44,483 nt of DNA. Source: a virus. Shown here in pieces: positions 1 to 44,483 of the stretch. Location of the stretch: positions 1-44,483 of the IMG/VR virus record IMGVR_UViG_3300023180_006444; one strand, 5' to 3'. Below the pieces are notes generated by a model. That model ran no database searches and had not been told where the DNA came from. It saw nothing but the letters and a program-made list of their open reading frames with translations. Positions within the stretch are counted from its first letter, which is position 1; every line of letters starts with the position of its first letter. The position numbers were made by a program, and so were the translations under genes.

Positions 1-1
1 C

Positions 2-316
2 TTGGCACTTTCAATGCACGTTGGTCTCGAGGCCAATTACAACAACATACATCCACATGCCAGGTGCACAATGGACGACAATATAGCAGGTGTGTATTAC
101 AACTCCGAGGACAGGATCAGCACATACGTAGGCAGAGAATTTGAATTGGACGAATACTGGACTTTAGAATTAGGATTGGTCACAGGATACAAGTCAGAGG
201 ACATATTGCCCATGGTGAGATACAAAGCAGGAGGATTGTTTATCTCTCCAGCATACGAGAAGCACAACGGCGAAGAGAATTACGGTGTGGTGTTAGGATG
301 GGAAATAGGTAGATGA
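2..316 (+). CDS. Conserved phage protein, beta-barrel-like (possibly 5'-truncated)
   Basis: The reading frame is open to the left edge and ends four bases into the carbamoyltransferase gene. TTG at position 2 would give 104 residues, but the true start may lie outside the window. The protein has alternating aromatic and polar stretches (AGVYYNSED, LELGLVTGYKS, YGVVLGWEIG), which suggest short amphipathic beta strands. I recall similar small proteins in marine T4-like phages, some with a signal peptide, but know no proven function. A complete protein could be a small periplasmic or outer-membrane-like barrel. That is inference from composition only. Confidence 0.55.
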   Translation: MALSMHVGLEANYNNIHPHARCTMDDNIAGVYYNSEDRISTYVGREFELDEYWTLELGLVTGYKSEDILPMVRYKAGGLFISPAYEKHNGEENYGVVLGWEIGR

Positions 317-1785
317 GGATACTAGGAATTAACTGCATGAATCACGATGCCGCCATGGCTGTGGTGGACTACAGTTCAGGAACAGGTGAGATACTGTGGG
401 CCGCACATGCGGAACGTTACAGCAAGGTCAAGAACGATCACTATCTGAACCAGAAGATAGTGGACGAGGCCAATACGTTTGGACCATTTGACAAAGTGGT
501 GTACTATGAGAAACCTTTACTTAAAAAGATGAGACAGTTCTACGCAGGACAGTATGGACTGGCAATGAGTTACACGGAGATGCCACAATGGCACTTGGAT
601 CACTTTGGTATCAAGATAGATGAGTACGTCAAACACCATGATTCACACGCCGCCGCAGGATACTTCACGTCACCGTTCCGGGACACAGGAGCAACGATAC
701 TAACAGTGGACGCAATAGGAGAGTGGGACACCGTTTCCATATCAACGGCGGACAAGAATCACATAGAAAGAAAAGAAACCATACAGTATCCACACAGTGT
801 AGGAATACTGTACAGTGCATTCACACATCGTTGTGGACTGAAACCCGCGGAAGAGGAATATATCCTGATGGGCATGGCCGCGTACGGAACACCAAAGTAC
901 AAACAGAAGATCTACGATGACTTCGTGCATCAAACACCTTTCAAACTAAAACAAAATTTACACAGGGGATTGAGTGACTGGGAACCGAACGCAGATGTCA
1001 TGGACATAGCGGCCAGCATACAGGCTGTCACGGAGGAATGCCTCGCAGATCTATGGACGAGAGCATCCAAGTATGGCAGTAAGAATTTAGTTTATGCGGG
1101 AGGAGTCGCCTTGAACTGTGCGGCCAACAGGGTCCTAGCAAACATGGGCTTGTTTGACAACATATGGATAATTCCAAACCCAGGTGACGCGGGATCTAGT
1201 TTGGGTTGCATTGCCGCACACGAGAAAAAACATCTTGACTGGCAACATCCATTCCTGGGACACGAGATAGATGGCGAGTATCCTGTGGACAGTCTGATTA
1301 AGGAATTGAAGGAAAACAAGATGGTGGGAGTGGCCAGTGGCAGGGCGGAGTTTGGTCCCAGGGCACTTGGTAATAGATCACTGTTGGCAGACCCCAGGGG
1401 TGAGGACATCAAGGATCTGGTAAACTCGATCAAGAAAAGACAGAAGTTCAGACCATTTGCTCCAGCCATACTAGAGGAGGATGTAAACGACTATTTTGAA
1501 CTTCCTAAAGCAGTTCAAAACACCCCTTATATGCAATTTACAGCGGCGTGTACTGCTGGTAAAGACTTCCCTGCCATAATACATCATGATCACACTTCTA
1601 GGGTTCAAACGGTGCGTAAGACGGACAATCCAGGGTTCCACGCACTGCTCACAGAATGGAAACGACAGACGGGTTGCCCTATACTTTTGAATACCAGTTT
1701 GAACATAAAGGGACAACCGATCGTGAACGACAGGGAGGATGGTAAGGCATTTACCAACAAATATGGGGTAAAGGTACTAGGATGA
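313..1785 (+). CDS. Carbamoyltransferase, NodU/CmcH/TobZ family
   Basis: A 490-residue enzyme expected to move a carbamoyl group from carbamoyl phosphate, through an adenylated intermediate, to a hydroxyl of a sugar or other small acceptor. The N-terminal Kae1-like fold shows NHDAA (residues 10-14) and the metal-binding HHDSH (108-112). The family signature EFGPRALGNRSLLADPR lies near residue 350 and LLNTSLNIKGQPIV near 460. Family members usually have about 550-600 residues, so this is a compact version, but no key motif is missing. Its start overlaps the previous stop (ATGA), and a tiny lipoprotein and a sugar aminotransferase follow. This suggests a role in decorating a sugar. The acceptor is unknown. 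Confidence 0.9.
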   Translation: MRILGINCMNHDAAMAVVDYSSGTGEILWAAHAERYSKVKNDHYLNQKIVDEANTFGPFDKVVYYEKPLLKKMRQFYAGQYGLAMSYTEMPQWHLDHFGIKIDEYVKHHDSHAAAGYFTSPFRDTGATILTVDAIGEWDTVSISTADKNHIERKETIQYPHSVGILYSAFTHRCGLKPAEEEYILMGMAAYGTPKYKQKIYDDFVHQTPFKLKQNLHRGLSDWEPNADVMDIAASIQAVTEECLADLWTRASKYGSKNLVYAGGVALNCAANRVLANMGLFDNIWIIPNPGDAGSSLGCIAAHEKKHLDWQHPFLGHEIDGEYPVDSLIKELKENKMVGVASGRAEFGPRALGNRSLLADPRGEDIKDLVNSIKKRQKFRPFAPAILEEDVNDYFELPKAVQNTPYMQFTAACTAGKDFPAIIHHDHTSRVQTVRKTDNPGFHALLTEWKRQTGCPILLNTSLNIKGQPIVNDREDGKAFTNKYGVKVLG

Positions 1786-1931
1786 AATATGCCATGATTT
1801 TATTGTTACTGGTTGGATGTGGAATAAAACCATTAGCAACATGTGGGGTAGATTTAAAAAAAGAAACTATAAAAGAAATAACCGACAGTTGTACTGACAA
1901 TCCACAAGTTGGTGTAAAGAAAGAATTCTAA
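1782..1931 (+). CDS. Tiny lipoprotein with lipobox, 49 aa
   Basis: The start ATG overlaps the carbamoyltransferase stop (ATGA) and the stop TAA overlaps the next ATG (TAATG), so the frame fits exactly into a translationally coupled operon. The product begins MKYAMILLLLVGC. This is a short basic N-terminus, a hydrophobic run and the lipobox LVGC, so lipidation at Cys13 is expected. About 36 residues follow, with two more cysteines (Cys21 and Cys37) and many lysines. A small outer-membrane lipoprotein such as an o-spanin is possible, but no partner i-spanin is adjacent. Function unknown. Confidence 0.65.
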   Translation: MKYAMILLLLVGCGIKPLATCGVDLKKETIKEITDSCTDNPQVGVKKEF

Positions 1932-3013
1932 TGATCAAGTTTGGAGGAGTGGACAGGATATATGATGCCTACAGTTGGAGGATCACACGTAGGGCGAAAG
2001 AAGTTTGGCGTACAGGCGATGTCATAAGCAGTAGACACACTGTAGGATCTTGGCTAGACAAGTTTGAAAAGTCTGTAGCAAAATTCACAAAGAGGAAATA
2101 TGGAGTAGCGGTGGGTAGTGGCACCGACGCACTTTACTTCGCCCTACGTGCCAAAGGAATAGGACCAGGGTCCACTGTGTTATGTCCAGCGGTCAGTTAT
2201 TTGGCCACTGCTGAAGCGATCAAAAGGACAGGGGCAACTATAACTTTCGTTGATGTGGACAGGAAAGGATTAATAGCAAATCTACCTGTCACGATTTTAC
2301 CTGATGCTTTGGTTTATGTTAATCTTTTTGGCAATCTTGCAGATTACGATAGATTACGGAAATATTGTGAAAAACACAAGATACCTCTTATAGAAGATGC
2401 CGCACAGAGCCTAGGAAGTTTTTACAAAAAAATACCAAGTGGCAAATTAGGTGACATAAGCAGTCTCAGTTTCGCACCAAGCAAACCACTACCGTGCTTT
2501 GGCAACGGTGGAATGGTTCTCACAGATGATCAAGAAGAAGCAGATTTTATACGAAGCCTAAGATACCATGCAGTAGGTACGGGAAAATTAGAACACGGTT
2601 ACAACAGTTGTCTCAGCAATGACCATGCAAATGTATTGAATTTTTTACTGTCAAAATACAAAGGACTTTTATCAAAGTCAAAGAAAGTTCGAAGTTGGTA
2701 CACAAAAAAATTAAACGACATCGGGATAAGCTCGATAGAATCAAACTCAGACACAACGTCCAACAATCACAAACTTGTTATCAGGACACAAGACAGGGAC
2801 GGACTGAAAGCATTTCTCAACAGGAAAGGGGTACAGACACAGGTGCACTATCCACAACCCATGTCCAAAATGAAAATGTTTGACACAGGCCAGACGATGC
2901 CAAATGCTGAAAGTTTCTGTCAGGACGTGTTGTCATTGCCCATACACCCATACCTGACGAAATCGGAAGTGCTCTATGTGTGCAAGTGTATCAGGGAGTA
3001 CTATGGCATTTGA
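1931..3013 (+). CDS. DegT/DnrJ/EryC1/StrS sugar aminotransferase
   Basis: A 360-residue PLP-dependent aminotransferase of the family that aminates keto-sugar nucleotides. Visible features are GSGTDALYFALRA (around 63-75), which holds the cofactor phosphate, IEDAAQS (154-160) with the ring-contacting Asp156, and FAPSKPLPCFGNGGM, where Lys185 should form the Schiff base. Length is near the family norm of about 370. It is a distant paralog of the minus-strand aminotransferase at 6799-7857. The start ATG overlaps the lipoprotein stop. Together with the carbamoyltransferase it points to an amino-sugar product. The exact sugar cannot be read from the sequence. Confidence 0.88.
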   Translation: MIKFGGVDRIYDAYSWRITRRAKEVWRTGDVISSRHTVGSWLDKFEKSVAKFTKRKYGVAVGSGTDALYFALRAKGIGPGSTVLCPAVSYLATAEAIKRTGATITFVDVDRKGLIANLPVTILPDALVYVNLFGNLADYDRLRKYCEKHKIPLIEDAAQSLGSFYKKIPSGKLGDISSLSFAPSKPLPCFGNGGMVLTDDQEEADFIRSLRYHAVGTGKLEHGYNSCLSNDHANVLNFLLSKYKGLLSKSKKVRSWYTKKLNDIGISSIESNSDTTSNNHKLVIRTQDRDGLKAFLNRKGVQTQVHYPQPMSKMKMFDTGQTMPNAESFCQDVLSLPIHPYLTKSEVLYVCKCIREYYGI

Positions 3014-4319
3014 TAGCGTACAGGTAAGATTCCAGAAAGTAACAAATTTCAAATCGCCGTTTGCGAACACCAGGGTTGTGCCCTTCGTAGGCAGTTACTT
3101 TGAAGTGCTCAAGAGCGTGGTTGATGATGTGACCACGGAATACTTTTGGTTCTTCTCCAACTTCGTTGATCTCAAGACCGTGGACACTGATTACATTCCC
3201 GAACAGCACGAAAGCAAACAGATACACGTTTGGTACAACACCCATCCTTTAGGAGGCACCAACAAGGAAGGCCACGTGATGTTGATACCCACGCAGGAAT
3301 TCAAAAAACAGATGCACGAGCTAAAATATCTAAGGGACTACAAGGACATAAATTATCATGCACATGACAACCTGTACCAGCAGATAATAACCAAGACAGC
3401 ATTCAAACTGAAAGATCCATACAAGGCATTAGAGGCCAGTGACAATTTCTATGTGTGGATGCACAACAAAGACCTTGACACGTCCATAATACCTAATTTC
3501 TATCCAAGTTTCTGGGAAGACGTAAAGTTATACACATGGGGCAAGACCAATGATGTGATGCTGGTACCCAATAACAAAGGCATAAAACAATTCTATGACA
3601 TTAGAAGGAGTGTAAATTACGACCTAGACTACTCAGTCAAACCAATGGATATAGTATTCATTTCGTATGATGAACCAAGTGCAGAAAGTAGATACAAAAA
3701 ACTTAAAGCGAAATTTCCCAGGGCCAAATGGTGTAAAGGTGTTACAGGTCAAACACTGGCATACATAACAGCCGCTTCTATGAGCGATACAGATTACTTT
3801 TTCGCGGTGTTCCCAAAGAACGAGCTGGCGGACGATTTTGATTTCAGTTTCCAACCAGACAGATTACGGAATCCGTGTCATTACATTTTTGACTGCTACA
3901 TTCCCATCATAGACCTAAGATATGGATGGGGAGGAGTGATACTGTACAACAAGGATCTTGTGTACAAAACAACCAAGCCTGATCTAGATTTCACCATGTC
4001 GCAGGCACATCATTCTGTGCCAATTTTATCTGCGATAAGCAACTGCAACGAAACACCATTGCTGGCATATAGGTCATCCTTTAGGGAAGTGATCAAACTA
4101 TTACAGATGAAACCCACTGTTGAATCACAGTACAGGTTGAAGAAGTGGCTGACAATGGGCAAAGGTGTCAACGCTGAATGGCTACACCGAGGTGCTGTGG
4201 ATGGCAAGGAATACTACGAAACCTACAAAGATGATTATACCAAATTGATGTATTCTTATAATTACGAATGGATCAAAGACAAACTTAAATCGTCATACCC
4301 AACTGAAACTTGGGATTGA
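3003..4319 (+). CDS. Putative glycosyltransferase-like protein (unassigned family)
   Basis: I chose ATG 3003, which overlaps the previous gene by 11 bases, over an upstream in-frame ATG at 2976 that would overlap by 38. The 438-residue product is rich in Trp, Tyr and Asp. It has two similar-looking parts: one around FWFFSNFVDL and HVWYNTHPLGG, and a second around MDIVFISYDEPSAESRYKKL and TDYFFAVFPKNELADDFDF. The second resembles the nucleotide-sugar-binding part of GT-A enzymes, but I see no unambiguous DxD site. I recall related proteins in marine phages labelled glycosyltransferase or hypothetical. It follows an aminotransferase, so a role in sugar transfer is plausible but not shown. The 3' end overlaps the convergent epimerase gene by 35 bases. 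Confidence 0.5.
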   Translation: MAFDSVQVRFQKVTNFKSPFANTRVVPFVGSYFEVLKSVVDDVTTEYFWFFSNFVDLKTVDTDYIPEQHESKQIHVWYNTHPLGGTNKEGHVMLIPTQEFKKQMHELKYLRDYKDINYHAHDNLYQQIITKTAFKLKDPYKALEASDNFYVWMHNKDLDTSIIPNFYPSFWEDVKLYTWGKTNDVMLVPNNKGIKQFYDIRRSVNYDLDYSVKPMDIVFISYDEPSAESRYKKLKAKFPRAKWCKGVTGQTLAYITAASMSDTDYFFAVFPKNELADDFDFSFQPDRLRNPCHYIFDCYIPIIDLRYGWGGVILYNKDLVYKTTKPDLDFTMSQAHHSVPILSAISNCNETPLLAYRSSFREVIKLLQMKPTVESQYRLKKWLTMGKGVNAEWLHRGAVDGKEYYETYKDDYTKLMYSYNYEWIKDKLKSSYPTETWD

Positions 4320-5286
4320 TCTCCAAATTTTCAAAATAGAAAGGCTGTTGCAGGAACCAATTCAAATAATTTGGTATGCCTTCTTCGATGTCTATGGTTG
4401 GACTAAAATTCATCATGGTCTTTGCTTTATCGCTGTTAAGCGTGTCTCTGTTAGGATAAAAAGAATCGTGTGGTTTAGTTATTATCGTGCCCACTCCTAA
4501 TTTACTCCTGATTATCTCAGCGGCATCTACTATCTTCCTGCCATTACCCCTAGTGCAGTTGAAGGTCTCATTTACGACTTCGTTTGTTGTGGCCAAAGCG
4601 AAATAGTTCGCCACGTCTAGCACGTTTGAGAAATCTAACTTGTTGTCAGGACCTTGCACGGTCATCTCACCTGTGGTGAGTGCGGCCTTCGTGAGTTGGC
4701 TTATTACCCTCGTGATTGTGTCCTTCTCTCCGTATAGAGCAGATGGTCTCATGATTACATAGTTCAACCCATATTCTCTGTTCCAAATCTTACACATTAT
4801 CTCACCTTGTCTTTTGTATGATCCATAAAGCGTGTTTGGTTTTGGTACTACAGTCTCATCGGGAATTTTATTATCGAACTCTCCATACACCATGCTACTT
4901 GATGCATAAACTATTTTCTCAACTTTATGCTTCACACATAAATCTAAAATATATGCAGTGGCAGTAACCATGTTGTTGGTTGCGTCCAACACATTCCTTT
5001 TGACCATTCTTGCGTTAGGATATGTTGCCACGTGTATGACCCTGTCCGGTTTGAAATCTTCGAACGTCTGTTCCATGAACTGTAGGTTCTCTATCTGTCC
5101 GATGTATTCTTTGTCTGTGCCAGTGATTGATTTTCTTTGATTTAACACAGGATGATATTCCCAATCAGGAAAGGTGTAATATTGATGGAAACAATCAACT
5201 ATACCAACTGTGTGTCCTTCTGATTTTAATTTTTGACATATGTGACTCCCTATGAATCCATATCCTCCTAGCACTAGTATTCTCAT
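4285..5286 (-). CDS. NAD-dependent nucleotide-sugar epimerase/dehydratase (extended SDR)
   Basis: A 333-residue extended short-chain dehydrogenase. It begins MRILVLGGYGFIGSH, with the Rossmann GxxGxxG for NAD. It has YASSSMVYG, the catalytic pair in YGSYK (Tyr-x-x-x-Lys) and the substrate-binding stretch MRPSALYG. ATG 5286 forms an ATGA overlap with the upstream deacetylase stop, so it is preferred over the upstream ATGs at 5304 and 5298. It ends the minus-strand sugar cassette after an aminotransferase, an oxidoreductase and a deacetylase. It probably epimerises or dehydrates an NDP-sugar. The substrate is unknown. Confidence 0.87.
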   Translation of the reverse strand: MRILVLGGYGFIGSHICQKLKSEGHTVGIVDCFHQYYTFPDWEYHPVLNQRKSITGTDKEYIGQIENLQFMEQTFEDFKPDRVIHVATYPNARMVKRNVLDATNNMVTATAYILDLCVKHKVEKIVYASSSMVYGEFDNKIPDETVVPKPNTLYGSYKRQGEIMCKIWNREYGLNYVIMRPSALYGEKDTITRVISQLTKAALTTGEMTVQGPDNKLDFSNVLDVANYFALATTNEVVNETFNCTRGNGRKIVDAAEIIRSKLGVGTIITKPHDSFYPNRDTLNSDKAKTMMNFSPTIDIEEGIPNYLNWFLQQPFYFENLEINPKFQLGMTI

Positions 5287-5924
5287 ATTGTTCTCCATTT
5301 GCATTCAAAGGCCTCGGCATACTTAGAGTCTGTCATCTGTGCTCTATAGGCGGCCAAACCTTTTATGTTGTGTAATAATGTTTCTGAGAAATAACTGGCA
5401 TAACAACCTACGAGTTCGATCTTTTTATCGATGTGATCGGTTATGTCTACAAAAACATTGGGGTTGAATTGAATATTTTTATTACTGTATGGCCCGCCCT
5501 CCATCAGCCAAAATTCTCCTTGATATCTACGTAGTGATGAATTAACAATATGGAATGTGTTTTGATGATCTTGATGATGATCGCCCGGACTGTGTGTGAT
5601 CACAAGATCGTATTCCTTTCTTTGTACAATTTCATCCATCTGTTGTACAGTATGGCTATCACGTTCCAATATTGGTCTTCCGTCTTCGCTTATGGGATTG
5701 TCTAACATTTTGAACTTGATTCCAAGTAATTTTTCAGCGGACTTGTACTCTTTTTGCATCGTACTTCGGTCACGTCTCACGCTTGGTTTTGGAGCATTAT
5801 CGTTCCTAGCAATGACAATGTCTACTTCAGCACCTTGTTCCATAAAACGTAATAGGCTTCCTGAACAGCCAAGTTCGACGTCGTCTGGGTGTGCACCTAT
5901 GGCTAGTATTCTTTTGAAGGACAT
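5283..5924 (-). CDS. PIG-L/LmbE family zinc deacetylase
   Basis: A 213-residue hydrolase of the family that removes acetyl groups from N-acetylglucosamine-type sugars. It starts near the hallmark AIGAHPDDVELGCSGSL, whose His and Asp residues bind zinc, and has a later HSPGDHHQDH segment supplying further metal ligands. ATG 5924 is preceded by GAGAGG at good spacing, and the upstream ATG 5960 would overlap the oxidoreductase by 58 bases, so 5924 is preferred. It sits between a Gfo/Idh oxidoreductase and an SDR epimerase with short overlaps. This supports a single pathway acting on an N-acetylated sugar nucleotide or glycan. Confidence 0.88.
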   Translation of the reverse strand: MSFKRILAIGAHPDDVELGCSGSLLRFMEQGAEVDIVIARNDNAPKPSVRRDRSTMQKEYKSAEKLLGIKFKMLDNPISEDGRPILERDSHTVQQMDEIVQRKEYDLVITHSPGDHHQDHQNTFHIVNSSLRRYQGEFWLMEGGPYSNKNIQFNPNVFVDITDHIDKKIELVGCYASYFSETLLHNIKGLAAYRAQMTDSKYAEAFECKWRTI

Positions 5925-6802
5925 ATGACCTCTCTTGTCTGTAGACTTTTTTGTATACACTCTACAATGTATGTAACTCTTTTTGTGTGGGCCAGGTCCG
6001 AATCTGGTAATTTATCATTTTCGCAATAGTCTATAAATGCCTGTATCTGACGTTGCAACGGTGACAAAGATCCATTGAAAGTGATATTCTTGTCCGTGTG
6101 TTGTATTTGTCGTCCATCCTCGATCAGTTGGCTGATCCACCTGCTTTTGTTTTCTGCATCATTCCATATAAGCGTTCCTTTGTCGGTCACAACACTTATA
6201 TCTCTGACTTTCTCGTGATAGTACCAACCCATCTGTAGTTGCACAGTGACTTTGCCGTATTTTAAATCACAGGTTACAAAATCAGGCTGTTCCTGTCTCG
6301 TGATGTAGATACCTTTGCTGTGTATCTCACTTGGCATTTTTTTTAAAAGATTATCCAGGATCGCAATATCGTGCGGTGCGTAGTGTAGTACAGGGTTTAT
6401 ATCTTTCTGCATTCTGCCCCATGCCAGTCTCCTGTGTTCTATGTGCAGTATCTCTTTGTCAACAACAACCTGTTTTAGAAAATCAAAATGTTCGTTGTAC
6501 AGCAGGATGTGTCCTGCCATGAATTTTGCATTGGCTGTGTATGGTCCTATCTCGTTACATTCTGACATGTTCATGAATGCAGGTTTCTCTACCAGCACGT
6601 GAATACCTTTTCTCAACATAATCTTTGTGATATTCTTGTGTGTTGGTGCAGGTGTGGCTATTATTACCCCATCCGTGGTACCTTGTGTTATTCTATCCAA
6701 GGAATCATTTACATCGTACAGGGTCACATTCAGATCCATTGCCTTGGCAGTGTCCACGATCTTGCTACCCCAGTAACCTGTTCCTATAATTGCTAATCTC
6801 AT
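5903..6802 (-). CDS. Gfo/Idh/MocA family NAD(P)-dependent oxidoreductase
   Basis: A 299-residue oxidoreductase. The N-terminal Rossmann fold shows IIGTGYWGS (residues 5-13), then IIATPAPTH and the family lysine in VEKPAF (about 92-97). The C-terminal half is the usual beta-sheet substrate domain. The family oxidises a sugar hydroxyl to a keto group or reverses this, which would feed the aminotransferase encoded just upstream in transcription. ATGA links it to that aminotransferase, and it overlaps the following deacetylase by 22 bases. Resemblance to WlbA-like oxidases is suggested by context only. Confidence 0.87.
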   Translation of the reverse strand: MRLAIIGTGYWGSKIVDTAKAMDLNVTLYDVNDSLDRITQGTTDGVIIATPAPTHKNITKIMLRKGIHVLVEKPAFMNMSECNEIGPYTANAKFMAGHILLYNEHFDFLKQVVVDKEILHIEHRRLAWGRMQKDINPVLHYAPHDIAILDNLLKKMPSEIHSKGIYITRQEQPDFVTCDLKYGKVTVQLQMGWYYHEKVRDISVVTDKGTLIWNDAENKSRWISQLIEDGRQIQHTDKNITFNGSLSPLQRQIQAFIDYCENDKLPDSDLAHTKRVTYIVECIQKSLQTREVICPSKEY

Positions 6803-7857
6803 AATGATTCTCTGATTGTGTTTATTATAAGTGCAACTTCTTTGTTTGTCAAATATTGATGCACAGGAATAGCCAACCCATTTAGTCCGGCGTATTGGCT
6901 GTTGAGAAATACTTGATTGGTCTTGTATGCAGGCGTTTGGTTTAAGGGTATTGGATAGTAGGTTCTACTTTGTATACCCTTGTCCGCTAATGCTTGTTTA
7001 ATTCTGTCTATGTGTTTGCTCTGTATCACATACTGATGGTACACGTGTACACAGTCTTTGTTTTGATAAGGGACGTCCACTATGTCTTGCAATTCTTTAT
7101 TGTAAGTCAACGCAATCTCTCTCCTACGTTTATTGTGTTTGTCTAATAATGGTAATTTATTGAGCAACACTTCTGCCTGAATGCTGTCCATCCTTGCGTT
7201 CCATCCAACACGTTTGATATTGAATTTTCCTGTCTGTCCATGATTACGCAGTTCTCTTATAGTTTCACAATAACTTTTATCACCGGTAACTGCGCCTGCG
7301 TCTCCCCAACATCCTAGGTTCTTGGTTGGATAAAAACTGAAACAGGTCAAATGTGAAAGTCCGCCAACTCTTTTTCCCTTGTAGATCGCACCTGTGCTCT
7401 GTGCGGCGTCTTGCACTATCGGTACCTTAAATTTTTTTAGTGCATCGATGTTTGACACAGTGCCGTATAGGTCAACAGGGATGATTGCTTTCGTTCTTTT
7501 GGTGATAACATTCATGACCTGCCCAACGTCCATACAAAGGTCTGTATCATTTATATCAACAAAGACGGGTGTCGCACCCACTTGCTTGATTGCTTCCACA
7601 GTGCTGACCCAAGTGTAAGGAACAGTTATCACTTCGTCACCCGGTCCTATGCCCAATGCCAGCAGAGATAATTGTAATGCTGATGTGCAAGAACTGACAG
7701 CGACACAATCTTCTGCACCAGTGTATTCTGCAAATGCTATCTCAAATTCATTGACCGCAGGTCCGTTGATAAAACTATTTGTAGAAAAGGTCTTTGCAAA
7801 TACCTTGCTTGGTGATTTTAATTTTTGTTCGTATCCAAACGCTGAAAGATTTATCAT
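6799..7857 (-). CDS. DegT/DnrJ/EryC1/StrS sugar aminotransferase
   Basis: A 352-residue PLP enzyme. It has SSCTSALQLSLLALGIGPGDEVI (about 55-77) for cofactor binding, VQDAAQS with Asp150, and the Schiff-base lysine Lys179 in SFYPTKNLG. GWNARMDSIQAEVLLNKL is the classic family segment. It opens the sugar cassette aminotransferase, oxidoreductase, deacetylase, epimerase. The cassette could make an amino sugar such as a 3-amino-deoxy hexose. It lies two bases after the preceding gene and is linked to the oxidoreductase by ATGA. It is a paralog of the plus-strand aminotransferase at 1931-3013, but clearly diverged. Confidence 0.92.
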   Translation of the reverse strand: MINLSAFGYEQKLKSPSKVFAKTFSTNSFINGPAVNEFEIAFAEYTGAEDCVAVSSCTSALQLSLLALGIGPGDEVITVPYTWVSTVEAIKQVGATPVFVDINDTDLCMDVGQVMNVITKRTKAIIPVDLYGTVSNIDALKKFKVPIVQDAAQSTGAIYKGKRVGGLSHLTCFSFYPTKNLGCWGDAGAVTGDKSYCETIRELRNHGQTGKFNIKRVGWNARMDSIQAEVLLNKLPLLDKHNKRRREIALTYNKELQDIVDVPYQNKDCVHVYHQYVIQSKHIDRIKQALADKGIQSRTYYPIPLNQTPAYKTNQVFLNSQYAGLNGLAIPVHQYLTNKEVALIINTIRESL

Positions 7858-7859
7858 TG

Positions 7860-8204
7860 TTATCTCTTAAAAGTCTTGGCCATTATCAAAGAAGTACGAG
7901 ATTGCATGTCTCGTTTCAAAGCAGGTATGTCAAACTTTATGTCCACACTCTTTATCTTCAAATAGTTGTCTTCAATTGTTTTCCTCAAGAACCTGGCGAT
8001 GGTCTCCTGTTTCTTGGTCTTCAGTTCTTTGGCTATGTCGTAGTGTATTGTGAGATTATTTTTTAGAATGATGTTGATGTAGAGCAGGTACTTGACCGGC
8101 ATGTTCTGGAACTGTAGTCCCTCTAGAACCTCCGGCCATTCCTTGACGAAATCTTGCGTCAACTGTACCCATGTCTTATTCTTTGGCGGTTGTCTTTTTG
8201 GCAT
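7860..8204 (-). CDS. Conserved phage protein of unknown function, 114 aa
   Basis: The start at ATG 8204 gives MPKRQPPKNKTW and overlaps the previous gene by 29 bases. A longer frame from 8291 would add an Arg/His-rich stretch read from the neighbour in another frame, so it is not preferred. The body has LQFQNMPVKYLLYINIILKNN, then YDIAKELKTKK, and ends with basic RTSLIMAKTFKR. It is probably soluble with mixed helix and sheet. I recall similar short proteins in T4-like marine phages but no function. It is not like T4 gp33 or gp59 as far as I can tell. Confidence 0.6.
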   Translation of the reverse strand: MPKRQPPKNKTWVQLTQDFVKEWPEVLEGLQFQNMPVKYLLYINIILKNNLTIHYDIAKELKTKKQETIARFLRKTIEDNYLKIKSVDIKFDIPALKRDMQSRTSLIMAKTFKR

Positions 8205-8718
8205 CCGCTTTCTTGGTAGTCTTCTTTGCTGGTGTTGGTGCATCAGGATCTGCGGCCATGGCTTCCACGGTCGTACCTTTCTCCTTAGCAACCATCTCGT
8301 TCAACTTGTTGAGTAGTATCCTACCTTCAGTGGTGTTACCGAAAGTGACCATTATCTCGTTGGTCTTGAACTTCTTGATGTAGTTGTCGTTGTGCATCAT
8401 GGCCAACATGTTGGTGCCATCTGGGAACGTCTGTCTGCTGGCGAAGTCCGCGAACTCGTCTGCGTCCTGTCCGCCTGCTGATTCAACAGCCTTCATCAAT
8501 GCATTGTGATACATGTCCGGCAAGAACTTTGTTCCTACTACTAGACAGTTGTTGGGTTCACCAGGTACAGTTCTGTACATGATTACCACCTTTGCTCCAC
8601 CGTCCACGAGCTCTCCGATGTGTTTGAAGTGTCTTTTTGGACCTGTTTGACCTTCACCTGCTCCTGAGTCTGCACCCATTGGCATGGCTTGATCGTTTAC
8701 GTTCATTAAGTTTGCCAT
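8176..8718 (-). CDS. Hypothetical phage protein with Lys/Ala-rich tail, 180 aa
   Basis: I do not recognise this protein. The first 30 residues are Met/Gly-rich and look disordered. The middle (about 30-150) looks folded: KHIGELVDGGAKVVIMYRTVPGEPNNCLVVG, then helices and NEIMVTFGNTTEGRILLNKLNEMV. The last 25 residues are a Lys/Thr/Ala tail (PAKKTTKKADAKK) like DNA- or RNA-contacting tails. The start ATG overlaps the upstream stop (TAATG). It shares the promoter at 9083-9111 with the gene before it. Confidence 0.65.
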   Translation of the reverse strand: MANLMNVNDQAMPMGADSGAGEGQTGPKRHFKHIGELVDGGAKVVIMYRTVPGEPNNCLVVGTKFLPDMYHNALMKAVESAGGQDADEFADFASRQTFPDGTNMLAMMHNDNYIKKFKTNEIMVTFGNTTEGRILLNKLNEMVAKEKGTTVEAMAADPDAPTPAKKTTKKADAKKTTAKE

Positions 8719-9041
8719 TATTTTCCTTCCGCAGTCGCCGGCGCCGTTGCTGGTGCTCCTGCTGTGTCTTCAGGTTTCTGTTCCGGTGCCACTTTGGCCA
8801 AGAACGCCTGTAGTTTGTTGTATAGGAATCCTACACCCGCCATCTCGTTGGCCTTGAACGCACCCCTCGTGGATGCCACGTCAAGTATGGTAGAAAGATT
8901 CTTCAAATCTGCGATTGTTAAGGCAGTTGGATCTGGTTGTCCTTGTGCCGGTGCCTGTGTCGCCTGAGGTTGAGCCGTCGCTGTCTCCTTAGGTGCAGTT
9001 GTCTTGGCAGACTTCTTTAAGTTTTTCTTTTTTGTTGCCAT
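8718..9041 (-). CDS. Conserved T4-like phage protein with Ala/Pro/Gln linker, 107 aa
   Basis: A basic start (MATKKKNLKK) is followed by a low-complexity Ala/Thr/Gln/Pro stretch (about 12-40). Then comes one helical domain with ADLKNLSTILDVASTRGAFKANEMAGVGFLYNKLQAFL (about 43-85) and a second low-complexity tail. I recall the GAFKANEM segment from marine T4-like phages, with no assigned function. It is the first gene after a strong sigma70-like promoter, with AGGAG about 9 bases before the ATG. High, early expression is therefore likely. It may be a small oligomeric helper protein; this is inference. Confidence 0.7.
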   Translation of the reverse strand: MATKKKNLKKSAKTTAPKETATAQPQATQAPAQGQPDPTALTIADLKNLSTILDVASTRGAFKANEMAGVGFLYNKLQAFLAKVAPEQKPEDTAGAPATAPATAEGK

Positions 9042-9082
9042 TTGTTTTTTCTCCTAATTGCAATTGGTATTAATATACGTAT

Positions 9083-9111
9083 ATTATACTAAAATTAGTT
9101 ATGGAGTGCAA
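9083..9111 (-). promoter_or_regulatory. Sigma70-like promoter TTGCAC-N17-TATAAT
   Basis: On the minus strand TTGCAC (9111-9106) is followed after exactly 17 bases by TATAAT (9088-9083). The leader to ATG 9041 is about 35 bases and carries AGGAG. It lies in a 73-base gap, the only clear gap in this stretch, and would serve the operon 9041 to 4285. Confidence 0.75.
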
Positions 9112-9114
9112 CGA

Positions 9115-9381
9115 TTAGTTTTGATTGATTTGGGCAATTCCACTGAGTGCGAACAGGGTCAGGTCTCCTGGATTCTCGAAACCAAGTACAGTGACCGATC
9201 TTGATTGATCACCGTGATAAACGACATCTTTGGTAATTGAGTATCTGCCATGGCAGTTCTCGTAGATCCACTTACGCATCTTCTCTATGTCGGCTTCGTG
9301 TGCCTTCACTACTGTGTTCACGAAGTGTGGTGGTAATATGTCTAGTTCTCTCTTGAAGAAATTATTTGGATTCACTTTCAT
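9115..9381 (-). CDS. Hypothetical phage protein, 88 aa
   Basis: I prefer ATG 9381, which overlaps the upstream stop by one base (TGATG), over ATG 9393. The product begins MKVNPNNFFKRELDILPPHFVNTVV, continues with an amphipathic helix containing Trp and Cys (MRKWIYENCHGRY), and ends with FENPGDLTLFALSGIAQINQN. No membrane segment or known motif is visible. It follows a membrane protein and two tiny membrane peptides and precedes the promoter at 9083-9111, so it closes an operon. Function unknown. Confidence 0.6.
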   Translation of the reverse strand: MKVNPNNFFKRELDILPPHFVNTVVKAHEADIEKMRKWIYENCHGRYSITKDVVYHGDQSRSVTVLGFENPGDLTLFALSGIAQINQN

Positions 9382-9737
9382 CAGGCTCCCCAAACGTCAT
9401 CGTACATTGGTGGTTCTTCTTTGCTGGCCTTCATTGTGTGTGCTTTACCGTGGAACTGTTTGAATGTGTAGTAGGCCACGAATATCACTGCTAAATGTCC
9501 TAGGAACCAACTCAACCATATGTCGGTTCTTATGCCCCAAAAATAGATTGTGAATGCGGTGCTCCAAAGGAAACTTAATGTAACGAGTATCTGGAGTCTC
9601 ACAGTTTTTGGCAATGCCCGTAGATCGTTTTTGCTGTCGTCAAACAGGATCGTTGCGGCATCTATCATCCAGTTGCGTAGATTTTTAACCTTCTCAAGTT
9701 TGCCCGTGTATGGGTTCGTGTTTGGAAATAACATCAT
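9381..9737 (-). CDS. Small membrane protein, two transmembrane segments, 118 aa
   Basis: The product has a cytoplasm-like N-terminal half (LRNWMIDAATILFDDSKNDLRALP) and two hydrophobic segments: LQILVTLSFLWSTAFTIYFW (about 48-67) and IWLSWFLGHLAVIFVAYYTF (about 73-92). A short charged tail ends DDVWGA. Its ATG overlaps the stop of a 23-residue membrane peptide gene (TAATG). The layout suggests a small inner-membrane complex made with those peptides. I do not recognise a holin or lysis motif. Function unknown. Confidence 0.7.
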   Translation of the reverse strand: MMLFPNTNPYTGKLEKVKNLRNWMIDAATILFDDSKNDLRALPKTVRLQILVTLSFLWSTAFTIYFWGIRTDIWLSWFLGHLAVIFVAYYTFKQFHGKAHTMKASKEEPPMYDDVWGA

Positions 9738-9808
9738 TACAACATCCAGTTTAAAATTATCAATATCAACGCCATGATGATTGTGGCCTTTACGATCGCA
9801 CCGATCAT
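9737..9808 (-). CDS. Tiny membrane peptide, 23 aa
   Basis: The ATG forms an ATGA overlap with the stop of the preceding tiny frame, and its TAA overlaps the ATG of the 118-residue membrane protein. The peptide is almost wholly hydrophobic (MIGAIVKATIIMALILIIL, then NWML) and would be a single membrane span. Coupling at both ends supports translation, but the short length makes chance possible. Confidence 0.4.
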   Translation of the reverse strand: MIGAIVKATIIMALILIILNWML

Positions 9809-9915
9809 GACAGATAACTCCACAGTGCTATTATTAACAATCCAAAACTCATTATGGATATTGAAACCTCGTTGAAGAACCAGTCTTTGAAAGTTTCCCA
9901 AAGCAACCTAATCAT
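9805..9915 (-). CDS. Tiny membrane peptide, 36 aa
   Basis: ATG 9915 overlaps the end of the VWA protein gene by 8 bases, and the stop forms an ATGA with the next tiny frame. The peptide has an amphipathic start (MIRLLWETFKDWFFNE) and then a membrane span (ISIMSFGLLIIALWSYLS). It fills an otherwise empty stretch of an operon with no slack elsewhere, which supports it being real. Function unknown. Confidence 0.45.
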   Translation of the reverse strand: MIRLLWETFKDWFFNEVSISIMSFGLLIIALWSYLS

Positions 9916-11146
9916 TGTACTGTACCGTTAGTCCGAAGGGAGCCTCTATGTCTCTCTCGTATGGGTTGTTGATCAAGAATATTGTGTCACAGTAGTGTTC
10001 GTCACCCCACGTCTCGAAAGGCCAACCGTCTGTGAACATCACGAACTTCTTGGGCTCTATGCCCTCTTCCTTCATGTAGTCCCAATTACATTCAAACTCC
10101 GTACCACCTCCTGAACCCAGTTCATAGTCCAACAGTTCGTCTGCATTGTCTGGTGTGAACACTTTTGGATTGAATACCGCGGTATCGAATGACCATAAAT
10201 GTATTCTAAAGTCCTTGTATTGATCCATTATGTTCTTAACTTCTGTAAGGAACTCCTTACACTGGTCGTTACTGATGCTACCGCTGGCATCAAGTGCCAA
10301 GCATATGTCAATCATCTCATCATTGTTTTGTCCTGGCAGTATGGCAGATGTGTGCCAACTCTTCCTGCTGGGTCTCATCCAAGTGTAGTCTGACTTCAAT
10401 GTGCTCATAATCTGTTGTTGAAGTATCTCTCTCCAGTCCATTTTAGGTTCTGTGAGATCCTTAACTAATCTTTGTAGGGCACCTGGTAGGTTACTTGCAC
10501 CTGTGCTCTGTGCCGCACTCACCATTGCCTCTTTCACTTCATCTCTGATCTTCTTCAATTCTTCTTTGGTGTACACAGGCTTGCCTTTGCCACCCTTCTT
10601 GCCATCCTTGCCGTCCTTGCCGGCACCGTCACCTTTGCCCCACTCCTGATGATCATCCATCAGCTCGCCAAGTTTCTCCAACATCTTCTTGCCGTTTTTC
10701 TTGGCCTGCTTGTAAAGGTCATCGTATATTCTTTCTGATGCCCAGTCCTTGTACTTGTCGTCCTGGAAGCCTTTGTTCTCACCTTTCTTGCCCTTGGGCA
10801 TCTCACCGATGTTTGAATCTTTCAATATCTGGTTCACGGCATAGTCCGCCGCGATGTTCCAAAGTTGTGGATCCCTGTCACCAATCCTCACCAACATGTG
10901 TTCGAATACATTGTGTAGTACTTCATGACCAAACAAGAACTCTGCTTCCTTGGGTGTGAGTGAATCTATGAACTTGGTGTTGTAGAAGAAGTGCCTACCA
11001 TCCGTGCCTGCTGTGGGACACCAGTCGTCCGCGTTCACCAGTTTCAATCTAGTTGCTAGATTGCCAAAGAACGGATGCTTCAGTAGTAAGGCGATCCTTG
11101 CGGTAACCAGTTTGTCTATAATCTTCTGATCGTGATAATCAACCAT
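9908..11146 (-). CDS. VWA-domain protein with N-terminal HExxH metallopeptidase-like domain (DUF2201 type)
   Basis: A 412-residue protein with two domains. The N-terminal part contains FLFGHEVLHNVFEH, a zinc HExxH motif (His74, Glu75, His78), then AADYAVNQIL as in putative metallopeptidases of this type. A Gly/Lys-rich linker (about 165-192) leads to a C-terminal von Willebrand A-like domain with the MIDAS motif DASGS (286-290) and FVMFTDGWP. The start overlaps the stop of the MoxR ATPase gene (TAATG). The family pairing is well known: a MoxR AAA+ ATPase with a VWA partner, thought to act as a chaperone or metal-insertion machine. The phage target is unknown. Confidence 0.85.
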   Translation of the reverse strand: MVDYHDQKIIDKLVTARIALLLKHPFFGNLATRLKLVNADDWCPTAGTDGRHFFYNTKFIDSLTPKEAEFLFGHEVLHNVFEHMLVRIGDRDPQLWNIAADYAVNQILKDSNIGEMPKGKKGENKGFQDDKYKDWASERIYDDLYKQAKKNGKKMLEKLGELMDDHQEWGKGDGAGKDGKDGKKGGKGKPVYTKEELKKIRDEVKEAMVSAAQSTGASNLPGALQRLVKDLTEPKMDWREILQQQIMSTLKSDYTWMRPSRKSWHTSAILPGQNNDEMIDICLALDASGSISNDQCKEFLTEVKNIMDQYKDFRIHLWSFDTAVFNPKVFTPDNADELLDYELGSGGGTEFECNWDYMKEEGIEPKKFVMFTDGWPFETWGDEHYCDTIFLINNPYERDIEAPFGLTVQYND

Positions 11147-12252
11147 TATTTAGACTCCATAGCAGTTATGACATACTTGCCAAACTTCTTATGGAACCTA
11201 TCAAATGATTTCAACTTGCTAGGATCGAACGGAAGTTTGTAGTTTGTTAAGGCAATCTTCGCACCCATTACAACCAACTCCGTCTCGAAGTTGTCCATCA
11301 TGTAGTTGAAGAACCTGTCCGCTTGTTCATTCCAAGTTTTGTCTTTCTTCTCGTGTGCCTGTTGTAATTCATAGCACAAAGAAACTGTTAGGGAGTACAT
11401 CGCTGATATCTCCTTTGTCTTAAGGTCTCGGACCTTACCGCTCAATATATCAGATGGGTTTGGAAGTTGACCGCTAATCTTACGATGATTCATAAACTTA
11501 ACGGCCAATCCCTCTCCTACGCAACCTGCTACGAGGTCAGTGAGCGTACTTTCTGGCAGGTCGTCTGATAGAAGTTGGCTTACGAAACTCCATGATCGTG
11601 GAGTTGCGAATGATCTAGAGCTACCTCTAGGATCGAAATCGTATAAATCTTGTTTGGCGAATGTGCAGTAACCCACCACATCTGCGTGTACGTGTTGGTT
11701 GGTCGCCCATTCCATCCAGTCCTCGAAGTCCACCCTTAGTTCAACGTGGACGAATCTGTTTGCCAATGGAGCCGGCATCCTGTAAGTGACACCCTTGTCT
11801 GAGTCTCTGTTACCTGCCGCAACGATCGAAACGCCTTCTGGTAGGTGATACTGTCCTACTCTTCTGTTCAAGATAAGTTGGTATGCCGCCGCCTGTACAG
11901 CCGGAGCCGCCGAGTTTAACTCGTCCAAGAACACTATCGCCTTACTCTTGGGATCAGTAGGCAGTTCTGCCGGACTCGCCCAAACCATGTTGTTCTCTTT
12001 TGAGTTGTAATAAGGGATACCTTTGATGTCTGTTGGCTCCCATAGTGGAAGTCTGATGTCGATCACTTCTCTGCCTTCTGCGTCTGCGATCTGTTTAACG
12101 ATGTCTGACTTACCAATACCTGGTGCACCCCACATCATTATGGGTCTCTGTAATTTGATACAATGTGTTAATGCAGATTTCGCCTCGTTGGGTGAAACTG
12201 TTCTGTTCTGACTGCCTATTGCCGCCTCTTTGTTTTTGTTAGCTCTTGCCAT
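11146..12252 (-). CDS. MoxR-family AAA+ ATPase
   Basis: A 368-residue AAA+ ATPase. Walker A is GAPGIGKS (42-49), Walker B is IVFLDELN (106-113), and sensor-like GNRDSDKG follows. DIRLPLWEPTDIKGIPYY is typical of MoxR proteins acting on a VWA partner, which is encoded next with a one-base overlap. Related phage ATPases have sometimes been called CobS, but no cobalt chelatase context is seen here. It has its own strong promoter with AGGAG about 10 bases before ATG 12252. The pair may remodel a phage or host protein complex; this is inference. Confidence 0.88.
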   Translation of the reverse strand: MARANKNKEAAIGSQNRTVSPNEAKSALTHCIKLQRPIMMWGAPGIGKSDIVKQIADAEGREVIDIRLPLWEPTDIKGIPYYNSKENNMVWASPAELPTDPKSKAIVFLDELNSAAPAVQAAAYQLILNRRVGQYHLPEGVSIVAAGNRDSDKGVTYRMPAPLANRFVHVELRVDFEDWMEWATNQHVHADVVGYCTFAKQDLYDFDPRGSSRSFATPRSWSFVSQLLSDDLPESTLTDLVAGCVGEGLAVKFMNHRKISGQLPNPSDILSGKVRDLKTKEISAMYSLTVSLCYELQQAHEKKDKTWNEQADRFFNYMMDNFETELVVMGAKIALTNYKLPFDPSKLKSFDRFHKKFGKYVITAMESK

Positions 12253-12285
12253 TTAGTACACTCCTGTTTAAATGTTTATAATATC

Positions 12286-12313
12286 ATTATAGCAGGATTG
12301 TGTTATACGTCAA
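12286..12313 (-). promoter_or_regulatory. Sigma70-like promoter TTGACG-N16-TATAAT
   Basis: On the minus strand TTGACG (12313-12308) and TATAAT (12291-12286) are 16 bases apart. The spacer ends in TGC, an extended -10 element. The leader to the MoxR ATG is about 27 bases. The sequence fits a host RNA polymerase promoter, so this operon could be transcribed early. Confidence 0.8.
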
Positions 12314-12343
12314 CCTCACAAAAGTCGCATTAACATTGACTTT

Positions 12344-13468
12344 TTACATATATTTGAAGAAATCTGGAATATAACTGGTTACTTTTATAGACCTTCTAGT
12401 ATCTATAGAGTGGATATATGACTGCAATTCTTTACTTGCATTCATTTGTTGTGGCGTTGTTAGTATTTTTTTTAAATTTTTTAAACCTATGTTAAATTTC
12501 AAATTGTTACGTATTTTATGTTTTTTTGAGAAATTGTTAATATCTTCGAGCATTTTTTGTTTTAATTTTTTTGGTGCATTTCTAATATCGAGATAAGGAT
12601 GGCCTGTTACATAAGATAAATTTAGACCTAGGTCTTTATTATTTTGTTTAAATTTCTGTTGCATATCAGCAATCCACATTAAAAATTCATAGAAGTTGAA
12701 CATACCAAGTACCTGTAAAGTTATTTGTAGATTCACTTGAATTTTTTTCTCAGAAAGTTTTATAAGATTTTCTTCAATCTTTTCAAAATTACTAGGGTAC
12801 CTGATGTAATTGTTCACTAGACCAAACGAATCAACACTGGCATTTAGATCTACGGTTTTAAATTCATCTAGAAGATAATAAAATTTATTGTTCGTATTTG
12901 TTAAATTGGATATACAATCTACTTGAATATTATGAATTAATTTGTTGTCTTTCAAATATTGAAAATAGTATTCGAATTCAGGCATAAGACTTGGCTCGCC
13001 GCCTTGTATTGTGAGATATTTCACATTATGTGACATCTTGCAAATGATATCTAACTTATCTTGAGAGATTGACAAGACTTCTTTGTTGCCTAATTCTTTG
13101 GCCCATTGTGAACTACGATCAGGACCACACATTACACATTGTAAATTACAAAGGTTACTGAAGTCGAGATCTAGTGCAGTTGGGCTTTCCATTTCATTTA
13201 AATCTTTGTATCTAGCGTTGTAATGATTTCTGAGACTTAACTTCCCTAGTGTTTCTTCGTCATAACATTTTTGGCAGGCCGGCACATTTGCACCTTTTTT
13301 CATCTTGTTTCTTACCTCTGCCAAGTATTTGCTATTCCAAAATTCTTTGCCGGAAATTAGGTTAGATCGATCCGGGCCAGATACTCCACAACAGAGTCTA
13401 CAACCGCCATGCGCCGATTGGAATCCAACAAAAGGCATCCGACAATATGTTTTATTATTTTCCATCAT
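12344..13468 (-). CDS. Radical SAM protein, phage twitch-domain type (paralog A)
   Basis: A 374-residue radical SAM enzyme. CxxxCxxC is in LCNLQCVMC (Cys107, 111, 114). IQGGEPSLMPEF is the SAM-binding GGE motif. Before the SAM core lie GGCRLCCG (Cys23, 26, 27) and ACQKCYDEE (Cys65, 68), which may bind an auxiliary iron-sulfur cluster, placed N-terminally unlike most SPASM proteins. Such proteins occur in T4-like marine phages and are usually called twitch-domain radical SAM; their substrate is unknown. It overlaps paralog B by 14 bases, and the next promoter lies just downstream. A+T content here is higher than in the replication genes. Confidence 0.88.
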   Translation of the reverse strand: MMENNKTYCRMPFVGFQSAHGGCRLCCGVSGPDRSNLISGKEFWNSKYLAEVRNKMKKGANVPACQKCYDEETLGKLSLRNHYNARYKDLNEMESPTALDLDFSNLCNLQCVMCGPDRSSQWAKELGNKEVLSISQDKLDIICKMSHNVKYLTIQGGEPSLMPEFEYYFQYLKDNKLIHNIQVDCISNLTNTNNKFYYLLDEFKTVDLNASVDSFGLVNNYIRYPSNFEKIEENLIKLSEKKIQVNLQITLQVLGMFNFYEFLMWIADMQQKFKQNNKDLGLNLSYVTGHPYLDIRNAPKKLKQKMLEDINNFSKKHKIRNNLKFNIGLKNLKKILTTPQQMNASKELQSYIHSIDTRRSIKVTSYIPDFFKYM

Positions 13469-14582
13469 TTATGTACTTGTGAAAGTCCGGTATGTAATCT
13501 GTTATTTTGATATTTCTTTGCTTATCAAGATTACTTACATTGGTTATTAATAAATTTAAAGCCTCATTATTTGCAGGGGTTGAGATCATTCTTTTCATAA
13601 TCAATGACATTTCGGTTCGCCACGCGGTGTTATGTTTTAAATTGTTATTTTTCATGAACAATTTTACATCTTTTATAAACTTATCTTTCAAATTTTTTGG
13701 AGCAAAGAACGGACTATATTTTTCTGGAGTCTCGACCTTCATTGGCACAATTTTAAATAGTTTTCCTTTGGCTTCAAACACATTTTCAATTTTTTTACAC
13801 CAATGTAGGAATTCAAAGTAATTAAACATGGATAGTATGTTGATGGTGTTAAATATCTCCACCTCTGTGTTAGGTGCAAGTTCACTCATTTCCAATAAAT
13901 TTTTTTCTATTTGTGAGAATTTGCTAGGCCAACGTATGTAATCATTTGCATATTGGTATGAATCTACACTAACGGTCAATCTCACCTTCTTGAATTTTTC
14001 CAACAATTTGTAAAATTTTTTGTTAACGTTTGTTGCATTTGTAATCATCATCAATTCTATGTTTTTGAGTAGCCCTTTTTGGTCAAGTAGAGAGAAATAG
14101 TGATAGAATTCTGGCATTATGGTTGGTTCTCCGCCTTGTATACATATGCGTTGTACATTATCAGATATATCTGCAAGGTCATCGATCATGGCAGTTGTTA
14201 TGCTAGACACAGATTGGCCAATATCCTTAGCCCATTCCGAACTTCTCATAGCACTGCACATCACACACTTTAGATTACAAAAATTAGAAAAGTCTAGGTC
14301 AAGATGCGTTGGTAACTCTTTGACTGGCAGATCTTTATAAACATTTCCAAAAGTTCTCATACTGTTCAAGCCGTTTGATTCGCTTCTATAACAGTGATGA
14401 CATCCTTTTACATGAGCACCAGCGTTCATTTTTTTTAGTGCTTCTGCACGGACCTCGCCTTTCCAAAATTCTGAAGGTAAAACACTTTTTTGTTTGTTTG
14501 AATTAATACAACAAAGGCCAATCCCTCGATGAGAAACAAACATGCCTTTTGATATGTGATTGCAGTAGGTTTTACTAATCAT
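13455..14582 (-). CDS. Radical SAM protein, phage twitch-domain type (paralog B)
   Basis: A 375-residue paralog of its neighbour A. The cluster cysteines are Cys102, 106 and 109 in FCNLKCVMC, and the SAM site is IQGGEPTIMPEF. The N-terminal auxiliary cysteines are LCC (24-25) and CHHCY (61, 64). SVDSYQYANDYIRWPSKF matches the SVDSFGLVNNYIRYPSNF segment of A, so the two arose by duplication. The start overlaps the upstream small gene by 8 bases. The substrate may be a peptide or a sugar nucleotide; nothing in the sequence decides this. Confidence 0.88.
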   Translation of the reverse strand: MISKTYCNHISKGMFVSHRGIGLCCINSNKQKSVLPSEFWKGEVRAEALKKMNAGAHVKGCHHCYRSESNGLNSMRTFGNVYKDLPVKELPTHLDLDFSNFCNLKCVMCSAMRSSEWAKDIGQSVSSITTAMIDDLADISDNVQRICIQGGEPTIMPEFYHYFSLLDQKGLLKNIELMMITNATNVNKKFYKLLEKFKKVRLTVSVDSYQYANDYIRWPSKFSQIEKNLLEMSELAPNTEVEIFNTINILSMFNYFEFLHWCKKIENVFEAKGKLFKIVPMKVETPEKYSPFFAPKNLKDKFIKDVKLFMKNNNLKHNTAWRTEMSLIMKRMISTPANNEALNLLITNVSNLDKQRNIKITDYIPDFHKYINDGK

Positions 14583-14970
14583 CTTTCTGCTCGTCCATCT
14601 TGCTCATTGCACGGGCAAGTCCGTATTTGGTAATATCTCCGGCGAAAAGCATCAGTTGTAGGGCCATTTTCTCCATTGTGACGATGATCTTCTTCTTGTC
14701 CACGTAGTAGGGACAGTCAACGAATTCGTCCAACCACAGGTATGTCTGTGGCGTGAATATTACCTTGGCAGGGAATTTGATATCGTAGGTCTTGATGTCT
14801 AATTTTTCAATAATCTCAAGACCGTGTTTGGTTAGTCTCAGTGACCTAGCCTGATAACTTTCCCTTACATTCTGCCACCAAGCATAGTAATTGTTCTTGA
14901 TAGTTTCGTCGTGTATGGGTTGATCTAATAACTCCATTAAAGTTCGTGTGTAGGCAGTCTTGCGATCCAT
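14575..14970 (-). CDS. Conserved T4-like phage protein, 131 aa
   Basis: ATG 14970 gives MDRKTAYTRTLMELL. A TTG at 14991, directly after the upstream stop, is a possible longer start. The body has WWQNVRESYQARSLRLTKHGLEIIEKL, FTPQTYLWLDEFVDCPYYV and KMALQLMLFAGDITKYGLARAM. I recall very similar segments in T4-like cyanophage proteins of unknown function. The Trp-rich, mixed-charge sequence looks like a soluble helical protein. It overlaps radical SAM paralog B by 8 bases. Confidence 0.7.
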   Translation of the reverse strand: MDRKTAYTRTLMELLDQPIHDETIKNNYYAWWQNVRESYQARSLRLTKHGLEIIEKLDIKTYDIKFPAKVIFTPQTYLWLDEFVDCPYYVDKKKIIVTMEKMALQLMLFAGDITKYGLARAMSKMDEQKDD

Positions 14971-14991
14971 ACTGCTATTTAACGGGTGCAA

Positions 14992-15279
14992 TTAACGTTT
15001 GAATTTTTCGCCTGTTTTTAAAAGGTAAACGCCAAACTTGTCTGTGTTGTGCTGTGTGTTCAGTTTCTTTGCCAGGTTCTCCGCGTGTCCTGGATTTGAG
15101 AATGAAACTTTCTTGTACTTTGGACCAGGATAGTTTGCGACCAAACTTGATGATTTCAAATTGATTGGTTTACCATCATAGAACACCGCCCAAATTCCTT
15201 CCGCGGCTAGGACCTCGTCCAATTTGAAGGTAGATTTATTGCTGTGTTGCAACAGCACTGTGGGTTTTGGTCTGCTCAT
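14992..15279 (-). CDS. Conserved small phage protein, 95 aa
   Basis: A basic soluble protein with EVLAAEGIWAVFYDGKPINLK, a hydrophobic core strand followed by a turn, then YPGPKYKKVSFSNPGHAENLAKKLN and a basic end (KTGEKFKR). It may be a small alpha-beta fold. I recall similar sequences in marine T4-like phages, without function. A 93-base gap precedes it (15280-15372). I see no convincing -35/-10 pair there, only TGGTAAATA, which could be an extended -10 or a weak late-promoter-like element. Confidence 0.65.
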   Translation of the reverse strand: MSRPKPTVLLQHSNKSTFKLDEVLAAEGIWAVFYDGKPINLKSSSLVANYPGPKYKKVSFSNPGHAENLAKKLNTQHNTDKFGVYLLKTGEKFKR

Positions 15280-15372
15280 AGATTCACTCTTTACTATTTG
15301 TATTTACCAGAAATCTTATCGTGTGTGAGTATTGAACGGGTCCGTGGGGGTTATCGTTGCAACCTATTGACG

Positions 15373-15633
15373 TTATTTCTTCTCGCCAAACTCGCCACCA
15401 TCCATTTCTATGTTGATGGTCTGTGCTTCTCTGGCCGTCTTTAGTGCCTCTATTATCTCTTCCTGGATTGTGACCATACGAGTCATCACCTGTGTGAGAC
15501 TGTCTGCCAGTTGATCGGCCTCCTTGGCAGGGATCACGATCTGTCTCTCACCTTTCTGGCGAAGCGTTCTGATTCTGCCTATGAGATCTTCTATAGGTCT
15601 AGTTTGAATCTTGGAATTGTTTGACTGCGTCAT
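15373..15633 (-). CDS. Small helical phage protein, 86 aa
   Basis: The sequence is largely helical: PIEDLIGRIRTLRQKGERQIVIPAKEADQLADSL, then QVMTRMVTIQEEIIEALKTAREAQ, which fits a coiled-coil dimer. It ends with an acidic DGGEFGEKK tail. The start overlaps the preceding gene by 35 bases and no later ATG is suitable. I do not recognise it. Position just after a conserved phage protein and RNase H suggests an early DNA-metabolism operon. Confidence 0.6.
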   Translation of the reverse strand: MTQSNNSKIQTRPIEDLIGRIRTLRQKGERQIVIPAKEADQLADSLTQVMTRMVTIQEEIIEALKTAREAQTINIEMDGGEFGEKK

Positions 15634-16102
15634 TTAGTACCTGTTGCATTTCTAGTTTGGTCTTGATTGGTCCTTTGTATTCGTACCTCGAAAGTGTGAT
15701 CATCTTTGGACAGTATGCTTTCCTCCAGCCTTTTTCAAAACAGATTATATAGTAACCTGCACAGAACTGACTTTTGCTCTTAGGTGTCTTTGTGTAAACC
15801 GGTAATTGTTTCTGCACATCAAACATGGGATTGTAAGGATGTTGGCTACAAGGGTATCCGTGTACATCAAAGTTGTCCGTTTGCACTTCCTCTTCGGGTT
15901 TCTTGATGTTTGATTCGTCAAAAATGCCAAAACCAAATTTTGTGAACAGGCTCTCCTGCGTGTGGAACACCTCTCTGTTCTTCTGTTTGCTGAGGAATAT
16001 CCACCCGTTGTCCGCTTGTTTCTGAAGGGTACCTAACTTTTGGCCGTTTTGCTCGACTATCCAAAACTTGTCTTTGACTAGGGTCTTGGCTCTCACTGTC
16101 AT
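15599..16102 (-). CDS. Conserved marine T4-like phage protein, 167 aa
   Basis: It begins MTVRAKTLVKDKFWIVEQNGQKLGTL and contains HGYPCSQHPYNPMFDVQKQLPVYTKTPKSKSQFCAGYYI, then CPKMITLSRYEYKGP. I recall this middle region as well conserved in T4-like cyanophages, always without function. Several Cys and His residues could bind a metal, but no classic zinc finger spacing is seen. It overlaps the RNase H gene by 4 bases, so it is translated with it. A link to replication or repair is possible from context only. Confidence 0.7.
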   Translation of the reverse strand: MTVRAKTLVKDKFWIVEQNGQKLGTLQKQADNGWIFLSKQKNREVFHTQESLFTKFGFGIFDESNIKKPEEEVQTDNFDVHGYPCSQHPYNPMFDVQKQLPVYTKTPKSKSQFCAGYYIICFEKGWRKAYCPKMITLSRYEYKGPIKTKLEMQQVLNDAVKQFQDSN

Positions 16103-17088
16103 GATTCTAACCTCGCATTAAAAGGCTCAACATACAGTTGTGCCTGCTCACTAATCCTATTTAAATCGTACTTGCCACAGAACCTCATGAATCTGATTCC
16201 AACCTGATCTATGCTCTTGTTCTCTGCTTTTGCCTGTGCAATCGTTTGATCAAGTTCTTCCACTATGGCCTCTGGTTGTGCGTGTAGATCTACTAGTGCC
16301 CTGTTCCTTTCGTAGTCTTCAAGTACCCTGTGTTCGTTGCCGTCATGGTCTAGCCATTTGCTCAACATCAGGTTGTTCCATGTGTAGCCTTTTTCTTTGC
16401 GATCCGCGAATGCTTCCTGTAATCCTATCTTGTTCTTTGTGCCCTTTGTACGCACACCTGGGTATGCTGAAAATATGTTATCACTGGGATCGCCCCTCAT
16501 GGCCTTCTCAAACACTATCCATTCTGTGTCCGGTGCAGGTTTGGGTGCTTTCAATTTCTTGTCTATCACAGGGTTGCCTGTTTTAGCGTCAAACCATCCT
16601 TCATGTGTGAGTGTGGTCTCGTTGACACCATTGTATTGTTTCACACGTGGTGTGATAAGTTGATTTAGATCCTTGTCTGTGCTTATGATCACGTGTTCCT
16701 GGTCAGGATGTTTGTCTATCCATCTTGCTATGAGATCGTCCGCTTCTGTCCTAGGATTTCTCAATACTGTCGCATTAGTTTTAGTTTTCACGAAGTCAAC
16801 GAAGTCGTCATATACTTCCCAGAACACTTCATTCTCTTCCTTTTCCTTTTCAGTCATTGCATCCGCCATTTCCTTACGGTTACGTTTATATGGTGCGTAT
16901 ATGTCTTTACGGAATGATCTGCCTTCAAGACAGAACACAACATGAGTGCCGCCAAAGTCTTGCCACGCCTTCTTAATCGAGTTCATCATGATGTGTATGG
17001 CCATACCTACCTTCTCAGAAGTGTCTCCTCTGATCACGTGCCTAGCACGAAAGAATGTGTTTGCTGTGTCTACTAGTATGTGTGCCAA
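16099..17088 (-). CDS. rnh: RNase H / 5'-3' exonuclease, T4 Rnh-like (FEN superfamily)
   Basis: A 329-residue nuclease matching T4 Rnh (305 residues), which removes RNA primers from Okazaki fragments. Metal-binding acidic motifs are spread as in the FEN family: LVDTANTFFR at the start, YKRNRKEM in the arch region, TEADDLIARW, STDKDLNQL and RGDPSDNIF. The C-terminal helix-hairpin region follows. The start appears to be TTG 17088, preceded by GGGG; no in-frame ATG gives the first metal-binding Asp. It acts with the polymerase and clamp encoded about 22-26 kb further right in this window. Confidence 0.85.
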   Translation of the reverse strand: MAHILVDTANTFFRARHVIRGDTSEKVGMAIHIMMNSIKKAWQDFGGTHVVFCLEGRSFRKDIYAPYKRNRKEMADAMTEKEKEENEVFWEVYDDFVDFVKTKTNATVLRNPRTEADDLIARWIDKHPDQEHVIISTDKDLNQLITPRVKQYNGVNETTLTHEGWFDAKTGNPVIDKKLKAPKPAPDTEWIVFEKAMRGDPSDNIFSAYPGVRTKGTKNKIGLQEAFADRKEKGYTWNNLMLSKWLDHDGNEHRVLEDYERNRALVDLHAQPEAIVEELDQTIAQAKAENKSIDQVGIRFMRFCGKYDLNRISEQAQLYVEPFNARLES

Positions 17089-17089
17089 A

Positions 17090-17224
17090 TTAACCCCACC
17101 AGTTCTGTGTGAACTTGGGAAGTTTCTTTTTGATAGGAGTCCATATCGCCGCCTCGGCTCTACCTATGAATTTAGGCCTAGGAACCATCCAACCAATAAA
17201 AACACCAAGTAAAAAATAACCCAT
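17090..17224 (-). CDS. Tiny membrane protein, 44 aa
   Basis: ATG 17224 overlaps the preceding stop (TAATG) and the frame ends two bases before the TTG start of RNase H. The product starts with a membrane segment (MGYFLLGVFIGWMVP) and continues with a basic tail containing AEAAIWTPIKKKLPKF and ending NWWG. It fills what would otherwise be a 135-base gap between tightly packed genes. Likely a small inner-membrane protein with a cytoplasmic tail. Function unknown. Confidence 0.55.
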   Translation of the reverse strand: MGYFLLGVFIGWMVPRPKFIGRAEAAIWTPIKKKLPKFTQNWWG

Positions 17225-17553
17225 TATGATACCTCAGTTTTTCCGTCGTCTCTTCTATTGATCTGTACGTATCCAGATCCAGTGACATCTATGCCTTGTT
17301 CGTTTCCTATGGTCCTACAAAGTGTCTGGAACCATCTGTCAACGATCTCCTCTTCACTTGCACCTTCATAACCAGATTGTTTTAACATGTTTACGAACTC
17401 ATCATTCCAATCCAGTTCAAAGAAACCATTCCTAGGATTCTCAGGGTTTACATTAAGATTAAGAACTTTTACAATTGGTTCTTCGCTCTTCTTTTTAGAC
17501 CCTTTGCTTGTCTTTTTCTTGATAGTTGTTTTAGTTGTTTTTTTTACTTTCAT
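17224..17553 (-). CDS. Conserved phage protein with Lys-rich N-terminus, 109 aa
   Basis: The first 26 residues are almost all Lys, Thr and Ser (KKTTKTTIKKKT), then a folded part has LNVNPENPRNGFFELDWNDEFVNMLKQSGYEGASEEEIVDRWFQTLCRTI. It ends with a beta-like stretch (GSGYVQINRRDDG). I recall the FELDWNDEFVxxL pattern in T4-like phage proteins of unknown function. The basic tail suggests nucleic-acid contact. A TATAAT box ends only 7 bases before the start codon. Confidence 0.65.
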   Translation of the reverse strand: MKVKKTTKTTIKKKTSKGSKKKSEEPIVKVLNLNVNPENPRNGFFELDWNDEFVNMLKQSGYEGASEEEIVDRWFQTLCRTIGNEQGIDVTGSGYVQINRRDDGKTEVS

Positions 17554-17560
17554 ATATCTA

Positions 17561-17589
17561 ATTATACACTATTTTTTAGATTTCCACAA
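17561..17589 (-). promoter_or_regulatory. Possible promoter TTGTGG-N17-TATAAT (leaderless?)
   Basis: On the minus strand TATAAT (17566-17561) lies 17 bases after a weak TTGTGG (17589-17584). The expected start of the RNA would be within about a base of ATG 17553, so any transcript would have almost no leader. It overlaps the end of the upstream gene. Confidence 0.35.
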
Positions 17590-18501
17590 GTGGAAAGGAT
17601 TAGGAATGTTGTTAAATGTTGGTAAATTTGGGTTCATTGCTTTGTAGTGTTGTGGATAATGTTTCAACCACTCCGATATCTCGCCACTTGATCTAAAAAA
17701 TTGATTGCACATTGGGACAATAGTATATTCGTAATTTTTTTCTAACCATGCTGAAATAAATGCTTGTTCCACCACATCTAGATCTTTGATGTTGATATCT
17801 ATGTTGTCACCTATGGCTTTTATTACATCGAGTGCTCTATCTTTTGTATCTATAAAATTCAAACCAGTAGCAAAATTATCAAACACGTTTTCATCTGATA
17901 TATCTAAATTTAATTTCAAATATTCGTTTGCCTGCTTCAGTGTCATGAAAAATTTTGTCTTGTCCCAAAAACTGCTGACAGGAAAACAAAAAGTTTTTCT
18001 TGGTAGGTTGTTCCTAAGTTTGGTATCAAGCTCAATAAATCCGTTCTTGTCAGGGTCTAGGAAAGACAGTTTGTAAAAATCACGCATTATGAATTTAGGG
18101 ACTGTGCTTTTTGCTAGATCTAGGTTATAGTATTTTTTGAATTTATTTGCCCAACGGAAGTTCTTTAAAAACTCCGTGTTCGGTTGTACGTCATTCTTAG
18201 TGACATCAACTTTGTGATCTCCTGCTCTCATAGTAACCCATCTTTCAAGATACAACAAATCTTCTTTCTCTATTGTTATAAGGATGTGAGGTTCGTTTTC
18301 GTTTTCGAAAAAAGGTTCAGATGTGTTGGGATGATAACGATACACTAGATCCGAATAATTTAAATCAATGTGAGATGTGTTATTTTTTGTAAATGGTGTC
18401 GCAATAATTTTAGGGGTGTGCTTACAGAATTTGTCTATGCAGAAACGTAGGAAGTTGCCATGAGTACCTCCTTGGAAGGCGATATTCACTCTGTCTTTCA
18501 T
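17569..18501 (-). CDS. Conserved protein with P-loop-like N-terminus, 310 aa (paralog of 23219-24187)
   Basis: It begins MKDRVNIAFQGGTHGNFLRFCIDKF. The GGTHGNFLR loop after a beta strand resembles nucleotide or PAPS-binding loops of sulfotransferases, but the match is weak. A later paired motif is KFIMRDFYKLSFLDPDKNG. The end KAMNPNLPTFNNIPNPFHLW is nearly identical to the paralog at 23219-24187. The two copies flank the queE, amidinotransferase and yhhQ block. The start overlaps the QueE-like stop (TAATG). A sulfotransferase-like role is a guess. Confidence 0.65.
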   Translation of the reverse strand: MKDRVNIAFQGGTHGNFLRFCIDKFCKHTPKIIATPFTKNNTSHIDLNYSDLVYRYHPNTSEPFFENENEPHILITIEKEDLLYLERWVTMRAGDHKVDVTKNDVQPNTEFLKNFRWANKFKKYYNLDLAKSTVPKFIMRDFYKLSFLDPDKNGFIELDTKLRNNLPRKTFCFPVSSFWDKTKFFMTLKQANEYLKLNLDISDENVFDNFATGLNFIDTKDRALDVIKAIGDNIDINIKDLDVVEQAFISAWLEKNYEYTIVPMCNQFFRSSGEISEWLKHYPQHYKAMNPNLPTFNNIPNPFHLWKSKK

Positions 18502-19400
18502 TATGTTCCTATGGCGTTACCAAATAGATATACGTGTACCCTTGCTGATACATTGTATCCTCTCTTGAATGCTTCTTCCGCCACCTGTCCTGCTGTTGTG
18601 GTCTGTTCTTCTTCCCGTGCACCTGTTGGCATTATCCATACTGGCCAGTCAATTCCTGCTTCTCTGAATTTCCTGACTGTGTTTTCTAGTTCTTCCCATT
18701 CTCGTCTACTTGCACCCACGACGAACTTCAGTTGTCCTCTATCACTACACTCTGCGTATTCCTTCACGTTATCGGGCTTGATTGCTTTTTCAGTTTTCTC
18801 GCCGGACACTGTAAACAGTTTGGGGCTCACACTAAAAAATATCTCTTCAGGAGTGTCCTTGACCCATTGCTTGAATGGTTCTGTTAGTTTCTGTGTGCCA
18901 TTTGTCTCAAATGTCATCGAACTTGGCAAGTTAGCTCTCTGTTCTAGTGACTTGTATATGCCCATACTTGCGGCCTGACCTGTTACCATCAACGGTTCAC
19001 CGCCCGTGAAACACAGGTGTTGATGTTGCCTCGAGTTAGGATGTAGGAACAAGCCATTTTGGTTAGTGTCTGTCTTCAGTATGTCTACTATCTTGTCTGC
19101 TAGTACTGTGGGCGTTTCATATCCCATCAACTTCTTGAACTTCTTTGCCCAGGTGTAACTGGAATCACAACCTTTCTCCCACACCGGCAAGTCCTCCACC
19201 CTCTTGACACTGTCAACGTCAAAGTCCTCGAATGGAAGTTCGTATGTGTTTGGGTCTGTGGGGTCTTTCTGTCCAAATCCATTGCACTGCAAATTGCAAA
19301 GGAAGAATCTTATCCAGGCTGTTGGTGTGCCTGTGTAGTGTCCCTCACCTTGTATGCTGTGGAATATCTCTGAATAGTAATATTTCTTTTCTACTTCCAT
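18501..19400 (-). CDS. queE: QueE-like 7-carboxy-7-deazaguanine synthase (radical SAM)
   Basis: A 299-residue enzyme expected to convert 6-carboxy-tetrahydropterin to 7-carboxy-7-deazaguanine. It opens with YYSEIFHSIQGEGHYTGTPTAWIRFFLC, the QueE substrate loop. The cluster motif is split: Cys35 and Cys39 (CNLQC) are followed only after 38 residues by Cys78 in GCDSSYTW, which matches the third Cys of the usual WCDSxxTW. FTGGEPL and FETNGTQ follow, as in QueE. I recall the same insertion in marine T4-like phages. It lies between the DUF6614-like gene (10-base overlap) and a P-loop-like protein. With FolE and DpdA in the window, a DNA-modification role is likely. Confidence 0.82.
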   Translation of the reverse strand: MEVEKKYYYSEIFHSIQGEGHYTGTPTAWIRFFLCNLQCNGFGQKDPTDPNTYELPFEDFDVDSVKRVEDLPVWEKGCDSSYTWAKKFKKLMGYETPTVLADKIVDILKTDTNQNGLFLHPNSRQHQHLCFTGGEPLMVTGQAASMGIYKSLEQRANLPSSMTFETNGTQKLTEPFKQWVKDTPEEIFFSVSPKLFTVSGEKTEKAIKPDNVKEYAECSDRGQLKFVVGASRREWEELENTVRKFREAGIDWPVWIMPTGAREEEQTTTAGQVAEEAFKRGYNVSARVHVYLFGNAIGT

Positions 19401-19813
19401 ATTTCCGGATCTACCCTTTTTGTCGCTTCGACTATTTCTTTAATTGTAAACTGTTTGTTGTTTTCTGTCAACTTGGGTTTATTTAGATTATCTGGAAAAT
19501 CTCTGTAAAGAAAGTGTTGTATCGTCTCGGTATCAACAAATTGATTGAATCCCACGTGTGTTTTATCAACACCTTTGTCTGCTATGGTAACATCCATTGC
19601 GTCATCAAGTTGTTGCATTGATTCAAACTCCATGTCTATCCTGAATTCCGGCAAGTCCATTGATCTGAAACCCAACTTCATCCTAGTGATCCTGTAGGTG
19701 ATCATTTTATCGTGTTGTACAAGTTTATCAAGAAACAATTTCATTTTAGCAACGAAATCGTGTGCCGAGATGTTTTCTTTATGGTCCGCGTATATCGTGT
19801 ATATGTTAGCCAA
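19391..19813 (-). CDS. DUF6614-like protein, 140 aa
   Basis: The frame starts at TTG 19813, overlapping the amidinotransferase stop by 8 bases. It reads NIYTIYADHKENISAHDF, then YRITRMKLGFRSMDLPEFRIDMEFESMQQLDDA. This matches my memory of DUF6614, a small family seen in marine and soil bacteria with the YRITRxKLGF pattern. Position before QueE could suggest QueD, but the zinc His pattern of that family is absent. A truncated second copy of the 5' end lies at 21276-21398, after the other amidinotransferase. The pairing repeated twice suggests the two proteins work together. Confidence 0.65.
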   Translation of the reverse strand: MANIYTIYADHKENISAHDFVAKMKLFLDKLVQHDKMITYRITRMKLGFRSMDLPEFRIDMEFESMQQLDDAMDVTIADKGVDKTHVGFNQFVDTETIQHFLYRDFPDNLNKPKLTENNKQFTIKEIVEATKRVDPEIWK

Positions 19814-20828
19814 AGTAATCCTCTTGTGTGCCTTCTCTGTACAAATCCTGTGTTATGCAGTGTACTCCACCATCCCAGAAATACCTGTGCCTAAAGTTGA
19901 AAATTATAGGCTCAACTTTGTGCTTCTTGAAATGGTCAAACACTTCCTTGTTGTAATTATTGCATATTATTGTATTCTCATTTATTGACAACATATTGAC
20001 ATCGAACACAGTCTCTTCAACATACCCTACCCAGTCATCCAGCCATAAATTTACAAAGTTTATAAGATCATTGTTGTCTTCCTCATTTTCTATCCACCAC
20101 CTACCTCCGACTTTTTGTTTAATCTTAAGGAAACCGTCTACTTTCTTCCAGCTCTGCTCGGGTAGGTATAACACGTCCCATCCGGGGAATTCTTTTTCAT
20201 AGTCCTGCACGTCCTTTAACGTCACAATACAACCTGGTTTTACTAAGCAGAAAGATCCATCTGAATGATAACCTCTTTGTGATGTGTGTACTCTGAAGTT
20301 CTCTGCCTCCAGTCGACTCTTCATATAATTGATACGTTCAATGCACTGCTGTTTGGTGCCCTTGCCGTGCCGGGTTCTTTGTGGCCTGCAGTCCCAGAAT
20401 ATGTCCTTGCCGCACCTTGCCATGAAAGCAGTACTAGTTAGACACTCTTCGTAGTCCCAATTGTTGATGTACACATTTTTTTTGTCGATTTGTTTTAGTA
20501 CACTGCCATAGAAATTGGTTGGATGTGTTGCATAAAAAGTTTCGCCAATCACAGCAAAATGATCTCTAGGACATACAGGTGGCCGACCATAATAGTCCGC
20601 ATCGAATTTCGATTCATCAAATTCGGGCCTGTATGTTTTTACATCTGCCTTCGTGAGGATATCTATTAGTGCTTGGTAATCTTCTTCGGTTTCGTCTGCG
20701 ATTCTTCTCAACGGATCAGATATCTTAGTGTTTTTGATATTACGTTTGAAGAAATCATTACTGAAATTTTTTCCTACGAGACAGTGTTTCAGAGGATGAA
20801 AGGAGGCATATCCTTTTATAGGGATCAT
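19806..20828 (-). CDS. Glycine amidinotransferase-like enzyme, copy 1
   Basis: A 340-residue member of the amidinotransferase/dimethylargininase superfamily, which moves the amidino group of arginine to an amine or hydrolyses guanidino compounds. RPPVCPRDH (82-90), GYHSDGSF with likely catalytic His188, and GGVHCITQDLYREG with nucleophile Cys324 match the family layout. It is close in sequence to copy 2 at 21391-22413. It follows a cupin gene by one base and precedes the DUF6614-like gene with an overlap. The acceptor is unknown; glycine is only the family default. A cytosolic enzyme, as no signal or membrane segment is seen. Confidence 0.82.
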   Translation of the reverse strand: MIPIKGYASFHPLKHCLVGKNFSNDFFKRNIKNTKISDPLRRIADETEEDYQALIDILTKADVKTYRPEFDESKFDADYYGRPPVCPRDHFAVIGETFYATHPTNFYGSVLKQIDKKNVYINNWDYEECLTSTAFMARCGKDIFWDCRPQRTRHGKGTKQQCIERINYMKSRLEAENFRVHTSQRGYHSDGSFCLVKPGCIVTLKDVQDYEKEFPGWDVLYLPEQSWKKVDGFLKIKQKVGGRWWIENEEDNNDLINFVNLWLDDWVGYVEETVFDVNMLSINENTIICNNYNKEVFDHFKKHKVEPIIFNFRHRYFWDGGVHCITQDLYREGTQEDYFG

Positions 20829-20829
20829 G

Positions 20830-21225
20830 TTATTTCTTCTTGTTCTTGTCCAGTCTCACGACTTTACCGTCAACATCTTTGAGATGTCCGACTGATTCTC
20901 TCTGGATATCATGCACTGAAAAATTCGCCCAGTACAGTTCAAACGCAACGCCATCCTCTAGTCCCTCGAAAGAGTGGTATAGTCCCGGCTTCACAGCAGT
21001 GAAATCTCCTGGATTCAGTATTGTCTCGTCCACTAGATCGTAGTCCTTCTGCCACACCCTGATCTTCATCTGTCCACTCATCACATAGAAGCCGTTCCAC
21101 TTCCATTCGTGCAGGTGTTTGCTACACACTCCACCCTTCTTGTAATCGATCCTGTGGAACTCCAGTGAGTTGTTTGCTAATATGAGCTCTGTTTCGCCCC
21201 AAATTTTTCCTGCTTTGTTTGACAT
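20830..21225 (-). CDS. Cupin-domain protein, 131 aa
   Basis: A single small beta-barrel cupin. Motif 1 is CSKHLHEWKWNGFYVMSGQMKI, with metal-binding His37 and His39. Motif 2 is NPGDFTAVKPGLYHSFEGLEDG. Such proteins are sugar isomerases, dioxygenases or sensors. The IDYKKGGVCSKHLHEW start resembles phosphomannose isomerase-type cupins. It is the first gene after the promoter at 21250-21279 and lies one base before the amidinotransferase. This suggests a shared pathway. The reaction is unknown. Confidence 0.75.
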   Translation of the reverse strand: MSNKAGKIWGETELILANNSLEFHRIDYKKGGVCSKHLHEWKWNGFYVMSGQMKIRVWQKDYDLVDETILNPGDFTAVKPGLYHSFEGLEDGVAFELYWANFSVHDIQRESVGHLKDVDGKVVRLDKNKKK

Positions 21226-21249
21226 AAATTTTGTACCTTCCTATTCGAT

Positions 21250-21279
21250 ATTATATAGGATATTTAGATGAGTTGTCAA
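21250..21279 (-). promoter_or_regulatory. Sigma70-like promoter TTGACA-N18-TATAAT (twin 1)
   Basis: On the minus strand TTGACA (21279-21274) and TATAAT (21255-21250) are 18 bases apart (16 if TATATA is used). The spacer contains TCTAAATA, one base off the T4 late box TATAAATA. The sequence is nearly identical to the promoter at 22433-22462. The -35 box overlaps the stop codon of the truncated DUF6614-like gene. Confidence 0.78.
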
Positions 21280-21398
21280 TAGGGGAGCATTTTCTTTTGT
21301 AAAACTAATTTGTCAAGGAACAATTTCATTTTGCCAACAAATTCGTAGGCAGTGGTATTGTCCTTATGATCTGCATATATTGTGTAAACGTTAGCCAA
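21276..21398 (-). pseudogene. Truncated DUF6614-like gene (relic of tandem duplication)
   Basis: From TTG 21398 the frame reads MANVYTIYADHKDNTTAYEF, then VGKMKLFLDKL, and stops after 40 residues. This matches the first 32 residues of the 140-residue protein at 19391-19813, including the same TTG start overlapping an amidinotransferase stop. After LDKL the match is lost, and the TGA lies inside the TTGACA of the next promoter. It is best explained as the left-over end of a tandem duplication. A short peptide could still be made. Confidence 0.8.
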
Positions 21399-22413
21399 AA
21401 TAGTCCTCCATGGTTCCTTCTCTGTAAAGGTCCTGTGTTATGCAGTGTATTCCACCATCCCAGAAGTACCTATGTCTGAAGTTGAATATTATGGGTTCCA
21501 CCTTATGTTTTTTCAAAAAATCAAAAATATCTTTATTGTAGTTGTTACATATTATTGTGTTCTCGTCCAGCGATAGCATGTTGACATCAAAAACAGTTTC
21601 CTCGACAAATCCAACCCAATCATTTAGCCAGGTGTTAATGAAATCAATCAATTGGTCGTTGTGCTCTTCACCTTTGAGCCACCATCGACCGCCAACTTTG
21701 TTTTTTATTTCTAAAAAAGGATCTACTTTTCTAAAACTTTGATCTGGAACATATAAGACCTCCCAATTTGGAAACATTTCAGAATAATCTTGGATGTCGT
21801 ATAAGGTTACTATGCAACCTGGTTTAACAACACAAAAGGATCCATCATTATGATATCCTCTGCGTGACACGTGAACACGAAACCCCTCTTCTATCCATTT
21901 ATTCTTATAATGGTTCACAAAACCTGCAGTGTCTTTTCCTTCCTTCCATGCGACATCCCAAAAAAGATCTTTGCCTACACGTGTGATCGTGGCTGTGCTT
22001 ACTGAGTCGTTTGGTAAATCTTTTCCATAACACGTTCTTATTTCAATTTGCTTTCTATCAATTTGTTTAAGAACGTCTGCGTAACCTTGTGTACCATTGG
22101 ATACTGTATATAATTTTTCACCTATGACAGCGAAATGGTCTCTAGGATTGACAGGCGGTCTATTAATGTTTTTAAGTGATCCATATTTTTCTATGTCTAG
22201 AAAACTTCTGTGAGTTACTACACCAGCATCTTTAAGTATTTTTTCGAGATTTACATAATCTTCTTCGGTTTCCTCGGAAATTCTTTTCAAAGGATCCATT
22301 ATTTTATCGTTATTGTATATAGGAAGGTCACTGAACCATTGCTCTTTGAATCCTGATCCTACCCAACAGTGTTTGAGAGGATGGAAGGTAGCATATCCTT
22401 TAATTGGAATCAT
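21391..22413 (-). CDS. Glycine amidinotransferase-like enzyme, copy 2
   Basis: A 340-residue paralog of copy 1, the same length and with both ends nearly identical (MIPIKGYATFHPLKHC and DLYREGTMEDYFG). Family residues are kept: NPRDHFAVIG, GYHNDGSF for the catalytic His and GGIHCITQD for the nucleophile Cys. The middle (about 60-180) is more diverged, which suggests a changed acceptor rather than a dead copy. It has its own promoter (22433-22462) and is followed by the truncated DUF6614-like relic. A+T content is higher than in copy 1. Confidence 0.82.
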   Translation of the reverse strand: MIPIKGYATFHPLKHCWVGSGFKEQWFSDLPIYNNDKIMDPLKRISEETEEDYVNLEKILKDAGVVTHRSFLDIEKYGSLKNINRPPVNPRDHFAVIGEKLYTVSNGTQGYADVLKQIDRKQIEIRTCYGKDLPNDSVSTATITRVGKDLFWDVAWKEGKDTAGFVNHYKNKWIEEGFRVHVSRRGYHNDGSFCVVKPGCIVTLYDIQDYSEMFPNWEVLYVPDQSFRKVDPFLEIKNKVGGRWWLKGEEHNDQLIDFINTWLNDWVGFVEETVFDVNMLSLDENTIICNNYNKDIFDFLKKHKVEPIIFNFRHRYFWDGGIHCITQDLYREGTMEDYFG

Positions 22414-22432
22414 GTTACTTTTTCTTATTTGT

Positions 22433-22462
22433 ATTATATAGGGTATTTAGATGAGTTGTCAA
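22433..22462 (-). promoter_or_regulatory. Sigma70-like promoter TTGACA-N18-TATAAT (twin 2)
   Basis: On the minus strand TTGACA (22462-22457) and TATAAT (22438-22433) are 18 bases apart, with TCTAAATA in the spacer. The block from GCTCCCC through TATAATA differs from twin 1 at only about two or three positions over roughly 40 bases. It drives amidinotransferase copy 2 with a leader of about 14 bases. Confidence 0.78.
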
Positions 22463-22463
22463 T

Positions 22464-22484
22464 GGGGGAGCAAAAAACTCCCCC
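22464..22484 (-). other. GC-rich hairpin after yhhQ
   Basis: A perfect 7-base inverted repeat (GGGGGAG and CTCCCCC) with a 7-base loop lies just after the yhhQ stop and just before the next promoter. On the minus strand the T run is in the loop, not after the stem, so it is not a standard terminator. Only its promoter-side arm (GCTCCCC) is kept at the twin promoter. Confidence 0.5.
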
Positions 22485-22491
22485 TGGATGA

Positions 22492-23142
22492 CTATTTCTT
22501 CTTCTTGCCAATTACTTGCAGTCTTTTCAATAGTATACCATATGCTGGTAAGAATACTATCAATCCAACAACAATCTTGGTCAAAGTGTTGTTTTGGGCA
22601 ACAACGTGCCAGTTTGCACCAATCCACGATAGGTTACCTTCTGCATCCAACGATCCTGCGAACGCCACATAAAAGAATGAATATGTATCAATTATGTTTG
22701 CCGCAATAGTTGATAATGCCGGTGCCGCCCACCAATTGTCAGATCTTTCCCTGATCGCTTGGAAAACGTACACGTCAAGCATGGTACCGATTGCGTATGC
22801 TGTACCTGATGCGAATCCAACCCTGTATGCGTGTGGATCACCCAGTGCCAACAGTACCAGTACTGATGCCACGATAGCCGGAATAATCGCCATTGCAACA
22901 ACGGCCCTTCCTGCTTCTTTGCCAACCAACCTGACCGTCAAGTCAGTTGCGACCACCACGATCGGGAATGTGAATGCCGCCGCCGCAAGTGGGAAAGATC
23001 CAAACAATGGAAGGTCCGCGCCTGGGAACAGATCAAATCTGATCGTGACTAGATAATTCGACACAGCGATCACTATCGTGTGTAGGATAACTAGATTTCT
23101 TACAAGTGTCTTGTCGACACCCGCTAGTAGTGATTTAAACAT
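22492..23142 (-). CDS. yhhQ: YhhQ-family queuosine precursor transporter
   Basis: A 216-residue integral membrane protein with about six transmembrane segments, matching the YhhQ/VUT (DUF165) family, known in bacteria to import preQ0 and preQ1. Recognisable parts are the N-terminal helix with VIAVSNYLVTIRF, the segment FTFPIVVVATDLTVRLVGKEAGR, and ASGTAYAIGTMLDVYVFQAIRER, the family hallmark. The C-terminus is basic (KKKK). It has a strong promoter and AAGGAGG before the ATG. In a phage with FolE, QueE-like and DpdA proteins, it probably supplies 7-deazaguanine precursor for DNA modification by raising uptake in the host inner membrane. Confidence 0.85.
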   Translation of the reverse strand: MFKSLLAGVDKTLVRNLVILHTIVIAVSNYLVTIRFDLFPGADLPLFGSFPLAAAAFTFPIVVVATDLTVRLVGKEAGRAVVAMAIIPAIVASVLVLLALGDPHAYRVGFASGTAYAIGTMLDVYVFQAIRERSDNWWAAPALSTIAANIIDTYSFFYVAFAGSLDAEGNLSWIGANWHVVAQNNTLTKIVVGLIVFLPAYGILLKRLQVIGKKKK

Positions 23143-23177
23143 TAATCCTCCTTAAGGTTTTTGTTTAATGTAGTGTG

Positions 23178-23207
23178 ATTTTAGCAGATTTACCAAGTGT
23201 GTGTCAA
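23178..23207 (-). promoter_or_regulatory. Sigma70-like promoter TTGACA-N18-TAAAAT
   Basis: On the minus strand TTGACA (23207-23202) is followed by 18 bases ending TGC and then TAAAAT (23183-23178), an extended -10 arrangement. The leader to ATG 23142 is about 30 bases and carries AAGGAGG. It serves yhhQ. Confidence 0.72.
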
Positions 23208-23218
23208 CAAACAATAGT

Positions 23219-24187
23219 TTATTTTTTCTTATTCCAAAGATAAAAAGGGTTTGGAATATTGTTGAATGTTGGTAAATTTGGATTCATCGCTTTGTAATGA
23301 TTTGGATAATTTTTTATGTATTCAATTATTTCGTTTGTGTTTCCAAAGAAAGATCTAGTAAGTGGTGTTTGAATAAAATCATAATTTTTTTCTATCCAAG
23401 CGTATAGATATCCTTGTTCTACTAAATCTAATTGTGTGCAATCGATATTAACATTATTTTTTATGGCTTCTATCACTTGAAAAGTCCTGTCCCAACTACT
23501 ATGATTTTTTCTTTTCATAAGGAATTTCTGGTGTAGTACTTTTGCTTCTTCTCCTAATTCTAACTCTAAACCTAACATTTGGCTGGCTTCTTGCATTTTT
23601 GATAGGAAACTATCAGTATTCCATATATCAGACAGATTTATACAATAAGTTTTTTGGTTAATATTTTTTAGAGTTGTTTTACTGTTAACCAATGATGCAT
23701 TTTCGTTAGTTAAAAACGAAATTTTTAAAAAATCTCTAACTAATACAATTGGTACAGTTTTCTCTTTTAAATCTATATTGTACATCTTTTTAAACTTTTC
23801 ACTATACATTTTCAAAAACTGATCAGATAAAACCACATCGGTCTCCTGTTGCATAAACCTAGTAGAAATAAACTCATGATCATTTTCTCGAATATAATGG
23901 AATCTTGTAAAATTCATTAAAGATTCTTGATCTATCAGAATTAGTATGTGCGGTTCCTGATCATTTTCAAATTTGAAATTATTTCGTACATTTCCATTTA
24001 CATCTTCAAATGTGTATCTTCCGACTTTGCCAGAATATTTGACGTCAAGGTTATGAGAAGTACCGTTCGATAGGAAAGGGTCTTCCTTAATCTCAGGAGT
24101 TAGTCTAGAAAATCTATCAATAAAATATCTTACGAATGCTCCATGACTACCGCCGAAATATGCTATATTAACTAATCTCTCGCTCAT
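23219..24187 (-). CDS. Conserved protein with P-loop-like N-terminus, 322 aa (paralog of 17569-18501)
   Basis: It begins MSERLVNIAYFGGSHGAFVRYFIDRFSRLTPEI, parallel to the paralog's NIAFQGGTHGNFLRFCIDKF. It shares VLVRDFLKISFL and the ending YKAMNPNLPTFNNIPNPFYLW. The GGxHGxFxR loop could bind a phosphate or PAPS, but this is a weak match. The gene is very A+T rich, like the radical SAM genes, which hints at a shared history distinct from the replication genes. The role is unknown. Both copies lie at the edges of the amidinotransferase block. Confidence 0.65.
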   Translation of the reverse strand: MSERLVNIAYFGGSHGAFVRYFIDRFSRLTPEIKEDPFLSNGTSHNLDVKYSGKVGRYTFEDVNGNVRNNFKFENDQEPHILILIDQESLMNFTRFHYIRENDHEFISTRFMQQETDVVLSDQFLKMYSEKFKKMYNIDLKEKTVPIVLVRDFLKISFLTNENASLVNSKTTLKNINQKTYCINLSDIWNTDSFLSKMQEASQMLGLELELGEEAKVLHQKFLMKRKNHSSWDRTFQVIEAIKNNVNIDCTQLDLVEQGYLYAWIEKNYDFIQTPLTRSFFGNTNEIIEYIKNYPNHYKAMNPNLPTFNNIPNPFYLWNKKK

Positions 24188-24196
24188 GTTCTGATT

Positions 24197-24661
24197 TTAC
24201 TTATCCCATTCCTCCCATGGGAAAACTATCCATGCGGGCACCTCCGCCTTGTTGATCTCGTATCCATGGTAATCTACTTTGACCTTTGAAGGTTTGTTGT
24301 TTATCAAGGCCGCGAATCTTATCCTGTCCTCACGTTTGCCGAAGTTGTCAAGTATGTACTGGAATGTTGCCCCGGAATCATTTATGTCGTCTATGATCAA
24401 GATCTTCTTCTGGAATGCGAATGCTTTTTCTAATGTGCGTAGGTCAGGCTTGGCAGTGTGATCTCTCAATCTGATGTCTAGTACCTCGTGTGCTGTCTTT
24501 AACCTATGCGATAGGTAAACCCCAGGAATACATCCTCCCCTGTTGATGCCTAGTATGATGTTGGGCATCCAGTTTGAATGCACCATCTTGTCTTCTATCT
24601 GGATCAGTGCGTTACGCATCTGTCCTGTGGTGAAATAATTCTTCTTAACTTCTTCGCTCAT
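24197..24661 (-). CDS. Xanthine/guanine-type phosphoribosyltransferase
   Basis: A 154-residue enzyme of the type I phosphoribosyltransferase fold, close to the XGPRT size of about 150. It has ILGINRGGCIPGVYLSHRL (36-54), the PRPP-binding ILIIDDINDSGATF (87-100) and PAWIVFPWE near the end, which is typical of xanthine-guanine phosphoribosyltransferases. It would turn free guanine, xanthine or hypoxanthine into the nucleotide using PRPP. It lies between yhhQ and a GMP reductase, and DpdA releases guanine from DNA, so salvage of that guanine is a plausible job. Overlaps the next membrane gene by 4 bases. Confidence 0.82.
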   Translation of the reverse strand: MSEEVKKNYFTTGQMRNALIQIEDKMVHSNWMPNIILGINRGGCIPGVYLSHRLKTAHEVLDIRLRDHTAKPDLRTLEKAFAFQKKILIIDDINDSGATFQYILDNFGKREDRIRFAALINNKPSKVKVDYHGYEINKAEVPAWIVFPWEEWDK

Positions 24662-24975
24662 ATTCCAAAATAATAATTCATTAGGCCCATTATCAGAAGC
24701 GTGACCAGTATTGCGTTAAGGAACAACAGTGCCCTGTCGTGCCATAGGTATCCTACCCAGGCCCAGCCTATCGTGCCGAATAATCCAAACCACATGTCGA
24801 TGTGAGGGATAGTGCCTACACTCCTGGCCGCCGTGGCCACCAATATAAAGAACACCGAGACCCATTTCACGTACCAAGATAGATCTCCTTTGGGTGTGAC
24901 TTTCTTTATGACCCGAGAAGAATTAAGTTTTTTTATCTTATCGTCCAGTTTCTCTTTGATTGGTTCTATTGTCAT
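24658..24975 (-). CDS. Small membrane protein, 105 aa (paralog of next gene)
   Basis: ATG 24975 forms an ATGA overlap with the upstream stop and is preferred over a longer frame from 25104 that would read through the neighbour. A charged N-terminus (MTIEPIKEKLDDKIKKLN) is followed by about three membrane segments: WVSVFFILVATAARSVG, MWFGLFGTIGWAWVGYLW and ALLFLNAILVTLLIMGLMNY. The WxxVGxLWxxxxLxxLNAxL pattern is shared with the adjacent 78-residue protein. They are therefore tandem duplicates. Function unknown. Confidence 0.68.
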   Translation of the reverse strand: MTIEPIKEKLDDKIKKLNSSRVIKKVTPKGDLSWYVKWVSVFFILVATAARSVGTIPHIDMWFGLFGTIGWAWVGYLWHDRALLFLNAILVTLLIMGLMNYYFGI

Positions 24976-25208
24976 ATCAAAATAAGTCCCGCCAAGTATA
25001 TCAAAGTCAGACCTGCGTTCAACACTATCAATGATTGTTCTTTCCACAGCACTCCTACCAACACCCATACACCGTTTGCAAGACAAAACATATAGACGTA
25101 CCATGGGTATATATTGAAGGCCGCCAATGTGGCCGCTATCAACAACACTGCTGTTCCAAACCAGGCAATCGGTTGATATGGTTTCCTAACTATTTGTGTA
25201 TCGTTCAT
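24972..25208 (-). CDS. Small membrane protein, 78 aa (paralog of previous gene)
   Basis: Three hydrophobic segments: AWFGTAVLLIAATLAAFNIY, VYMFCLANGVWVLVGVLW and SLIVLNAGLTLIYLAGLILI. The end matches the 105-residue neighbour in pattern. The start overlaps the GMP reductase gene by 23 bases, with no later good start. Both are reminiscent of small bacterial membrane proteins of unknown function. They might form a hetero-oligomer; this is inference from tandem arrangement. Confidence 0.68.
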   Translation of the reverse strand: MNDTQIVRKPYQPIAWFGTAVLLIAATLAAFNIYPWYVYMFCLANGVWVLVGVLWKEQSLIVLNAGLTLIYLAGLILI

Positions 25209-26238
25209 AGACCTTGTTGATGTTGTTTTCTACCCTCACGAATGTTGCACACTTGGGCATATCCTTGAGTCGTCTTGCACCTATGTAAGTGGCCGCTGAT
25301 CTCACACCACCTAATATGTCTTCCACTGTTGGTTCGACAGCACCTCTGTGGGGCAGGCTGATCCATCTTCCCTCATTTCCCCTGTATCCGTCCTTTCTCT
25401 TGCCGTGTTTCTCACGTGCCCTGTCCGAACTCATGCCGTAAAATTCTACTTTGCCATCCACCACTGGTTGTTCTGATTCGTCATGTCCTGCCAACATTCC
25501 ACCTATCATGACAGCGTGTGACCCGCCACCAAATGCTTTTGCTATGTCGCCTGGCCACACACATCCTCCGTCAGCCATTATGTGTCCATCGACACCATTG
25601 GCCGCGTCAGCACATTCCACTATTGCTGAGAACTGTGGAACGCCTATGCCGGTCATTGTCCTTGTTGTACACACCGAACCAGGTCCTATGCCTATCTTGA
25701 CCATGTCTGCACCGTTGATGATTAATTCTTCAACCATCTCTGGCGTGACTACATTGCCTGCCACTATGACTTTCTCTGGGTACTCGTCCCTGACCTGTTT
25801 GATGAAATCAACGAAGTTTTGATGGTATGCGTTCGCCACGTCAATGGTGATCATCTTCACATCGGGGAAACTAGATAAAACGTCTTGCATATTCTTGTAG
25901 TCTGCCGCTTCTGGATCCCATATCTTGTTTGTGCCTGTGCATACACTGACACTCTGTAATCTAAGTCCTGTGCCAACTGCTTCTCTCCATTGGTCAACTG
26001 TGGTGCTTTTGGTGATCACAGTCATCATCTGGTGCTTCTGTAAAACCTTTGCCATTGAGAACGTTCCAACCCCATCCATGTTACTGGCGAATATTGGGGT
26101 GAAGTTCATGACCTTTCCTGAATTACGGAACGTGAATTTACGTGTCATATCAACGTCACGCCTCGAACTTAACGTAGAACGCTTTGGCTCCATAAGAACA
26201 TCATCAAAATTCAACTTTATGTCTTCTTTAATTCTCAT
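25186..26238 (-). CDS. guaC: GMP reductase-like (IMPDH/GMPR family, no CBS domains)
   Basis: A 350-residue TIM-barrel enzyme. ATG 26238 follows AGGA at good spacing; a longer frame would need GTG 26259. It opens LNFDDVLMEPKRSTLSSR and has FASNMDGVGTFSMAKVLQKH, closer to GMP reductase than to IMP dehydrogenase. The catalytic Cys190 is in GIGPGSVCTTRTMTG, with the mobile-flap-like MSSDRAREKHG further on. No CBS insert is present, in line with the GMPR length of about 345. It would convert GMP to IMP with NADPH. It lies beside FolE, which uses GTP, and a guanine phosphoribosyltransferase, so it shapes the purine pool. IMPDH activity cannot be fully excluded. Confidence 0.82.
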   Translation of the reverse strand: MRIKEDIKLNFDDVLMEPKRSTLSSRRDVDMTRKFTFRNSGKVMNFTPIFASNMDGVGTFSMAKVLQKHQMMTVITKSTTVDQWREAVGTGLRLQSVSVCTGTNKIWDPEAADYKNMQDVLSSFPDVKMITIDVANAYHQNFVDFIKQVRDEYPEKVIVAGNVVTPEMVEELIINGADMVKIGIGPGSVCTTRTMTGIGVPQFSAIVECADAANGVDGHIMADGGCVWPGDIAKAFGGGSHAVMIGGMLAGHDESEQPVVDGKVEFYGMSSDRAREKHGKRKDGYRGNEGRWISLPHRGAVEPTVEDILGGVRSAATYIGARRLKDMPKCATFVRVENNINKVYERYTNS

Positions 26239-26539
26239 TCTCTTTTTCCTTTTGTTCACACATATGTTTCACGTTCTTGTAGTGATCCCATGCGTCCTGT
26301 AGTGCAGGGTATTTTGATCTTAATTCTTCTTCGTTGTCGAATGTCAATCCGTCTACCGTGAAACCTGTTGAGACTGTGTTGACATTGAGATTATCAAAGT
26401 CGTCGTCGAGGTCCGCGAAGGAGTACGTGAAATCTCCAGTGTTCTGTATTCCATCTGAACTGATTGAACCCATTTCTATGTTGTCTGACTGCATGTTTGC
26501 CTGTTCCTTTTTGATTTGTGCTTTAGTTTTCTTAGCCAT
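26228..26539 (-). CDS. Hypothetical acidic protein, 103 aa
   Basis: A basic start (MAKKTKAQIKKEQ) is followed by a long acidic and polar part (SFADLDDDFDNLNVNTVSTGFTVDG) and a short helix-rich end (NEEELRSKYPALQDAWDHYKNVKHM). It looks partly disordered. It overlaps FolE by 8 bases and the GMP reductase by 11, so it is made with them. I do not recognise it. A small regulator or adaptor is possible but unsupported. Confidence 0.6.
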   Translation of the reverse strand: MAKKTKAQIKKEQANMQSDNIEMGSISSDGIQNTGDFTYSFADLDDDFDNLNVNTVSTGFTVDGLTFDNEEELRSKYPALQDAWDHYKNVKHMCEQKEKENEN

Positions 26540-27245
26540 GGCCCTTCATGCTCATACAGATTTTATAGAATTCATCTCTGGTTGCTGGATCGTCTTTGAA
26601 TGCACCCAACATGATCGCTGTGGTCATGTCTGACTCGTGTTCTCTTACTCCCCTGTGTGTCATGCAGTGATGTTCCGCTTTCACCACAACTGCAAGATTC
26701 TCAGTCTTGGCATATTTTTTTAATTCGTCTGCGATCTGTGTTGTCATCTCTTCTTGTATCTGCGGTCTCTCCACTATGTGATGCACGATCCTGTTGAATT
26801 TGCTCAATCCAATCACTTCGCCATTTGGAATGATGCCAACCCATGCCCGGCCAACTATGTTTTGGAAGTGGTGGGCACACGTGGATCTTATTGATATTGG
26901 ACCACTGGTATACATGCTCTTGTAACCCATGTTGGGGAAACTTGTTACCCTCGGTGCTGGCTTGAATCTTCCACCAAATGTTTCTCTGATGTACATTTTC
27001 GCCACACGTTTCGCAGTCTCGTTTGTGTTGTGATCGTTTTCCGTGTCAATCACAAGGCTGTCTAACACACCCTGTAGTTTTTCTTGTACCTCTGCCTGTA
27101 ACAGATCCATCTCGCCATCTTCTATGAATTCAGAGATGTTGTCATTGGAATGGAATCTCTTGCCCGCCTTCTTGATTCTTTCTTTTATCTTTTTACTAAT
27201 TGGCGTTTCAGGCATCCAACTATCTTTTAAAATATCTTCACTCAT
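26532..27245 (-). CDS. folE: GTP cyclohydrolase I
   Basis: A 237-residue FolE, which converts GTP to 7,8-dihydroneopterin triphosphate. This is the first step of both folate and 7-deazaguanine synthesis. Zinc ligands are Cys123 and His126 in STCAHHF and Cys194 in EHHCMTHRGV. PNGEVIGLSKFNRIV and AEHHCMTHRGVREHES are near the family consensus. The first 45 residues are an extra N-terminal extension. It is led by a strong promoter and CAGGAG. With QueD-like and QueE-like proteins it probably supplies base modification. Confidence 0.93.
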   Translation of the reverse strand: MSEDILKDSWMPETPISKKIKERIKKAGKRFHSNDNISEFIEDGEMDLLQAEVQEKLQGVLDSLVIDTENDHNTNETAKRVAKMYIRETFGGRFKPAPRVTSFPNMGYKSMYTSGPISIRSTCAHHFQNIVGRAWVGIIPNGEVIGLSKFNRIVHHIVERPQIQEEMTTQIADELKKYAKTENLAVVVKAEHHCMTHRGVREHESDMTTAIMLGAFKDDPATRDEFYKICMSMKGHG

Positions 27246-27268
27246 TTTTACACTCCTGGTATGTTACT

Positions 27269-27297
27269 ATTATAGTTGCGATTTGCTTTTTAGTCAA
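27269..27297 (-). promoter_or_regulatory. Sigma70-like promoter TTGACT-N17-TATAAT
   Basis: On the minus strand TTGACT (27297-27292) and TATAAT (27274-27269) are 17 bases apart. The leader to the folE ATG is about 17 bases with CAGGAGTGTA, matching the leader of the MoxR gene. The -35 box touches the 3' end of the upstream SDR gene. Confidence 0.78.
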
Positions 27298-27904
27298 TGC
27301 GAAAAACCTCACCATTCAATTTTTTATTATTGGTACAGATTTGTTTAATCAAATTTTTAATACCGTCTTTTTTTCCAAAGTCTGGATTTATACCAAAACA
27401 GTTGAATTTGTTTGCAAAATTTTTCATAATCAGATAATTTGTGAATTTGTAACCACTGTAATCTGCATGTTCGTCTACACCGTCTTTTGTGAAATCGATG
27501 TAACTTGACAACATCCAGCCAACTACTGAGTCCTTGTGTAATTTGGTATCTAGTGTCTTAAGTAGAAAGTAAGGCATTTGACAACTTAACCAGTGACTTT
27601 TGGTCCAACTCTTCATCAGTGTCCAGGTATCCAGGGTATTTTTTTGTTCAGTGAAATCAGACGGTGATAGACTTGAAGCGTTTTGGTTGAAAAAAACAAA
27701 GTCTACTTGATCTTCTATGTTTTTAAGAATCTTATGTAATTTTGGCATATCCAGACTACGCCAATCGATTGTAATATTTTTAATACCTGGCAATAAGGAA
27801 TCAGTTGCTCCAATGTTGGTAACATTGTATCCTGCCTCATTACATCCTTTTATGATATCTTCTCCTCGTGTGTTGCCACACCCTATTAACAATGCATGTT
27901 TCAT
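27290..27904 (-). CDS. SDR-like Rossmann protein, 204 aa
   Basis: ATG 27904 forms an ATGA overlap with the radical SAM stop and gives MKHALLIGCGNTRGEDI, a Rossmann start. VDFVFFNQNASS, SHWLSCQMPYFLLKTL and the catalytic-like Tyr and Lys in YSGYKFTNYLIMKNFA (YxxxK) follow short-chain dehydrogenase layout. It is shorter than typical SDRs (about 250). It is paired with a radical SAM gene, as is the mini-SDR at 32334-32813. It may oxidise or reduce a product of the radical SAM enzyme; this is inference. Confidence 0.65.
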   Translation of the reverse strand: MKHALLIGCGNTRGEDIIKGCNEAGYNVTNIGATDSLLPGIKNITIDWRSLDMPKLHKILKNIEDQVDFVFFNQNASSLSPSDFTEQKNTLDTWTLMKSWTKSHWLSCQMPYFLLKTLDTKLHKDSVVGWMLSSYIDFTKDGVDEHADYSGYKFTNYLIMKNFANKFNCFGINPDFGKKDGIKNLIKQICTNNKKLNGEVFRID

Positions 27905-29073
27905 GCAAGATCCTTGAAAACTGATCGCCAATCTTGTTGGTGTTTGCGTGTTATTTTATCTAAACAATCCATGTACGGTTGTTCGTTGTCTAGTTGTATG
28001 CGATCAATACAATTTTTCAAGTTTGCAATTAGATTGACATCTTCTGATGGCAGTGTCTTTATTAGATCTAACATATTCTGAATAACTTTTGTTTTTTTAT
28101 TTTTTGGGTAATTCCTCGCATCTATAGGACTTGGAGTAGTACACAAGTTTATTGTAATATCTTTGATATTTTGTTCATAAAAATATTTGATCAAGTTACA
28201 AATGTCTATTGCGTTAATCACACTGAATATAGTGTTTACTCTTATTCCAAAATTAGTGTTTGTCCTGATAAATTCTAAATTTTTCTTAAAAGTATCCCAG
28301 TCAGCACCATTTCTGATGTAGCCAAATTTTTCATTCAATGCATCTACACTCATTGTTAATTGCACATTTTTAAACTTTAATAATGCTTTGAAAACTTTAT
28401 TATTTTTTTGCCAATGCATATTGGTGTTTACTCTTATAGGAATCTCCTTGTTAACAATTTCTTCTAACAATGAAAAATTGTACGGTATGTAAAAAGGTTC
28501 TCCCCCGCTTAGATAGATTTCTTTAAGATGATCCTGTTTTTCAACAATCATTTTTCTTATTTTTTTAATATTCTTTTGGTCCACAGGCGTTGTTATAAAG
28601 TTTTCATCTTTGGCAATTAGACTGCTTTGCTCCGGATGACACATCACACAACGTAGATTACATATGTTTGACCAATGTAAATCAATGAAACGTAAATCAA
28701 AGTTTCCTACATCCTCGTAGTTGACATCATCCTTAATAATCTTATGATTGTAATGATCTTTTAGGTAGTTGAAATCGTTTTCGTCTATGGTCCTGTGCTG
28801 GCAAACCACACAGTTTGCATCTGGTGTGTCGTTCAACATGTTACTTCGTATTCTTTTAATAGTTTTGCTCTTGCTCAATATTTCGTCGAGGTCGGTTTCA
28901 TTTACATTTCCTAAAATATCTCTTCCAACACTACATGTCTTGACATCTCCATTTGTATAAATTTGTGCATTGGTCCAAGGGCACACACAAAAATTATCAT
29001 TCTGTTTAAAAAGTTGGTATTTTTTCTTTGAATCCACTACTGTATTTCTTTTTTGTGTGTCTTGTTGTACCAC
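27901..29073 (-). CDS. Radical SAM protein, phage twitch-domain type (paralog C)
   Basis: A 390-residue radical SAM enzyme with Cys138, 142 and 145 in ICNLRCVMC and the SAM motif YLSGGEPFYIPYN. N-terminal cysteines NFCVCPW (29, 31), KTCSVG (47) and NCVVCQHR (88, 91) could hold an auxiliary cluster. The opening CPWTNAQIYTNGDVKTCSVGRDILGNV resembles SPASM-like patterns (CPxxxxxIxxxGxVxxC). It overlaps GalE by 37 bases and is linked to an SDR by ATGA. A+T rich. The substrate is unknown. Confidence 0.86.
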   Translation of the reverse strand: MVQQDTQKRNTVVDSKKKYQLFKQNDNFCVCPWTNAQIYTNGDVKTCSVGRDILGNVNETDLDEILSKSKTIKRIRSNMLNDTPDANCVVCQHRTIDENDFNYLKDHYNHKIIKDDVNYEDVGNFDLRFIDLHWSNICNLRCVMCHPEQSSLIAKDENFITTPVDQKNIKKIRKMIVEKQDHLKEIYLSGGEPFYIPYNFSLLEEIVNKEIPIRVNTNMHWQKNNKVFKALLKFKNVQLTMSVDALNEKFGYIRNGADWDTFKKNLEFIRTNTNFGIRVNTIFSVINAIDICNLIKYFYEQNIKDITINLCTTPSPIDARNYPKNKKTKVIQNMLDLIKTLPSEDVNLIANLKNCIDRIQLDNEQPYMDCLDKITRKHQQDWRSVFKDLA

Positions 29074-30074
29074 CGAACCGCAGTAGACACCACGTTGTCA
29101 ATAGAACTCTGTGTTGGCTCCCATCCTAACTCTTTCCTTACTTTGTCTATGTCCGCTACCAAGTATGCAGGATCGCCTGGTCTGTTGTCGTGTATCTCTA
29201 TCTTCATCTCGCCCGCGTGTTTTTGTATAGTGTCTAGAAGTTCTCTGTTAGACGCCGGTGCACCTGAGCCGAGGTTGAACACTTCCGACACTTCTTTCCC
29301 TGATGCGTAGTTCAATGCCTTCACATGGGCATCTGCTAGATCCATCACGTGTACGTAGTCTCTCACACACGTTCCGTCTGGTGTGTCATACTTGTCACCA
29401 AACATCTTGAATGTCTTGTCCTGTCTCACTGCATTTATGGCTAATGGTATTATGTGTGTCTCTTTTTCTCTCAGCTCACCAACTTCTGCTTCCGGGTCAG
29501 CACCAGCGGCATTGAAATACCTTAGTCCAACACTGGATAACCCGTATGCTCTCTGATAATCTTTACATATCATCTCCATCATCAACTTACTGCTACCATA
29601 AGCACTTATTGGATTGGGGACGTCTGATTCCTTACATTTCCTGAATCCTGGATCACCATAGGTGGCCGCACTGGAACTGTACACAAAAGTCTTCACTCCG
29701 CATTCTATCAATTTGTCAAGCAACACAACTGTTGCGATCACATTATTCTTGTAATATTCCGATGGATTCTTTACTGATTCTGCCACCGAGGCACTGCCGG
29801 CGAAATGTATGCAACTGGTTATGTTGAATCTCTTTATGATCTCTTCTAGTCGTTCGATCTCTTGTGGCAAGTTGATGTCAAAGATTGGACCAAATTTCGC
29901 TGGTTTGAATTTTGCCTTGAGGTCCCTGTCTATGACTATGGGTGTGAAACCGTTCTTGACCAGGTGTTTACAGGTATGCGAACCCACATATCCGGCCCCG
30001 CCCGTAACCAATACTGCCTTGCTCAACCCTTTAATACTTGGATTCTGATACTGTGTTTCTGTAGTGTTGTCCAT
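29037..30074 (-). CDS. galE: UDP-glucose 4-epimerase, GalE
   Basis: A clear GalE: the Rossmann start VLVTGGAGYVGSHT, FAGSASVAESVKNP, SSSAATYG, the catalytic Tyr and Lys in YGSSK, RYFNAAGADPEAEVGE and the end LGWEPTQSSIDNVV. It interconverts UDP-glucose and UDP-galactose (or the N-acetyl forms). Start choice is uncertain: ATG 30074 follows GGAGAAGAG; ATG 30092 also has a fair AAGGG. It overlaps the preceding glycosyltransferase by 44 bases, so the pair is likely to make and transfer a galactose-type sugar. Confidence 0.92.
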   Translation of the reverse strand: MDNTTETQYQNPSIKGLSKAVLVTGGAGYVGSHTCKHLVKNGFTPIVIDRDLKAKFKPAKFGPIFDINLPQEIERLEEIIKRFNITSCIHFAGSASVAESVKNPSEYYKNNVIATVVLLDKLIECGVKTFVYSSSAATYGDPGFRKCKESDVPNPISAYGSSKLMMEMICKDYQRAYGLSSVGLRYFNAAGADPEAEVGELREKETHIIPLAINAVRQDKTFKMFGDKYDTPDGTCVRDYVHVMDLADAHVKALNYASGKEVSEVFNLGSGAPASNRELLDTIQKHAGEMKIEIHDNRPGDPAYLVADIDKVRKELGWEPTQSSIDNVVSTAVRWYNKTHKKEIQ

Positions 30075-31200
30075 CTCTTCTCCATTGTTCACCCTTGCCT
30101 GTTATAATGTCTATCATCCTGTCGATTGTACCGTTGGTCCAATCAGATAATTTACCTATACTAGGGGATGGTTTGCTTAATAGCACGTCTAGTTTGTTCA
30201 TAGCGTCTTCCATTGACCAAGGCACATACATTCTCGTGTGGTCGTTTGCGAAGGTCTCTGGGAATGATCTGTATGCTGGAAACAGTGTGTTGCAACCCAT
30301 TGCGTCTGCTTCACTCACTGTGTTTGACACCCAATCCTGTAGAGCACAGTTGAACATTACCCTTGAGTCTGCCAGTAATTCGTAGTACTCGTTCTTCTTT
30401 AAGTTCTCATGAATCGTGATTGTTCCTTGTTTCGCTAGATGTTTTGCTTCATCGACGTAGAATTGATTGTTAGATCTCAGAGGACCACCTTGGCAAATAG
30501 CAAATTCAACATCTGGATGTTTCTCTTTGTATTTTGTTGCCAAGTCCATGAAGAACTGCGGCTGTTTCTCTTGATCCCACCTCGCTCCAAATATCACTCT
30601 CTGTTTCCTTTCGATGAAAGGTTTCCTGCCTGGAACCCTGCCTTGTACTTCTTCCTTGCCGAAACTTAATCCTGATATGTTGTATATGGGTGCTGACCAG
30701 TTTGCTATCCTCATGTGTGCCACCATCTCTTCGTTGGTTGCTAGTATCCTCACATTGGGAATCTCGTTACACATCTGTTCATACATGCTCATCCACTTGC
30801 TCATGCCCCACACGTGTACGAAGTCATCCGGATCTATGGCCTGTGCCAAGCATCGCAGATATATCGTTGGCCTGTGTTTGGCATCAACCTGATTCAATAT
30901 GTAAGGCAGTGATTCTATGCCTGGTTGGAACATATCTTCAAAAAATATTACATCTTTGTCTGTAACCTCGCCATTACGCATCATCTGTACCAAATTCATC
31001 ATCTGGCTCATACCAAAGTAACTTCTGCCGTGTGCGTCTAACACCTGTCCCACACTGATCGCTTTGGTGTCGTCTATTGTTGTGCCTGGAACTACAACGT
31101 AATTAATTCCTCTTTTCTTGTATGCTCTCTCAGTCCAGTCTTGTAACTGTAGTGTGTATCTGCCCTCGTAGGGTTCCAGACCCATGTAAAATATCTTCAT
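30031..31200 (-). CDS. GT-B glycosyltransferase (GT4-like)
   Basis: A 389-residue protein with a two-lobed GT-B layout. The N-terminal lobe has DVIFFEDMFQPGIESLPY, then VHVWGMSKWMSMYEQM. The C-terminal lobe begins RVIFGARWDQEKQPQFFMDLATKY, the typical GT4 strand-turn-helix, and has NEYYELLADSRVMFNCALQDWVSNTVSEADAMGCNTLFPAYRSFPE, the donor-binding region with the conserved Glu. It is followed by galE with overlap. The acceptor could be a glycan, protein or DNA base. T4 also glycosylates its DNA, but with enzymes I cannot match to this sequence. Confidence 0.78.
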   Translation of the reverse strand: MKIFYMGLEPYEGRYTLQLQDWTERAYKKRGINYVVVPGTTIDDTKAISVGQVLDAHGRSYFGMSQMMNLVQMMRNGEVTDKDVIFFEDMFQPGIESLPYILNQVDAKHRPTIYLRCLAQAIDPDDFVHVWGMSKWMSMYEQMCNEIPNVRILATNEEMVAHMRIANWSAPIYNISGLSFGKEEVQGRVPGRKPFIERKQRVIFGARWDQEKQPQFFMDLATKYKEKHPDVEFAICQGGPLRSNNQFYVDEAKHLAKQGTITIHENLKKNEYYELLADSRVMFNCALQDWVSNTVSEADAMGCNTLFPAYRSFPETFANDHTRMYVPWSMEDAMNKLDVLLSKPSPSIGKLSDWTNGTIDRMIDIITGKGEQWRRDGQHYRNTVSESKY

Positions 31201-31201
31201 C

Positions 31202-32359
31202 TTACTCCTTGCCGTATAGTTCAGGAAATACTTCCCTGCTGTTTAACTTTCTTTTGTAATCTAAATCCGTTAGTGTATTATATAATGTTGTTCGATAAGT
31301 GTCAAGTAACGGTTGATTTAAGATAATAATCATTTCCTCATATACCTTGTAAAGGAAAAATTTATTATCTACTTTTACCATTCTACGTTTTATTTCAGCG
31401 ACCAACTCGTCTCTTTGGCTCTTGGTTATATTCAAAACACTCTGCTCTATTGGATCTTGCACGGAATTCATTACAAGTTGATTAGGATGAATTCCGATTT
31501 TTACCATATCGTCTATAAACTCGAGTATGTTAGATACACACAATATATTCCATGTCATGTTTATAGTAACTTTATGTGGTAATTTTTGTATTTTTCTTAA
31601 ATTTTCTTTAAGAGTGGTGTATTTTCCAGGCCAACGTATGTAGTTGAATTTGGCACCTGTGGATTCCGCACTTACTATCCAATGCACGTTCTTAAGTGTT
31701 TTCAATTGCCCGTATAGTTTTGGTGTGAGTATTGATAGATTGGTATTGATCCTAAGCAGTAGATCAGGATTTTCATTCTTGATCAGGTCAATTATCTTGA
31801 GATTTTCTTTAATCAGGAAGGGTTCTCCACCCGCCATGTATATAGTTTTCAAATTTTTAATATTTTTTCTTACAAAATTAAATGTTTCGTCCATGGCTTC
31901 GTTTGTCATTTTGTCAGGAATGCCTTCAAATTGTGCCCACACACTTGAAAAATGATGATCGCAATACACACAGGCAAAATTACAGGTATTACGCCAACGC
32001 AGGTCCATCTGTTGTAGTTCAAACTGGTGTTCGTCTTTGTACAGTTTGAACGGAGAATCTTTCAATATCTTAATGTGATAGAGTCTGTTACTGATGTTTT
32101 CTAAATTTGTTTTTGTATGGTGTTGCTCTTTCTGGTAACAGTCTCCACAGTTATATGGAAATTTGTTATCTAACATTTCACGTCTGATTTGCTTCAGTTT
32201 CTCACTGTTCTTAAGTATGTCTTCTAATGAATTTTGGTTTACATTCCCTATTTCTTCTTTTGATATGCTACAACATTGTACAGTTCCGTCTGTGTTCACG
32301 ATCGCTCCTGTAAAGGGTAACGGACAAAGACTTTTATTTTTTAGAAATTGCGAACTCAT
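31202..32359 (-). CDS. Radical SAM protein, phage twitch-domain type (paralog D)
   Basis: A 385-residue radical SAM enzyme. Cluster cysteines are Cys126, 130 and 133 in TCNFACVYC; the SAM motif is YMAGGEPFLIKEN. Auxiliary cysteines are LCPLPFTG (12), VQCCS (29, 30) and NCGDCYQKE (71, 74). RWRNTCNF and FNYIRWPGKYTTLKENLRKI match the other four paralogs. It overlaps an SDR gene by 26 bases and precedes the glycosyltransferase by one base. Its place beside sugar genes favours a sugar or glycopeptide substrate, unproven. Confidence 0.87.
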   Translation of the reverse strand: MSSQFLKNKSLCPLPFTGAIVNTDGTVQCCSISKEEIGNVNQNSLEDILKNSEKLKQIRREMLDNKFPYNCGDCYQKEQHHTKTNLENISNRLYHIKILKDSPFKLYKDEHQFELQQMDLRWRNTCNFACVYCDHHFSSVWAQFEGIPDKMTNEAMDETFNFVRKNIKNLKTIYMAGGEPFLIKENLKIIDLIKNENPDLLLRINTNLSILTPKLYGQLKTLKNVHWIVSAESTGAKFNYIRWPGKYTTLKENLRKIQKLPHKVTINMTWNILCVSNILEFIDDMVKIGIHPNQLVMNSVQDPIEQSVLNITKSQRDELVAEIKRRMVKVDNKFFLYKVYEEMIIILNQPLLDTYRTTLYNTLTDLDYKRKLNSREVFPELYGKE

Positions 32360-32813
32360 TAATAATGTTATTTAGATACTTTAAGTCCATTGTAAAATTA
32401 ATTTCAGATATTCTGTAGTTTTTTATTTGTATGATCGCATCTCTTTTAGAGAGATAACCTGCCATGGATTCTAATGCTTTTTTCTGGTTCTTGTATTCAA
32501 TAAAATCTAACCTGTCTTGTCCCCATGAATCGTTGACCACAACATCACTGCTGATGTTTACAATCAATTTGTTTTGATTCTCCCATGCTTTGTAGAACTC
32601 TAATAGAAGATCTGTTTGATGATAGTAATTGTGTACTAGATTTATTAATATATCTGCATCTAGTGATGCTTTGAGTATCTTTCTCCTGTCTAATGGACTC
32701 TTTATATCGTAACCATTTGATCTGCTGAAACCGAGCACGGTGTGGTTAGGTTGAAAATGTTTAAATATTTCAGCACCTAATCCTTTGGTGTGACCTGTAA
32801 TTGCGATTTTCAT
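32334..32813 (-). CDS. Short SDR-like Rossmann protein, 159 aa
   Basis: ATG 32813 forms ATGA with the SET gene stop and gives MKIAITGHTKGLGAEIFKHF, with the SDR cofactor motif TGxxxGLG. DILINLVHNYY, then IVNISSDVVV (Ser), and YKNQKKALE (Tyr-x-x-x-Lys) supply the SDR catalytic order in a protein much shorter than usual. The C-terminal substrate lobe seems largely missing, so substrate binding may need a partner. It overlaps radical SAM paralog D, the second radical SAM-SDR pair in the window. Confidence 0.7.
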   Translation of the reverse strand: MKIAITGHTKGLGAEIFKHFQPNHTVLGFSRSNGYDIKSPLDRRKILKASLDADILINLVHNYYHQTDLLLEFYKAWENQNKLIVNISSDVVVNDSWGQDRLDFIEYKNQKKALESMAGYLSKRDAIIQIKNYRISEINFTMDLKYLNNIINEFAISKK

Positions 32814-33130
32814 TCCCATTTGTCCTGGAAGTCGTGGTACAAAGTGTATTGGGCAGTCAATTCATCGCCTGATTTGATAGGTCTGGTAGTAACCAGATAT
32901 TTGACCGGGAGTTGATGCCAAAAGCCTGCAACGTTCTTGCAGTTTGGATCGTCCGAATGATTGTAGAATGCACCTAAGGCCGTCCTTATGCTACCGTGTG
33001 GGAAATTCTTGTTCAACACGTGTACTATACCTAGCACGACATCTGCATCAAAATCCCTTGTCGCAAACAGACCCAGTCCTTGCACATCAGATTCTTTTAT
33101 GGTCAATCCATCTGGCAAGGGTTTATACAT
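32810..33130 (-). CDS. SET-domain protein (lysine methyltransferase-like), 106 aa
   Basis: A minimal SET domain. VQGLGLFATRDF (16-27) is the SAM-binding loop. GAFYNHSDDPNC (53-64) carries the signature NHSxxPN. TTRPIKSGDELTAQY (81-95) is the GEEL..Y motif with the catalytic-type Tyr95. No post-SET zinc site is visible. SET proteins methylate lysines, in eukaryotes mainly histones; bacterial and viral ones modify other proteins. It sits between a small cysteine-containing protein and an SDR with overlaps at both ends. The target is unknown. Confidence 0.87.
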   Translation of the reverse strand: MYKPLPDGLTIKESDVQGLGLFATRDFDADVVLGIVHVLNKNFPHGSIRTALGAFYNHSDDPNCKNVAGFWHQLPVKYLVTTRPIKSGDELTAQYTLYHDFQDKWE

Positions 33131-33314
33131 TCTTATCGTTCCATTCTTTTAGTTTTACTTGGTATTCACTTTCGCTTAGACCATGCCATCCAACACATCT
33201 ACCAATAGGTGACCTGCCGCAAGGACAAGTTTCCTTCTTCTTAAAGATCTCGTCATAGTTCTCCCTGTATTTGGAGGTTGACGGCCTAGATTTTCCGTCC
33301 CAATTACCCGGCAT
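33123..33314 (-). CDS. Small cysteine-containing phage protein, 63 aa
   Basis: A basic protein with one Cys-rich stretch, TCPCGRSPIGRCVGWHGLSESEY. Cys30, Cys32, Cys39 and His43 could bind a zinc. The flanks are charged helices (STSKYRENYDEIFKKKE and YQVKLKEWNDK). I recall the CPCGRSPxGxCxGWHxLSE pattern in marine phage proteins, function unknown. It overlaps peroxiredoxin by 11 bases and the SET gene by 8. Confidence 0.65.
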   Translation of the reverse strand: MPGNWDGKSRPSTSKYRENYDEIFKKKETCPCGRSPIGRCVGWHGLSESEYQVKLKEWNDKNV

Positions 33315-33840
33315 TTTCCTTCAAGTGTTTGATCATTGTGTCAACATCAGATACTTCGAAAGGATCGTTGTCGTCACTGGCGTTGTTCTTACCTTCTTCG
33401 ACGAATGTTTTCACGACCTCTCCGTTGTCCACCAGCATTGAATATCTCCATGATCTCATTCCAAAACCCTGTTTTGGTTTGTTGACCAACATGCCCATGC
33501 CCTGTGTGAACACGCCTTCGCCGTCACCGATTGGTTTCACCTTCTCGATCTTCTCATCTCTGAACCAAGCATTCATTACGAATGCATCATTTACTGACAA
33601 GCAGTAAACTTCATCAACACCGAGTGCTTTCAGCTCGTCATACTTCTCTTCGTATCCTGGTAATTGTTGGGAACTGCAAGTGGGTGTGAACGCCCCTGGT
33701 AGGGCGAACACAACAACTTTTTTATCGTCAAATATTTCCGCAGTATCAACTTCTTTCCATTCACCACCTATAAAAGTACATCCACCGACAGCATTGTCGT
33801 CACCTATCCTTGTCTTGAAATTAGTGTATGGTACCCTCAT
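33304..33840 (-). CDS. Peroxiredoxin, Prx5 type
   Basis: A 178-residue thiol peroxidase. The peroxidatic Cys55 sits in FALPGAFTPTCSSQQLPGYEEKY, matching the Prx5 signature. VYCLSVNDAFVMNAW and FGMRSWRYSMLVDNGEV follow the fold. It reduces hydrogen peroxide and organic peroxides, probably with host glutathione or thioredoxin. No fused glutaredoxin domain is present. It is directly coupled to the rubrerythrin gene (TAATG), a peroxide-defence pair that may protect iron-sulfur radical SAM enzymes; that link is inference. Confidence 0.92.
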   Translation of the reverse strand: MRVPYTNFKTRIGDDNAVGGCTFIGGEWKEVDTAEIFDDKKVVVFALPGAFTPTCSSQQLPGYEEKYDELKALGVDEVYCLSVNDAFVMNAWFRDEKIEKVKPIGDGEGVFTQGMGMLVNKPKQGFGMRSWRYSMLVDNGEVVKTFVEEGKNNASDDNDPFEVSDVDTMIKHLKENAG

Positions 33841-34262
33841 TATGCTCCTTTGTATGCGTCCAGTGTTCTTTGGAACTTGCCCGCGTGAGATTTCTCTGCC
33901 TTTGCAAGTGTCTCGAACCAGTCAGCGATCTCCTCGAAGCCTTCTTCTCTGGCTGTCCTTGCCATGCCTGGGTACATGTCTGTGTACTCGTGCGTCTCAC
34001 CTGCGATAGCACTTTTAAGATTGTCTTCTGTTTCGCCCATCTTCTCACCTGTCGCTGGATCTCCAACTTCTTCCAGGTATTCCAGGTGTCCGTGTGCGTG
34101 TCCTGTCTCGCCTTCTGCTGTGCTTCTGAATACCGCCGCAACATCTGGTGCTCCCTCGATGTCGGCCTTCTGTGCGAAGTATAGGTATCTTCTGTTTGCT
34201 TGGCTTTCTCCCGCGAAAGCGTCTTTGAGGTTCTCTGCTGTTTTACTTTCTTTTAAGTCCAT
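33840..34262 (-). CDS. Rubrerythrin-like diiron protein, 140 aa
   Basis: A four-helix ferritin-like protein. Metal-binding Glu and ExxH sites are AFAGESQANRRYLYFAQKAD, STAEGETGHAHGHLEYL, AIAGETHEYTDMYPGMARTA and LAKAEKSHAGKFQ. The usual C-terminal rubredoxin domain of full-length rubrerythrin (about 190 residues) is absent, so electrons must come from another protein. It reduces peroxide at the diiron site. Coupled to peroxiredoxin (TAATG) and to the preceding small gene (TAATG). Confidence 0.9.
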   Translation of the reverse strand: MDLKESKTAENLKDAFAGESQANRRYLYFAQKADIEGAPDVAAVFRSTAEGETGHAHGHLEYLEEVGDPATGEKMGETEDNLKSAIAGETHEYTDMYPGMARTAREEGFEEIADWFETLAKAEKSHAGKFQRTLDAYKGA

Positions 34263-34582
34263 TATTTTCTCTCCTTGATCAGTTTGATTTCGCCCGTGTT
34301 TGTGTGTTTTATCCTGTGATCATTCTGCAGGGCCAGGTGTAGGAAGGACTCATACTTGTCTTCCTTCACCATCAGAGTGATACAGTCGTCGTCATTGTCA
34401 TCCCAGTCTGTGCCTGACCAGATGAAATCCTTGCCATACTTCATTCCCAGGTTGCCCGCCGTCGTGCATATGTTTGCCACTGCGTCCACCGTCGTGTATG
34501 ATGCGTTCAAGCCACCACCTTCTATGGGTAGGTATCCCATCCTTGAAGTTGCTCTTGATTCTTTGAATTTAATCTCTTTCAT
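34262..34582 (-). CDS. Hypothetical phage protein, 106 aa
   Basis: ATG 34582 gives MKEIKFKESRATSRMGYLPIEGGG; upstream ATGs at 34600 and 34606 would deepen the overlap with the QueD-like gene. It contains a helical middle (TVDAVANICTTAGNLGMKYGKDF) and an acidic run (WDDNDDDCITLMVKED), and ends basic (IKLIKERK). No known motif. It lies between the QueD-like gene and rubrerythrin with overlaps on both sides. Function unknown. Confidence 0.6.
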   Translation of the reverse strand: MKEIKFKESRATSRMGYLPIEGGGLNASYTTVDAVANICTTAGNLGMKYGKDFIWSGTDWDDNDDDCITLMVKEDKYESFLHLALQNDHRIKHTNTGEIKLIKERK

Positions 34583-34994
34583 ATACTGCGTGTGAGCCAT
34601 TCTCACCGTCCTCCGCCACGTCTATCTCAATCTTCCTGCCTGGATATCTTTTCGCTATCGCAACGTACAAGTCATCTGATATCATCTCACAACTCTTGAA
34701 GTCCAATTTCATTGTGCCGTCCGCGTACATGTTCTCTATCCATCTCTTGAACTGTATGAATTCTATGTCTCTGTCATCGTGGAACACCTCTATCGCGACC
34801 TTGAAATGGAATATGTGTCTGTGAGGATGTCCTAAGAATGAAACATCATACTCGTCTCCCGTCGCCAGTTTGGGATCGTCCAGTGCCGCTGGGTACTTGT
34901 GGATCCCTTCCTTACGGAAAGTGACCCATATCATCTTGGTAGCCTTGTTGGCCTGTTCCTTAAGTGCTTGATCTCTCATCTGTTCGGTGCTCAT
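34569..34994 (-). CDS. queD: QueD/6-pyruvoyl-tetrahydropterin synthase-like protein
   Basis: A 141-residue protein whose layout follows the PTPS/QueD fold, which makes 6-carboxy-tetrahydropterin from dihydroneopterin triphosphate. VTFRKEGIHKYPA places His32 as the first zinc ligand, and LGHPHRHIFHFKVAIEV carries the HxH pair (58, 60). IEFIQFKRWIENMY matches the DFxxLK helix, and KSCEMISDDLYVAIAKRYPGRKIEIDVAEDGENGSHAVY matches the C-terminal substrate-binding part with Glu128. The usual catalytic Cys between the His sites is not seen; Cys102 is elsewhere. With FolE and QueE-like in the window the assignment is likely but not certain. Confidence 0.65.
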   Translation of the reverse strand: MSTEQMRDQALKEQANKATKMIWVTFRKEGIHKYPAALDDPKLATGDEYDVSFLGHPHRHIFHFKVAIEVFHDDRDIEFIQFKRWIENMYADGTMKLDFKSCEMISDDLYVAIAKRYPGRKIEIDVAEDGENGSHAVYERD

Positions 34995-35188
34995 TTCTTA
35001 CGTTTCCTTTCTTTTTCTAGTAAATCTTCTAACAATTCGACTTGTGCTTCTAGTTCATCAATCCGTTTGGCCATGTGATCTGTACCATACAGGCCCATCT
35101 TCTCTAATCTTTTATTTTCTTTCAACCAAGCATTATAACTAGCCAGGCCTTCTTTGTCTGCCTTATCCTTAGACTGCTTCTTTGGCAT
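34991..35188 (-). CDS. Small coiled-coil protein, 65 aa
   Basis: The product is highly charged, with a C-terminal heptad pattern (MAKRIDELEAQVELLEDLLEKERKRKK) that predicts a parallel coiled coil. The N-terminus is basic (MPKKQSKDKADKEG). I chose the second of two adjacent ATGs. ATGA links it to the QueD-like gene. Probably a small oligomeric adaptor; function unknown. Confidence 0.6.
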   Translation of the reverse strand: MPKKQSKDKADKEGLASYNAWLKENKRLEKMGLYGTDHMAKRIDELEAQVELLEDLLEKERKRKK

Positions 35189-35705
35189 CACTCTCCTCTA
35201 TCGGTTCGTCTTGTTTGTATTCCTTCCAGGAAGTGAAACCCGCTGTCTGTTTGAAGTGGTCCATGGTCATGGTCCACACACCTGGATTGGTGCTGTCAAA
35301 ATCAACATCATCCACTTTGATACACAGGTTATCATCATCCTCTGACCTGGGGAATATGATTGAACAGAAAGGTATGAACTTCTCATGTGTCCATATGCTC
35401 TCGAATCTCGCTTTGACTTCTTTGTGTATTGAGTGTGGATAGTCTATAGTGACGTAGTAACCTTTCCTAAGCAACCTGATCATCTGATTGATCTGTGTGG
35501 CATGGGTGTGCATGAAAGTCCTGTTCGCTCCAAAGTAGATTGCTTCTGCACCGACCTTCTTGGCCATCTCTTCTATCTGATCATAGTAAAGATCGTTCCT
35601 TGCCAGGAACAATGTCTGTTTTCCAAATGCCGGAGTGTGTTCCACTTCCAGACCTGAAAACACACCTACACTTGCACTCTTGCCTGTTTTGTAATCTCTG
35701 TCCAT
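35169..35705 (-). CDS. Conserved marine T4-like phage protein, 178 aa (FSGLEVEHTP type)
   Basis: It begins with a basic stretch and then GVFSGLEVEHTPAFGKQTLFLAR, followed by IEEMAKKVGAEAIYFGANRTF, then LRKGYYVTIDYPHSIHKEV and CIKVDDVDFDSTNPGVWTMTMDHF. I recall this sequence family in T4-like cyanophages, sometimes near queuosine-like genes, without known function. Residues such as EVEHTP and NPGVW look like a conserved active or binding site. It has a perfect-spacing promoter whose TATAAT ends five bases before the ATG. Confidence 0.75.
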   Translation of the reverse strand: MDRDYKTGKSASVGVFSGLEVEHTPAFGKQTLFLARNDLYYDQIEEMAKKVGAEAIYFGANRTFMHTHATQINQMIRLLRKGYYVTIDYPHSIHKEVKARFESIWTHEKFIPFCSIIFPRSEDDDNLCIKVDDVDFDSTNPGVWTMTMDHFKQTAGFTSWKEYKQDEPIEESDAKEAV

Positions 35706-35710
35706 ATTTT

Positions 35711-35739
35711 ATTATAATGTTGTTTGACTAATTTGTCAA
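35711..35739 (-). promoter_or_regulatory. Consensus promoter TTGACA-N17-TATAAT (possibly leaderless transcript)
   Basis: On the minus strand TTGACA (35739-35734) and TATAAT (35716-35711) match the consensus exactly with a 17-base spacer. RNA would start at or within a base of ATG 35705, so the transcript may lack a leader and a ribosome binding site. Confidence 0.75.
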
Positions 35740-35931
35740 CGTGGCTTTTGCCCTTGCGATGGCATCCTTGATCATCAACTTGGTCCTCTTTAACCTTGTA
35801 AGAACTTCCTTGCTCTCGGTACTCCTGTCCTTGAGCCTGTCCTTGGTAAGTTGTGCCACCTTCCTGTCGAGATACTGGTGCTCCTCTTGTAATTTCTTGA
35901 GTTTCTTGCTTTTTTTCCTTTTTGTTACCAT
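35728..35931 (-). CDS. DUF465 (YdcH-like) small helical protein, 67 aa
   Basis: After a basic start (MVTKRKKSKKLKK) it reads LQEEHQYLDRKVAQLTKDRLKDRSTESKEVLTRLKRTKLMIKDAI, which matches the DUF465/YdcH pattern of two antiparallel helices with the conserved EHxxLD and LKxxKLxLKD. Such proteins are widespread in bacteria and of unknown function. It begins one base after radical SAM paralog E and contains part of the next promoter in its 3' end. Confidence 0.78.
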   Translation of the reverse strand: MVTKRKKSKKLKKLQEEHQYLDRKVAQLTKDRLKDRSTESKEVLTRLKRTKLMIKDAIARAKATLTN

Positions 35932-35932
35932 G

Positions 35933-37096
35933 TTATCCTCCTAGTTGTCGTAATTCTGGTAAAACTTCAAATAGTTTTTGTCCTCTGAGCCTGTCCAATA
36001 TTTCCATTCTCTTTAGAAATTCTTCCACGTGTTGCACATTGTCCATGTTTTTAATCAAAAATTCTTTTGTTTGGATCAAACTCTGTTTTAGTTCACCGTA
36101 AAGTATGTCATTGTACTTTTCTTCGTGAAGGAATGGTCTATTTAGGAAATTATCTATGTCACTTATACATTTTTCCTTCATGAATTTTGGTGCATATATT
36201 GGATCGAGATAGGCCGGATCAGTCACCAACTGGAACCATATACCTCCAAACGCCATCCCACAGTTTTCTATGTAATCAAATATTTCATTCAATCTGGTCA
36301 TGTTCAACCATTGTATTGTGGTATTGAGTGAGACACCGTGTTTGATGTTTTTCAAGTTATTTTCAATGGTGGCCCAATCACTGGGATATCTAATGTATCT
36401 TGCCAATTCTCCAACAGCATCTACGGATACATTGAAGGAAACACTTTTGAATTTTTTGCCAATGTCAATAAATTGTTGATTGATGTTGGTTGCATTTGTT
36501 GTGAAAATAAGTTCAACGTCTTTGCTGTGTCCACTGTCATTTATTTCTTTGATGTAATCTAGATTCCGTTTTATTATTGTGGGCTCGCCACCTGTCATGA
36601 ACACCCGTCTCACGTATGGAATCCATTTGTGTAAAATATTCCATGTGTCATCATCCAATTCGATCACTTTCTGTGTAGGCGTATCTAGCCAGTCCTCGTT
36701 GGGATTATCTAGTATCTCGCCAGCAATCTGACTGCTCCATTCACTGATACACATTCTGCATTTCAGGTTACACAGATTGCCTAAACGTAAGTCTATATAG
36801 AATGGCTGGTCTACGGTTTTGTTCTGCTTGACATCATCTATGTGAGAAGAATAGATCTGGTTACTGTGTTGTCTTAGACTGCTATAACCTCTGTCTTCTT
36901 TTTTCCAGCATATGCCACAACCTTCGTCGCGAATGTTGTCTAGCATGTTCTTTTGTATGTTTTTTAATTGTGACGACTTCCAATATTGTTCTTTTGAATT
37001 TAATTTAATACTACTGGTGTATGCACAGCAAGGACTTATAGTGTTTGGAGTCACGAATGCGTGTACAAATGGCATGATACAGAAGTTATCTGTCAT
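35933..37096 (-). CDS. Radical SAM protein, phage twitch-domain type (paralog E)
   Basis: A 387-residue radical SAM enzyme. The cluster is Cys109, 113 and 116 in LCNLKCRMC; the SAM motif is FMTGGEPTIIKRN. N-terminal Cys6 (FCIMPF), Cys23 and Cys24 (SPCCAY) and CGICWKKE (60, 63) form the presumed auxiliary site. SVDAVGELARYIRYPSDWATIENNL matches paralogs A-D. It lies three bases after DpdA, so it may act with the DNA-modification enzyme; this is only positional. I see no reason to call it QueE. Confidence 0.87.
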   Translation of the reverse strand: MTDNFCIMPFVHAFVTPNTISPCCAYTSSIKLNSKEQYWKSSQLKNIQKNMLDNIRDEGCGICWKKEDRGYSSLRQHSNQIYSSHIDDVKQNKTVDQPFYIDLRLGNLCNLKCRMCISEWSSQIAGEILDNPNEDWLDTPTQKVIELDDDTWNILHKWIPYVRRVFMTGGEPTIIKRNLDYIKEINDSGHSKDVELIFTTNATNINQQFIDIGKKFKSVSFNVSVDAVGELARYIRYPSDWATIENNLKNIKHGVSLNTTIQWLNMTRLNEIFDYIENCGMAFGGIWFQLVTDPAYLDPIYAPKFMKEKCISDIDNFLNRPFLHEEKYNDILYGELKQSLIQTKEFLIKNMDNVQHVEEFLKRMEILDRLRGQKLFEVLPELRQLGG

Positions 37097-37099
37097 GGG

Positions 37100-38548
37100 T
37101 TACTCGAATAAAGAACTGAAATTGTTTGTGCCCTTCCCACCACCTGTGGCCCTGGCCCATCTGTTTCCCCGGATGTCTGCTAGATAACTCGATGCGTTTG
37201 AGATCACATCCATTGGCTTCTCGCTAGTGAACACTTCTTCAACCAGTGTGTTGAAATACAATATGTTCCTTGGAACGTATATGCTTGGCTCATCAGTCTT
37301 GTCACTTGCTTTTGTTTTTCTCCAATGTTTCACTTCTGGTCTGTATTTCCTTGATTCTATGTCGTTGAGATCGTTTGCGATCTGTATGGCCCTGATCTGG
37401 TTGTATACGTTATGGGCCATCATCAGCACATAACTGAAACTGTCCCAACTGGTTGCTCCTACTTTGCCATTCTTGTTTAGGTCTTTCTCGCCATACCAAC
37501 ACACATCTTTCATCTTCAATCTACGTCCAATGCCACTGTCAAAAGGAAACTGTATGTCTGATCCTTTCAATGTTTTGTCATCTGGAGCCTTGTCCATCAC
37601 GAACGACCATCTGTCTGGAGTGAATGAGTTGTGCGTGTAGACCAATCCATTAGCAGTTGATAAGAATGCTGATGCACTGTCAAAACTTATTGTGAAGTTT
37701 GGGTTTATGTGTTTCCTAACCTGTCTCTGTACCTGTGTGAGATAGCAACCCCAATCCATCTGTGATGTACCCAGTACGTGCATCCAGTCCTTGCCGTCCA
37801 GTTTCTTCTCATCTCTCATTATGATCAGACGTTTAAGCATGACTTCCATATCACACATGTTGATACCACCCATAGCCCATCCTTCAAATTCAAAGTCTTT
37901 GACTGCGTCATACCATATCTGTGCTGTGTTCCAGTCGTCACCCTGTAACACGTTCAATAGTTTTGTCTGTCCCAGTCTGTTCTTCTGGAAGAACTTGTTG
38001 TTATATATGGTACCGTCCAGTGTGTCTTGGAAACTGTTCAATCCTGTTTTAGGTCTGTTGAGATCATCTGCCGCCCACGTGGGTACATCCAATGTCATGG
38101 CCCAATCGCTTGTGAGTTCTAGCCAGTTTAGTATGTCAGATCTCACTTTGTTTGCCTTGTTACCCTCGAAATCTTTCCAATCGAATTTTATTACACCTTT
38201 TCCTATCTGGTATCCGCCTGAGTCACCTACTATAGTAGAAAATTCTCTATCTCTGTTCACGAACATGTGATCTCTGTCGCCAACCTTTTCCATGTCCAGG
38301 CAGGCGTGTCCCGCCGAGTACAGTGCTGTGGGGTATGTGAACATTCCTTCTTTTGGATTGATGAAGTTAAGCCCTTCCACTCCATTCTCAAAGCCTTTTG
38401 GAATCCTGTCTTCGGAGATGTGTTTGCCTCCTGAAACTCTCTGTTTGCTGATAAACGTGTTGTAGAAGTTAGATATAGCAGGCAAGAACACCGCGAAGTC
38501 TCTGCTCAACTCCCCTAGATGCTCTTGCTTACTATTATCTGTCGTCAT
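37100..38548 (-). CDS. dpdA: DpdA-like DNA guanine transglycosylase (TGT fold)
   Basis: A 482-residue relative of tRNA-guanine transglycosylase. VGDSGGYQIGKG (107-118) carries the base-recognition Asp109. MTLDVPTWAADD, GWAMGGINMCDME (with GG at 227-228) and HVLGTSQMDWGCYL follow TGT order. ISFDSASAF holds Asp290, the likely nucleophile. The usual TGT zinc Cys cluster is not evident, which favours DpdA over TGT acting on tRNA. In known phages DpdA exchanges guanine in DNA for a 7-deazaguanine base, protecting it from restriction. Its ATG overlaps the clamp stop (TAATG), so it would be made with the replication clamp. Confidence 0.85.
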   Translation of the reverse strand: MTTDNSKQEHLGELSRDFAVFLPAISNFYNTFISKQRVSGGKHISEDRIPKGFENGVEGLNFINPKEGMFTYPTALYSAGHACLDMEKVGDRDHMFVNRDREFSTIVGDSGGYQIGKGVIKFDWKDFEGNKANKVRSDILNWLELTSDWAMTLDVPTWAADDLNRPKTGLNSFQDTLDGTIYNNKFFQKNRLGQTKLLNVLQGDDWNTAQIWYDAVKDFEFEGWAMGGINMCDMEVMLKRLIIMRDEKKLDGKDWMHVLGTSQMDWGCYLTQVQRQVRKHINPNFTISFDSASAFLSTANGLVYTHNSFTPDRWSFVMDKAPDDKTLKGSDIQFPFDSGIGRRLKMKDVCWYGEKDLNKNGKVGATSWDSFSYVLMMAHNVYNQIRAIQIANDLNDIESRKYRPEVKHWRKTKASDKTDEPSIYVPRNILYFNTLVEEVFTSEKPMDVISNASSYLADIRGNRWARATGGGKGTNNFSSLFE

Positions 38549-39285
38549 TATTGCGCCTGTGCTGGTATGATGTATTGATACTTGCCCAATCCTGAATCAA
38601 CAGAGACCTGCATCGCACCCTCGTTGGAGAAGTGTAATGTGACCTTTGCCGAGTCTGATAGTTTAAGTATTTGTAGCACCTGTCCTACCGGCCAACTCCA
38701 TCCTTTGTTAAGTGTTCCCTTAACATCAGTTGCAAATACAAACTCACCACCATGTGATGCCTGGTCACCGAAAGTGAAAATCAAGTTCCCATCTTCGGTC
38801 CTCACAACGAATGAGTTGTGCTCTGTGTTTGCAGTTGCTTGGAAGTTGAATCTTTGCACACTTGCCACGCTAGGCTCGATCTCAACGTCCCACTTGACAC
38901 CCTTGAACTTCACGGTCTTAAGTTTCTCGTTGATGATCTCAGCGTTCATGAATCTGTAGTCATTCTTGAAGTCACCCTTTTCATTCTCGAAATGGATTCC
39001 TGTGGGAATGGTCGCACCGTTTCTCTCACCGGACAACACAGTAATGTTCGCCTTCTCCTTGTACTCCGGACACTTCAGGTGTATGTCTAGTTTGCCCATC
39101 TGTGGCATACCGAACGTACCCGTCATCTCCGTTTGTGGCTTGTGGAAAGACCCCTGTAGGATCACAGATCTGTCTTCGGCCATGGAATCGATTGTAGTTT
39201 CCTTATCGTCTCCAGTGATCTTAACAAGATCCAAGAATCCCAGTCCATGCGTATGTTTAACGATGTCTTTTAAGATGTCTATCAT
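38548..39285 (-). CDS. 45: Sliding clamp, gp45-like
   Basis: A 245-residue processivity clamp that holds the gp43-type polymerase on DNA and, in T4, also activates late transcription. The sequence follows marine T4-like clamps: LGFLDLVKITGDDKETTIDSMAEDRSVI, FGMPQMGKLDIHLKCPEY, FKNDYRFMNAEIINEKLKTVKFKGVKWDV and the end AMQVSVDSGLGKYQYIIPAQ. T4 gp45 has 228 residues. It is coupled to DpdA downstream, an unusual partner; in T4 the clamp-loader genes follow. A weak promoter may lie at 39295-39323. Confidence 0.9.
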   Translation of the reverse strand: MIDILKDIVKHTHGLGFLDLVKITGDDKETTIDSMAEDRSVILQGSFHKPQTEMTGTFGMPQMGKLDIHLKCPEYKEKANITVLSGERNGATIPTGIHFENEKGDFKNDYRFMNAEIINEKLKTVKFKGVKWDVEIEPSVASVQRFNFQATANTEHNSFVVRTEDGNLIFTFGDQASHGGEFVFATDVKGTLNKGWSWPVGQVLQILKLSDSAKVTLHFSNEGAMQVSVDSGLGKYQYIIPAQAQ

Positions 39286-39294
39286 AATGTTCTT

Positions 39295-39323
39295 ATTGTA
39301 TATGATATTTAGGTCTTAGTCTA
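39295..39323 (-). promoter_or_regulatory. Possible promoter TAGACT-N17-TACAAT before the clamp gene
   Basis: On the minus strand TAGACT (39323-39318) and TACAAT (39300-39295) are 17 bases apart, each with two or fewer mismatches to consensus. CCTAAATA, like a T4 late box, lies between them. The leader would be only a few bases. Confidence 0.35.
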
Positions 39324-40113
39324 GTGTTATTTCACTAACTTTGTACACTACAGGATTTTGTTTACCAGGTTTTTTGAATATTGCGTAGTTGGCCCCGGGT
39401 CTGAACTGATTCATTTCCACAACCTCATATCCCTCGTCCTTGATCATCTGTGTCATGGCTGTCTTGGTGTTGTAGTTCCAATAACCGTTTTTTGCTTGTA
39501 AAAGATCATGGTCATAATGGCAGTCTGCGTATTGTATGAACACGTATCCTCCAGGAATCAACACTCGTTTGATGTCATGTAGATACTGTTGCACATGCTG
39601 TTGTGTAAAGAACACAAACGTGTCCCAACTGAAAACCAAACTACAACTTCCTTGGGGTACGTTCGAGCATTCGGTGTTCCGGGTGATGCAAAATTTTAGG
39701 TATTTCTGATGCTGACTTGGAAATTTTGCACGTATACTTTTCTCAACCTGGGGCAAGACATCTAGGAAAAAATTCAATCTCCATGCCCTGAAATCCATAG
39801 AGAACATGCCAAGTCCCGGACCTATCTCCAAACTGTTGTAGATGTTTGATCTAGAGAATTGGAAGATCTTGGTCTGCACCATTCTACTCAACCATGCGTC
39901 CACTATAGGTTTTTTAATCTTTTGATCGAGATCCCTCAGGAACCATTCTGGAGTCTTGTCCATCCTGTCTATTATTTCACTGTTGTTGGCGTCAACGGCC
40001 AACTCTAGATCCTTTAAAATTTTCAAATTGGAGTCGATCAACTCCTGTAGGTCCTCTTTCTTGACTCGTTCCAGTTTCTCTATTAACAATTTAATCTCTT
40101 CAATGCTTAACAT
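39316..40113 (-). CDS. SAM-dependent methyltransferase (class I), 265 aa
   Basis: A helical N-terminus (about 1-80) precedes a Rossmann-like methyltransferase domain. Motif I is LEIGPGLGMFSMDF (95-108), the acidic residue follows in FFLDVLPQV, and SLVFSWDTFVFF with IKRVLIPGGYVFIQY are motifs IV and VI. This type acts on small molecules, sugars or lipids more often than on DNA; no DPPY/NPPY DNA-methylase motif is seen. It lies between the polymerase and the clamp gene. Substrate unknown. Confidence 0.8.
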   Translation of the reverse strand: MLSIEEIKLLIEKLERVKKEDLQELIDSNLKILKDLELAVDANNSEIIDRMDKTPEWFLRDLDQKIKKPIVDAWLSRMVQTKIFQFSRSNIYNSLEIGPGLGMFSMDFRAWRLNFFLDVLPQVEKSIRAKFPSQHQKYLKFCITRNTECSNVPQGSCSLVFSWDTFVFFTQQHVQQYLHDIKRVLIPGGYVFIQYADCHYDHDLLQAKNGYWNYNTKTAMTQMIKDEGYEVVEMNQFRPGANYAIFKKPGKQNPVVYKVSEITLD

Positions 40114-40121
40114 ATGACTAT

Positions 40122-42785
40122 TTAAAATTCAAACAGTTTGTTGAATGTGTTTGTGGTCTCCGTTGACTGCACGTCCCATCCTAGAACACCTATGAGGTTG
40201 TCGATCTTCTGATCCAGTATCGTTGCTTCCATGGCATCACCGTCAAACGGCAGTTCCTTGAACCATTCAGGTATACGCATCTCATCCACGGGATATGCGA
40301 TACTTGTGTAGCCCAATGGATTCTGTTTCAGTTTACACACGATCACTTTCGCACCGTCAGTGATTGGCATACTGTATTTGTCGCCATACATCTCCCTGCA
40401 CCGGTTCCAGTTCATGCTGGCCCTCACGTGGCCCGGCATGTTTGCTCTCCCGGCCTTTTCCTCGGCCGCAGTGTACTTGGTCATGTTGTTGGCCCTCTTG
40501 GGAGATCCCTTCTCCCATCCTGGCCTGGATTTGAACTCTGATCTGAATTGGCTGATTTTTTCTAGTACTTCTTTCTCGCCCTTGCCTTGTAGAACCATGT
40601 ATAGGAGATCACTCAAGAAGTCCTGCACGAAAACAGGTGTGTCTGATCTTTTGAGATCCAGTCCCATAGCCTTCATCTTGCCATCCTTGCCGTCGACATC
40701 CGCACGTTTGCCTTCCTTGTCGTAGTACAGTACAGCATATCTCTTCTTTGTGATGAACAGACCTTTGGACGCCACAAGTTCTCTGCCCGCCGCTATGACT
40801 TCTCCACGTGTGCTCGGACAATGGAAGCCCTTGGTCATGAATGATTTGAAAGATCCGTTGACCTCGTCTGCTATCCTGTCGTACAGTGCCACGACGGAGT
40901 CTTTGGTCCATGGTATAACACCTTCATTGATCTCTTTTTGTAATGTCTTGTATGCCGAGAAGTAAACGGAGTCTGTGTCTCCATACACAACACTCTCGCC
41001 TTTATGATCGTACTTGCCCGCCACGATCTCGTTGACTTTGCTGGCCATGTGTTTGGTGATACACCTGCCTGTGAGTGTCACACTCTGTCCGATCCTGATG
41101 TCAAAGAATCTACAGCCTGGATTCAGGATCGCACCATACAGACTGTTTAGATTAATTTTCTTTACAAGTTGCCTCTTGTCCCAGTACTCTCTTTCAATCT
41201 CGTTGTCTCCACACTCACGCATCTTCTTCTGCATTTCCTGTCTCTCTGCGTACCAACGTTTCAATAAACCTGGGATGATTGCTTCATACTCGTATGTGAA
41301 TATGGTACCATTGGCACTCAACATCCATTTGTTGTTGCCATCAAATATGATCTCATACAGTTGTGCGGCACTCATACGCACACTGGTCTTGTCTTCCCAG
41401 TCCACGATTATCTCGGTGCCCTTCTCTTGATTCATCACTGCCTGGTACTCCCAACTGCCAAACTGGCTGTCCCACGCCGCCGCGAATGATTTCTTGGCGT
41501 GTTTGGCCCTGTTGATCTCTGCTGAAGTTATCACAGGTCTGATCTGACCCACTATGGTCTCCGGACCCATGTTAAGTGCCCTAATCACACTCGGATATAG
41601 TGAGTTTATGTCAACAGACCCTATCCAGTCGTGTATTCCCTTTTGTGGGGTCGCCACGTGGGCTCCTGCCGCCGGCTGATTCTCTTCACCGTCTTTCTTG
41701 TACTTCCTGGCTGGTACCTGCATTCCACGTCTGTGTGTTTCATTCACGATTGCCTGTTCCGTGACCGCTACTGCACCCATCGTTGTCTGTAGTAACACAG
41801 TGTTCTGGTGTGCTATCTCATTGGCCAGTTCTATGAACTTCAGTTTCTTCTCCAGTTTGGCCAACAGTGCAGTGTCCTGCCTGTTGTATTCTATGAACAA
41901 TCCAAAGTCGTTCTTGTACAAGTTATCCAGCGATCCTTCGTATACAGTTTTCCTCTCATCTAACTCATGCTCGCCTATTGCGTCCAGTCTGAAACTGTGT
42001 CTTTCCTCATATGTGTATTTCCTGTATAGTTCCAACAGGTCCAAGTGTACACGTCCCACGAGATCAAAACTCAACTGCTCCCTGCCATACTTCTCGAATA
42101 CCCTCTTTCTAGGCTTTTCACCCCAGAAACAAAGACGTCTTGTGTCGTCTGAACTTAATACTTTTTGTATCCTGCCCACGGTGTATGGGATATCATATCC
42201 CTCACTGTTCCATCCACTTAAGATGTCTGCGTCTTGTACCAATTCCAGGAATGCGTCTAGCATGTCCTTCTCCTTCTCGAACAACATGGTGTTGTCAAAC
42301 CTTTTCGTCAGCTCTTTGGCATCCGCCATGCTGATGGTCTTGGGAGGTACTGCGAAAGTGACCAGTTGGTCCGTCCAGCTCATGTAACAACTTATGGCAG
42401 TTATGGGCATGAACGGATCATCTGTCGTTGAATAACCTCGATCGGGATCGAAGTCCACTTCAATATCAAAAAACATAACATTTAACTTGGGCGTCTCCTT
42501 GCCCAAGTAGTTCTCTTCCAAACACCTGAACACGGGATTGATGTCATTCTCGTACAGTTGTTTGTTGGATCTGATCCTCTGTTCTTTTATGAATTCCTTG
42601 TGTGTGGCACACTGCACCCGCTGTAAAGGTGCACCAGTCATTGACCTGTGTTTGCCCCTGGCGTCCTCGTAGTAGAACACGTACCTGGCATCATACTCCG
42701 TGAATATCCTGCCCTTCTTGGGATCACGTTCTACGACGTATATCTTGTCCTCGTCCTTCTTGTATAATGCATCTATGTAACTCAT
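40122..42785 (-). CDS. 43: DNA polymerase, family B, gp43-like
   Basis: An 887-residue replicative polymerase (T4 gp43 has 898). I chose ATG 42785 (MSYIDALYKK); the longer frame from 42830 would run back into the neighbour. Exonuclease motifs: FFDIEV (Asp107, Glu109), SGWNSEGYDIPY (190-201) and YNRQDTALL (300-308). Polymerase motifs: VDINSLYPSV (Asp392), KKINLNSLYGAI (542-553) and VYGDTDSVYF (Asp603, Asp605). All catalytic residues are present, so it should replicate and proofread. The C-terminus FNKLFEF fits a clamp-binding peptide. Confidence 0.96.
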   Translation of the reverse strand: MSYIDALYKKDEDKIYVVERDPKKGRIFTEYDARYVFYYEDARGKHRSMTGAPLQRVQCATHKEFIKEQRIRSNKQLYENDINPVFRCLEENYLGKETPKLNVMFFDIEVDFDPDRGYSTTDDPFMPITAISCYMSWTDQLVTFAVPPKTISMADAKELTKRFDNTMLFEKEKDMLDAFLELVQDADILSGWNSEGYDIPYTVGRIQKVLSSDDTRRLCFWGEKPRKRVFEKYGREQLSFDLVGRVHLDLLELYRKYTYEERHSFRLDAIGEHELDERKTVYEGSLDNLYKNDFGLFIEYNRQDTALLAKLEKKLKFIELANEIAHQNTVLLQTTMGAVAVTEQAIVNETHRRGMQVPARKYKKDGEENQPAAGAHVATPQKGIHDWIGSVDINSLYPSVIRALNMGPETIVGQIRPVITSAEINRAKHAKKSFAAAWDSQFGSWEYQAVMNQEKGTEIIVDWEDKTSVRMSAAQLYEIIFDGNNKWMLSANGTIFTYEYEAIIPGLLKRWYAERQEMQKKMRECGDNEIEREYWDKRQLVKKINLNSLYGAILNPGCRFFDIRIGQSVTLTGRCITKHMASKVNEIVAGKYDHKGESVVYGDTDSVYFSAYKTLQKEINEGVIPWTKDSVVALYDRIADEVNGSFKSFMTKGFHCPSTRGEVIAAGRELVASKGLFITKKRYAVLYYDKEGKRADVDGKDGKMKAMGLDLKRSDTPVFVQDFLSDLLYMVLQGKGEKEVLEKISQFRSEFKSRPGWEKGSPKRANNMTKYTAAEEKAGRANMPGHVRASMNWNRCREMYGDKYSMPITDGAKVIVCKLKQNPLGYTSIAYPVDEMRIPEWFKELPFDGDAMEATILDQKIDNLIGVLGWDVQSTETTNTFNKLFEF

Positions 42786-42786
42786 C

Positions 42787-43071
42787 TTACCACCATCCTG
42801 CGGCCACGCCGTATCCGAATATATTAACACAACTGAAGTAAAAAGTCAAAATCATCACCCATGCCGCACCTCTCCTGTATGATGCGTAACACTGTGTGGT
42901 CGCACCAACGAAGAATGCCGGATACACTATGAGCATGTTTGGATCCCTGGCAGATATGGCTAGGGTCATGCTGGCCGCAACTGTGAAAATGAAACTGACT
43001 AGTTCGAAGTAGAACGCCGTCCTGTCACTCTCAAAACTACGAAGCCAGAATGATCTGACTTTCGTTAACAT
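42787..43071 (-). CDS. Small membrane protein, 94 aa, three membrane spans
   Basis: A basic N-terminus (MLTKVRSFWLRSFESDR) is followed by three hydrophobic segments: FYFELVSFIFTVAASMTLAI, MLIVYPAFFVGATTQCYASY and AAWVMILTFYFSCVNIFGYGVAAGWW. Similar small membrane proteins are common next to the polymerase in marine phages, as I recall, with unknown function. It is coupled to DsbA (ATG overlaps its stop) and ends one base before the polymerase start. Confidence 0.7.
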   Translation of the reverse strand: MLTKVRSFWLRSFESDRTAFYFELVSFIFTVAASMTLAISARDPNMLIVYPAFFVGATTQCYASYRRGAAWVMILTFYFSCVNIFGYGVAAGWW

Positions 43072-43328
43072 TAAAGTTTGCCGGCCGTGTTAAGTATGCT
43101 CTCCAGCGTGTCCATCTCGTCTGCGATGTTCTGGTAGTTGCCCTTGTGTGCAACGGATATCGCCTTGTTGATCAGTGCTGGTTTCAATTCTAGTTCTTCT
43201 GATATTGCTTTTACTGTGTCTCTCAATCCACCCTTCAAGTCCTCTACCTCACCTAGTACCTGTGAACCTTGGGAAATGATCTGGATCAATTTCTGCTTTT
43301 CTGCGTCATTGAAGTTTCTTACTGCCAT
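43071..43328 (-). CDS. dsbA: DsbA-like double-stranded DNA-binding protein, 85 aa
   Basis: A small helical protein that resembles T4 DsbA (89 residues), a DNA-binding protein near late promoters. LKGGLRDTVKAISEELELKPALINKAISVAHKGNY parallels the KAKDELGV..KMFNRLLALYHKDN segment, and DEMDTLESILN parallels its acidic end. The match is moderate by eye but the length, charge and position beside replication genes support it. It is led by a promoter and AGGAG. Confidence 0.7.
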   Translation of the reverse strand: MAVRNFNDAEKQKLIQIISQGSQVLGEVEDLKGGLRDTVKAISEELELKPALINKAISVAHKGNYQNIADEMDTLESILNTAGKL

Positions 43329-43353
43329 TGTTTTCTCCTGTTGTTATCCAACA

Positions 43354-43382
43354 AGTATATAACAGATTTCGTATGAATGCAA
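43354..43382 (-). promoter_or_regulatory. Sigma70-like promoter TTGCAT-N17-TATACT
   Basis: On the minus strand TTGCAT (43382-43377) and TATACT (43359-43354) are 17 bases apart. The leader to the dsbA ATG is about 18-20 bases with CAGGAG. This promoter would start the run dsbA, membrane protein, polymerase, methyltransferase and clamp. Confidence 0.7.
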
Positions 43383-43383
43383 A

Positions 43384-43779
43384 CTATTTCTTCTTGGTGG
43401 CCACGTTCTTGGCTTTACCACGTCTGTTCTTGTTGGGATCCTGCCTACGTTTCCTTGCGGCCGCGGACTTCCTCCCTTTCTTGCCCAGTGCGTGTGCTTT
43501 CGATCTTGGTAAGCATTTAGGCTTACCTTCTTTGCTGGAACCCCTCGCACAGTCGCCCCTGATCTTGCCATCAGGACCAAAACGCACCCATTTGTCCTTG
43601 AACCATTTCTTGAGGTCCTCGTTCAGTGTTTCTGAGAACACCAATTCACCACAGTACACACAGAAGTCTACATCTTCCTTCTTGACGCAGTTGGGCACAC
43701 GTTTTCCGAACATGGTCTTCATGCCCTTCTTGGTGTAGCCCTTCCAACACTTCTCCGTGATTATCTCACTGGCTCTCAT
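43384..43779 (-). CDS. Basic, cysteine-containing phage protein (DUF5872-like), 131 aa
   Basis: Three parts are visible. The N-terminus is KCWKGYTKKGMKTMFGKRVPNCVKKEDV, a motif I recall from marine phage virion-associated proteins. The middle FCVYCGELVF is followed by LNEDLKKWFKDKWVRFGPDGKIRGDCARG, the DUF5872-like core. The end is very basic (KGRKSAAARKRRQDPNKNRRGKAKNVATKKK), fitting DNA contact. It overlaps the next gene by one base (TAATG). It might be packaged with the genome. Confidence 0.68.
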   Translation of the reverse strand: MRASEIITEKCWKGYTKKGMKTMFGKRVPNCVKKEDVDFCVYCGELVFSETLNEDLKKWFKDKWVRFGPDGKIRGDCARGSSKEGKPKCLPRSKAHALGKKGRKSAAARKRRQDPNKNRRGKAKNVATKKK

Positions 43780-43964
43780 TATTTCTTCTTGCTGTTGCCC
43801 CAGTTGGCCGCACCCTTTTTACGACACTGCACTAGTGCACCGCTGGCGTAGGCCGAAGGCCATACTTTATATCTTGATTTTACTTTGTGATAGCAGGCGT
43901 CCTTCTTCTCTGCCAATTGCTCGAACTCTTCCTCTGTGATACCAACCACTTCACGGATCTGCAT
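43779..43964 (-). CDS. Small phage protein with CYHKVKSRYKVWPSAYASG motif, 61 aa
   Basis: ATG 43964 directly follows the upstream stop; a longer frame from 44021 would overlap by 56 bases and look unlike the family. ITEEEFEQLAEKKDACYHKVKSRYKVWPSAYASGALVQCRKKGAANWG is a motif I have seen in T4-like marine phages, often in the same order after RARHNC-type proteins. It ends SKKK. Probably DNA-associated or virion-associated; function unproven. Confidence 0.65.
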   Translation of the reverse strand: MQIREVVGITEEEFEQLAEKKDACYHKVKSRYKVWPSAYASGALVQCRKKGAANWGNSKKK

Positions 43965-43965
43965 G

Positions 43966-44483
43966 TTACCACTTTCTACAAGACCAATATCTCGCTTTTG
44001 TTTTTGGCCCTGGGTTCGCACAGTTGTGTCTCGCCCTGAAACTCTTTCTTGCCTTAGGGTTCGACTTCCTGATCTTCATGGTCTTCTGTCCGGCTTTCCT
44101 CGCTGAACTTCCACCGTGTCCAAAATTAACTTTCTTCACGTTTCCTGTTTTTGGATCTTTCACGTACACTTTGAATTTCTTAACATCACCACGCATTGGT
44201 TTGTTCAGTGGCACCTTCCTGCCCCTGTATTCCGCGTCAAACAATTCCGTCTCGTCTTCTGGGAAACCCAGTTCACCGAATGCTTCGTAGAACGCATCGT
44301 CGTCTTCGAACGTCATCTCGTCCTCTTCTGGGAATGGCCTGTATTGCTCCTCAATGCCTGACAGTTCTTTGAGCCTGGCGAGATCGTCCTCGTTTTGATA
44401 TGGATTCGTCGCTTCAGTACCACATTTGATACATTTTTCACCATAGTGCATTCCACTTTCTGCGCCAGTGTCTAATAGATTAT
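43966..44483 (-). CDS. Phage protein with C-terminal FRARHNCANPGPKTKARYWSCR motif (5' end cut by window)
   Basis: The frame is open to the right edge (NLLDTGAESG before Met at 44451), so the start is outside the window. It contains LARLKELSGI, a helix common in marine T4-like virion proteins as I recall, an acidic middle (PEEDEMTFEDDDAFYEAFGELGF) and the basic end VYVKDPKTGNVKKVNFGHGG to ARYWSCRKW. KCIKCG near the N-terminal part could be half of a zinc site. Possibly a head or internal virion protein; function unproven. Confidence 0.62.
   Translation of the reverse strand, partial: NLLDTGAESGMHYGEKCIKCGTEATNPYQNEDDLARLKELSGIEEQYRPFPEEDEMTFEDDDAFYEAFGELGFPEDETELFDAEYRGRKVPLNKPMRGDVKKFKVYVKDPKTGNVKKVNFGHGGSSARKAGQKTMKIRKSNPKARKSFRARHNCANPGPKTKARYWSCRKW

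Follow-up and report, generated by a model that had tools for sequence, protein, structure and literature searches.

A putative DNA base exchanger encoded beside a phage sliding clamp carries a polymerase-like, candidate clamp-binding peptide

Why would a phage encode a DNA base-exchange enzyme directly behind its sliding clamp? The question is raised by a virus record of 44,483 bases (IMGVR_UViG_3300023180_006444), which is analysed here as a whole, is probably a fragment, and is called the window below. On its minus strand, the final A of the clamp TAA is also the first A of the ATG of a dpdA-like gene, at position 38548: GCGCAATAATGACG. The original prediction, that the start of the DpdA-like gene overlaps the clamp stop codon in a TAATG, is thus confirmed, and both protein identities hold as well (Table 1). 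It had further argued that coupled translation would tie modification to replication, that the gene order departs from that of T4, and that DpdA may act at or near the replication fork. Combining sequence comparisons, structure models and analogies with known phage proteins, we consider it probable that the DpdA-like protein is a guanine exchanger with the fold of tRNA-guanine transglycosylases (TGT), acting on DNA and anchored on the PCNA-like clamp through a tail peptide of the polymerase type.

Table 1. Features of the window that bear on the clamp-dpdA locus (positions in the 44,483-base record).
Feature	Position	Strand	Evidence
Clamp gene, PCNA/gp45-type, 245 aa	38548..39285	-	phrog_12062; model and PCNA matches
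dpdA-like gene, 482 aa, predicted TGT-fold base exchanger	37100..38548	-	ORF, AlphaFold2 model, Foldseek, invariant residues
TAATG, clamp stop and DpdA start with one common base	38546..38550	-	sequence and relatives
Disordered DpdA C-terminal tail, residues 463-482, glycine-rich linker and peptide	37103..37162	-	pLDDT <50
Proposed clamp-binding peptide NNFSSLFE, residues 475-482	37103..37126	-	polymerase matrix, conservation, codons
Family B DNA polymerase, 902 aa	40122..42830	-	PF00136 E 1.6e-37; phrog_262 E 4.5e-196
Polymerase C-terminal peptide NTFNKLFEF, presumed clamp-binding, yardstick for the DpdA tail	40125..40151	-	
Methyltransferase-like gene between polymerase and clamp	39316..40113	-	PF13489 E 1.9e-6
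FolE-like GTP cyclohydrolase I (7-deazaguanine pathway)	26532..27245	-	PF01227 E 9.1e-47
QueE-like radical SAM protein (7-deazaguanine pathway)	18501..19400	-	phrog_2076 E 5.8e-54
Queuosine-precursor transporter, YhhQ-like	22492..23142	-	TIGR00697 88.7 bits (cut-off 50.95); PF02592

The clamp protein matches phrog_12062 (E 5.8e-39), a family that has no name in PHROGs. Its AlphaFold2 model (mean pLDDT 92.5) matches PCNA, with a Foldseek E of 6.3e-12 and a Z of 18.2 at an rmsd of 3.1 over 225 aligned positions, and by this model the protein has a PCNA-type clamp fold. The clamp member of Vibrio phage 2.275.O also matches phrog_223, DNA polymerase processivity factor, and a clamp relative is annotated as proliferating cell nuclear antigen in one phage record. 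A PDB sequence search with the clamp profile returned eight weak hits, none better than E 0.034 and all to unrelated proteins, which we took as chance; Pfam and NCBIfam named neither the clamp nor the DpdA-like protein.

The DpdA-like protein was modelled from 69 aligned sequences (mean pLDDT 89.6). All 50 Foldseek matches listed were tRNA-guanine transglycosylases, with E from 1.9e-9 and TM-scores by query of 0.37-0.43, and comparison of the model with TGT gave a Z of 20.3 and an rmsd of 4.7 over 305 aligned positions. On the strength of this model the protein has the TGT fold, with a TGT-like core at about residues 15-433. All 69 aligned DpdA sequences share D109, S110, G111, G112, Q114, D154 and D290. 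These residues include DSGG.Q, which we take to be the TGT catalytic pattern, together with the second active-site Asp; judged by its aligned residues, the protein carries that pattern. The protein-family libraries (Pfam, NCBIfam, PHROGs) gave no match and did not name the protein DpdA, a PDB sequence search with the DpdA profile returned nothing at E up to 1, and no match to PF01702 was detected in the Phosso, 2.275.O or nt-1 records. Stop-codon recoding in dpdA was considered, as a TAG lies inside 3 of 10 DpdA matches, and was rejected: this is an ordinary stop, followed by the next small gene. In window-clade relatives (L001, for example) dpdA frequently stops at a TAG that merges with the ribosome site of the following gene (TAGGAGG); the stop in the window is TAA.

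Since the window holds FolE-like, QueE-like and queuosine-precursor transporter genes, 7-deazaguanine modification of the phage DNA would be the natural reading of this gene content. Neither QueD nor QueC was identified in the part of the ORFs scanned in this probable fragment; the annotation of phage PA5oct lists one GTP cyclohydrolase, two QueD-like genes and one QueE-like gene. As described in PMC6884629, 7-deazaguanine bases are introduced into DNA by the DpdA proteins of phages 9g and CAjan and by the DpdA2 of phage nt-1, and CAjan without dpdA loses both the modification and its restriction resistance. The window protein resembles these enzymes in being TGT-related and linked to preQ0-pathway genes, a linkage that for 9g and CAjan is taken from that paper. 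A different view of the enzyme would be that it modifies tRNA and that its place beside the clamp is incidental. The fold is, after all, that of a tRNA-guanine transglycosylase, and the libraries do not call the protein DpdA; the pathway genes of the window are nevertheless like those of known phages with 7-deazaguanine DNA (PMC6884629), and the polymerase-type clamp peptide described below fits a DNA substrate. We therefore regard a tRNA-modifying enzyme as very improbable and keep to a predicted exchanger of guanine in DNA. Two similar 340-aa proteins of phrog_25854 (19806-20828 and 21391-22413 of the window) flank a cupin gene, and together they adjoin the QueE-like and transporter genes; they may belong to the base-modification pathway.

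How much can the one-base overlap tell us? When 42 genes of the window are listed by hand, 6 of the 41 pairs of neighbours overlap by exactly one base. A search of the window for tRNA genes returned none. Among relatives with a complete clamp on their piece, it is kept in all 53 whose DpdA is at least 70% identical to that of the window, and in just 6 of the 100 below 70%. Being common in the window and mostly lost at lower identity, the overlap is only weakly informative as evidence of special coupling. The argument that coupled translation ties modification to replication is thus a weak one, and we rejected translational coupling as the chief signal of this locus.

Gene order gives a different picture. 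Relatives were gathered from 80 of 107, 80 of at least 591 and 80 of at least 600 matches listed, with 13 further loci; removing 43 duplicate DpdA sequences and 22 loci without a complete DpdA left a set of 159 distinct relatives. Six of these, whose clamp is cut, broken or absent on the piece, were left out of the order counts, and homologues on bacterial contigs (L278-L288) were kept apart from all counts of relatives. For 153 distinct relatives the fetched piece includes the whole clamp gene, and in every one of them this gene lies upstream of dpdA on the same strand. The spacing is a one-base overlap in 59, a gap of up to 10 nt in 36 (two of them negative), a gap of 11-400 nt in 50 and a gap of 459-1313 nt in 8, and all relatives with a spacing other than the one-base overlap belong to the 100 below 70% identity. 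Clamp-dpdA adjacency is therefore conserved, whereas coupling by overlap is not. A nucleotide search of a phage collection with the clamp and dpdA genes gave no match, nor did viral scans with the DpdA sequences of 2.275.O and PA5oct.

The adjacency has its exceptions and its interruptions. In 11 PA5oct-type records the clamp and DpdA matches are 346 bases apart; in PA5oct itself this space holds one small gene. In Vibrio phage 2.275.O the two genes are separated by two small ORFs, one with a NUMOD3 homing-endonuclease motif, which suggests that these ORFs were inserted between genes that were formerly adjacent. In Sinorhizobium phage Phosso, by contrast, some 174 kb separate the two genes. 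The original prediction had treated a dpdA far from gene 45 as evidence against itself; such a distance occurs in Phosso and for the separate DpdA2 family of nt-1, but in none of these 153 relatives. Its contrast with T4, where the clamp-loader genes follow gp45, was right: the T4-like order 45-44-62-regA-43 is present in Vibrio phage nt-1.

Neighbouring genes need not have proteins that meet, and the locus could be no more than a compact replication module, in which overlap and adjacency serve co-expression and any likeness of the DpdA tail to the polymerase is chance or inherited noise. The frequency of one-base overlaps in the window would agree with such economy, as would the 50 gaps of 11-400 nt among the 100 more distant relatives; in six relatives examined, clamp and dpdA are separated by a small gene encoding about 120 aa (MIKGL...), for example at L119:7631-7984. 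The C-terminus of the enzyme bears on the choice between operon economy and a clamp-tethered DpdA.

The search of DpdA for a clamp-binding peptide turned up a good candidate. The last residues of the window protein are NNFSSLFE; those of the family B polymerase, whose gene lies just upstream, are NTFNKLFEF. The pairing recurs in relatives: NTFGSLFSFE in DpdA against NTFGSLFSFD in the polymerase of one locus (L114), NSFNSLFD against HFDSLFGW in PA5oct, whose DpdA is 41% identical to that of the window, and NNNDLFGW against NNTDLFDW in Vibrio phage 2.275.O, whose DpdA is 27.5% identical. The peptide sits on a linker predicted to be flexible, residues 463-482 of the model having pLDDT <50. In the window clade it either closes the protein or leaves two residues after it, and in many relatives of 50-60% identity it lies inside a longer tail (NTFGSLFS in L114, for instance). 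In the 69 aligned DpdA sequences the fixed columns are N (60), F (52), L (60, with four M) and F (66), with variable residues between them. In 57 of the 69 sequences (L128 and L145 among them) the LF peptide is succeeded by a second acidic motif, DDxxLxxLE, which is also conserved and which the window clade lacks.

The likeness was scored with a matrix made solely from 30 distinct polymerase C-terminal 8-mers, in which DpdA was not used; two off-pattern polymerase C-termini, one of them from 2.275.O, were left out. We scored with it every ORF of 60 aa or more, on either strand, in five large phage records. The top score in PA5oct (697 ORFs) belonged to DpdA, as did that in G007 (435 ORFs), where the protein is a 153-aa piece cut by the end of the stretch; among the 456 ORFs of G001 it came second, after the polymerase. 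It was outside the best 14 scores in G003 and G005, which have 587 and 442 ORFs. A score of at least 16 was reached by 25 of 42 DpdA representatives and by one of 5461 other ORFs, and 16 of the 42 scored below 14. A simpler count gave a similar result: of 49 phage DpdA representatives (85% clustering), 33 have F..[LM]F within their last 60 residues, whereas 500 shuffles averaged 1.1 and never exceeded 5, and coarser clustering gave 10 of 13 at 70%, 7 of 11 at 60% and 4 of 6 at 50%. The peptides also fit the polymerase of their own phage better than randomly paired ones, the observed mean being reached by 9 of 5000 permutations in a statistic that ignores shared ancestry.

Conservation within the window clade points the same way. 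NNFSSLF[ED] is kept in 56 of 56 distinct relatives at least 70% identical to the window DpdA. The codons of the peptide all vary across 41 nucleotide versions, and the sole amino-acid change is one E to D; this codon comparison takes only tails that match the peptide, the count of 56 all distinct relatives at or above 70%. When ORFs of at least 80 aa were surveyed across the fetched pieces, the motif recurred convincingly in no further protein family. Besides DpdA and polymerase it returned 54 ORFs of at least 80 aa at a score of 8 or more, mostly isolated; its one large group had 19 of 99 members with mixed matches, and the first member of that group is encoded opposite dpdA, on the complementary strand of L071. 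A late sigma factor was considered as a further carrier of the motif and dropped, the sigma C-terminus of PA5oct being without it. One singleton of 193 aa, encoded some 0.7 kb downstream of dpdA (L140:10227-10808), has NEFNSLFD near its C-terminus.

The peptide is not universal. It is degenerate in several clades, where only the LF core is left (NISNDLF, YGNKDLF); L256 and L270 have no LF at the peptide position, yet their clamp gene is adjacent; and in Phosso the polymerase ends in DTTFNDLFTF and DpdA in just EGLF. A polymerase-like hydrophobic/acidic peptide is thus present in the window and in most representatives, and it is degenerate or absent in some clades. DpdA homologues of 28-37% identity also occur on the bacterial contigs (Sphingomonas, Novosphingobium, Azospirillum and others). 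After leaving out 3 of 11 that have no ORF of 430-640 aa, F..[LM]F was found in none of the remaining 8, and no such clamp gene in their fetched stretches. The degenerate peptides would suit operon economy; an excess of 25 in 42 over one in 5461 background ORFs goes beyond chance, however, and noise would hardly be kept in every close relative while its codons vary, or be confined to DpdA and the polymerase among the families surveyed. Operon economy as the whole explanation is therefore unlikely.

What the tail would bind can be judged from T4. In PMC2988020, the C-termini of T4 gp43, gp55 and gp33 are described as similarly hydrophobic and acidic, as binding gp45 and as interchangeable; that of gp55 sits on a variable, divergent linker (also in PMC7892883), and the similarity of the three is not conserved throughout that phage family. 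The DpdA tail is of the same kind, a short hydrophobic/acidic C-terminal peptide on a linker. It differs in that the T4 motifs serve replication and late transcription, whereas that of DpdA would serve base modification, and in the longer acidic stretch that follows the peptide in most aligned DpdA sequences. With this second motif the tail may serve more than a single function, and since the binding reading is drawn from sequence, the peptide might be a genuine docking motif for another partner common to DpdA and polymerase, or for self-association of DpdA. We hold this to be improbable, a little more so than operon economy: the C-terminus of the T4 polymerase is described as a clamp-binding element (PMC2988020), and the conserved neighbour of dpdA is the clamp gene.

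We thus favour the clamp as the partner, and the following sequence of events can be proposed. The enzyme would exchange guanine in DNA for a 7-deazaguanine base, DNA being its presumed substrate. The C-terminal peptide of the polymerase would bind the clamp, as that of T4/RB69 gp43 does according to PMC2988020, and the peptide in the disordered tail of DpdA would dock at the same site. Docked DpdA would be held at replicating or freshly replicated DNA, where tethering may speed or localise modification behind the fork. The suggestion that DpdA acts at or near the fork therefore keeps its place on other grounds than those first offered: the polymerase-like peptide and the conserved adjacency support a DpdA near the clamp, and the overlap does not.

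Clamp-borne modification of DNA has a precedent in eukaryotes, where DNMT1 is carried by a PCNA-type clamp and methylates hemimethylated sites. It is a clamp-carried DNA modifier like the proposed DpdA, but an unrelated enzyme. A close parallel is the alpha-glucosyltransferase of T4, which co-purifies with gp45 while the beta-glucosyltransferase does not (PMC13216743, where a 2004 paper by Sommer and others is among the references). Both would be DNA-modifying phage enzymes on a clamp, by description for the glucosyltransferase and by prediction for DpdA; the T4 enzyme differs in transferring glucose onto hydroxymethylcytosine, with no base exchange. As the authors of that study conclude, the interaction with gp45 is mostly not what determines the share of alpha-glucosylation. 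By analogy, clamp binding of DpdA, if real, could affect the timing or efficiency of modification rather than its final level.

Tethering would not extend to all such enzymes. The DpdA2 gene of nt-1 is flanked by genes for a GTP cyclohydrolase and a QueC-like protein, at a distance of 26 kb from gp45, and its product has no LF tail. As it is thus unlinked to gp45 and without the peptide, clamp tethering is not general for DNA base exchangers. Profile A2 of the window DpdA family found no match in nt-1 (NC_021529) at E up to 1, and for this reason the family looks like a sequence group separate from nt-1 DpdA2, to which it may be more distantly related.

If the tether exists, the polymerase-type peptide would be a concrete mechanism by which base exchangers reach every genome copy before host nucleases do. 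It would also assign a likely function to a TGT-fold family left unnamed by the libraries, and to PA5oct proteins whose present annotation is hypothetical or structural. A bolder version, for which we would put the chances somewhat below even, is that base replacement is coupled to the replisome throughout a clade of large phages: DpdA would ride the clamp behind the polymerase, new strands would be camouflaged within moments, and the phage sliding clamp would be a general tool belt for DNA modification. The parts are of known kinds, namely a TGT-fold base exchanger, a PCNA-like clamp, a clamp-binding peptide and a clamp-bound modifying enzyme. As far as these searches reach, their combination across a large phage group is new; no report of a clamp-bound or tethered DpdA was found in the open-access literature, a body of text outside which most subscription papers and bioRxiv preprints lie.

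One further gene in 2.275.O may use the same dock. The gene after dpdA (L083:9705-10817) encodes an amidoligase-like protein (PF12224, E 1.8e-4, just under the cut-off). It has no IMG/VR relative and one distant phage relative, in phage Simon, where the match runs from query residue 46 on. The protein starts with MFNELFDFND, much like a polymerase-type peptide.
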